DNA from: Rhodospirillales bacterium
GTDB taxonomy: Bacteria; Pseudomonadota; Alphaproteobacteria; Rhodospirillales; Magnetospirillaceae
Assembly: GCA_014380005.1 (NCBI GenBank)
Contig: JACMKT010000087.1
Coordinates: 1-32,725 of the forward strand
Length of the DNA: 32,725 nt
Reading direction: 5' to 3'
Positions 1 to 32,725 of the stretch are shown in pieces. The notes beneath the pieces were generated by a model that ran no database searches, was not told the origin of the DNA, and saw nothing but the letters and a program-made list of their open reading frames with translations. Made by a program: the position numbers and the translations under genes. The number at the start of each line of letters is the position of its first letter. Position 1 is the stretch's first letter.

Positions 1-201
1 AAGCTGATCGGCACCACCAAGCCGACCATCGCATCGGTGCGCGACAAGACCCACTGGAACGCCACCAACATCAAGCCGCGCAACCCGGTGACCTTGGGCC
101 TGTGCTCCGAGGCCGATCTGGAAAAGGCGGTCGCCCTTGCCCGCCCGCGCGCCGGCACGGTGGCGCCCCAGTATCATGACGAAAGCGACCACGCGGAGTA
201 A
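1..201 (+). CDS. trcR: Cell cycle transcriptional regulator TrcR (DUF1013), C-terminal part
   Basis: Frame 1 is open from the first base to the TAA at 199-201 and encodes the last 66 residues of a protein whose start lies outside the window. The segment LIGTTKPTIASVRDKTHWN followed by NIKPRNPVTLGLC matches, from memory, the conserved C-terminal end of the DUF1013 family. In Caulobacter that family is TrcR, a cell-cycle transcriptional regulator. The family is small (roughly 200 residues or a little more) and largely confined to alphaproteobacteria, which supports the taxonomic guess. The gene ends just before a strong intrinsic terminator, so it is probably the last gene of its transcript. 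The N-terminal helix-turn-helix part is not visible here. Confidence 0.8.
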   Translation, partial: KLIGTTKPTIASVRDKTHWNATNIKPRNPVTLGLCSEADLEKAVALARPRAGTVAPQYHDESDHAE

Positions 202-226
202 CACCCGCCTATCGCTTTGTGTTTGG

Positions 227-259
227 AAACGCCCGCCCCTTCCGGCGGGCGTTTTCGTT
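227..259 (+). terminator. Intrinsic terminator after trcR
   Basis: An 11-bp perfect stem (227-237 with 244-254) encloses a 6-base loop and is followed by a T-rich stretch. The stem core GCCCGCC/GGCGGGC with AAAC/GTTT ends recurs in the terminator at 901-940. Confidence 0.85.
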
Positions 260-361
260 TCCGCCTTCACTTAGCCTTAATCGTGTCCTCAATCCGCCAC
301 CAAAGCTGCTTATCCTCCTTTGCATGGGCCTGAACGGGCCTGTGAATTGCGGAGAGAGATT

Positions 362-886
362 ATGAAGAAGGTTCTGATGGCATGCGTGCTGACGCTTTCG
401 CTGGCGGCATGCGCTCAGCCGGGCGGGGGTGGCTATGGCGGTGGCTATGGCGGTGGCTATGGCGGCGGCAGCGGGCCGATGATTTCCAAGCAAACCGGCG
501 GTGCAGTGCTGGGCGGTGTCGGCGGTGCCGTGGCGGGCTCGCAATTCGGCAAGGGCAAGGGCCAGCTGGCCATGACCGCCGTGGGCACGCTGCTGGGCGC
601 CTTCCTCGGTTCCGAGGTGGGCTCGTCCCTGGACCGCGCCGACCAAACCTATGCCAATCAGGCCGGCCAGCAGGCTTTCGAGAGCGCCCGCGCCGGTCAG
701 TCCATCGCCTGGAACAATCCCGACAGCGGCCATGGCGGTGTCGTCACCCCCACCCGCACCTATGAACAGGCCCCCGGCCAATTCTGCCGCGAATACCAGC
801 AGACCGTGGTAGTCGGCGGTCAGGAACAGCGCTCGTTCGGCACGGCATGCCGTCAGCCGGATGGGTCGTGGAAAGTGGTGAACTGA
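362..886 (+). CDS. Glycine-zipper outer-membrane lipoprotein (17 kDa surface antigen-like)
   Basis: A 174-residue protein with a lipoprotein signal peptide: MKK, a hydrophobic stretch, and a lipobox ending LAAC, so Cys17 would be the lipidated residue. A Gly/Tyr linker follows (about residues 20-38, encoded by three 12-bp repeats). Next comes a glycine-zipper two-helix segment (GGAVLGGVGGAVAG and GTLLGAFLGSEVG) typical of the Rickettsia 17 kDa antigen family. The C-terminal part has CREYQQTVVVGGQ and a second conserved cysteine near the end, as in many family members. I chose the ATG at 362 because it gives a proper signal peptide and has GGAGAGA just upstream; the open frame extends back to 320 without either. 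Likely an envelope structural lipoprotein; its exact role is unknown. Terminators lie on both sides, so it is probably a single-gene unit. Confidence 0.85.
   Translation: MKKVLMACVLTLSLAACAQPGGGGYGGGYGGGYGGGSGPMISKQTGGAVLGGVGGAVAGSQFGKGKGQLAMTAVGTLLGAFLGSEVGSSLDRADQTYANQAGQQAFESARAGQSIAWNNPDSGHGGVVTPTRTYEQAPGQFCREYQQTVVVGGQEQRSFGTACRQPDGSWKVVN
431..466 (+). repeat. Three 12-bp tandem repeats in the lipoprotein gene
   Basis: The unit GGCTATGGCGGT occurs at 431-442 and 443-454 and, with the last base changed, at 455-466. It encodes the GYGG linker behind the lipidated cysteine. A change in copy number would stay in frame and alter linker length. Confidence 0.9.
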
Positions 887-900
887 GGCTGGGTAGGATC

Positions 901-940
901 CAAAACGCCCGCCGGTGAAAATCGGCGGGCGTTTTGGTTT
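901..940. terminator. Bidirectional terminator between lipoprotein and AsmA-like genes
   Basis: A 13-bp perfect stem (901-913 with 924-936), extendable by two more pairs, closes on a small A-rich loop. A T-rich tail follows on the plus strand. The element sits between two converging stop codons (886 on plus, 942 on minus) and probably serves both genes. Confidence 0.85.
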
Positions 941-941
941 G

Positions 942-3900
942 TTACGGCGCCGTTGATGCCGGCTGATCCCCCGTGGGCGGCGGCTTCACCGCACTAGGCC
1001 TACGGCGGGCTTCAGTTTCCGTGCCATCGTCGAAGATGTTGAACAGATGGCGCAGGAAGCCGGGGGTCAGGGCCGAGAGCGGGTTGACCGTCACATCCGG
1101 TTCCTGGGTCGGGCCGCGCATGGTGAAGTTGAAGGCCAGCAAGCCGCCGCCCTTCTCGCCGCCGGTCACCAGCCAGCCCAGAACCGGGATGTTGCCCAGC
1201 ACGGAATTCAGCGCATAGGCCGGCACCACGGTGCCCTCCAGCGCCATGCGGCCATGGTCCAAATCTACTTCGCCCTTGGACGTGATGCCCAGGGCCGGAC
1301 CATAGGCGCGGGCGCCCTTGATCTGGAACAGGCCGTCGGTCAGCGTAAACGGTGCGTCCAGCGTGGTGAAGCTGACGCCCTGGCCGTTCAGCACGTCCAA
1401 AATGCCGGTCAGCGCCGCCACCGTCAGCAGCCGGGCCAAGGCCGGGGCGTTGACGATCTGGTAGTCGCTGATACGGATGGTGCCCGACAGCGGCTGGTCG
1501 TCCTTGCTGTCGTCATAGGCGGCCTCCACCTCGAGCTTGCCGCCCACCATGTGGTCGTAGGTGTCGAAGGCACTCAACACCGCGCCGGCATCGTCCGAAG
1601 TCACCTTCAAGCTACGGCTTTTGGGGCCCGCCGGCTGCATCTGCATCTGGAAGTTCTTGCCGTCGCCCACCGTGCCGCGAATGTTCATGCTGCGCCAATC
1701 GTCGGCGTCTCGCATCAGGTTGGCGGTGGCGCGGACCAGCTTGCCGTCCTTGGACAGCCACATGGTCTTGACCGAGGTGCTGATGGTCATGGGCGGCAGA
1801 TCGGCTTTTTGGCGGCGCTTTGGCGCGTCGGCCTCAGCCGGAGTTTCCTCGCCCGACGACACCAAGGGTTCCGCGTTGAAGCTGTCGCCACGCATGACGA
1901 TGTCCAGCGCGCCGCCCTTGAAGCCAATGGAGCCCTCGACATCGGTGCGGCCGCCATAGGCCAGACGGTTGAACTCGACCCGGCGCACGCTGCCATCGCC
2001 GTTGAACGCCACATTGCCGCTAGTCTGCAAATCGCCGGCGGTCACGGCGAAATGGGGCACGGTGGCGATCTTATTCTTATCCAGCTTGAGCAGCACCAGG
2101 GCGCCGCCTGTGGTGCGTTCCTCTTTGCGCCAGCCCATGCCGGGCAGGCTCATATGGGCGGGCGACAGATCGACCTTGGCCTCGATGTCGCCCTTGCCGC
2201 CGCCTTGCAGTGTGGCGACCACGGTGGCGGCCACCGGCCCGGCCATGAACGGGCTGACGAAGGGAACGCTGTCCAGACCCAACTGCTTGCGCTGGTCTTC
2301 GTCGATCCGCGGCGCCACCACGTGATAGCGCGAGCGGAACGGCACGTTCTTGCTGGAGAAGTTCTCGCGCCACTTCAACTCGCCGGGAATGGTGCCCAGC
2401 ACGATATTGCCGGTGGCGTCCAAGCCCTTGGTATCCACGTCGAATTCCAAATCGCCGCGTGTCAGGTCCTGGCCCAGGACCACCTTGGGCAGAAACACGT
2501 TCTTTACCGAGGAATGGACTTTCACCGCCAGATCGTCCAGCCGCAAATCCTTGAGCAGCGGGAACTTCAGCTTCAGCCGGGTAGTAGCATCGCCGCCCAC
2601 GGTGGCTGGGTCGATGCCAAGGGCGCTGGCATAGCGTAGCGGCTTGTGGTCGATCACCTTCAAGGCGTCGGTGGCCGGACCGGCTATGGTGACGTCGATG
2701 TCGGCGAATTGGTCGATTTGATCCAGGCCCGACAGCACGATGGTGCCGTCCAGCAGCCTGAGCCCATAAAGCTCGCCGCCTTTGACCGAAATGCGGAAGT
2801 TCGACGCGTCGAAGGTCGCCACGGCAGCGGCATTCTTCACCACCGGCATGGGCTTTAGGTAATTGACGGTGGCGCCGTCGCCGCGCAATTCGCCATCAAC
2901 ATGGTCCACAATCAGATCGTCGAATGTTCCGGCAGGCGAGCGGGCCGAAACGGTGGCGCGGGCTTCGCGCACAATGCCCTTGGACAGGTTCGCCACCACC
3001 CATTCGCGCGCATTGGGTGCCACGATCTGGGGCCACAGAACGGGAAGTTCGTCCATGGCGACGTCTTGAGCCACCGCGTCCAACTTAAGCTTGGTGTCGC
3101 CGCCCAGGCCATCGGCGGTGGCGGCCAGGGTCACGCGGGGGCCACCGAAATCCAGGCTTAGTTCATCCAGCCGCGCCCGCGTCAATCCGTCGAAGGCGCC
3201 GCCGCGCAGGGCTACGCTTTCCACATTGCGGCGCACATTGATCGGCGCAGGCAAATCCACCGTGCCGGTGCCGCCGGCCAGATCGAATTCCAGCTCGGTC
3301 ACTGTGCCAGTGGCGGTGCCCTTGGCGCGGATCAGGCCGGCCATGGGCAGGTCCAACGCCTTCAATTCGGTCAGCCGCCCGCCCAAATGGGCAAAGGCGG
3401 CAGGGCGGATACCGGCCAGCCACAGCTCGGCCATGACGCTGTCATCGGCCTTGGCATAGCTGGCGGTGGCGGTCAGCGCGCCTTGCTCGCCCTTCAGATC
3501 CAGCACCATGCGGGCCGAGGCGGCGAGGCCCTGGGGCACGCGGCGCAGCTCGATATCAGTGTCGGGCGCGTGCCAGGTGGTGTGCAGCTTGAGGTCGTCG
3601 ACCACCAGATCGGCGTCGATGATGGCGGCACGTTGCAAGTGGCGGCCGGGTTGGTTGGGATCGGGCTCGCCCACCAGTGCATCAATCAGGCGACGCACCA
3701 CGTCGTCCGAGCCTGAATCCGGTTCGCCCACACCCCATTGGAAGTTGCCGTGCTCGTCGCGGATCAGATGCAGGCGCGGACGGTAAAGACGGACGGAATT
3801 GGGGGCAAGCACACCGCTCAGCAGCGCCTTGCCGTTCAAGGTCAACGCCAATTCGGGCACGGTGGCGATGGGCTGGTCGCTGGTGCCCGCATAGGCGCGC

Positions 3901-4142
3901 ACGTCCAGCGCGCGAATTTCCACCATGCGGCTGCCTTTGCCCATGGCAAGCACGGTGGTATCCAGGCGCACGGACAGGCCGCCTTCCTTGGCGGTTAGGG
4001 CTTCCTCGATGTACGGCGTCAGGAAATCGAGCGTTATGGGACCGCTGGACAGGCGCCAAGCGAGCAAAGGCAGCACGATCAATAGGCCGACGAAGAGGGC
4101 TCCCAGAAGTCCGAACAAACTTCTGACGGCGCCGTGGACCAC
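942..4142 (-). CDS. AsmA/YhdP-like envelope protein (DUF3971-type)
   Basis: A 1066-residue protein with one N-terminal transmembrane segment (about residues 8-30) and a very long, beta-rich, repetitive periplasmic region. The C-terminal part (about 860-1030: TIRISDYQIVNAPALARLL, GPALGITSKGEVDLD, LGNIPVLGWL, FTMRGPTQEPDVTVNPL) is the hallmark of the AsmA-like C-terminal region found in YhdP-type proteins. Such proteins are thought to bridge the inner and outer membranes and carry phospholipids; that role is known for the family, not shown here. The start is GTG at 4142 with GGAGG at 4153-4157. The protein ends in a short Pro/Arg-rich tail. It is divergent from glnE across only 68 bases and converges on the lipoprotein gene. 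Confidence 0.85.
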   Translation of the reverse strand: MVHGAVRSLFGLLGALFVGLLIVLPLLAWRLSSGPITLDFLTPYIEEALTAKEGGLSVRLDTTVLAMGKGSRMVEIRALDVRAYAGTSDQPIATVPELALTLNGKALLSGVLAPNSVRLYRPRLHLIRDEHGNFQWGVGEPDSGSDDVVRRLIDALVGEPDPNQPGRHLQRAAIIDADLVVDDLKLHTTWHAPDTDIELRRVPQGLAASARMVLDLKGEQGALTATASYAKADDSVMAELWLAGIRPAAFAHLGGRLTELKALDLPMAGLIRAKGTATGTVTELEFDLAGGTGTVDLPAPINVRRNVESVALRGGAFDGLTRARLDELSLDFGGPRVTLAATADGLGGDTKLKLDAVAQDVAMDELPVLWPQIVAPNAREWVVANLSKGIVREARATVSARSPAGTFDDLIVDHVDGELRGDGATVNYLKPMPVVKNAAAVATFDASNFRISVKGGELYGLRLLDGTIVLSGLDQIDQFADIDVTIAGPATDALKVIDHKPLRYASALGIDPATVGGDATTRLKLKFPLLKDLRLDDLAVKVHSSVKNVFLPKVVLGQDLTRGDLEFDVDTKGLDATGNIVLGTIPGELKWRENFSSKNVPFRSRYHVVAPRIDEDQRKQLGLDSVPFVSPFMAGPVAATVVATLQGGGKGDIEAKVDLSPAHMSLPGMGWRKEERTTGGALVLLKLDKNKIATVPHFAVTAGDLQTSGNVAFNGDGSVRRVEFNRLAYGGRTDVEGSIGFKGGALDIVMRGDSFNAEPLVSSGEETPAEADAPKRRQKADLPPMTISTSVKTMWLSKDGKLVRATANLMRDADDWRSMNIRGTVGDGKNFQMQMQPAGPKSRSLKVTSDDAGAVLSAFDTYDHMVGGKLEVEAAYDDSKDDQPLSGTIRISDYQIVNAPALARLLTVAALTGILDVLNGQGVSFTTLDAPFTLTDGLFQIKGARAYGPALGITSKGEVDLDHGRMALEGTVVPAYALNSVLGNIPVLGWLVTGGEKGGGLLAFNFTMRGPTQEPDVTVNPLSALTPGFLRHLFNIFDDGTETEARRRPSAVKPPPTGDQPASTAP

Positions 4143-4210
4143 TAGCGTTCAGCCTCCATGTCCGACTTGACCCTTTCTGTCGAATTCACCAGTCTGGAAT
4201 CCCACAACAT

Positions 4211-7198
4211 ATGGGAATCAGCAAGGTGAACTTTCCACTAAATGAGCGGCTTTTGCCCCAAATCGGCGACACCCAGGCCGAAGCGCGTGGCTACGAACGC
4301 TGGCTGGAATGCGCCGCCGAGCAGGACGATCCCGATCTCGCCCAATTCATGCGCGAATTTCCTGGCGATTCTAAGGCACATGCTTTGCTATCGCCGGTGT
4401 TCGGCAACAGCCCGTTCCTGACCCATTGTATCGTGTGCGAGCCTGCTTTCGTGCGCCGCCTTCTGCACAGCGGACCGGATCAGGCTGTCCTTGACCTGAC
4501 CGCCGAACTTGCCGCCCAGGTGGCAGCGGAAACCGACATGGCAAAGGTGATGGCGGCCCTGCGCATGGCCAAGCGGCGCGTGGCGCTGCTGGTGGCGCTG
4601 GCCGACATCGCCGGCGTTTGGCCGCTGGAAAAAGTTACCGAAACCCTGACGGATTTCGCCGAGGCCGCCACCCGCCACTCGGTCCGCTTCCTGTTGAGGC
4701 GCGAGGCGGCCAAGGGCGAGTTTACCCTGCCCCACCCCGAAGACCCCGAACGCGCATCGGGCTTAGTGGTGCTGGGCATGGGCAAGTTCGGCGCCCGCGA
4801 GCTGAATTACTCCAGCGACATTGATCTGATCGTGCTCTACGACCACGAGCGGCTGGAATACACCGGCCGGCGCTCGCTGCCCGAATGCATGATCGCGCTG
4901 ACCAAGGATCTGGTGAAGCTGCTAGATGAGCGCACGGTGCATGGCTATGTCTTCCGCACCGATCTGCGCCTGCGCCCCGACCCCGGCTCGACCCCGGTGG
5001 CGGTGTCCATGATCGCCGCCGAATCCTATTACGAAGGCTTCGGCCAGAATTGGGAACGGGCCGCCATGATCAAGGCCCGTCAAGTGGCCGGCGATTTCGA
5101 GACCGGCGCCGCCTTCCTGCGCTTCCTCAAGCCGTTCATCTGGCGCAAATCCCTGGATTTCGCCGCCATTCAGGACATTCATTCCATCAAGCGCCAGATC
5201 AACGCCTATCGCGGCGGGCGCACCATCGCGGTGGCTGGGCACAACATCAAGCTGGGCCGGGGCGGCATCCGCGAGATCGAATTCTTCGCTCAGACCCAGC
5301 AATTGATTTGGGGCGGGCGCGAGATGGACATGCGCTGTTCGCGCACCCTGGACGCCCTGCACGCCTTGGCCCATGCCGGCCATACCGAACCGGAAGTGGC
5401 TGAACAATTGGAGGAGGCCTACCGCTTCCTGCGCCAGTTGGAACACCGGCTGCAAATGGTGGACGACAAGCAGACCCAATCTTTGCCGGATTCCCCGGCC
5501 CGACTAGCCGAACTGGCGGCGTTCATGGGCTTTGCCGGCATCGAGGATTTCTCGGTGGCCCTGACCCAGCGCCTGCAAACCGTCGAGGCCCATTACGCCA
5601 AACTGTTCGAGGATTCCCCGGCCCTGGGCGCCCACGGCAATCTGGTGTTCACCGGCGGCGAGAACGACCCCGACACCGTGCGCACCCTGGCGGAAATGGG
5701 GTTCGCCAGCGCCGAGGCGGTGTGTTCCACCATTCGCGGCTGGCACCATGGCCGCATCCGCGCCACCCGCACCACCCGCGCCCGCGAGCTGCTGACCGAG
5801 CTGACCCCGGCCCTGCTGGGCGCCATGGCGATCACCGCCGCCCCCGACGACGCCTTCATGCGCTTTGACGAATTCGTCACCCGCCTGCCCGCCGGTGTGC
5901 CGCTGTTCTCGCTGTTCTATTCCAACCCGTCGCTGCTGGAGCTGGTGGCAGAAATCCTGGGCAACGCCCCCCGGCTGGCCGAACATCTGGCCCGCCATTC
6001 CTCGGTGCTGGACACGGTGCTGTCACCCGCCTTCTTCGAGCCACCGCCCGGTTTGGCCGAGATGAAGGACGAGTTGAACCGCACCCTCGCTGAAGCCGGC
6101 GATTTCCAGGAAGTGCTGGATTTCAGCCGCCGCTGGGCCAAGGACCGCAAGTTCCAGGTGGGCGTCCAAACCCTGCGCAACATGCTGACGCCCCATCAGG
6201 CGGCCCAGGCGTTCTCGGATATCGGCGATTCCATCCTCAGCGAATTGGCCCCCAAGGTGGAGGAAGAATTCGCCCGCGCCCACGGCCATGTGCCCGGCGG
6301 CGGCTGGTGCATCCTAGCCATGGGCAAGATGGGCGGGCGCGAGATGACCGCCACGTCGGACATGGATTTGATCCTGATCTACGACGCGCCTGCCGATGTG
6401 GAAGAATCCGATGGCGCCCGGCCTTTGTCGGTGACCGCATGGTATGCGCGGCTGACCCAGCGCATCGTCAACGCCCTGACCGCCAAGACCGCCGAGGGCG
6501 ATCTGTACGAAGTGGACATGCGCCTGCGCCCATCGGGCAATGCCGGCCCCATTGCCTCCAGCTTCGAATCGTTCGAGCGCTATCAGCAGGATTCCGCCTG
6601 GACCTGGGAACACATGGCCCTGACCCGCGCCCGCGTGGTCACCGGCCATGACGCCGTCAGCGCCAAGGTGGAAGCAACCATGCGCGGCGTGCTGACCCGC
6701 CCCCGCGCCCCCGATCGGCTGGTGCTGGACGTGGCCGAAATGCGCGAGCGCATGGCGAAGGAACACAAAGCCGACACCCCGTGGGAGGTCAAACATCTGC
6801 GCGGCGGCTTGGTGGACATCGAGTTCACCGCCCAATATCTGCAACTCCGCTGGGGCCGCGACCATCCCGACATCCTGTGCACCAACACCCGCGACGCCCT
6901 GGAACGGGCCGCCAGCGCCGGTCTGCTGTCACGCGGCGATCTGGATTCGCTGATCGAGGCATGGCGGCTGTGGTCGGCGGTGCAATTGGTGCTGCGCCAA
7001 ACCATCGCCGGCGCCTTCGACGAAAAGACGGCACCGCAAGGGCTGAAGGACGTGCTGGTACTGGCGACCGGCCTGACCGATTTCAAAAGCCTGATGGACC
7101 GCATGGAGGAATGCGCCAAGGCGGCGCTGGAGGTGTTCGACCGGCTGGTTGGTGCACCGGGGCGTGAGGTCCGCGTCCATATGGGGAGCGATGCGTAA
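4211..7198 (+). CDS. glnE: Bifunctional glutamine synthetase adenylyltransferase / adenylyl-removing enzyme
   Basis: A 995-residue protein, the expected size of GlnE. It adds AMP to glutamine synthetase, lowering its activity when nitrogen is plentiful, and removes it again under PII control. Both nucleotidyltransferase halves are visible. The N-terminal adenylyl-removing domain has GMGKFGARELNYSSDIDLI with metal-binding Asp203 and Asp205. The C-terminal adenylylating domain has AMGKMGGREMTATSDMDLI with Asp717 and Asp719. Each is followed by a helical GlnE-type domain (GGIREIEFFAQ and GGLVDIEFTAQ). The start is uncertain: ATG at 4211 has no good ribosome-binding site, and an in-frame GTG at 4226 is an alternative. 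It is divergent from the AsmA-like gene, and 66 bases separate it from the peroxiredoxin gene. Confidence 0.95.
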   Translation: MGISKVNFPLNERLLPQIGDTQAEARGYERWLECAAEQDDPDLAQFMREFPGDSKAHALLSPVFGNSPFLTHCIVCEPAFVRRLLHSGPDQAVLDLTAELAAQVAAETDMAKVMAALRMAKRRVALLVALADIAGVWPLEKVTETLTDFAEAATRHSVRFLLRREAAKGEFTLPHPEDPERASGLVVLGMGKFGARELNYSSDIDLIVLYDHERLEYTGRRSLPECMIALTKDLVKLLDERTVHGYVFRTDLRLRPDPGSTPVAVSMIAAESYYEGFGQNWERAAMIKARQVAGDFETGAAFLRFLKPFIWRKSLDFAAIQDIHSIKRQINAYRGGRTIAVAGHNIKLGRGGIREIEFFAQTQQLIWGGREMDMRCSRTLDALHALAHAGHTEPEVAEQLEEAYRFLRQLEHRLQMVDDKQTQSLPDSPARLAELAAFMGFAGIEDFSVALTQRLQTVEAHYAKLFEDSPALGAHGNLVFTGGENDPDTVRTLAEMGFASAEAVCSTIRGWHHGRIRATRTTRARELLTELTPALLGAMAITAAPDDAFMRFDEFVTRLPAGVPLFSLFYSNPSLLELVAEILGNAPRLAEHLARHSSVLDTVLSPAFFEPPPGLAEMKDELNRTLAEAGDFQEVLDFSRRWAKDRKFQVGVQTLRNMLTPHQAAQAFSDIGDSILSELAPKVEEEFARAHGHVPGGGWCILAMGKMGGREMTATSDMDLILIYDAPADVEESDGARPLSVTAWYARLTQRIVNALTAKTAEGDLYEVDMRLRPSGNAGPIASSFESFERYQQDSAWTWEHMALTRARVVTGHDAVSAKVEATMRGVLTRPRAPDRLVLDVAEMRERMAKEHKADTPWEVKHLRGGLVDIEFTAQYLQLRWGRDHPDILCTNTRDALERAASAGLLSRGDLDSLIEAWRLWSAVQLVLRQTIAGAFDEKTAPQGLKDVLVLATGLTDFKSLMDRMEECAKAALEVFDRLVGAPGREVRVHMGSDA

Positions 7199-7226
7199 AA
7201 GCGTCACTTGAACCACAGCGTTCAGC

Positions 7227-7246
7227 GTATACAACTCGGTATATAC
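7227..7246. promoter_or_regulatory. Paired GTATAC / GTATATAC sites before the peroxiredoxin gene
   Basis: Two self-complementary A/T-rich boxes (7227-7232 and 7239-7246) sit just upstream of the ribosome-binding site GGAGGG (7251-7256). They could be an operator or part of a promoter. No regulator can be named. Confidence 0.35.
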
Positions 7247-7264
7247 ACTTGGAGGGATAACACC

Positions 7265-7732
7265 ATGACCGTGACCATCGGCCAACCAGCCCCCGCCTTC
7301 ACCGTCGTCACCGACGAGGGAAAGCGCTCGCTGGCCGACTATAAGGGCAAGCGGCTGGTGCTGTATTTCTATCCCAAGGACGACACCTCGGGCTGCACCT
7401 CCGAAGCGCACCAGTTCCGCGACGAATGTCTGCGCTTCACCGTCAACAAAGCGGAAATCCTAGGCGTATCCAAGGATTCCATCGCCAGCCACGAAAAGTT
7501 CCGCGCCAAACACTCGCTGCCCTTCCCCCTGGTCGCCGACACCGACGGCACCCTGTGCGAGGCCTTCGATGTGTGGAAGGAAAAGTCCATGTACGGCAAG
7601 AAGTACATGGGCATCGAACGCTCCACCTTCCTGATCGACGAAAACGGCGTGGTCGTCGCCATCTGGCGCAAGGTCAAGGTGTCCAGCCACATCAAGGAAA
7701 TACTGAACGCCCTGCACGAATTGCCCGCTTGA
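7265..7732 (+). CDS. bcp: Thioredoxin-dependent thiol peroxidase (BCP/PrxQ-type peroxiredoxin)
   Basis: A 155-residue peroxiredoxin of normal BCP length. It reduces hydrogen peroxide and organic hydroperoxides in the cytoplasm. The start GQPAPAF and the active-site segment YPKDDTSGCTSEAHQFRD are diagnostic, and the cysteine of SGCTS is the peroxidatic residue. The second cysteine that many BCP proteins carry five residues later is missing (histidine there). Another cysteine lies 11 residues on (RDEC), so this is either a 1-Cys enzyme or one with an unusual resolving cysteine. The start at ATG 7265 is fixed by GGAGGG at 7251-7256 and by the conserved N-terminus; the frame is open back to 7208. 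Its stop codon overlaps the next gene's start, so the two are probably translationally coupled. Confidence 0.93.
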   Translation: MTVTIGQPAPAFTVVTDEGKRSLADYKGKRLVLYFYPKDDTSGCTSEAHQFRDECLRFTVNKAEILGVSKDSIASHEKFRAKHSLPFPLVADTDGTLCEAFDVWKEKSMYGKKYMGIERSTFLIDENGVVVAIWRKVKVSSHIKEILNALHELPA

Positions 7733-8526
7733 CCACACTTTCCCAAGCCGCCATCACCGTCCTGACCACCGCCGACCCGGTGGAAAAGTGCCGGCTGACC
7801 CGCGCCTATGCCGCCGATTGGTTCGCCGGCCGCATCACCCAAATTGGTGAAACCTTGCCGCCGCCCCGCCCGGCCCGGCCCGAACGCCCGCAATTGCTGG
7901 CCCCGCGCGAGATGCCCAAGCGGGCCTATGGCGGCGATAAAGGCCGCATCGGCTTGCTGCATGCCCTGGCCCATATCGAGCTGAACGCCGTGGATCTGGC
8001 CTGGGACATCGTCTGCCGCTTCCCCGCTGAGGCCATGCCCAAGGCCTTCCTGGACGATTGGGTTCAGGTGGCGTTGGACGAGGCGGTGCATTTCGAGATG
8101 CTGGAAGAGTTGCTGCACAAGCTGGGCGCCGCCTATGGCGATTTGCCCGCCCATGACAGCTTGTGGCAATCGGCGGAAAAGACCGCCGACGATCTGATGG
8201 CGCGGCTGGCGGTGGTGCCCATGACGCTGGAGGCGCGCGGGCTGGATACCACTCCGCCCACCATGGACAAGCTGGCCCGCAACGGCGACACGCTGACGCC
8301 GCCGGCCCTGCAAATCATCTATCGCGACGAGATTACTCATGTGGCGGCGGGCGTGCGCTGGTTCGCCCATCTGGCGGAAAAACGCGGCCTGGACGGGTTG
8401 ACCGAGTACCACCGCCTGATCCGCGAACGCTTCTCCGGCGGCCTGAAAGCCCCGTTCAACCACGACGCCCGCACCGAAGCCGCCTTCCCGCGCCATTGGT
8501 ACGAGCCCCTGGCCCAGGTCAAATGA
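7729..8526 (+). CDS. DUF455 family ferritin-like protein
   Basis: A 265-residue protein of the DUF455 family, which has a ferritin-like four-helix fold. Candidate diiron ligands are visible in ALAHIELNAVDLAWD, LDEAVHFEMLEELL and DEITHVAAGVRWF. The substrate and reaction are unknown; a redox or metal role fits the coupling to the peroxiredoxin. I place the start at TTG 7729, which overlaps the bcp stop (TTGA), because the protein is recognisable from about there and no ATG or GTG lies between it and the conserved region. The reading frame continues upstream through bcp, but that part is an out-of-frame shadow. The end overlaps the next gene by ATGA. Confidence 0.85.
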   Translation: MTTLSQAAITVLTTADPVEKCRLTRAYAADWFAGRITQIGETLPPPRPARPERPQLLAPREMPKRAYGGDKGRIGLLHALAHIELNAVDLAWDIVCRFPAEAMPKAFLDDWVQVALDEAVHFEMLEELLHKLGAAYGDLPAHDSLWQSAEKTADDLMARLAVVPMTLEARGLDTTPPTMDKLARNGDTLTPPALQIIYRDEITHVAAGVRWFAHLAEKRGLDGLTEYHRLIRERFSGGLKAPFNHDARTEAAFPRHWYEPLAQVK

Positions 8527-8888
8527 TGCGCCGCCTGATCCTGCTGGCCCTGCTCGCCACCCCCGCCCAGGCCCAAATCGATTATTTGGCACCGTGGTCG
8601 GCTTACGTGGGCGGTGCCGCCGTGGCTGCCCGTTGCGGAATCGTGCTGGGCGGTCCCGAGGCCGCGCAATGGCTGGAAAATATCGGCCTGCTGGCCAACC
8701 ATGCCCGCAAGAAGATGACGGATTCAGGCATGACCGAGGCGGAAATCAACACCGCCATGGACCAACGCCGCGCCGCAATCACCGCCCGCGCCCATGAGAT
8801 GACCGGCCAAGGCTGCGACACTCTGATTGTAACCGAGCAAATCCGCCTGCATCAGACGCGCGGACGCGGCGGGCTATCGGCCCATTAG
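8523..8888 (+). CDS. Small secreted protein of unknown function
   Basis: A 121-residue protein not recognised as a family member. It begins MMRRLILLALLATPAQA, a clear Sec signal peptide probably cut after AQA, leaving a mature periplasmic protein of about 104 residues. There are two cysteines (ARCGIV and GQGCDTL), which could form a disulfide in the periplasm. The ATG at 8523 overlaps the DUF455 stop (ATGATG), so it is probably translationally coupled as third gene of the operon; ATG 8526 is an equally possible start. Its stop codon TAG (8886-8888) overlaps the stop of the convergent SocA-like gene. Confidence 0.75.
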   Translation: MMRRLILLALLATPAQAQIDYLAPWSAYVGGAAVAARCGIVLGGPEAAQWLENIGLLANHARKKMTDSGMTEAEINTAMDQRRAAITARAHEMTGQGCDTLIVTEQIRLHQTRGRGGLSAH

Positions 8889-9433
8889 GTCTTGAGCGCC
8901 TTGGGCGTCCACGACTTCACCGCCACCGCCTTGCCGTCCTGGGACCGCATCAGGCGCGGGCGCACCATCTCGGTCGGCGCAGGCACGCCGGCTTTTTTGG
9001 CGGCAGCGTCCACGCCGTAATATTTCACCATGGCAGCCAGAGTGATTTCCTCGCCCAGGCCTTTCGCCATGGCGTCGGCCACCGGAGGATGGGCCGCCAC
9101 CTTCTTGTTCAGTTGCTCGGCGCTGTACTGGCCGAAGCGGCGCCAGATGGTGTCAAGGAACTGGGTCACGCTGGCCGTGACGGGATTGCCTTCCACCATA
9201 TGCGGGCGGCCATAGGCGAAGGTGTGGAACACGGTGGGTTCCACCGGGCCAAGGCTGTCGGTAATGAAGGTGGCGGGCATCAGCTTGCGCCCCGGAAAGG
9301 CCACCGAGAAATAGGCTTGGGCCAGGAACATCAGCCGGTGCAGTTTCTGCGGCTGAATGTATTCCCGGTCGTTCAAAGCCCGATCGGTAAACCAGAACAC
9401 CACGTCCAGAGTGGATTTCACCGCGAACGGCAT
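8885..9433 (-). CDS. SocA/Panacea (DUF4065)-like domain protein
   Basis: A 182-residue protein resembling the SocA/Panacea fold. Support comes from VVFWFTDRALNDREYIQPQKLHRLMFLAQAYF (residues 11-42, quoted here only as landmarks QPQKLHRLMFLAQ) and the later SLGPVEPTVFHTFAYG. These match the family pattern of a Lys-Leu-Gln-Lys-Leu helix and a GPV-p-vy segment. Family members are antitoxins, sometimes proteolytic adaptors such as Caulobacter SocA, and are also found in phages. The start ATG 9433 has AGGAGG at 9439-9444. No partner toxin is encoded beside it on the same strand: it stands alone, tail to tail with the small secreted-protein gene and overlapping it by 4 bases. The C-terminal third (after about residue 110) is not recognised. 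Function is inference. Confidence 0.65.
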   Translation of the reverse strand: MPFAVKSTLDVVFWFTDRALNDREYIQPQKLHRLMFLAQAYFSVAFPGRKLMPATFITDSLGPVEPTVFHTFAYGRPHMVEGNPVTASVTQFLDTIWRRFGQYSAEQLNKKVAAHPPVADAMAKGLGEEITLAAMVKYYGVDAAAKKAGVPAPTEMVRPRLMRSQDGKAVAVKSWTPKALKT

Positions 9434-9624
9434 CGAGACCTCCTCGTTCGCTCCAACCTATCATCCAAATAGCCCAAGCGCGCCCGCCCATGATAGCGCC
9501 CGTTTGGGCACACCGCCAATGGTCCGCCGCGGCCCCGTTCGCGCGAAGGGCTAACCCCAGTGGAGAAGGACTCGCATCAGCCGGCGGGATGGCTACAATC
9601 GCCCGCCGCCAAGGAGAGCAACAC

Positions 9625-11085
9625 ATGATTTTCGGCGAGGAGCGCGTAGACGAAGCCCAGGGCCTGATCCTGGCCCATTCGTTGCGCCTGCCCCACTCCA
9701 TGCTGAAGAAGGGCCGGGTGCTGAATGCGGACGACGTGGCCGCGCTGAAGGCCGCCAACATCAACTTCATCACCGGCGCCCGCCTGGAGGCCGACGATGT
9801 GGGCGAGGACGAGGCCGCCGGCATGATCGCCCGTGCCCTGACCGGCCCCGGCATCAGCTTCAACACGCCGTTCACCGGGCGCTGCAATCTGTTCGCCGCC
9901 GAACGCGGCTTGCTGGTCTATGACCGCGACCGGCTGGACCGCCTGAATTTGGTGGATGAGGCCGTCACCGTCGCCACCGCCCCCGCCTTCGAACAGGTCG
10001 GGCCGCGCCAGATGGTCGCCACCATCAAGATCATCCCCTTCGGCGTGAACCGCCGCGTGCTGGACGCCTGCGCCGCCTATGCCTCCACCGGCGGACCGCT
10101 GGTATCGGTACGCCCGTTCCGCCGCCGCCGCGCGGTGCTGATTTCCACCACCCTGCCCGGCCTCAAGGAATCCGTGCTGGCCCGCAGCACCGAAATCACC
10201 CGCACCCGAATTGAGGCACTGGACGGCGAATTGCTGGGCGAGTTGCGCTGCCCCCACGAAATCGGCCCCATCGAGCGCGCCCTGTCCAAAGCCCTGGGCA
10301 TGGGCGCCGATCTGGTGCTGATCGCCGGGGCCTCGGCCACCGTGGACCGCCACGACGTGGTGCCCAGCGCCATCCTGCGCGCCGGTGGGCAATTGGACCA
10401 TTTCGGCATGCCGGTGGACCCCGGAAATCTGCTGCTGCTGGCCCGGCTGAACGACGTGCCCGTGGTCAATCTGCCCGGCTGCGCGCGGTCGGCCAAGCCC
10501 AACGGCCTGGATTGGGTGCTGCGCCGCATGGCCGCCGGCATGACCATTAAACCCGCCGAGATGATGCGCATGGGCGCCGGTGGCCTGCTGAAGGAACTGG
10601 GCACCCGCCCGCGCGATTTGGGCTGGGCCGTACCGCCCCCCGCCGCCCGCGAAGCCCGCATCGCCGCCCTGATCCTGGCCGCAAGCGGCATCCCCCCGCT
10701 GCCCCAGGTGGAGGCCGCCCTTGCCGCCGGGCTGGAACCGGTAGTAGTGCTGACCGGCCCCGACGGCGAGTCCATGGAAGAAACCCTGCCCGTCTGCGAA
10801 GTGCTCACAATCCGCGAAGCCGACCTCGCCGCCGGCCTTGCCCTGCTGCCCGCCGAAGTGGACGCCGCCCTGATCATCCCCGCCGGCACCGAGACCAGCC
10901 CCGAAGCCCTGGCCGATCTGGTCAAAGCCTTCGACCCCGACGAAGGCCGCGCCATCGTCCTGCCCGGTGGACGGGACCATTGGGGCATCGTCGGACGGGA
11001 TTTGTTCGACCCGCTGGCGGAACTGGGGCTGGCCGCTTTGGCGGCGGAGCATGGGGAAATGGTGTTCCAGGTGGTGCTGTCTTAA
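9625..11085 (+). CDS. Molybdopterin-binding protein fused to a degenerate MobA/MocA-like nucleotidyltransferase domain
   Basis: A 486-residue protein. Residues 1 to about 330 form a MoeA/MogA-type molybdopterin-binding module (GADLVLIAGASATVDRHDVVPSAI, GMPVDPGNLLLLA, VVNLPGCARS). Related fusions carry a molybdenum cofactor nucleotidyltransferase domain at the C-terminus. Here that domain starts AALILAASG and continues VVVLTGPDG and AALIIPAG. The signature loop expected after LAAG (G-R-S-x-R-M-G) and the usual metal-binding DQP/DMP motif are absent. The C-terminal part therefore probably does not transfer nucleotides, although the fold seems preserved. The start ATG 9625 has AAGGAG at 9611-9616. 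Likely role: handling or regulating molybdenum cofactor in the cytoplasm; no molybdoenzyme gene is nearby. Confidence 0.75.
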   Translation: MIFGEERVDEAQGLILAHSLRLPHSMLKKGRVLNADDVAALKAANINFITGARLEADDVGEDEAAGMIARALTGPGISFNTPFTGRCNLFAAERGLLVYDRDRLDRLNLVDEAVTVATAPAFEQVGPRQMVATIKIIPFGVNRRVLDACAAYASTGGPLVSVRPFRRRRAVLISTTLPGLKESVLARSTEITRTRIEALDGELLGELRCPHEIGPIERALSKALGMGADLVLIAGASATVDRHDVVPSAILRAGGQLDHFGMPVDPGNLLLLARLNDVPVVNLPGCARSAKPNGLDWVLRRMAAGMTIKPAEMMRMGAGGLLKELGTRPRDLGWAVPPPAAREARIAALILAASGIPPLPQVEAALAAGLEPVVVLTGPDGESMEETLPVCEVLTIREADLAAGLALLPAEVDAALIIPAGTETSPEALADLVKAFDPDEGRAIVLPGGRDHWGIVGRDLFDPLAELGLAALAAEHGEMVFQVVLS

Positions 11086-11162
11086 AAGTTGAAGACGTCG
11101 CGGTTCGTCTGATACAACCGCTAAACGACTGCGTTATGGATACTCGCGCTTAGGGGGCTGCC

Positions 11163-12929
11163 GTGTTCGAGAAGATCAAAGAGGAAATCGCAAGCGCTTA
11201 TTTCCAGCAAAATTTCCCGAACGATGGGCAGCGCTTTGTAGCATGGTACCTGCGGAATGTTTTGCTTCGCGACATGAACGAGGCCAAGGCAGATATTACC
11301 GATGGGCCGGATGACAAGCAGATTGATGCAATTGTCGTCGATGACGACAAGTCAATAGTGCGAATAATCCAAGGAAAATTCATTGGCAGCGGCACTGTTG
11401 ACGGAGAACCATTGCGCGAAGTTCTGTCGTCATGGATTCAAGTTAAGGATCTGTCGCGACTGCAAAACGTGGCAAACAGCAAGCTGAGGGCAAAATTATC
11501 TGAGTTAGCAACCGCTCTTGAAGATGATTACGAAATTTCCTTTGAACTTGTAACGACTGGAACGCTCACGACTGCGGCGCAAGCCGATTTTGCGACATTC
11601 CAGGAAGAATTGGCCAAACTCAGCGAGAACGAATCTTTCGACGCCACCATCCATGTAGTTGACGCGAATGAGCTGAAGCGCCGTTATGAATATGCCATCG
11701 AAGCCGACAATCCGAGCCTCAACTACACGCTCGATCTTTCGCGCGCAAAGCATATGTATCATGAGATTGCGGGGACGCCAGTTGTGGTCGCAGCCTTGCC
11801 ATTAAAGGAGTGCATCAAGCTCCCCGGCATTAAAGATGGAACGCTATTTCAGAAAAATGTAAGGCAGAGCCTTGGGGCTAGCAACGCCGTAAACAAGGGA
11901 ATTCGCAGTTCGATTCTGGGCGATAAGCGTAGCGATTTTTTCTTTTTTCACAATGGCGTCACAGCGCTTTGCAACAAAATGAAATTGGACACCGTGACGC
12001 AGTCACTTTCACTACATGGCTTAAGCGTTGTCAATGGATGTCAATCTCTAAATACCATCCTATCATGCTCTGAGACTGTAAAAAAAGCGGATGACGCCTT
12101 CATCCTATTTCGGTTCTATGAAATTCCGCAACGTGATCGCGCAGACAAGATTTCAATCAATACAAACTCCCAAAGCGCCGTCAAAGCGCGTGATCTGCGC
12201 AGTAATGACAAGCGGGTGCTGGCACTGAAAAAAACTTTCGAACTGAAATACCCTAATGGTTACTTCATAACAAAACGAGGCGAAGTTGCCCCCGCCGATC
12301 GAAACAAGAATGAGGTCGTGGATCTTTCCGAATATGCAAAGACGTTGATTGCGTGGCAGACTCTTAGGCCGAACCTGTCCTATGGTGAAACGAAGATTTT
12401 CGACAAACACTTTGAAACTTTGTTTAAGAACAAAGACTATCCGGTCGAGAACGTTATGGCCCTGAATAAGTGGATGAAGGCCATTCGGCGTGTATGGGCT
12501 GCCGAAAACCCCCTCAGCTTGAACGAGACGTTGCTGGCGATGAAGGCCTATGCGCCATATCATCACCTTTATGCTGTTGCTATGTGTTTTTCGATTTCCA
12601 GCAATCAACCAGATCGAGTTCCAAGCCCCGCTCGGGCATGGATGGCTGCGGAAGCCGTTGGCATGGTTGATGAAATTGTCCGGCTTGGCGGGACCAGCTT
12701 AAATATGGCTCTTGAAGCGGCTGCGAATGAACCGCAGCCGTCCAACCGCGTGTTCAGCCCCCAGAACTGGGTCAAGACCAAGGGCTGCTTATCAAACATA
12801 AACATGGCCATCCGAAACTACTTCAATATGCTGAATGTCATGCCTGGTGGAGCAGACATGAAGAAGAAGCTGAATGCCGCTGCCATGCTGCCACAGGATG
12901 CATTTGAATACCGTTGGTCAGCGGACTAA
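11163..12929 (+). CDS. AIPR family protein (abortive infection / phage resistance)
   Basis: A 588-residue protein of the AIPR family. The core is clear: FQKNVRQSLG (229-238), AVNKGIRSSI, FFFHNGVTALC (260-270), NGCQSLNT (291-298) and INTNSQSAVKARDLRSND (331-349). The N-terminus shows DKQIDAIVVDDDK, then IIQGKF, which reads as a PD-(D/E)XK-like nuclease core with Asp55 and Gln70-x-Lys72. Family members occur in defence islands and restriction clusters; an anti-phage role is inference. The start is GTG 11163 behind AGGGGG. Base composition is visibly lower in GC than all neighbours, with many AAA, AAT and TTT codons, suggesting recent transfer. It stands alone: no methylase, other restriction gene or integrase is adjacent. 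A terminator overlaps its last codons. Confidence 0.85.
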   Translation: MFEKIKEEIASAYFQQNFPNDGQRFVAWYLRNVLLRDMNEAKADITDGPDDKQIDAIVVDDDKSIVRIIQGKFIGSGTVDGEPLREVLSSWIQVKDLSRLQNVANSKLRAKLSELATALEDDYEISFELVTTGTLTTAAQADFATFQEELAKLSENESFDATIHVVDANELKRRYEYAIEADNPSLNYTLDLSRAKHMYHEIAGTPVVVAALPLKECIKLPGIKDGTLFQKNVRQSLGASNAVNKGIRSSILGDKRSDFFFFHNGVTALCNKMKLDTVTQSLSLHGLSVVNGCQSLNTILSCSETVKKADDAFILFRFYEIPQRDRADKISINTNSQSAVKARDLRSNDKRVLALKKTFELKYPNGYFITKRGEVAPADRNKNEVVDLSEYAKTLIAWQTLRPNLSYGETKIFDKHFETLFKNKDYPVENVMALNKWMKAIRRVWAAENPLSLNETLLAMKAYAPYHHLYAVAMCFSISSNQPDRVPSPARAWMAAEAVGMVDEIVRLGGTSLNMALEAAANEPQPSNRVFSPQNWVKTKGCLSNINMAIRNYFNMLNVMPGGADMKKKLNAAAMLPQDAFEYRWSAD

Positions 12930-12951
12930 CTCCAACTCTCCGCTGACTTTT
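12917..12951 (+). terminator. Intrinsic terminator overlapping the AIPR stop codon
   Basis: GTCAGCGGA (12917-12925) pairs perfectly with TCCGCTGAC (12939-12947), followed by TTTT. The TAA stop (12927-12929) lies in the loop, so the terminator is built into the end of the gene. Confidence 0.85.
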
Positions 12952-12967
12952 CCGCCGCACTAAGAAA

Positions 12968-13048
12968 ACACGAATGAAAACGAATAAGAACGAATTCTAG
13001 GCGCACCACCGGTGTCGCCTGCTCTGTTCCATTCGTTTTCATTCGTGT
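12968..13048. repeat. 18-bp perfect inverted repeat with helically phased CGAAT boxes
   Basis: The left arm ACACGAATGAAAACGAAT (12968-12985) is the exact reverse complement of 13031-13048, across a 45-base spacer. CGAAT recurs at 12971, 12981 and 12991, exactly 10 bases apart, so the boxes fall on one face of the helix. It lies between the AIPR terminator and the efflux operon. It may be a multi-site operator or a mobile intergenic repeat. Confidence 0.8.
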
Positions 13049-13090
13049 CCCAAAATCCACAGCCCCGCCCGGCGCATACGCTCACCACCC

Positions 13091-13108
13091 CCGTTACCCT
13101 CCGTTACC
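13091..13108. promoter_or_regulatory. Direct repeat CCGTTACC x2, 10-bp period
   Basis: CCGTTACC occurs at 13091-13098 and 13101-13108, one helical turn apart, about 50 bases upstream of the efflux adaptor gene. This is consistent with a regulator binding site. No family can be named. Confidence 0.45.
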
Positions 13109-13140
13109 TTTCCACAATTGACTAAACAGCCGCGCGGGGC

Positions 13141-13155
13141 GATGACTGAGTCATC
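13141..13155. promoter_or_regulatory. Palindrome touching the adaptor start codon
   Basis: GATGACTGAGTCATC (13141-13155) has 6-bp arms around TGA and ends at the base before ATG 13156. It occupies the place where a ribosome-binding site would be, and no clear one is seen. It could be an operator or an RNA hairpin that limits translation. Confidence 0.55.
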
Positions 13156-14298
13156 ATGCAGAACAGCCGCCTCGCCATCGCCGCCGTGATCCTCGCTGCC
13201 CTGGGTGGCGGGTGGTACGTCATCAGCCACAAGGCCCCGCCGCCTGCCGCCACTGCCGAGGTGCGCCCTCAGCCGGTGGTGACGCGGGCGGTGGAGGCCA
13301 AGCCCATGCCGGTGCGTATCGGCGCGGTGGGCAATGTGCAATCCCTGTCCATGGTGCCGGTGCGCCCGCGCGTCGAGGGCGAGATCGTCAAGGTGCATTT
13401 CACCGAAGGGCAGGAAGTCCGCGAAGGCGCGCCCCTGTTCACCCTGGATTACCGTTCCGCCGAAGCCGCCCGCCGATCCGCCGAGGCCAGTCTGGCCCGC
13501 GACAAGGCGCAGTTGGAGCGGGCCAAGCGTGATCTGGAGCGTTACTCCATCCTGCTGCAATCGGGGTCCGCCACCCGGCAGAAGGTGGAGCAATTGACCT
13601 CGGATGTGGGCGTTTACGAGGCCGCCATCAAGGCCGATAACGCCGTCATCGACAACGCCAAACTGGCGCTGGACTACGCCTTCATCAAAGCCCCGGTCAC
13701 GGGCCGCACGGGCGCCATCAACGCCAAGCTGGGCAGCCTAGCCAAGCCGGGCGACAGCCAGCCCATGGTGACCATCACCCAGTTGCGGCCCATCACCGTG
13801 GCCTTCGCCGTGGCCGAAAACCACCTGCCCCGCATCCGCGCCGCCATGGCTGCCGGTCCGCTGGAGGTGACGGTGGGTTCGGCCTCGGACCCGGAACTGA
13901 ACGCAATCGGCCAGCTGACCTTCGTGGATTCGTCCATCGACATCACCACCGCCACCATCGCCCTGAAGGCCACCTTCCCCAATGACGACACCCGGCTGTG
14001 GCCCGGCCAATACGTCAACGTGGCGCTGACCCTGGGCACCGAGGCCCAAGCGCTGACCGTGCCGGCAGAGGCTGTGCAAACCGGCCAGACCGGCCAATAT
14101 GTCTTCGTGGTGACCCCCGACAATGCCGCCGACATCCGCCCGGTCACCGTGGACCGCATCCTGGACGGCGTGGCCGTCATCCGCAGCGGGCTGAACGCGG
14201 GCGAGAAAGTGGTGATCGAGGGGCAGATGCGCCTAGCCCCCGGCGCCAAGGTGGTTGAAAAGGCGCCATTGCCCAGCAAGCCCGCGGCCAAGTCATGA
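13156..14298 (+). CDS. RND efflux periplasmic adaptor subunit (MdtA/HlyD-like)
   Basis: A 380-residue membrane fusion protein that would link the inner-membrane RND pump to an outer-membrane channel. It has an N-terminal hydrophobic anchor or signal (about residues 6-23). A lipoyl-like half follows (VRPRVEGEIVKVHFTEGQEVREG), then an alpha-helical hairpin (about 95-165, rich in Ala, Glu, Lys and Arg). The second lipoyl half (FIKAPVTGRTGAINAKLGSLAKPGD, cited as a landmark by its APVTGR core) and a beta-barrel with the family motif LWPGQYVNV come next. Length is normal for the family. The start ATG 13156 lacks a visible ribosome-binding site and is abutted by a palindrome. Its stop overlaps the permease start by ATGA, so the two are co-translated. 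No TolC-type channel or regulator gene is adjacent. Confidence 0.9.
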   Translation: MQNSRLAIAAVILAALGGGWYVISHKAPPPAATAEVRPQPVVTRAVEAKPMPVRIGAVGNVQSLSMVPVRPRVEGEIVKVHFTEGQEVREGAPLFTLDYRSAEAARRSAEASLARDKAQLERAKRDLERYSILLQSGSATRQKVEQLTSDVGVYEAAIKADNAVIDNAKLALDYAFIKAPVTGRTGAINAKLGSLAKPGDSQPMVTITQLRPITVAFAVAENHLPRIRAAMAAGPLEVTVGSASDPELNAIGQLTFVDSSIDITTATIALKATFPNDDTRLWPGQYVNVALTLGTEAQALTVPAEAVQTGQTGQYVFVVTPDNAADIRPVTVDRILDGVAVIRSGLNAGEKVVIEGQMRLAPGAKVVEKAPLPSKPAAKS

Positions 14299-17200
14299 AT
14301 TTCTCCGGCATCTTCATCCGCCGCCCCGTCGCCACCTTGCTGCTGACGCTGGCGATGATCTTCGCCGGCATTGCCGGGTGGCGCCAATTGCCGGTGGCCG
14401 CGCTGCCCAATGTGGAATTCCCCACCATCAGCGTCTCGGCCAGCCTGCCCGGCGCCAGCCCCGAGACCATGGCGTCGTCGGTGGCGTCGCCGCTGGAGCG
14501 TGAGTTCTCCACCATCTCGGGCATCGAGAACATCACCTCGTCCTCGGGCCAGGGCAGCACCTCCATCACGCTCAGCTTCGTGCTGAGCCGCAACATCGAC
14601 GCCGCTGCTCAGGACGTTCAGGCCGCCATCGCCCGCGCCCAGCGCCGCCTGCCCGAGGAAATGACCACCCCGCCATCCTTCCGCAAGGTCAATCCGGCGG
14701 ACAGCCCGGTGGTGTTGATGGCGCTGTCCTCGGCGACCATTCCGTTGTCCACCTTGGACCAATACGCCCAGACCATCCTGACGCCGAAGATTTCGCGACT
14801 GACCGGCGTGGCCCAGGTGCTGGTCTATGGCAGCCAGAAATTCGCCGTACGCATCCGCCTGGACCCCGATGCCTTGTCCTCGCGCGGGTTGGCGGTATCC
14901 GATGTGAGCGCGGCCATCACCGCCGCCAACACCAATTCTCCGCTGGGCGTGCTGAACGGCCCCAAACAGCAGATCACCCTGCAAGCCAATCCTCAATTGC
15001 CCAACGCCGCCGCATTCGCCGAACTGGTGGTGGCGTGGAAAGACGGCGCGCCGGTTCGCCTGAAAGACGTTGCCAACGTCGCCGACAGCGTGGAAAACGA
15101 CCGCACCGCCAGTTGGTTCAACGGCACCCGCGCCATCGTCGTCGCCGTGCAGCGCCAGCCCGACGCCAATACGGTGGAAGTGGTGGATTCCGTGCGCGCT
15201 TTGCTGCCCAGCGTCCAGGCCAGCCTGCCGCCCACCATCAAGATCGATGTGATGAACGACCGTTCGGTCTCCATCCGCGCGGCCATCGAGGACGTTCAGG
15301 TCACCTTCGCCTTGACCGTGGGGCTGGTGGTCATGGTCATCTTCGTCTTCCTGCGCCGGGTTTCAGCCACCATCATTCCAGCCATCGCCATGCCGGTGTC
15401 GCTGATCGCCACCCTGGGTGCCATGTCGGTGCTGGGCTTCAGCCTGGACAACATCTCGCTGCTGGGCCTGACCCTGTCGGTGGGTCTGGTGGTGGACGAC
15501 GCCATCGTCATGCTGGAAAACATCCAGCGCCATGTGGACGAGGGCATGGGTCCGTTCGAGGCCGCGCTGAAGGGCTCGAAGGAGATCGGATTCACCATCC
15601 TGTCCATTACCGTGTCGCTGATCGCGGTGTTCATTCCCATCCTGCTCATGGGCGGCGTCATCGGGCGCATGTTCCACGAATTCGCCGTGGTGGTGACGCT
15701 GGCTATCGTCATCTCGGCCATCGTGTCGCTGACCCTGACCCCCGCCATGTGCGCCCGCTGGCTGCGCCCGGAACACGCCGCCAAGGCCGGCCCGGTGGAG
15801 CGCATGCTGGAGCGCGGCTTCAACGCCGTCCTGGCCGCTTACCGCTCCAGCCTGGATTGGGTGCTGCTGCACGGCATGGTTATGCTGGGTGCCACCATCG
15901 TCACCATCGCCGCCACGGTATGGCTGTTCGGCGCGATTCCGAAAGGCTTCTTCCCCACCGAGGATACCGGCCAGATTCTGCTGCTGACTGAGGCCGCCCA
16001 GGACATCAGCTTCCAGGCCATGGCCGAGCAGCAAAAGCAGATTGCGCTGGTGGTCCAGGCCGATCCCAACGTGGCGACCGTCACCTCGGCAGTGGGTGTG
16101 TCGGGCCTGTCCAACGCCACCAATGCCGGGCGCATGTTCATCAATCTGGTGCCGCGCGACCAGCGCCCGCCGGTGACCGAGGTGATCCAGGGACTGCGCA
16201 AGAAGCTGGGCAATTTGCCCGGCATCAACGTCTATCTGCAGCCGGTGCAGAACCTTGTGGTGGGCGGGCGTTCGTCCAAGGCGCTGTACCAATATACGCT
16301 TGAGGGCATCGACCAGGGCGAACTGCACGGCTTTGCCGAGCGCATCCAGACCCACATGGCGGCGGAACCGCTGTTCCAGGACGTCAACAGCGACCTGCAG
16401 ATCAAAAGCCCGCAGGCCCTGGTGGATGTGGACCGCGACAAGGCCGCCGCCTTGGGGGTGAAGCTGGAGGACGTGCGCTCGACCCTGTACTCGTCCTACG
16501 GCGCGCGGCAGATTTCCACCATCTACACCCCCGCCGACGATTATCAGGTCATCGTCGAGATGGACCCGCGCTATCAGGCCGATACCGGCGCCCTGTCCAA
16601 GCTGAAGGTGCGCGCGGCGGGCGGCCAATTGGTGTCGCTGGATTCGGTGGCCTCCATCAGCCGCAAGGTGGGGCCGTTGACCGTCAACCACCAATCCCAG
16701 CTACCGGCGGTGACCATTTCGTTCAACGTCGCCCCCGGCCATGCTTTGGGCGAGGCGGTGGCGCGCATCCAGCAGCTTCAGGTTCAGGCCGACATGCCGC
16801 CGGGCATCAACCCCACCTTCGCCGGCACCGCCAAGGTATTCCAGGATTCCATGCGCAACCAGGGCATCCTGCTGATCGGCGCCGTGCTGGTCATCTATGT
16901 GGTGCTGGGCGTGCTGTACGAAAGCCTGATCCACCCGGTCACCATCCTGTCCGGCCTGCCCTCGGCAGCGGTGGGCGCCTTGGCGACGCTGATGCTGTTC
17001 AATCAGGAACTGTCGGTCATCGCCATGATCGGCATCCTCATGCTGATCGGCATCGTCAAGAAAAACGCCATCATGATGATCGACTTCGCCCTGGACGCCC
17101 AACGCCACCAGGGCCTGTCGCCCCATGACGCCATCCGCCAAGCCTGCCTGCTACGCTTCCGCCCCATCATGATGACCACCATGGCCGCCATCATGGGCAC

Positions 17201-17399
17201 CCTGCCCATCGCCCTGGGCCACGGTGCTGCGGCAGAGCTGCGCCAGCCTTTGGGCCTGTCCGTGGTGGGCGGCCTGATCGTCAGCCAGATGCTGACCCTG
17301 TACATTACCCCGGTGCTGTATCTGTGGTTCGAGCGCCTGCGCGCCGTGGCCCTGGGCCGCAAGCACAGCAAGGGCGTGGGCACGGCGGTGGCGGAGTAA
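14295..17399 (+). CDS. RND efflux permease (MdtB/MdtC/AcrB-like)
   Basis: A 1034-residue inner-membrane pump of the hydrophobe/amphiphile efflux RND family, driven by the proton gradient. It starts MNFSGIFIRRPVATLL, typical of MdtB/MdtC-type permeases. The proton relay is intact: Asp401-Asp402 in GLVVDDAIVMLENIQ (transmembrane segment 4) and Lys923 in GIVKKNAIMMIDFA (segment 10). Two large periplasmic loops and the second-half landmarks (VVLGVLYESLIHP, LRFRPIMMTTMAA) are complete. MdtB and MdtC normally act as a pair, but only one permease is encoded here, so it probably forms a homotrimer. Substrates cannot be predicted. It is translationally coupled to the adaptor and followed by a hairpin at 17401-17437. 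Confidence 0.93.
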   Translation: MNFSGIFIRRPVATLLLTLAMIFAGIAGWRQLPVAALPNVEFPTISVSASLPGASPETMASSVASPLEREFSTISGIENITSSSGQGSTSITLSFVLSRNIDAAAQDVQAAIARAQRRLPEEMTTPPSFRKVNPADSPVVLMALSSATIPLSTLDQYAQTILTPKISRLTGVAQVLVYGSQKFAVRIRLDPDALSSRGLAVSDVSAAITAANTNSPLGVLNGPKQQITLQANPQLPNAAAFAELVVAWKDGAPVRLKDVANVADSVENDRTASWFNGTRAIVVAVQRQPDANTVEVVDSVRALLPSVQASLPPTIKIDVMNDRSVSIRAAIEDVQVTFALTVGLVVMVIFVFLRRVSATIIPAIAMPVSLIATLGAMSVLGFSLDNISLLGLTLSVGLVVDDAIVMLENIQRHVDEGMGPFEAALKGSKEIGFTILSITVSLIAVFIPILLMGGVIGRMFHEFAVVVTLAIVISAIVSLTLTPAMCARWLRPEHAAKAGPVERMLERGFNAVLAAYRSSLDWVLLHGMVMLGATIVTIAATVWLFGAIPKGFFPTEDTGQILLLTEAAQDISFQAMAEQQKQIALVVQADPNVATVTSAVGVSGLSNATNAGRMFINLVPRDQRPPVTEVIQGLRKKLGNLPGINVYLQPVQNLVVGGRSSKALYQYTLEGIDQGELHGFAERIQTHMAAEPLFQDVNSDLQIKSPQALVDVDRDKAAALGVKLEDVRSTLYSSYGARQISTIYTPADDYQVIVEMDPRYQADTGALSKLKVRAAGGQLVSLDSVASISRKVGPLTVNHQSQLPAVTISFNVAPGHALGEAVARIQQLQVQADMPPGINPTFAGTAKVFQDSMRNQGILLIGAVLVIYVVLGVLYESLIHPVTILSGLPSAAVGALATLMLFNQELSVIAMIGILMLIGIVKKNAIMMIDFALDAQRHQGLSPHDAIRQACLLRFRPIMMTTMAAIMGTLPIALGHGAAAELRQPLGLSVVGGLIVSQMLTLYITPVLYLWFERLRAVALGRKHSKGVGTAVAE

Positions 17400-17400
17400 G

Positions 17401-17438
17401 ACCCAATCCCCGTGAGTGGAACTCATGGGGGTTGGGTT
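17401..17438 (+). terminator. Hairpin after the efflux operon
   Basis: ACCCAATCCCCGTGAG (17401-17416) pairs with CTCATGGGGGTTGGGT (17422-17437) around a 5-base loop, with two non-Watson-Crick positions (G-T type). The stem begins one base after the permease stop. There is little T-tract, so it may act as a weak terminator or an mRNA end stabiliser. Confidence 0.6.
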
Positions 17439-17440
17439 AG

Positions 17441-17536
17441 GCGCGACTGCGCCGCGCGCCCTATGGCGCGTGAGCCAAGGGTTTCGGAGAAACCCGCACG
17501 GCGCCTGAGTGCGTCGCTGATCGCCTCCGATCAGCG
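17441..17536. other. Cluster of hairpins, possible small RNA or repeat element
   Basis: Three successive hairpins: CGCGCC/GGCGCG (17455-17470), GGGTTT/AAACCC (17479-17495) and CGCTGATCG/CGATCAGCG (17515-17536, 9 bp, 4-base loop). There is no convincing coding frame. The density of stems suggests a structured RNA or a palindromic intergenic repeat; no known family is recognised. Confidence 0.4.
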
Positions 17537-17596
17537 TATAAACGTCACAATAGCTTCGCTTGAGAACTGGCTCGCGAGCGGCATATTTACGCCATT

Positions 17597-17761
17597 ATGA
17601 CCAGCGACAAAGACGAACTCCACTACTGCCCTGCCTGTGGCAAACACACCCGCCACCGGGTCAGCCGTGAACGTAAGCTGGCGCCGGTGTTGTGGTGCCA
17701 AAGCTGCTTCAACGTCCAAATAGCCGTTGAAGAAGACCGGCAGCAGCAAGCGGCGGCTTAA
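17597..17761 (+). CDS. Small zinc-ribbon protein, 54 residues
   Basis: A 54-residue protein. Four cysteines form two CxxC knuckles, CPAC (11-14) and CQSC (34-37), separated by 19 residues rich in His, Arg and Lys. This is a typical zinc-ribbon layout, and the tail is acidic then Gln/Ala-rich. Small proteins of this shape often bind nucleic acid or other proteins; no function is claimed. The ATG at 17597 has no strong ribosome-binding site. The evidence that it is real is the intact four-cysteine pattern and the lack of a better gene on either strand. It lies between the efflux operon and the minus-strand secreted-protein cluster and may have its own promoter in the A/T-richer stretch at 17537-17596. 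Confidence 0.65.
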   Translation: MTSDKDELHYCPACGKHTRHRVSRERKLAPVLWCQSCFNVQIAVEEDRQQQAAA

Positions 17762-17862
17762 ACCCGCGCCAACGCCCGCGAGATCACCAGCCCGCTGACC
17801 GCACATCCCGCCATGACCATAGTCATGGGCCGGGCGCGAGCACACCTGCTCGCAGGCGGTAC

Positions 17863-17889
17863 GCGGCAACACCCGCCGGGTGTTGCCGC
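17863..17889. terminator. Strong 12-bp hairpin downstream of the minus-strand secreted-protein gene
   Basis: GCGGCAACACCC (17863-17874) pairs perfectly with GGGTGTTGCCGC (17878-17889) around GCC. It sits 7 bases past the minus-strand stop at 17897. There is no T-run on either side, so termination strength is uncertain. Confidence 0.6.
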
Positions 17890-17896
17890 AAGGTAT

Positions 17897-18517
17897 CTAG
17901 TCGTAAAGGTCTTCCGTGGGGAAGCCGGGCGGGAAAGCGGGGGGCTGTTCGCCAACCTGGATTTCGTTGGGCGACAATTCGATCCCGTTGGTGCTTTCCA
18001 ACGGGCCGGCCTGATTCCGCGTTTGGGGCGCACTCATGTGCTCGCTGCGCTCCATGATCTGGTTATAGGCCGGCGGCAATTGCGCGGTCTGCTGCGCGAC
18101 GGCGGCGGGTTGGGATTGGGATTGGGCGGTGGACATCCCGCGCGGTTCCACATTGATGCCCAGGGCCCCGATGGTGGCCAAATCCACGTTGCCGGTGGGG
18201 CGCAGACCGTGATCGGATTGGAACAGCAGCACGTTGTTGTTCAAATTGGCATCGTATTGGCCGTCGGGCTGAACATTATAGCCCAATTGGGCCAAACGCT
18301 GCTCTACCGCCATCACCACGTCGCTATTGGGCACATAGGCCTGGGTGGTCTCGGCGGCGGCCAAAGGCTGGCCGGGGCTGAGATAGGTGCTCTGGTCCAG
18401 CGTGCGCTGGGTGGTGCTGGGATAGGGGAGCGGATTGCCGCTGCTGGATTGCTGAGCCCAGGCCGGGGCGGTTGCCAAGGCGCCCAGGGCGAGGACGGCA
18501 AGGGTGGACGTCTTCAT
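17897..18517 (-). CDS. Secreted peptidoglycan-binding domain protein
   Basis: A 206-residue protein with a Sec signal peptide (residues 1-21, ending APAWA before QQS). A single peptidoglycan-binding fold of the PG_binding_1 type spans about residues 66-121 (VVMAVEQRLAQLGY, YDANLNNNVLLFQ, GLRPTGNVDLATIGALGI). The remaining C-terminal part is Gln- and Pro-rich and looks disordered. Likely periplasmic, holding to the cell wall; no catalytic domain is present. The start ATG 18517 has a near-perfect AGGAGGTG at 18521-18528. It is the last of three same-strand genes for small secreted proteins, each with its own strong ribosome-binding site, and is followed by a strong hairpin. Frames continuing upstream of 18517 have no signal peptide and are not used. 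Confidence 0.82.
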   Translation of the reverse strand: MKTSTLAVLALGALATAPAWAQQSSSGNPLPYPSTTQRTLDQSTYLSPGQPLAAAETTQAYVPNSDVVMAVEQRLAQLGYNVQPDGQYDANLNNNVLLFQSDHGLRPTGNVDLATIGALGINVEPRGMSTAQSQSQPAAVAQQTAQLPPAYNQIMERSEHMSAPQTRNQAGPLESTNGIELSPNEIQVGEQPPAFPPGFPTEDLYD

Positions 18518-18596
18518 GGTCACCTCCTGACGAAAATGGAAACCGCTTCGAACTGCGGCGTCGGGCGGGCATGACTGCCCGCCCAAGCTAGGGCAA

Positions 18597-19001
18597 TCAG
18601 CGTCCCATGCTGTCGCGCTGGTCCTGCTGGTCCTGTTGGTCCTGCGAACGCTGCTGATCCTGGCGCCGCACATCCGACGGGGTCTGTGCCTGCTGGCTAT
18701 CGGACTGCACGCCCAAGGCCGCCATGGTCTGCTGATCGGGACGGCCCGTCGCCTGCATGTTCTGATCGCGCTGGAAGTTCATCAATGCCTGACGCGACTT
18801 CTGCCCCCAAACGCCATCCACCTGACCCACGTCATAGCCCTGCTGCTGCAGTTGCTGCTGAACCTGACGGGTGGTGTTCTGATCCAACTGGCTGCTTTGC
18901 TGGCCGCTCTGGATATCGCTACGCTGTTCGCCCATGCCGCGCGCCATGGCCGGACTCACCACCAGCGCGCCGAGCAGGGCCAGGGTAAGAGCCTTCTTCA
19001 T
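18597..19001 (-). CDS. Secreted Gln-rich peptidoglycan-binding domain protein
   Basis: A 134-residue protein with a signal peptide (MKKALTLALLGALVVSPAMA, residues 1-20). A PG_binding_1-type fold follows (about 43-98: TTRQVQQQLQQQGYDVGQVDG, landmark GYDVGQVDGVWG, then QALMNFQRDQNMQATG and TMAALGV). The tail of about 30 residues is almost only Gln, Asp, Arg and Ser and should be disordered. It is more canonical in its binding motif than the neighbour at 17897, and the two may be distant paralogues. The start ATG 19001 has GGAGGA just upstream. Likely periplasmic wall-binding protein of unknown role, perhaps related to envelope stress. Confidence 0.82.
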   Translation of the reverse strand: MKKALTLALLGALVVSPAMARGMGEQRSDIQSGQQSSQLDQNTTRQVQQQLQQQGYDVGQVDGVWGQKSRQALMNFQRDQNMQATGRPDQQTMAALGVQSDSQQAQTPSDVRRQDQQRSQDQQDQQDQRDSMGR

Positions 19002-19140
19002 GATTTTCCTCCGCATGTGTGTCCTGGAGAGCGCGGGCAGCACTGGAAGGCCACCCACCCCACGCCATCAATGCCCGCCACTGGCGATGGTTCCGGGCTG
19101 CGCCCCTATTGCGCGCCGCGACCTGCCCGCCGCGTAAAAT

Positions 19141-19446
19141 TCAGGGTCTCGGCACACTTTCCAACCGCTTGGGATCGTCGCGGCCCTCGGGCGCAGGAAC
19201 TCCGGTGGCAGGATTTTCCGGGACCGCCTCACCCTTGATGTTGGGCGAGCTCATGCTGCGCTGACGCAAGGTCTCGATCTCGCCGCTGGACCGCTCATCG
19301 GGCGTGCGCGCCTGCTGATCCGCATCCTCGCGGCTGCTGGGCTGCGAATTGGTGGCGGGATTGTCCGAGGGATTTTGCTGTTGCGCCAATGCCGGGGTGG
19401 CGACCGCGATCGCCAGCACAGCCATGACGGGGATGGCCTTGATCAT
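19141..19446 (-). CDS. Small secreted disordered protein
   Basis: A 101-residue protein with a signal peptide (MIKAIPVMAVLAIAVATPALA, 21 residues, cut before QQQ). The mature part of about 80 residues is rich in Gln, Asn, Ser, Pro, Asp and Glu with no recognisable domain. One short semi-conserved-looking segment is IETLRQRSMSSPNIKGEAVP. The ATG at 19446 has GGAGGAA upstream, which decides the start against the longer open frame. Its place next to two secreted wall-binding proteins of similar composition suggests they are made under similar conditions. Function unknown. Confidence 0.72.
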   Translation of the reverse strand: MIKAIPVMAVLAIAVATPALAQQQNPSDNPATNSQPSSREDADQQARTPDERSSGEIETLRQRSMSSPNIKGEAVPENPATGVPAPEGRDDPKRLESVPRP

Positions 19447-19511
19447 TGCATTCCTCCATGGGCAGTTCGTACCCCTATGAATGCAAGACGCCATCCTTTG
19501 TTCCGCCCCGC

Positions 19512-20048
<537 letters not shown>

Positions 20049-20057
20049 GGCGTACCT

Positions 20058-21368
20058 CTAAAGACGGGAGACTACTCCGTCGATAATATCCCAGGCACGG
20101 TGCAGCTCCATATCCTCAATGCAATAGGGCGGCAGCAGGTACAGCACATCGCCCATGGGCCGCATCAGCAGGCCCTTTGCCAGGAACTCGTTCTTCAACC
20201 GATTACTGAGCGCACCGCCATAACCCTGACCGGCCAGATCGAAGGCGGCGATGGTGCCGCAGATACGGGCCTTGGACACGCCCTTGTGGCGGGCAATACC
20301 GGGCAAACGCTGGCGGTGAATGGCTTCCATGGCCTTGATGCGGGCCTGACATTCCGGCGCTTCCAGCAAATCCAGCGAGGCCAGCCCGGCGGCGCACCCC
20401 AGCGGGTTGGCGGTATAGGAATGGCCGTGCAGGAACGCCTTGGCGGTGTCCATGCCCAGGAAGCCCTCATAGATGAATTCCCGCGTCACCGTCAGCGACA
20501 TGGGCAGGAAGCCGCCGGTCAGGCCCTTGGACAGGCAGACCATATCGGGCTGGATGCCGGCCTTGACGCAGGCGAAAATCTCGCCGGTGCGGCCAAAGCC
20601 GGTCATCACCTCGTCCAGGATCAACAAAGTGCCGGCCTCGCGCGCCCGGTTTTCCAGCATGCGCAGGAAGTGCGGGCGGCACATGCGCATGCCGGCGGCA
20701 CCTTGGATCAGCGGCTCGATGATGATGCCAGCAACCTTGCCGGCATTGCGCTCCAGGATTTCGTCCAGGGCCAGCAGGGTGCGCTGCTCCTTGGCCTCGG
20801 CGTCGGGATCGTCGTCCCAACTGACCGGGAAGGGCGCGACTTCCACCGGGAACATCATGTTTTCCCAGGCACTGAAGATGCCGCACGACCGACCGACCGA
20901 CATGGCGCCCACGGTGTCGCCGTGATAGCCGCCGTGGAAGGCGACGAACACTTTGCGGTCCTGGCCCTGGTTGCTCCAGTACTGGCGCGCCATCTTCAGG
21001 GCGACCTCCACCGCGGTGGAGCCGTCATCGGAAAAGAACACCCGATCCAGATCGCCGGGCAACCGCCGGGCAACCCGCGCCGCCAGCCGGGCGGCGGGTT
21101 CGTGGGTGAAATCGGCGAAGATCACCTGTTCCAGGCGCATGGCCTGATCGGCGATGGCTTGCGCAATGGCGGGGTGTCCATGGCCGTGCAGATTGACCCA
21201 CCACGACGAGCAGACGTCCAGATATTCCTTGCCGTCGGCGCCGTAGATGGTGGTGCCCTTGCCGCCCAAAGCCAGGATGGCGGGCGGGGCGGTGCCGGCC
21301 TGGGTGAACGGGTGCCAGACATGGCGGGCGTCCAGGGCGCGAAGCTCGTCGTAAGACAGCGTGCTCAT
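20058..21368 (-). CDS. bioA: Adenosylmethionine-8-amino-7-oxononanoate aminotransferase
   Basis: A 436-residue PLP enzyme of normal BioA length. It converts KAPA to DAPA using S-adenosylmethionine as amino donor. The N-terminal HVWHPFTQ and SSWWVNLHGHGHP motifs distinguish BioA from other class III aminotransferases. The PLP pocket shows LDEVMTGFGRTG (Asp252), and Lys281 in LSKGLTGG is the Schiff-base lysine. ATG 21368 lies 5 bases after the bioD stop. An open frame continues upstream through bioD but is out of frame with it and is not used. Confidence 0.96.
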   Translation of the reverse strand: MSTLSYDELRALDARHVWHPFTQAGTAPPAILALGGKGTTIYGADGKEYLDVCSSWWVNLHGHGHPAIAQAIADQAMRLEQVIFADFTHEPAARLAARVARRLPGDLDRVFFSDDGSTAVEVALKMARQYWSNQGQDRKVFVAFHGGYHGDTVGAMSVGRSCGIFSAWENMMFPVEVAPFPVSWDDDPDAEAKEQRTLLALDEILERNAGKVAGIIIEPLIQGAAGMRMCRPHFLRMLENRAREAGTLLILDEVMTGFGRTGEIFACVKAGIQPDMVCLSKGLTGGFLPMSLTVTREFIYEGFLGMDTAKAFLHGHSYTANPLGCAAGLASLDLLEAPECQARIKAMEAIHRQRLPGIARHKGVSKARICGTIAAFDLAGQGYGGALSNRLKNEFLAKGLLMRPMGDVLYLLPPYCIEDMELHRAWDIIDGVVSRL

Positions 21369-21373
21369 GGCTA

Positions 21374-21988
21374 TCAGTCTCCCGGCGGGGCGAAAGCGGG
21401 GGGCGGCAGGCTGGCGATCACCGAGGCGGTGACGGCGAATAGCGGCTGAATTTCCGCCAGCACCGGCACGCCGCCGAAATGTTCGATGGCTTGGCGGTTG
21501 CCGGGGTTCTTCTGGCCGTTCATGACCACGCCTAGGATGGGAATGTGGCGCCGCCGCAGCACTTCCAGCGTCATCAGCGTGTGATTGATGGTGCCCAGGC
21601 TTGAGCGCGCCACCACCAAGGCAGGCAGGCCCAGGCGTTCCATGAAATCCACCGTCAGCGCCATTTCGTTCAACGGCACCATGACGCCGCCAGCCCCCTC
21701 CACCACCAAAGGCCGCGCGGTCGCAGGCGGCACCAAGGCGGACAGATCGATGCGGGCGCGCTCGCGCCGGGCGGCCTCGTGGGGCGACAATGGCGCCTGG
21801 AACACATAGGCGGGCGGATGGATGGTCACGCTGGGCGCCAATTTCGCCACCGTGGCGTAATCGGTGCCCTCGCCTGCGCCGGTCTGCACCGGTTTCCAAT
21901 AATCGGCCTGCCAGAAATGAGCCAGCCACGCGCTGACCAGGGTCTTGCCCACATCGGTATCGGTGCCGGTGACGAATACGCCGCGCAT
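21374..21988 (-). CDS. bioD: Dethiobiotin synthase
   Basis: A 204-residue ATP-dependent carboxylase that closes the ureido ring of dethiobiotin from DAPA and CO2. The N-terminal P-loop GTDTDVGKT (8-16) is the BioD signature. KPVQTGAGEGTD (Lys at about residue 32), VVEGAGGVMVPL and the later VMNGQKNPGN nucleotide-binding segment are all present. The start ATG 21988 lies 2 bases after the bioC stop. Length is close to the usual 220 residues. Confidence 0.95.
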   Translation of the reverse strand: MRGVFVTGTDTDVGKTLVSAWLAHFWQADYWKPVQTGAGEGTDYATVAKLAPSVTIHPPAYVFQAPLSPHEAARRERARIDLSALVPPATARPLVVEGAGGVMVPLNEMALTVDFMERLGLPALVVARSSLGTINHTLMTLEVLRRRHIPILGVVMNGQKNPGNRQAIEHFGGVPVLAEIQPLFAVTASVIASLPPPAFAPPGD

Positions 21989-21990
21989 GG

Positions 21991-22740
21991 TTACTGGGCC
22001 TCCACGACGGCGTAAAGGATGTCGTAGGTGATGGCGACCGGCGCCCCCATGGCCCGCAGCACCTTGCGCAAGGCCCCAGGATTCAACGGCACATGGCCGG
22101 AATTGGGGGTGCCCGCGCCGATGCGCTTGAGCGAGTCCACGAACTCATGACCATCCGCATGGCCGATGATGACCTGCTCGGACGTCACCTGCGCGCAAGC
22201 CGGCAGCAGCGCCGCCAGTTCCTCGGCGATGGGGTAAAGCGGCACGCCGCAGGACAGGCCCAGCTGCTCATGCGCCGCACGCCATTCCTTGAAGCTGCCG
22301 CGCCCCAGGGTGGACAGCACCAGCACACCGCCGGGGCTCAAACAGGCCTGCAACTGGTTCAGCGCCCGGCCCAGGTCGCCAAACCACTGCGCCGCCAGAT
22401 TGGACACCACCAGATCGAACAGGCCGGTGGGCACGTCGGGGTGTTCGCCGTCCATGACCCGGAAGGTCGCGTTAGTCGCACTTGTAGTGGCCTCTGCCGC
22501 CTTGACCATGGCGGGAGACAAATCGGTCACCAGCCAATCGCCGCCCACTTTCGGCAGCAGCTTGCGGGTCAGCAGGCCGGTGCCGCAGCCCACTTCCAGC
22601 ACGCAAGGGTTCTGCGGCAAGGTCCGGCCCATCACCAGATCGACCACACCATCGGCGGCGCGGCTTTGCGCCTGGGCGGAACTGTCATAGGTGGAGGCAG
22701 CCGCACCGAAAGCGTCAGCCACCGTTTGCTTGCGGGTCAT
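21991..22740 (-). CDS. bioC: Malonyl-ACP O-methyltransferase
   Basis: A 249-residue SAM-dependent methyltransferase. BioC methylates malonyl-ACP so that it can be elongated by fatty-acid synthesis into pimeloyl-ACP methyl ester. The N-terminus VADAFGAAASTYD is the family start motif. SAM motif I is LEVGCGTGLLT, followed by VTDLSPAMVKAAE and DLVVSNLAAQWF. I chose ATG 22740, which overlaps the upstream gene's stop (ATGA) and is where the BioC motif begins; the frame is open further upstream but lacks homology there. The position between a BioH-like esterase and bioD makes the assignment firm. Confidence 0.92.
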   Translation of the reverse strand: MTRKQTVADAFGAAASTYDSSAQAQSRAADGVVDLVMGRTLPQNPCVLEVGCGTGLLTRKLLPKVGGDWLVTDLSPAMVKAAEATTSATNATFRVMDGEHPDVPTGLFDLVVSNLAAQWFGDLGRALNQLQACLSPGGVLVLSTLGRGSFKEWRAAHEQLGLSCGVPLYPIAEELAALLPACAQVTSEQVIIGHADGHEFVDSLKRIGAGTPNSGHVPLNPGALRKVLRAMGAPVAITYDILYAVVEAQ

Positions 22741-23378
22741 TTCAGCGATGCCGAGAACAGGCGGATTTGGCTTGCCACCCATTCGGGATGGCTGCGGGGA
22801 AGCAGGTGGCCCGCCCCTTCCGCCAACACCAGGGGCCAGCCGGCAAAGGCATCGCGGCTCATGGATTCGGGCACGATGGCGTCACGGGTGCCAGCCAGGG
22901 CCAGCACCGGGCAGCCCAGATCTTTCAGGGAGCGGCGTTCGTCGCACACCGCCAGCCACGCCAGCGCTTCGCTCAAAATGGCCGGCTTGATGTCATCCAC
23001 CTGGGGCTCATCCACGCCGCAGCGTTCCAGGAAGTCCTTGGTGACCGCCGCCGGCTCGTCGGCGAATTTGGCCAGCATGCGTTCGACCATGCGCGGGGCC
23101 ACGCCGGCCACATAATCGGGCGAGCGGGTGAAGCGCGGGAAGGCGTTGACGGCGATGGCCCCAGCCCATGGACGCGGCACATTGGCAAGCGCCCAGGGGA
23201 AGCCCATGGAATGGCCGACGACGATGGCGCCGGGCACCTTGGGGTGGTGCGGCTGGGCGGTGTGGAAGCCGAATTCCACGAAAACGCGGGCGAAGTCGGG
23301 CAACCGCTCGGCCACGGGCTGCCAGAATTGGGCGTCGAAGCCCCAGCCATGGACGAACACCAGGGTGCGCATGGTCAT
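22737..23378 (-). CDS. BioH/BioG-like pimeloyl-ACP methyl ester esterase
   Basis: A 213-residue alpha/beta hydrolase. Seen directly: oxyanion segment HGWGFDAQFW (10-19), nucleophile Ser57 in GHSMG, Asp166 in GTRDAIVP and His191 in EGAGHLLP, a complete triad. It is about 40 residues shorter than E. coli BioH and has a reduced cap region. The size is closer to BioG, but the sequence looks more BioH-like. Its place between bioF and bioC, overlapping both by ATGA, strongly implies that it removes the methyl group from pimeloyl-ACP methyl ester and so ends chain elongation. The start is ATG 23378, or ATG 23372. Confidence 0.82.
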   Translation of the reverse strand: MTMRTLVFVHGWGFDAQFWQPVAERLPDFARVFVEFGFHTAQPHHPKVPGAIVVGHSMGFPWALANVPRPWAGAIAVNAFPRFTRSPDYVAGVAPRMVERMLAKFADEPAAVTKDFLERCGVDEPQVDDIKPAILSEALAWLAVCDERRSLKDLGCPVLALAGTRDAIVPESMSRDAFAGWPLVLAEGAGHLLPRSHPEWVASQIRLFSASLK

Positions 23379-24550
23379 GGCGCCCTCACGGCGGCGATGG
23401 TGGCTTCAATCAATTGCTCGATGTCGCTGTCCGAATGGGCGGCGGACAAGGCGAAGCGGATGCGGCTGGTGCCGGTGGGAACCGTGGGCGGGCGGATGGC
23501 GATGCCCAGCAGGCCCTGTTCCTCCAGCTTTGCGGCCACCTTCAGCGTCAGTTCTTCCTCACCCAGGATGACCGGCACGATCTGAGTGGATGACGCACCG
23601 GTGTCCAGCCCGGCATCGTGGAAGCGGGCGCGCACATGGTCGGACATGGCACGCAGACGGGTGCGGGCGGCGGCCATGGTGGGCACCAGATCGATGGCGG
23701 CATCCATGGCGCCCAGGGTGGCGGGCGGCAGCGCCGTGGCATAGATCAGCCCCGACGCCTTGTTGACCAGATACTCCTTCACCGCCTTGGAGCACGCCAC
23801 ATAGGCGCCGAAGCTGCCCATGGCCTTGGAGAACGTGCCCATGGCCACATCCACATGGGCACCCACCGACAGGCCGAAGCCGTTGGCACCCAACACGCCG
23901 GTGGCGTGGGCCTCGTCCAGATACAGAACGGCGTTCCATTCCTCGGCGATGGCGGCCAATTGGTCCACATCGGGAGCGTCGCCATCCATGGAGAACACGG
24001 ATTCGGTGACGATGAAGCGCGGGCCGGTCTCACGCGCGGTGCGGTGCAGCAGCTCTTTCAGATGGGTCAGATCGTTATGGCGGAACCGGTTCTGCTTGGC
24101 ACCGGCGACCTGACAGCCCAGATGCAGGCTGGCATGGTTCAGCCGGTCGGCGAACACCAGCGGCTCGGCCCCCCAAAGCGCCCGGTCCAGCAACGCCGGC
24201 AGGACCGAGGCATTGCACTGCCAGCCCGAAGCCAGCACCAAGGCGGCCTCCACCCCCTTGGCGGCGGCGATTTTTTCCTCGATGGCACTCAAAGCGTCCA
24301 GATGGCCGGTGACAAGGCGCGAGGCGCCGCTGCCGGCACCCCAGCGTGCCGCCCATTCCCGCGACCGCTCGATCACCTGAGGATGGCGCGACAGCCCCAG
24401 ATAATCATTGGCCGAGAAATTGATCATCTCGCGGCCCTGGATACGGATGCGCCCGCCATCCAGCGGTTCGACCGCACGAAGGCTGCGCCGCCGGCCTTGA
24501 GCCGCCAATTCGTCAAGGGCTGAATTCAGCCGTGTATCGAGATCATACAT
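23375..24550 (-). CDS. bioF: 8-amino-7-oxononanoate synthase
   Basis: A 391-residue PLP enzyme that condenses pimeloyl-ACP with L-alanine to KAPA. Features seen: FSANDYLGLSRHP (45-57), GSGASRLVTG (73-82), LDEAHATGVLG (211-221) and the PLP lysine Lys242 in GTFSKAMGSFG. Length is normal for the family. It is the first gene of the minus-strand biotin operon; its stop overlaps the esterase start. The 122 bases upstream are shared with the divergent bioB. Confidence 0.96.
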   Translation of the reverse strand: MYDLDTRLNSALDELAAQGRRRSLRAVEPLDGGRIRIQGREMINFSANDYLGLSRHPQVIERSREWAARWGAGSGASRLVTGHLDALSAIEEKIAAAKGVEAALVLASGWQCNASVLPALLDRALWGAEPLVFADRLNHASLHLGCQVAGAKQNRFRHNDLTHLKELLHRTARETGPRFIVTESVFSMDGDAPDVDQLAAIAEEWNAVLYLDEAHATGVLGANGFGLSVGAHVDVAMGTFSKAMGSFGAYVACSKAVKEYLVNKASGLIYATALPPATLGAMDAAIDLVPTMAAARTRLRAMSDHVRARFHDAGLDTGASSTQIVPVILGEEELTLKVAAKLEEQGLLGIAIRPPTVPTGTSRIRFALSAAHSDSDIEQLIEATIAAVRAP

Positions 24551-24594
24551 GGGCCGGTTTTCTAGAGGCTTTTCGCTTCTGTTGCAAAGGCGGT

Positions 24595-24617
24595 GTGCGC
24601 GGTTCTAATCTGCGCAC
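24595..24617. promoter_or_regulatory. Inverted repeat in the bioF-bioB divergent control region
   Basis: GTGCGC (24595-24600) and GCGCAC (24612-24617) are perfect inverted arms across 11 bases, in the middle of the 122-base region between bioF and bioB. It could be an operator for a biotin regulator or an RNA hairpin in the bioB leader. No BioR-type TTATNNATAA box was seen. Confidence 0.4.
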
Positions 24618-24672
24618 CCTGCAAGGGACGCAAAGACCATAGCGTAAGTAAGGCTTTAAGGAGGTTGGTGAC

Positions 24673-25647
24673 GTGACGGCAGCGGCAAAAATGGCCCCCA
24701 CGGAAGCGGGACTGCGGTACGACTGGACAGTGGACGAGGTCGAGGCCCTGTTCGCCAAACCGTTCATGGACCTGATGTTCGAGGCGCAGACCATCCATCG
24801 CGCCAATTTCGATCCCAACAAAATCCAGGTCTCGCGGCTGATCTCCATCAAGACCGGGTCCTGCCCGGAAGATTGCTCGTACTGCCCGCAATCGGCCCAT
24901 TACGCCACCGGCTTGGAAAAAGAAAAGCTGATGGCGGTGGAAGAGGTCGTGGAATCGGCGCGTAAGGCCAAGGAAGAAGGCGCCTCGCGCTTCTGCATGG
25001 GCGCGGCTTGGCGCGGCCCAAAGGGCGAGGACTTCGAAGTGGCCGTCGCCATGATCGAGGGCGTCAAGGCCCTGGGCATGGAAACCTGCGCCACCTTCGG
25101 CCTGCTGGACAAGTTCCAGGCCAACCGACTGAAGGAAGCTGGCCTGGATTATTACAACCACAACATCGACACCAGCCCGGAACACTACGAGGAAGTCATC
25201 ACCACGCGGACCTTCCAGGACCGCCTGGACACGTTGGACGTGGTGCGTGATGCCGGCCTGCATGTGTGCTCGGGCGGCATCGTCGGCCTGGGTGAAGGCC
25301 GCATCGACCGCGCCAAGATGCTGCTGACCCTGGCCAACATGCCCAAGCACCCCGACAGCGTGCCCATCAACCTGCTGATCCCCATCGCCGGTACGCCCCT
25401 GGCCGATGCCGAACGCCCCGACAGCTTCGACTTCATCCGCACCATCGCGGTCGCCCGCATCATCATGCCCAAGTCGTTCGTGCGCCTGTCGGCGGGCCGC
25501 GAGGGCATGACCGAGGAAATGCAGGCCCTGTGCTTCCTGGCCGGTGCCAATTCCATCTTCTGCGGCGAAAAGCTGCTGACGGCCAAGAACGCCAAACCGG
25601 GTCAGGATAAGAGCCTGTTCGGGCGGCTGGGTCTGAAGCCTATGTGA
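24673..25647 (+). CDS. bioB: Biotin synthase
   Basis: A 324-residue radical SAM enzyme that inserts sulfur into dethiobiotin in the last step of biotin synthesis. The [4Fe-4S] site is [11 protein letters not shown] with Cys64, Cys68 and Cys71. Other family landmarks are [33 protein letters not shown] and [10 protein letters not shown], which include the cysteines of the second cluster. Length is normal. The start is GTG 24673 with AAGGAGG at 24658-24664. It is divergent from the rest of the biotin genes, so a shared control region can set both. It is followed closely by an intrinsic terminator. Confidence 0.97.
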
Positions 25648-25653
25648 GGAAAT

Positions 25654-25689
25654 GGGGGAGTGGTCCGAAAGGCCGCTCCCTCCCCTTTT
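25654..25689 (+). terminator. Intrinsic terminator after bioB
   Basis: A G/C-rich stem (GAGTGGTC with GGCCGCTC, flanked by a G-run and a C-run) with a GAAA-type loop, followed by TTTT. It starts 7 bases after the bioB stop. Confidence 0.8.
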
Positions 25690-25720
25690 GCGTCATGGCA
25701 TGACGGAATCAGGAGAGTCT

Positions 25721-26134
25721 TCAGCTGCGATAATTGAACACGCTGCCCGGCTTCACCGCACCGGGAGTGGTCACGCGCATGTTGAATTCGTAGACGCCGA
25801 TGCCGCGCATCACTTCGTTGAGGAAGCGCCCGCCGCCGCCGGGATCGGTAGCCTCGTCGGCCAAATCCACCTTGAAGCCAGCGGCTGCGCGGATGATGAA
25901 CGGCGTGCCGCGTTGTTGCGGCTGGCCCTCGGCGTCGGATTCGAACTGGGTCTCTTCGTCATAGCGCCACAGGCCGTTGTCGTTAACGCCGATGTGCTGG
26001 GAAAAACCGAGTTCGTCGACTGGCTTTGAGTTGGCAGAGGCGACGTTGCGACCGCCGGAGACGGGGCGGGCCGTAGCCGCCGCCGCCATACCGGGCGATG
26101 CATTCGCCGAAACTCTGCTGGTACTCAAGGCCAT
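25721..26134 (-). CDS. Hypothetical protein, 137 residues
   Basis: Not recognised. The 137-residue protein has no signal peptide and no transmembrane segment. It begins with a Ser/Ala-rich stretch of about 35 residues that looks disordered. The rest is globular-looking, with polar patterns: LGFSQHIGVNDNGLWRYDEET, where VNDNGLWRYDEET is the most distinctive part, then GTPFIIRAAAGFKVDL and a C-terminus ending FNYRS. The start ATG 26134 has only a weak ribosome-binding site. Codon use matches the neighbours, which supports a real gene. It faces the end of bioB, with the bioB terminator between them, and is divergent from phaC. Confidence 0.6.
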   Translation of the reverse strand: MALSTSRVSANASPGMAAAATARPVSGGRNVASANSKPVDELGFSQHIGVNDNGLWRYDEETQFESDAEGQPQQRGTPFIIRAAAGFKVDLADEATDPGGGGRFLNEVMRGIGVYEFNMRVTTPGAVKPGSVFNYRS

Positions 26135-26194
26135 GATTATTTTTCGCCTATCTCAACTCAATTTTAACTATAAGGATGGGTGGCGTGCAAATCC

Positions 26195-26206
26195 AGCAAA
26201 TTTGCT
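26195..26206. promoter_or_regulatory. 12-bp palindrome in the phaC upstream region
   Basis: AGCAAATTTGCT is a perfect palindrome in an A/T-rich stretch between the hypothetical gene and phaC. It is a candidate operator for either gene. PHA genes are commonly repressed by PhaR, which binds TGC-rich sites, but the match here is not specific. Confidence 0.35.
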
Positions 26207-26399
26207 TAATTTCGCATAGACCGCCAGCGTTGGCGGCATTCCCTCCCTTTCAATAGGCGGCAAGACTGGCCGCAGTAAAAACTTGCTGTGCGTATGAGCC
26301 ATCTCGCTGTTGCAAAATTGTCATGAGCACAGCCGGATGGCTGGTCTATAACTTTGGTTGCAGGCAACACTCGCCTGATGCCGATCGAGGGGGAAGTTT

Positions 26400-28268
26400 A
26401 TGAACGAAGTCCGCACCAAACGGCGCGATACCGCCGCGCTGCCCGATGGCGGCCGCGATACTCCCGCCCCTGCCCCGGCCCGGCCACAAGCGCCGCCCCA
26501 CCCGCTGATGGCCATGGCCCAGGCCAGCGAGGCATTCAACACCCCCTTCCCCATCTTCACCGAATCCACCGACCGGCTGATGCATGCCTTCCAGGGCCGT
26601 TTCACCGGGGCGCTGTCGCCGGCTTCGCTGTTGCTGGCCTATCTGGATTGGCAGGTTCACCTGCTGAACTCGCCGGGCAAGATGGGCGAAATGGCGCAGA
26701 ACGCCGCCGCCAAGGCGCTGCCGCTGACCCGCTATACGCTGGATTCGCTCATGGGCCGGTCCGACCCCGACCCGTTCGTGCCGCTGGCCCAGGATTCCCG
26801 CTTCGCCAGCCCGGAATGGCAGAAATTCCCCTACAACGTCATGTCCCAGGCGTTCCTCTACACCGAGCAATGGTGGCACTACGCCACCACCAACGTGCGC
26901 GGCGTGGGCAAGCACCGTCAGCAGGTGGTGGAATTCACCGCCCGCCAGATGCTGGACATGGTCTCGCCGTCCAATTCGCCCCTGCTCAACCCCGACGTCA
27001 CCAAGGTCACCATGGAGCAAGGCGGCCAGAATCTGGTGCGCGGCTGGCAGAACCTGTGCGACGACATGATGCGCAATCTGACCGGCCGCGACTACGCCCC
27101 CGATGAGCGCTTCCAGGTGGGCAAGGGCGTGGCCTGCACGCCGGGCAAGGTGGTGTTCCGCAACAAGCTGATCGAGCTGATCCAGTATTCGCCCACCACT
27201 GAGACCGTGCATGCCGAGCCGATCCTGATCGTGCCGGCCTGGATCATGAAGTATTACATCCTGGATTTGTCGCCGGCCAATTCCATGGTCAAATGGCTGG
27301 TGTCCCAGGGCCACACCGTCTTCATGATCTCGTGGAAGAACCCCGGCGCCGAGGACCGCGACACCGGCTTGGCGGAATATCGCCGCGACGGCATCATGGC
27401 TGCGCTGGATTCCATCAGCGCCATCGTGCCCGATCAGAAAATCCACACGGCGGGCTATTGCCTGGGCGGCACCTTGCTGTCCGTGGCGGCCTCGGCCATG
27501 GCGCGCGAGGGCGACGACCGCCTTGCCAGTGTCACCCTGCTGGCGGCCCAGACCGATTTCGAAGATGCCGGCGAAATCATGCTGTTCATCGATGAAAGCC
27601 AGGTGACCTATCTGGAAGACATCATGTGGGACAAGGGCTATCTGGACACCAAGCAGATGGCCGGGGCGTTCCAGTTGCTGCGCTCCAACGACATGATCTG
27701 GTCGCGCATGGTGCGTCAGTACTTCCTGGGCGAGACCGACCAGTCCAGCGATCTGATGGCGTGGAATTCCGACGCCACCCGCATGCCGTTCAAGATGCAC
27801 ACCGAGTATTTGCGCCGGCTGTTCCTCAACAATGCGCTGGCAAAGGGCCGCTATACGGTGGAGGGCCGCCCCATCGCCCTGACCGATATCCGCGCCCCCA
27901 TCTGCGCCGTGGGCACCACCAAGGACCACGTGGCGCCGTGGAAGTCGGTCTACAAAATCGGCATCCTGACCGACACCGACGTGACCTTCGTCCTGTGCAA
28001 TGGCGGCCACAATGCCGGCATCGTGTCCGAGCCCGGCCACAAGCACCGCTCGTACCAGATCGCCACCCGCGCCGACACCGACAAGTATGTCGATCCGGAT
28101 TCCTGGGCGGCTCAGACGCCCCGGCATGAGGGATCGTGGTGGGAGCCGTGGCAGAAATGGCTGGTCAGCCATTCCACCGGCCAGATCAAGGCGCCGGAAC
28201 TGGGTGCTGCGAACAAGGGCTATCCGCCCCTGGAAGATGCCCCCGGCCATTACGTGCTGATGCCGTAG
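26400..28268 (+). CDS. phaC: Class I poly(3-hydroxyalkanoate) synthase
   Basis: A 622-residue PHA synthase that polymerises 3-hydroxyacyl-CoA into storage polyester on granules. The N-terminal PhaC_N region (about 100-270) is complete. The catalytic triad in the alpha/beta hydrolase half is Cys354 in GYCLGGTL (the modified lipase box, Cys instead of Ser), Asp509 in GTTKDHVAPW and His537 in NGGHNAGIV. Length and the absence of a PhaE or PhaR-subunit gene point to class I. The N-terminal 40 residues are Pro/Ala-rich. The start ATG 26400 has AGGGGGAAG upstream. No phaA, phaB or phasin gene is in the window. Confidence 0.95.
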   Translation: MNEVRTKRRDTAALPDGGRDTPAPAPARPQAPPHPLMAMAQASEAFNTPFPIFTESTDRLMHAFQGRFTGALSPASLLLAYLDWQVHLLNSPGKMGEMAQNAAAKALPLTRYTLDSLMGRSDPDPFVPLAQDSRFASPEWQKFPYNVMSQAFLYTEQWWHYATTNVRGVGKHRQQVVEFTARQMLDMVSPSNSPLLNPDVTKVTMEQGGQNLVRGWQNLCDDMMRNLTGRDYAPDERFQVGKGVACTPGKVVFRNKLIELIQYSPTTETVHAEPILIVPAWIMKYYILDLSPANSMVKWLVSQGHTVFMISWKNPGAEDRDTGLAEYRRDGIMAALDSISAIVPDQKIHTAGYCLGGTLLSVAASAMAREGDDRLASVTLLAAQTDFEDAGEIMLFIDESQVTYLEDIMWDKGYLDTKQMAGAFQLLRSNDMIWSRMVRQYFLGETDQSSDLMAWNSDATRMPFKMHTEYLRRLFLNNALAKGRYTVEGRPIALTDIRAPICAVGTTKDHVAPWKSVYKIGILTDTDVTFVLCNGGHNAGIVSEPGHKHRSYQIATRADTDKYVDPDSWAAQTPRHEGSWWEPWQKWLVSHSTGQIKAPELGAANKGYPPLEDAPGHYVLMP

Positions 28269-28276
28269 AGACCCCG

Positions 28277-28284
28277 TTAACCAT
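28277..28284. promoter_or_regulatory. CtrA-type half-site before the fliN-like gene
   Basis: TTAACCAT is identical to the CtrA half-site known from Caulobacter. A TTAA core follows at the wrong spacing for the classic TTAA-N7-TTAA full site. It lies 50 bases upstream of a motor-switch-like gene, and CtrA commonly controls motility in alphaproteobacteria. Binding is inference. Confidence 0.45.
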
Positions 28285-28334
28285 TGCCGTGCCTTAATAC
28301 GGAGAGAAATGTACCCCGGAAGGAGCCCAGCACC

Positions 28335-28610
28335 ATGAGCAGCGACGATACCATGGTCGGCGACAGGCCGAACAACGATGCCGTCTACGACGTTTCCGTC
28401 GAATGCTATGCCGTGCTGGGCACCGCCGATTTGCCCATCGCCCAATTGCTGAAGCTAGGCCGCGGCGCCGTGGTGGAACTGGACCGCAAGGTCAACGATC
28501 CGGTGGATCTGTATGTAAACCGCAAAAAAATCGCCAAGGCCGAAGTGGTGGTGGTCGAAGACCATCTGGCCGTCACCATCACCGAAGTGCTCAAACGCGC
28601 CGCCGACTAA
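28335..28610 (+). CDS. FliN/SpoA-domain flagellar motor-switch-like protein
   Basis: A 91-residue protein that is almost entirely one SpoA (FliN C-terminal) domain. Residues about 18-88 run VYDVSVECYAVLGTADLP, then IAQLLKLGRGAVVELDR, NDPVDLYVNRKKIAKAEVVVV and LAVTITEV. This is the FliN pattern: a helix, then the LDR and VNG/VNR strands. FliN forms the lower ring of the flagellar switch that CheY contacts. No other flagellar gene is in the window, so it may be fliN displaced from the cluster or a second FliN-like protein. The start ATG 28335 has GGAAGGAG upstream; the longer frame from 28284 lacks conserved sequence. Confidence 0.85.
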   Translation: MSSDDTMVGDRPNNDAVYDVSVECYAVLGTADLPIAQLLKLGRGAVVELDRKVNDPVDLYVNRKKIAKAEVVVVEDHLAVTITEVLKRAAD

Positions 28611-28613
28611 GGT

Positions 28614-28808
28614 TTAAAGCGACGCTTCGCCGTCGGTGAACATCAGCATTTTTGACGCGGGGCGCTGCACGTAACCCAGCAGGCCCCTTTGCCCCACATG
28701 GGGATATTGCTTGTTGCAGAACTGCGTGTCGCGCAGGAAATAACGCCGCCCGCGCGACACCACCACCCAATAATCATCCACCTGATCGACAATCTCAGCC
28801 TCGTCCAT
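28614..28808 (-). CDS. Small hypothetical protein, 64 residues
   Basis: Not recognised. The 64-residue acidic protein (MDEAEIVDQVDDYWVVVSRG at the start) looks like a small beta-rich domain with YWVVVSRGRRYFLRD and GQRGLLGYVQRP. The pattern suggests a compact barrel, but no family can be named. ATG 28808 has a G-rich GGGGAGGGG ribosome-binding site ending 3 bases before the start, rather close. The longer frame from 28925 has no support. It converges on the fliN-like gene with only 3 bases between the stops. Confidence 0.55.
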   Translation of the reverse strand: MDEAEIVDQVDDYWVVVSRGRRYFLRDTQFCNKQYPHVGQRGLLGYVQRPASKMLMFTDGEASL

Positions 28809-29052
28809 GCGCCCCTCCCCAGGGAATTGCCATGACGAAAGAATGCACCCTCCACCTTTGAAATAAATGGCCGCGAAAGTGGTAGCCTCCCTCATTCGGG
28901 GCTCCCCTAATCCGCACGCGCGCACCCCCGGCCCTACCGCATCTGCGAAAACCAGCCAAGGCGGGTTACCTCAATTCTTCAAATGCGTGTCGCTTGACCG
29001 GGGGATTTCAGGCGCTACCCTGGCCGCAGACATCCAGCAACGGACAGGCCCC

Positions 29053-29709
29053 ATGAAATTCTTCATCGATACCGCCGAAGTCGCCGAAATCAAGGCCCTG
29101 GCCGATACCGGCCTGGTGGACGGCGTCACCACCAACCCGTCGCTGATCGCCAAATCGGGCCGCAACATCCTGGATGTGATCTGCGAGATTTGCGACATCA
29201 TCCCTGGCCCCATCTCTGCCGAAGTGGGCGCCACCGATTATGACACCATGCTGGCCGAGGGCCGCAAGCTGGCCGGCCTGCGCCCCAACGTCACCGTCAA
29301 GGTGCCGCTGACCCCCGATGGCCTGAGGGTGTGCAAGGTCCTGTCCGACGACGGCACCATGGTCAACGTCACCCTGTGCTTCTCGGCCAATCAGGCGATC
29401 CTGGCGGCCAAGGCCGGCGCCGCCTTCATCTCGCCCTTCGTGGGCCGGTTGGACGATGTGGGCCAGGACGGCATGCAGCTGATCTCGGACATCGTCGAGA
29501 TCTATGCCCAGTACCCGGACTTCACCACCGACGTGCTGGTTGCCTCGGTCCGCAGCCCCATGCACGTCACCGACGCCGCCCGCCTGGGCGCCCATGTGGT
29601 GACCATGCCCCCGTCGGTGCTGCGCCAAATGTACCAGCACCCGCTGACCGAAAAGGGCTTGGCAACGTTCTGCGCCGATTGGGCGAAGACGGGCCAGAGC
29701 ATTTTGTAA
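29053..29709 (+). CDS. FSA/TalC-type transaldolase (fructose-6-phosphate aldolase family)
   Basis: A 218-residue protein of the short transaldolase family. It starts [16 protein letters not shown] with [12 protein letters not shown] (21-32), and the Schiff-base lysine is Lys83 in [25 protein letters not shown] and [10 protein letters not shown] follow, and the length is normal. Members act either as pentose-phosphate transaldolases or as fructose-6-phosphate aldolases; the two are not separable by eye. I chose ATG 29053 because the family motif begins there; the frame is open upstream to 28867 but the extra 62 residues look non-coding. There is no strong ribosome-binding site. A copy of the dispersed repeat starts 4 bases after the stop. 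Confidence 0.92.
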
Positions 29710-29712
29710 GCA

Positions 29713-29813
29713 TTTCACCACCAAGGGCACTAAGGGCACCAAGACGGCGTGCCGCAAGGCAACCGGCCAGCCACCCGGCAGATAGCTTGGTGTTCTTGGT
29801 GCCCTAGGTGGTG
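29713..29813. repeat. Dispersed intergenic hairpin repeat, copy 1
   Basis: An element of about 100 bases. The ends CACCACCAAGGGCAC... (29716-29743) and ...GTGCCCTAGGTGGTG (29786-29813) are inverted copies matching at 24 of 28 positions by hand count. The element would fold into one long hairpin with internal CACCAAG units. A second copy starts at 32633. It begins just after the transaldolase stop. No transposase is present; REP- or MITE-like. Confidence 0.85.
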
Positions 29814-29825
29814 ACTCTAAAAATT

Positions 29826-29864
29826 AAAAAGGGGCGGTCGCCATGACAGCGACCGCCCCTTTTC
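29826..29864. terminator. Strong intrinsic terminator after the transaldolase and repeat
   Basis: GGGGCGGTCGC (29831-29841) pairs perfectly with GCGACCGCCCC (29849-29859). An A-run precedes it and TTTT follows, so it can work in both directions. The rest of this 417-base gene-free stretch (29710-30126) holds repeat copy 1 before it. After it comes an A/T-rich region (about 29925-30030) likely to contain the promoter of the CoA-transferase gene. Confidence 0.9.
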
Positions 29865-29910
29865 CCGCATCAGCCCCCTGACGCGAAGGGCCGGACTTTA
29901 TCCGATGAAT

Positions 29911-29924
29911 GCTTGCGTGCAAGC
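29911..29924. promoter_or_regulatory. Palindrome upstream of the CoA-transferase gene
   Basis: GCTTGCGTGCAAGC has 6-bp inverted arms around GT. It lies in the non-coding stretch about 200 bases before the CoA-transferase start. It is a candidate operator; the distance makes this tentative. Confidence 0.3.
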
Positions 29925-30126
29925 CAAAAACGCCCGCACACCCATATTATTCTTATTCGCAAGAAAATGGGGGCCAGCGCGCAAAATCGTTTTAATTAGC
30001 GCCCGATATTTGAAATTGCAACAGCCAAATACGCCCTAGCCCAGCGCGTCCTTGGCATTATGCATAGCCGCGCCCCTAACCTTACGGTTGCCCCAGTCAT
30101 TGGTCTTATGGACGTGAGGGACAGGG

Positions 30127-31626
30127 ATGTATCGTGACCGGATCGGCTTGAAGTCGCTGTGGGGCAAGGTTGTCGGCGCTGAGGAAGCGGCCATGCACAT
30201 TCAGGACGGCATGACCGTCGGCATGAGCGGCTTTACCCGTTCGGGCGACGCCAAGGTGGTGCCCATGGCCCTGGCCGAGCGGGCCACCGAACAGCCCCTG
30301 AAGATCACCCTGCTGACCGGCGCGTCCTTGGGTTCGGACATCGACAAGGTGCTGGCCGAGGCCAAGGTGCTGTCGCGCCGCATCCCGTTCCAGGCCGACC
30401 CGGTCCTGCGCAAATCCATCAATGCCGGCGAGGTCATGTTCGTCGATCAGCATCTGTCGGAAACGGTGGAAATGCTGCGCTCGCGCCAATTGCCGCCGGT
30501 GAATGTGGCGGTGATCGAGGCGGTCGCCATCACCGAGGACGGCGGCATCATCCCCACCAGCTCCATCGGCAATTCGGCCACCTTCGCCATGCTGGCGGAA
30601 AAAATCATCATCGAGATCAACATCCACCAAAGCATGGATCTGGTCGGCCTGCACGACGTCTACATCCCGACCCGGCGCCCGCACCGCGAGCCCATTCCGT
30701 TGATGACCCCGCGTGACCGCATCGGCCTGCCCTATATCCCGGTGGACCCGTCCAAGATCGCCGCCATCGTCATCACGGAAAAGGTGGACAGCTTCGCCAC
30801 CATCACTCCGCCGGACGAAGACACCAACGCCATTGCCCGCCATCTGGTGGAGTTCTTCCGCCACGAGGTCAAGCTGGGCCGCCTGTCCACCAGCCTACAA
30901 CCCTTGCAGGCCGGCATCGGCTCCATCGCCAATGCGGTGATGCACGGCTTCATCGACAGCCCGTTCCATGATTTGACCATGTATTCCGAGGTCTTGCAGG
31001 ATTCCACCTTCGAGCTGTTCGACGCCGGCAAGCTGAAATTCGCCTCGGGTTCGGCCCTGTCCCTGTCCGGCCCCTGCGCCAAGAAGTTCTTCGGCGACGT
31101 GAAAAAGTACAAGGACCGGCTGGTGCTGCGTCCGCAGGAAATTTCCAACCACCCCGAGGTCATCCGCCGCCTGGGCCTGATCGGCATCAACACCGCCCTG
31201 GAAGCCGACATCTACGGCAACGTCAATTCCACCCATGTGAACGGCACCCACATGATGAACGGCATCGGCGGCTCGGGCGATTTTGCCCGCAACTGCTATA
31301 TGTCGGTGTTCGTCACTAAGTCCGTGGCCAAGGGCGGTAAAATCTCGTCCATCGTCCCCATGGTCACCCATGTGGATCATTGCGAGCACGACGTGGATTT
31401 GATCGTCACCGAGCAGGGCCTTGCCGACCTGCGCGGCCTTGCCCCGCGCGAGCGTTCCAAGCTGATCATCGAGAATTGCTGCCACCCGGCCTATAAGGAT
31501 ATGGCCCGCGATTACGTGGCTGAGGCGACTTCGCGCGGCGGTCATACCCCCCATTGCATGGAAAAGGCGTTCGCTTGGCATCTGGCCTATCAGGACCAAG
31601 GCGACATGCGTAAGGCGGCGGAATAG
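30127..31626 (+). CDS. Acetyl-CoA hydrolase / succinyl-CoA:acetate CoA-transferase family protein
   Basis: A 499-residue enzyme of the Cat1/AarC family, class I CoA-transferases that exchange CoA between acetate and succinyl-CoA or related acyl-CoAs. N-terminal half landmarks are DGMTVGMSGFTRSGDAK and VAITEDGGIIPTSSIGNS. The expected catalytic glutamate is Glu288 in MYSEVLQD. C-terminal landmarks are NGTHMMNGIGGSGDFARN and VTEQGLADLRGLAPRER. Length is typical for the family. The start ATG 30127 has GAGGGACAGGG upstream. In an organism storing PHA it could recycle acetate or propionate as CoA esters; substrates cannot be fixed from sequence. It converges directly on the kinase gene, with the two stops adjacent. 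Confidence 0.92.
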   Translation: MYRDRIGLKSLWGKVVGAEEAAMHIQDGMTVGMSGFTRSGDAKVVPMALAERATEQPLKITLLTGASLGSDIDKVLAEAKVLSRRIPFQADPVLRKSINAGEVMFVDQHLSETVEMLRSRQLPPVNVAVIEAVAITEDGGIIPTSSIGNSATFAMLAEKIIIEINIHQSMDLVGLHDVYIPTRRPHREPIPLMTPRDRIGLPYIPVDPSKIAAIVITEKVDSFATITPPDEDTNAIARHLVEFFRHEVKLGRLSTSLQPLQAGIGSIANAVMHGFIDSPFHDLTMYSEVLQDSTFELFDAGKLKFASGSALSLSGPCAKKFFGDVKKYKDRLVLRPQEISNHPEVIRRLGLIGINTALEADIYGNVNSTHVNGTHMMNGIGGSGDFARNCYMSVFVTKSVAKGGKISSIVPMVTHVDHCEHDVDLIVTEQGLADLRGLAPRERSKLIIENCCHPAYKDMARDYVAEATSRGGHTPHCMEKAFAWHLAYQDQGDMRKAAE

Positions 31627-32472
31627 TCAGGCCGACAACACGGCCCTGACACTGTCCCCCGTCAGGGCCGAACCCTGTTGAGCCACCTTGGCGGCACCCC
31701 AGCGCACCGCCTGGGCCAGGGCGGCGGGCATGTCGGCACCGCCCGACAAGGCATGACACAAACCGGCGGCAAAAGCGTCGCCGGCTCCGGTGGTGTCCAC
31801 TGCCGCCACGGTCTCGGCGGCTTGGGTCAAATGGCGGGGGCCGAAGGCTTCCGCTCCCGCATCGCCCCGCGTCAGCACCATCCAATCCAAAGTGGGGCCG
31901 GCCACCATGCGGGCCGCCGCCATGGGGTCAGCCAATGCATCCGCATCCAAATCCGATTCCGACGCCACCACCACATGGGCGGGGAAGATGCCGGCCATCA
32001 GGGGCGGAATGTGGGCGATAATGGGCTGGCGCCCCACCATGTCGGCCAGCAGCGGCGCCAATGTGGTTGAGCGGGTGCGCACATAGACCAGATCGGCGAA
32101 TAGGTCCAGCAAACGGCGCGGCGGCTCGGGTTCCTGCACCCGGCCCAGATTGACAATGGTGCGCTCTCCAGCAGGGTCGATCAGCAGGATGGAGCGGGTG
32201 CTGGGGCCGGCCACCTTGCGGATGGCGGAGACGTCCACGCCAGCGGCAGTCAGTTGCGCCACCTGCCAGCGCCCGGCCTCGTCCTCACCCACCGCCGTCA
32301 CCAAAGTGACGTGATGACCGGCTGCGGCCAGGGCCACCGCGCTGTTGGCCCCGCCACCGCCCAGGCGGGTTTCGCCCAGCACACCGTTCAGATGGGCGCC
32401 TTCACGGCATCGACCGGTCAGCCGCACCACCTCGTCCGAGGCTACGCTTCCCACCACAACGATCCGCGCCAT
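31627..32472 (-). CDS. PfkB/ribokinase-family sugar kinase
   Basis: A 281-residue ATP-dependent kinase of the PfkB family. The N-terminal GGGGANSAVALAAAG (38-52) sugar-binding motif is present, and VDTTGAGDAFAAGL (225-238) carries the catalytic base Asp232 and the anion hole. It is slightly short for the family (about 300) but complete. The substrate (ribose, fructose phosphate, nucleoside or other sugar) cannot be told. ATG 32472 is taken as the start, since the family's beta strand ARIVVVGS begins there. A 10-bp inverted repeat (31641-31650 with 31661-31670) lies inside the 3' end of the gene and could also stop transcription coming from the CoA-transferase side. Confidence 0.9.
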   Translation of the reverse strand: MARIVVVGSVASDEVVRLTGRCREGAHLNGVLGETRLGGGGANSAVALAAAGHHVTLVTAVGEDEAGRWQVAQLTAAGVDVSAIRKVAGPSTRSILLIDPAGERTIVNLGRVQEPEPPRRLLDLFADLVYVRTRSTTLAPLLADMVGRQPIIAHIPPLMAGIFPAHVVVASESDLDADALADPMAAARMVAGPTLDWMVLTRGDAGAEAFGPRHLTQAAETVAAVDTTGAGDAFAAGLCHALSGGADMPAALAQAVRWGAAKVAQQGSALTGDSVRAVLSA

Positions 32473-32632
32473 ACCGCTTTCTCCCGCAACGAAGCCGGAG
32501 TCTACCCAAGCGCGCGGGCGGCGGGAACTATTTCATCCGGCCTTGGCCGCGATAAACCTTGTGGCGGCGTTTGGCGCCCTTAATTGGTTCATCACGGAAT
32601 TCCGGGGAGCCTATGTGGGGATACGCTGCAGG

Positions 32633-32725
32633 TTTCACCACCAAGGGCACCAAGAACACCAAGACGACATGCCAGAGCGCACCGGCCCTGCCACCCGGCA
32701 GATAGCTTCGTGCCCTTAGTGCCCT
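32633..32725. repeat. Dispersed intergenic hairpin repeat, copy 2 (cut by window end)
   Basis: It aligns without gaps to copy 1 at a fixed offset of 2920 bases; about four fifths of positions match by hand count, including a perfect 20-base block around CCACCCGGCAGATAGCTT. The right end lies outside the window. The stretch 32473-32632 before it holds no gene that I can support. Confidence 0.85.

Follow-up and report, generated by a model that had tools for sequence, protein, structure and literature searches.

We identify in the window, the whole stretch of 32,725 nucleotides from a Rhodospirillales bacterium that was analysed here, a single-gene member of the AIPR family, whose product we read, with a probability of roughly 0.6, as a one-gene antiphage effector that would join a nuclease to a nucleoside triphosphate (NTP) switch in the service of defence. 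The family assignment, the conserved nuclease residues, the probable nuclease fold and the movement of the gene as a single open reading frame (ORF) were computed directly, and we infer in addition nuclease activity, NTP binding, gating of the nuclease and the defensive role.

The gene, its boundaries and its host genome

The features that the analysis deals with are the following (coordinates in the window, with the supporting evidence in parentheses):

11083..11152, no strand: left junction zone; similarity to the sister genome G002 stops at 11082
11153..11162, plus strand: ribosome-binding region and left limit of DNA similarity with the nearest homologues (blastn)
11163..12929, plus strand: AIPR-family gene, 588 aa, GTG start (ORF list, profiles, start alignment)
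11163..11714, plus strand: PD-(D/E)XK nuclease-like domain, residues 1-184 (VIA-align Z-scores, Mrr_cat touches in the family)
11325..11327, plus strand: Asp55, predicted metal ligand (69 of 69 sequences; distant relatives)
11370..11378, plus strand: Gln70-Gly71-Lys72, predicted QxK half of the active site (69 of 69 sequences; distant relatives)
11760..12182, plus strand: ParB/Srx-like fold, possible NTP-binding switch, residues 200-340 (VIA-align, Z up to 6.2)
11847..12596, plus strand: Pfam AIPR core, residues 229-478 (PF10592 and invariant residues)
12273..12926, plus strand: mostly helical C-terminal part, residues 371-588 (DSSP of the models)
12917..12951, plus strand: terminator-like hairpin over the stop codon, then TTTT (fold and arm search)
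12930..13089, no strand: right junction zone; similarity to G002 restarts at 13090
12968..13048, no strand: dispersed palindromic repeat 3' of the AIPR gene (18-bp perfect arms; not common to homologues)

The Pfam AIPR profile (PF10592) matches the 588-aa product with 116.9 bits against a cut-off of 25 (E = 1.9e-33), which bears out the family membership claimed in a preliminary description of this DNA, and it is matched by all 69 aligned family sequences at E<=1. Related profiles recovered were PADLOC AbiU (residues 105-477; E = 1.4e-34) and phrog_1841, labelled 'Abi alpha-like abortive infection mechanism' (residues 26-548; E = 1.3e-58). Judged from its sequence, the ORF is a further example of a known family. 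In the Pfam profile scan the AIPR_N domain (PF22879) was absent among the matches of the window protein at E<=1 and was found in two of the eight proteins scanned (L001 and L002); a sequence search of the PDB with the window protein gave a best E-value of 0.45. A start codon aligns exactly with residue 1 of the window protein in 44 of 77 close homologues, and within 1-5 codons of it in most of the others.

As noted in the preliminary description, the gene is poorer in GC than its neighbours (48.5% versus 64.4% in the rest of the window; GC3 54.7% versus 70-88% in the six other genes measured). Comparison of gene and surroundings at the 70 loci flanked by 4 kb or more revealed that the AIPR gene is the AT-richer of the two in 62, and that its GC tracks that of the host (r = 0.86), suggesting that part of the low GC is intrinsic to the family.

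The flanking genes are ordinary, coding for a 531-aa protein whose molybdopterin-binding match falls below threshold and for an HlyD/AcrB efflux pair. The assembly is listed at 6.25% contamination; nevertheless, the contig looks native, since the flanks share 89-90% DNA identity with G002, a genome of the same genus. Between the same flanks G002 carries a gene for a 575-aa TPR protein and no AIPR gene; this TPR gene was not found in the window's own genome (G000), and in G010 it lies on a different contig from both flanking genes. Thus, the site between the flanks has held different cargo. A comparison with related strains, suggested earlier as a way to find a clean junction, revealed the TPR gene in G002 rather than a clean empty site, and with that gene present in the sister genome, gain and replacement at the site are indistinguishable. 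Elsewhere in the window a minus-strand gene (8885-9433) shows a SocA/Panacea antitoxin-like match near threshold (24.0 bits versus a cut-off of 25.7); as G002, G010 and G007 show similarity over this region too, the gene is not part of what moves together with the AIPR gene.

The same genome codes for a second PF10592 protein (G000:C136, locus L140, 2021-3160, minus strand; E = 1.8e-22), which is nuclease-less, its core beginning near its start. The gene adjoins two nitrogenase component 1 family genes, one on each side, which by our reading of their sequences would be nifK and nifE. Among 119 relatives searched, three match this protein: one is the genome that carries it, and the other two matches are weak and partial.

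At its 3' end, the gene had previously been drawn to 12951; it stops at 12929, and the longer extent takes in a hairpin and T-run that had been described as the gene's own terminator overlapping the stop. The hairpin is real: perfect 9-nt arms starting at 12917 enclose a 13-nt loop with the stop codon inside and are followed by TTTT, with a fold of -15.8 kcal/mol (z = -4.2). It is not listed by a simple terminator scan of the window, because the scan requires a shorter loop and a longer T-run; further hairpins that satisfy the rule used here turn up at several positions of the window, whereas 20 base shuffles produced none. We regard it as a modest terminator candidate. Further downstream, we weighed the palindromic repeat (fold -42.7 kcal/mol; z = -10.8) as a possible end of a cassette and discarded the idea, because the element is a dispersed repeat: with up to two mismatches it has 137 hits in the genome versus one for a reversed control. 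Exact matches of its arm pattern number 71 in the window's genome, against 8 in G002 and 7 in G004, and the remaining 10 members of the genus have none, suggesting that the repeat is lineage-specific.

Distribution, mobility and gene-neighborhoods

A PF10592 match is present in 8 of 61 related genomes and, within the genus (13 genomes), in the window's genome and G001 only; the AIPR protein of the latter is distant (23.6% identity over residues 21-374). The window's gene itself occurs in just one of these 13, its own, rather than in all relatives, and likewise its product is matched at E<=1e-60 in one of 385 genomes of the class, again its own. Scanning 84,980 species genomes with six short peptides recovered 78 loci, a lower bound in view of the few short peptides used, with best-segment identities of 51-89%; they are spread over many phyla and include two archaeal records (L083 and L094). 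The alignment of 69 sequences used throughout comprises the window protein and 68 of these loci; the ten left out (L073, L078, L105, L112, L119, L125, L127, L128, L134 and L135) were partial or had no usable start or ORF.

DNA similarity to the three nearest homologues (L058, which is from Sphingomonas echinoides, L059 and L060) stands at about 77%, starting at window position 11153 for L058 and L060 and at 11162 for L059, and ending at 12927-12929; the one match beyond the ORF and the 10 bases or fewer preceding it is a stray one of 32 bases in L058. This limitation of the similarity to the stretch from ribosome-binding site to stop suggests that the moving unit is the ORF alone. In a quick tree of the 69 members, many of them metagenome bins, the 12 phylum labels need 21 changes, with 11 the least possible and a shuffled mean of 32.6. 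Rows of different phyla are interleaved, yet the labels cluster more than shuffled ones, suggesting that descent within phyla plays a part too. The best reading of these sequence relationships is that the gene has been horizontally moved. The preliminary description had spoken of a recently acquired cassette: transfer is favored by the presence of the gene in its own genome alone among the 13 of the genus, whereas low GC by itself is a weak sign of recent arrival.

A plasmid collection yielded no record at E<=1e-30, while the record of locus L068 is titled plasmid, and five viral contigs carry relatives with 49-78% identity. In the viral contigs L212 and L213 the AIPR gene lies directly 3' of a pair of ORFs, one of about 700 and the other of 960-980 aa, whose sizes suggest type III mod and res.

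To survey the gene-neighborhoods we clustered the neighboring products of 76 loci, as delimited by a crude ORF caller, and found no cluster in more than eight loci; the commonest, named by our reading of their sequences, were HsdM-like proteins (8 loci), masked sequence (6) and integrase-like proteins (6). Adjacent genes shorter than 90 aa, longer than 1500 aa or with masked residues were removed, and 114 of the remaining 115 were scanned, one near-duplicate being left out. Among the 25 of 130 Pfam families shown, the counts were ResIII 7, DEAD 6, Methylase_S 5, and 3 each for N6_Mtase, Phage_integrase, HsdM_N, Helicase_C and Eco57I; PADLOC assigned type IIG to 7 and type I specificity to 5. 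The restriction-modification (RM) families shown are a minority of the 114 genes, and some close members of the family adjoin type I or type III restriction genes. The earlier view of a self-contained one-gene unit is upheld by these data, in that DNA similarity is confined to the ORF and no neighbor recurs in more than 8 of 76 loci. Its solitary state, however, is not new, as single AIPR genes are already on record in Felsduovirus phages.

Domain architecture of the protein

Modeling with AlphaFold on the 69-sequence alignment (mean pLDDT 84; full-length pTM 0.49) gave an alpha/beta N-terminus with strands at residues 56-60, 65-72, 124-131 and 161-166. VIA-align comparisons of residues 1-183 recovered FokI (Z = 10.1; 141 residues, rmsd 3.1), followed by AF1548 (Z = 9.2), MspJI (9.1) and AspBHI (8.0), with EndoMS, HamA of Hachiman and Card1 further down the list. 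The RNA polymerase subunit RPB5, which is not a nuclease, is also among these matches (Z = 4.7-5.8), so the fold alone does not show cutting. Foldseek searches of the PDB with both models (that with the N-terminus and that of residues 186-588) returned nothing at E<=0.001. At E<=1, Mrr_cat is touched by 28 of the 69 family members (best E = 8.3e-5) in a scan that also brought up unrelated families, with as many as 15 members touching them, and NERD is touched by one; the window protein itself touches neither at this threshold.

Asp55, Gln70 and Lys72 lie where the preliminary description had put them, in the setting of model strands 56-60 and 65-72, and are invariant in all 69 sequences. Given that close homologues alone constitute weak proof, we aligned 59 distant AIPR relatives with 15-24% identity. 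These rows are non-independent (e.g. the motif stretches of L206 and L261 are almost identical), and the profiles that recovered them include one that takes in the N-terminus. An intact D-[QE]xK is present in 31, whereas 15 are degenerate (including L001 and L002, the AIPR_N matches), 6 keep the aspartate and one of the other two residues, 6 have no residues there, and one is without the aspartate through its start call. Thus, not every AIPR protein depends on cleavage. Ranked by conservation in these relatives among residues 1-184, Asp55 is second, Gln70 third and Lys72 seventh, with Phe25, Gly48, Gly133 and Asp51 also among the most conserved. A listing of 64 places supplied 54 loci, with 8 left out and 2 belonging to the window's own genome. 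The family HMM picked up 60 of 63 loci, and L262, a close family member whose contig is as long as that of L071, was dropped from these to give the 59 rows; the three missed (L216, L223 and L233) are probably of the degenerate kind, being strong PF10592 matches that the family HMM nonetheless failed to recover. Taken together, the models and the conserved triad indicate that the N-terminus probably has the restriction-endonuclease-like core of the PD-(D/E)XK superfamily, in agreement with the resemblance pointed out in the preliminary description, and in the window protein this domain may well be an active DNA-cutting nuclease.

C-terminal to this lies the AIPR core, in which N232, R234, N264, G265, N291, G292, Q294, N335 and Q337 are invariant in 59 of 59 distant relatives, a pattern that is partly selected for because the rows were found by profile. 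All nine are found in the window protein, so the core motifs are intact, as had been stated. In VIA-align comparisons the model of residues 186-588 (pLDDT 87) matched ParB-CDP (Z = 6.2), Caulobacter ParB (6.1), PadC (6.1), pNOB8 ParB (5.7 and 5.5) and KorB (4.9), so that the first six rows are all of the ParB fold, all with values below the caution mark of Z = 8. Lower rows include SspE (Z = 4.3), Noc (4.0) and BrxU (3.3), the fits to SspE and BrxU having an rmsd >10 (7drr 4.2). The same comparison gave no convincing fold match for the helical C-terminal part. Profile comparison of the middle domain with ParB, DndB and GmrS (usable loci: ParB 30 of 30, DndB 8 of 8, GmrSD 13 of 17) was non-significant, but has little power since the control pair DndB-ParB failed too; GmrS-DndB reached a probability of 50.

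Foldseek searches against viral models recovered three matches at E<=0.001, one to a protein named AIPR and two to uncharacterised proteins, along with weaker ones to sulfur-modification-associated, GmrSD N-terminal and restriction-endonuclease proteins. A podovirus is represented among these models by two distinct proteins, an AIPR protein of 371 aa and another of 223 aa (BFVD A0A8S5R496 and A0A8S5R4D7), each matching part of our model, as if nuclease and core were two genes there or one gene had been broken.

The coherence of the ParB-fold list (Z up to 6.2) is suggestive of a ParB/Srx-like middle domain. It agrees with the available text of earlier studies, which places the N-terminus of DndB in the AbiU1/AIPR family (PMC3506569), describes DndB as a ParB-like, ATP- and GTP-binding, ATP-dependent repressor (PMC12704722), and assigns GmrS a ParB/Srx fold with a DGQQR motif (PMC4619093). 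NTP binding by the AIPR core is on these models a lead.

Proposed mechanism and relation to known systems

Under the reading that we favor, the N-terminal PD-(D/E)XK domain would cut DNA by means of Asp55, Gln70 and Lys72, while the central ParB/Srx-like core probably binds a nucleoside triphosphate via its N-x-R, N-G, NGxQ and NxQ motifs and would gate the nuclease; the helical C-terminus may bind a second subunit, the DNA or the trigger. Since the gene moves with neither a methyltransferase nor an antitoxin, gating must be what spares host DNA. Cutting might be confined to the period after infection, i.e. act abortively, or to modified or otherwise unusual DNA in a type IV-like manner, which is the way of GmrSD, SspE and BrxU. 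We give slightly less than even odds to a broader proposal, namely that the AIPR superfamily consists of single-chain NTP-switched nucleases, a PD-(D/E)XK cutter with a ParB-fold switch as the HNH-free counterpart of GmrSD and SspE, of which a large branch typified by AIPR_N would have lost the active site and act by another route, with the window gene in an active branch that has no partner genes and extends over many bacterial phyla and two archaeal records. If the N-terminus is PD-(D/E)XK and the core a ParB-like NTP switch, the AIPR family would gain a testable mechanism, with the branches bearing intact and degenerate nucleases as natural built-in controls, and one has to ask how a nuclease moving on its own would spare the host.

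Other functions can be set against this one-gene effector. The likeness to DndB, and the location of the second, nuclease-less AIPR gene of this genome, which has a nitrogenase component 1 family gene on either side, would suit a nuclease-bearing regulator or repair factor, working as a DndB-like, ParB-like NTP-binding repressor rather than in defence; we consider this unlikely, as the patchy presence across phyla, the lack of conserved partner genes and the relatives in phages fit defence or conflict better, and the nuclease motif persists in very distant members. Similarly improbable is an accessory toxin of RM systems, separated in this case from its partner and dependent for its action on an RM enzyme encoded at another place in the genome. 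AIPR genes beside RM genes are reported in the available text of PMC3506569, PMC2292703 and PMC5379612, and the HsdM-like cluster at 8 of 76 loci and the ResIII, Methylase_S, N6_Mtase and Eco57I matches point the same way, but the nearest homologues share only the ORF, and the RM families shown are in the minority among the adjacent genes.

The tight ORF limits of the unit and its many different neighborhoods would also be expected of a selfish homing nuclease with no part in defence; however, no common target gene was seen in the neighborhoods and the window gene lies between genes, not inside one, making this reading highly improbable. HEPN domains are all-helical and carry a conserved R-x4-6-H, whereas the modeled N-terminus is alpha/beta and no pair of arginine and histidine, each in at least 80% of the 69 sequences, stands 5-7 residues apart. 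On these grounds we ruled out a HEPN ribonuclease N-terminus, and with it an RNA-cleaving abortive toxin retains a very low probability, even though the available part of a 2012 study gives the AIPR N-terminus as a HEPN toxin (PMC3506569).

Going by the text available to us, the label of abortive-infection protein was attached to AIPR proteins by 2008 at the latest (PMC2292703), and a separate PD-(D/E)XK protein encoded alongside an AIPR protein has been described (PMC9523054). No PD-(D/E)XK N-terminus for AIPR itself was found in the accessible portions of the open-licence PMC literature, including PMC9122126, PMC3506569, PMC3710099, PMC2292703, PMC9523054, PMC10121019, PMC4619093, PMC5379612, PMC12839542 and PMC12704722.

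Among known systems, the AbiU/AIPR superfamily resembles the window protein in its core domain and motifs, size and phage-resistance annotation; its members L001 and L002 differ in having AIPR_N and a degenerate motif in place of the D-QxK of the window protein. MzaE of the MZA system is alike in the AIPR core (E = 3.8e-9), but the window protein scores 35.6 bits against the equivalog cut-off of 1050 (NCBIfam NF041935), and its gene has the efflux pair and the 531-aa protein as neighbors. In the Felsduovirus phages Salmonella RE2010 and Klebsiella ST437-OXA245phi4.2 a single AIPR gene lies between the dinI region and the portal gene, and one such record is annotated 'prevents superinfection'. 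The RE2010 protein keeps D-QxK like the window protein, although these phage proteins are only 22-25% identical to it and the Klebsiella copy has QCY instead of QxK. Mrr, MspJI and AspBHI share the nuclease fold, along with the weak Mrr profile match in part of the family; in contrast to them, no modified-DNA recognition domain was identified in the window protein. GmrSD and SspE are alike in pairing an NTP-binding-fold domain with a nuclease, which in SspE is of the HNH type. The GmrSD nuclease is also HNH according to the available text of PMC4619093 and PMC12839542, whereas that of the window protein is PD-(D/E)XK-like and N-terminal.
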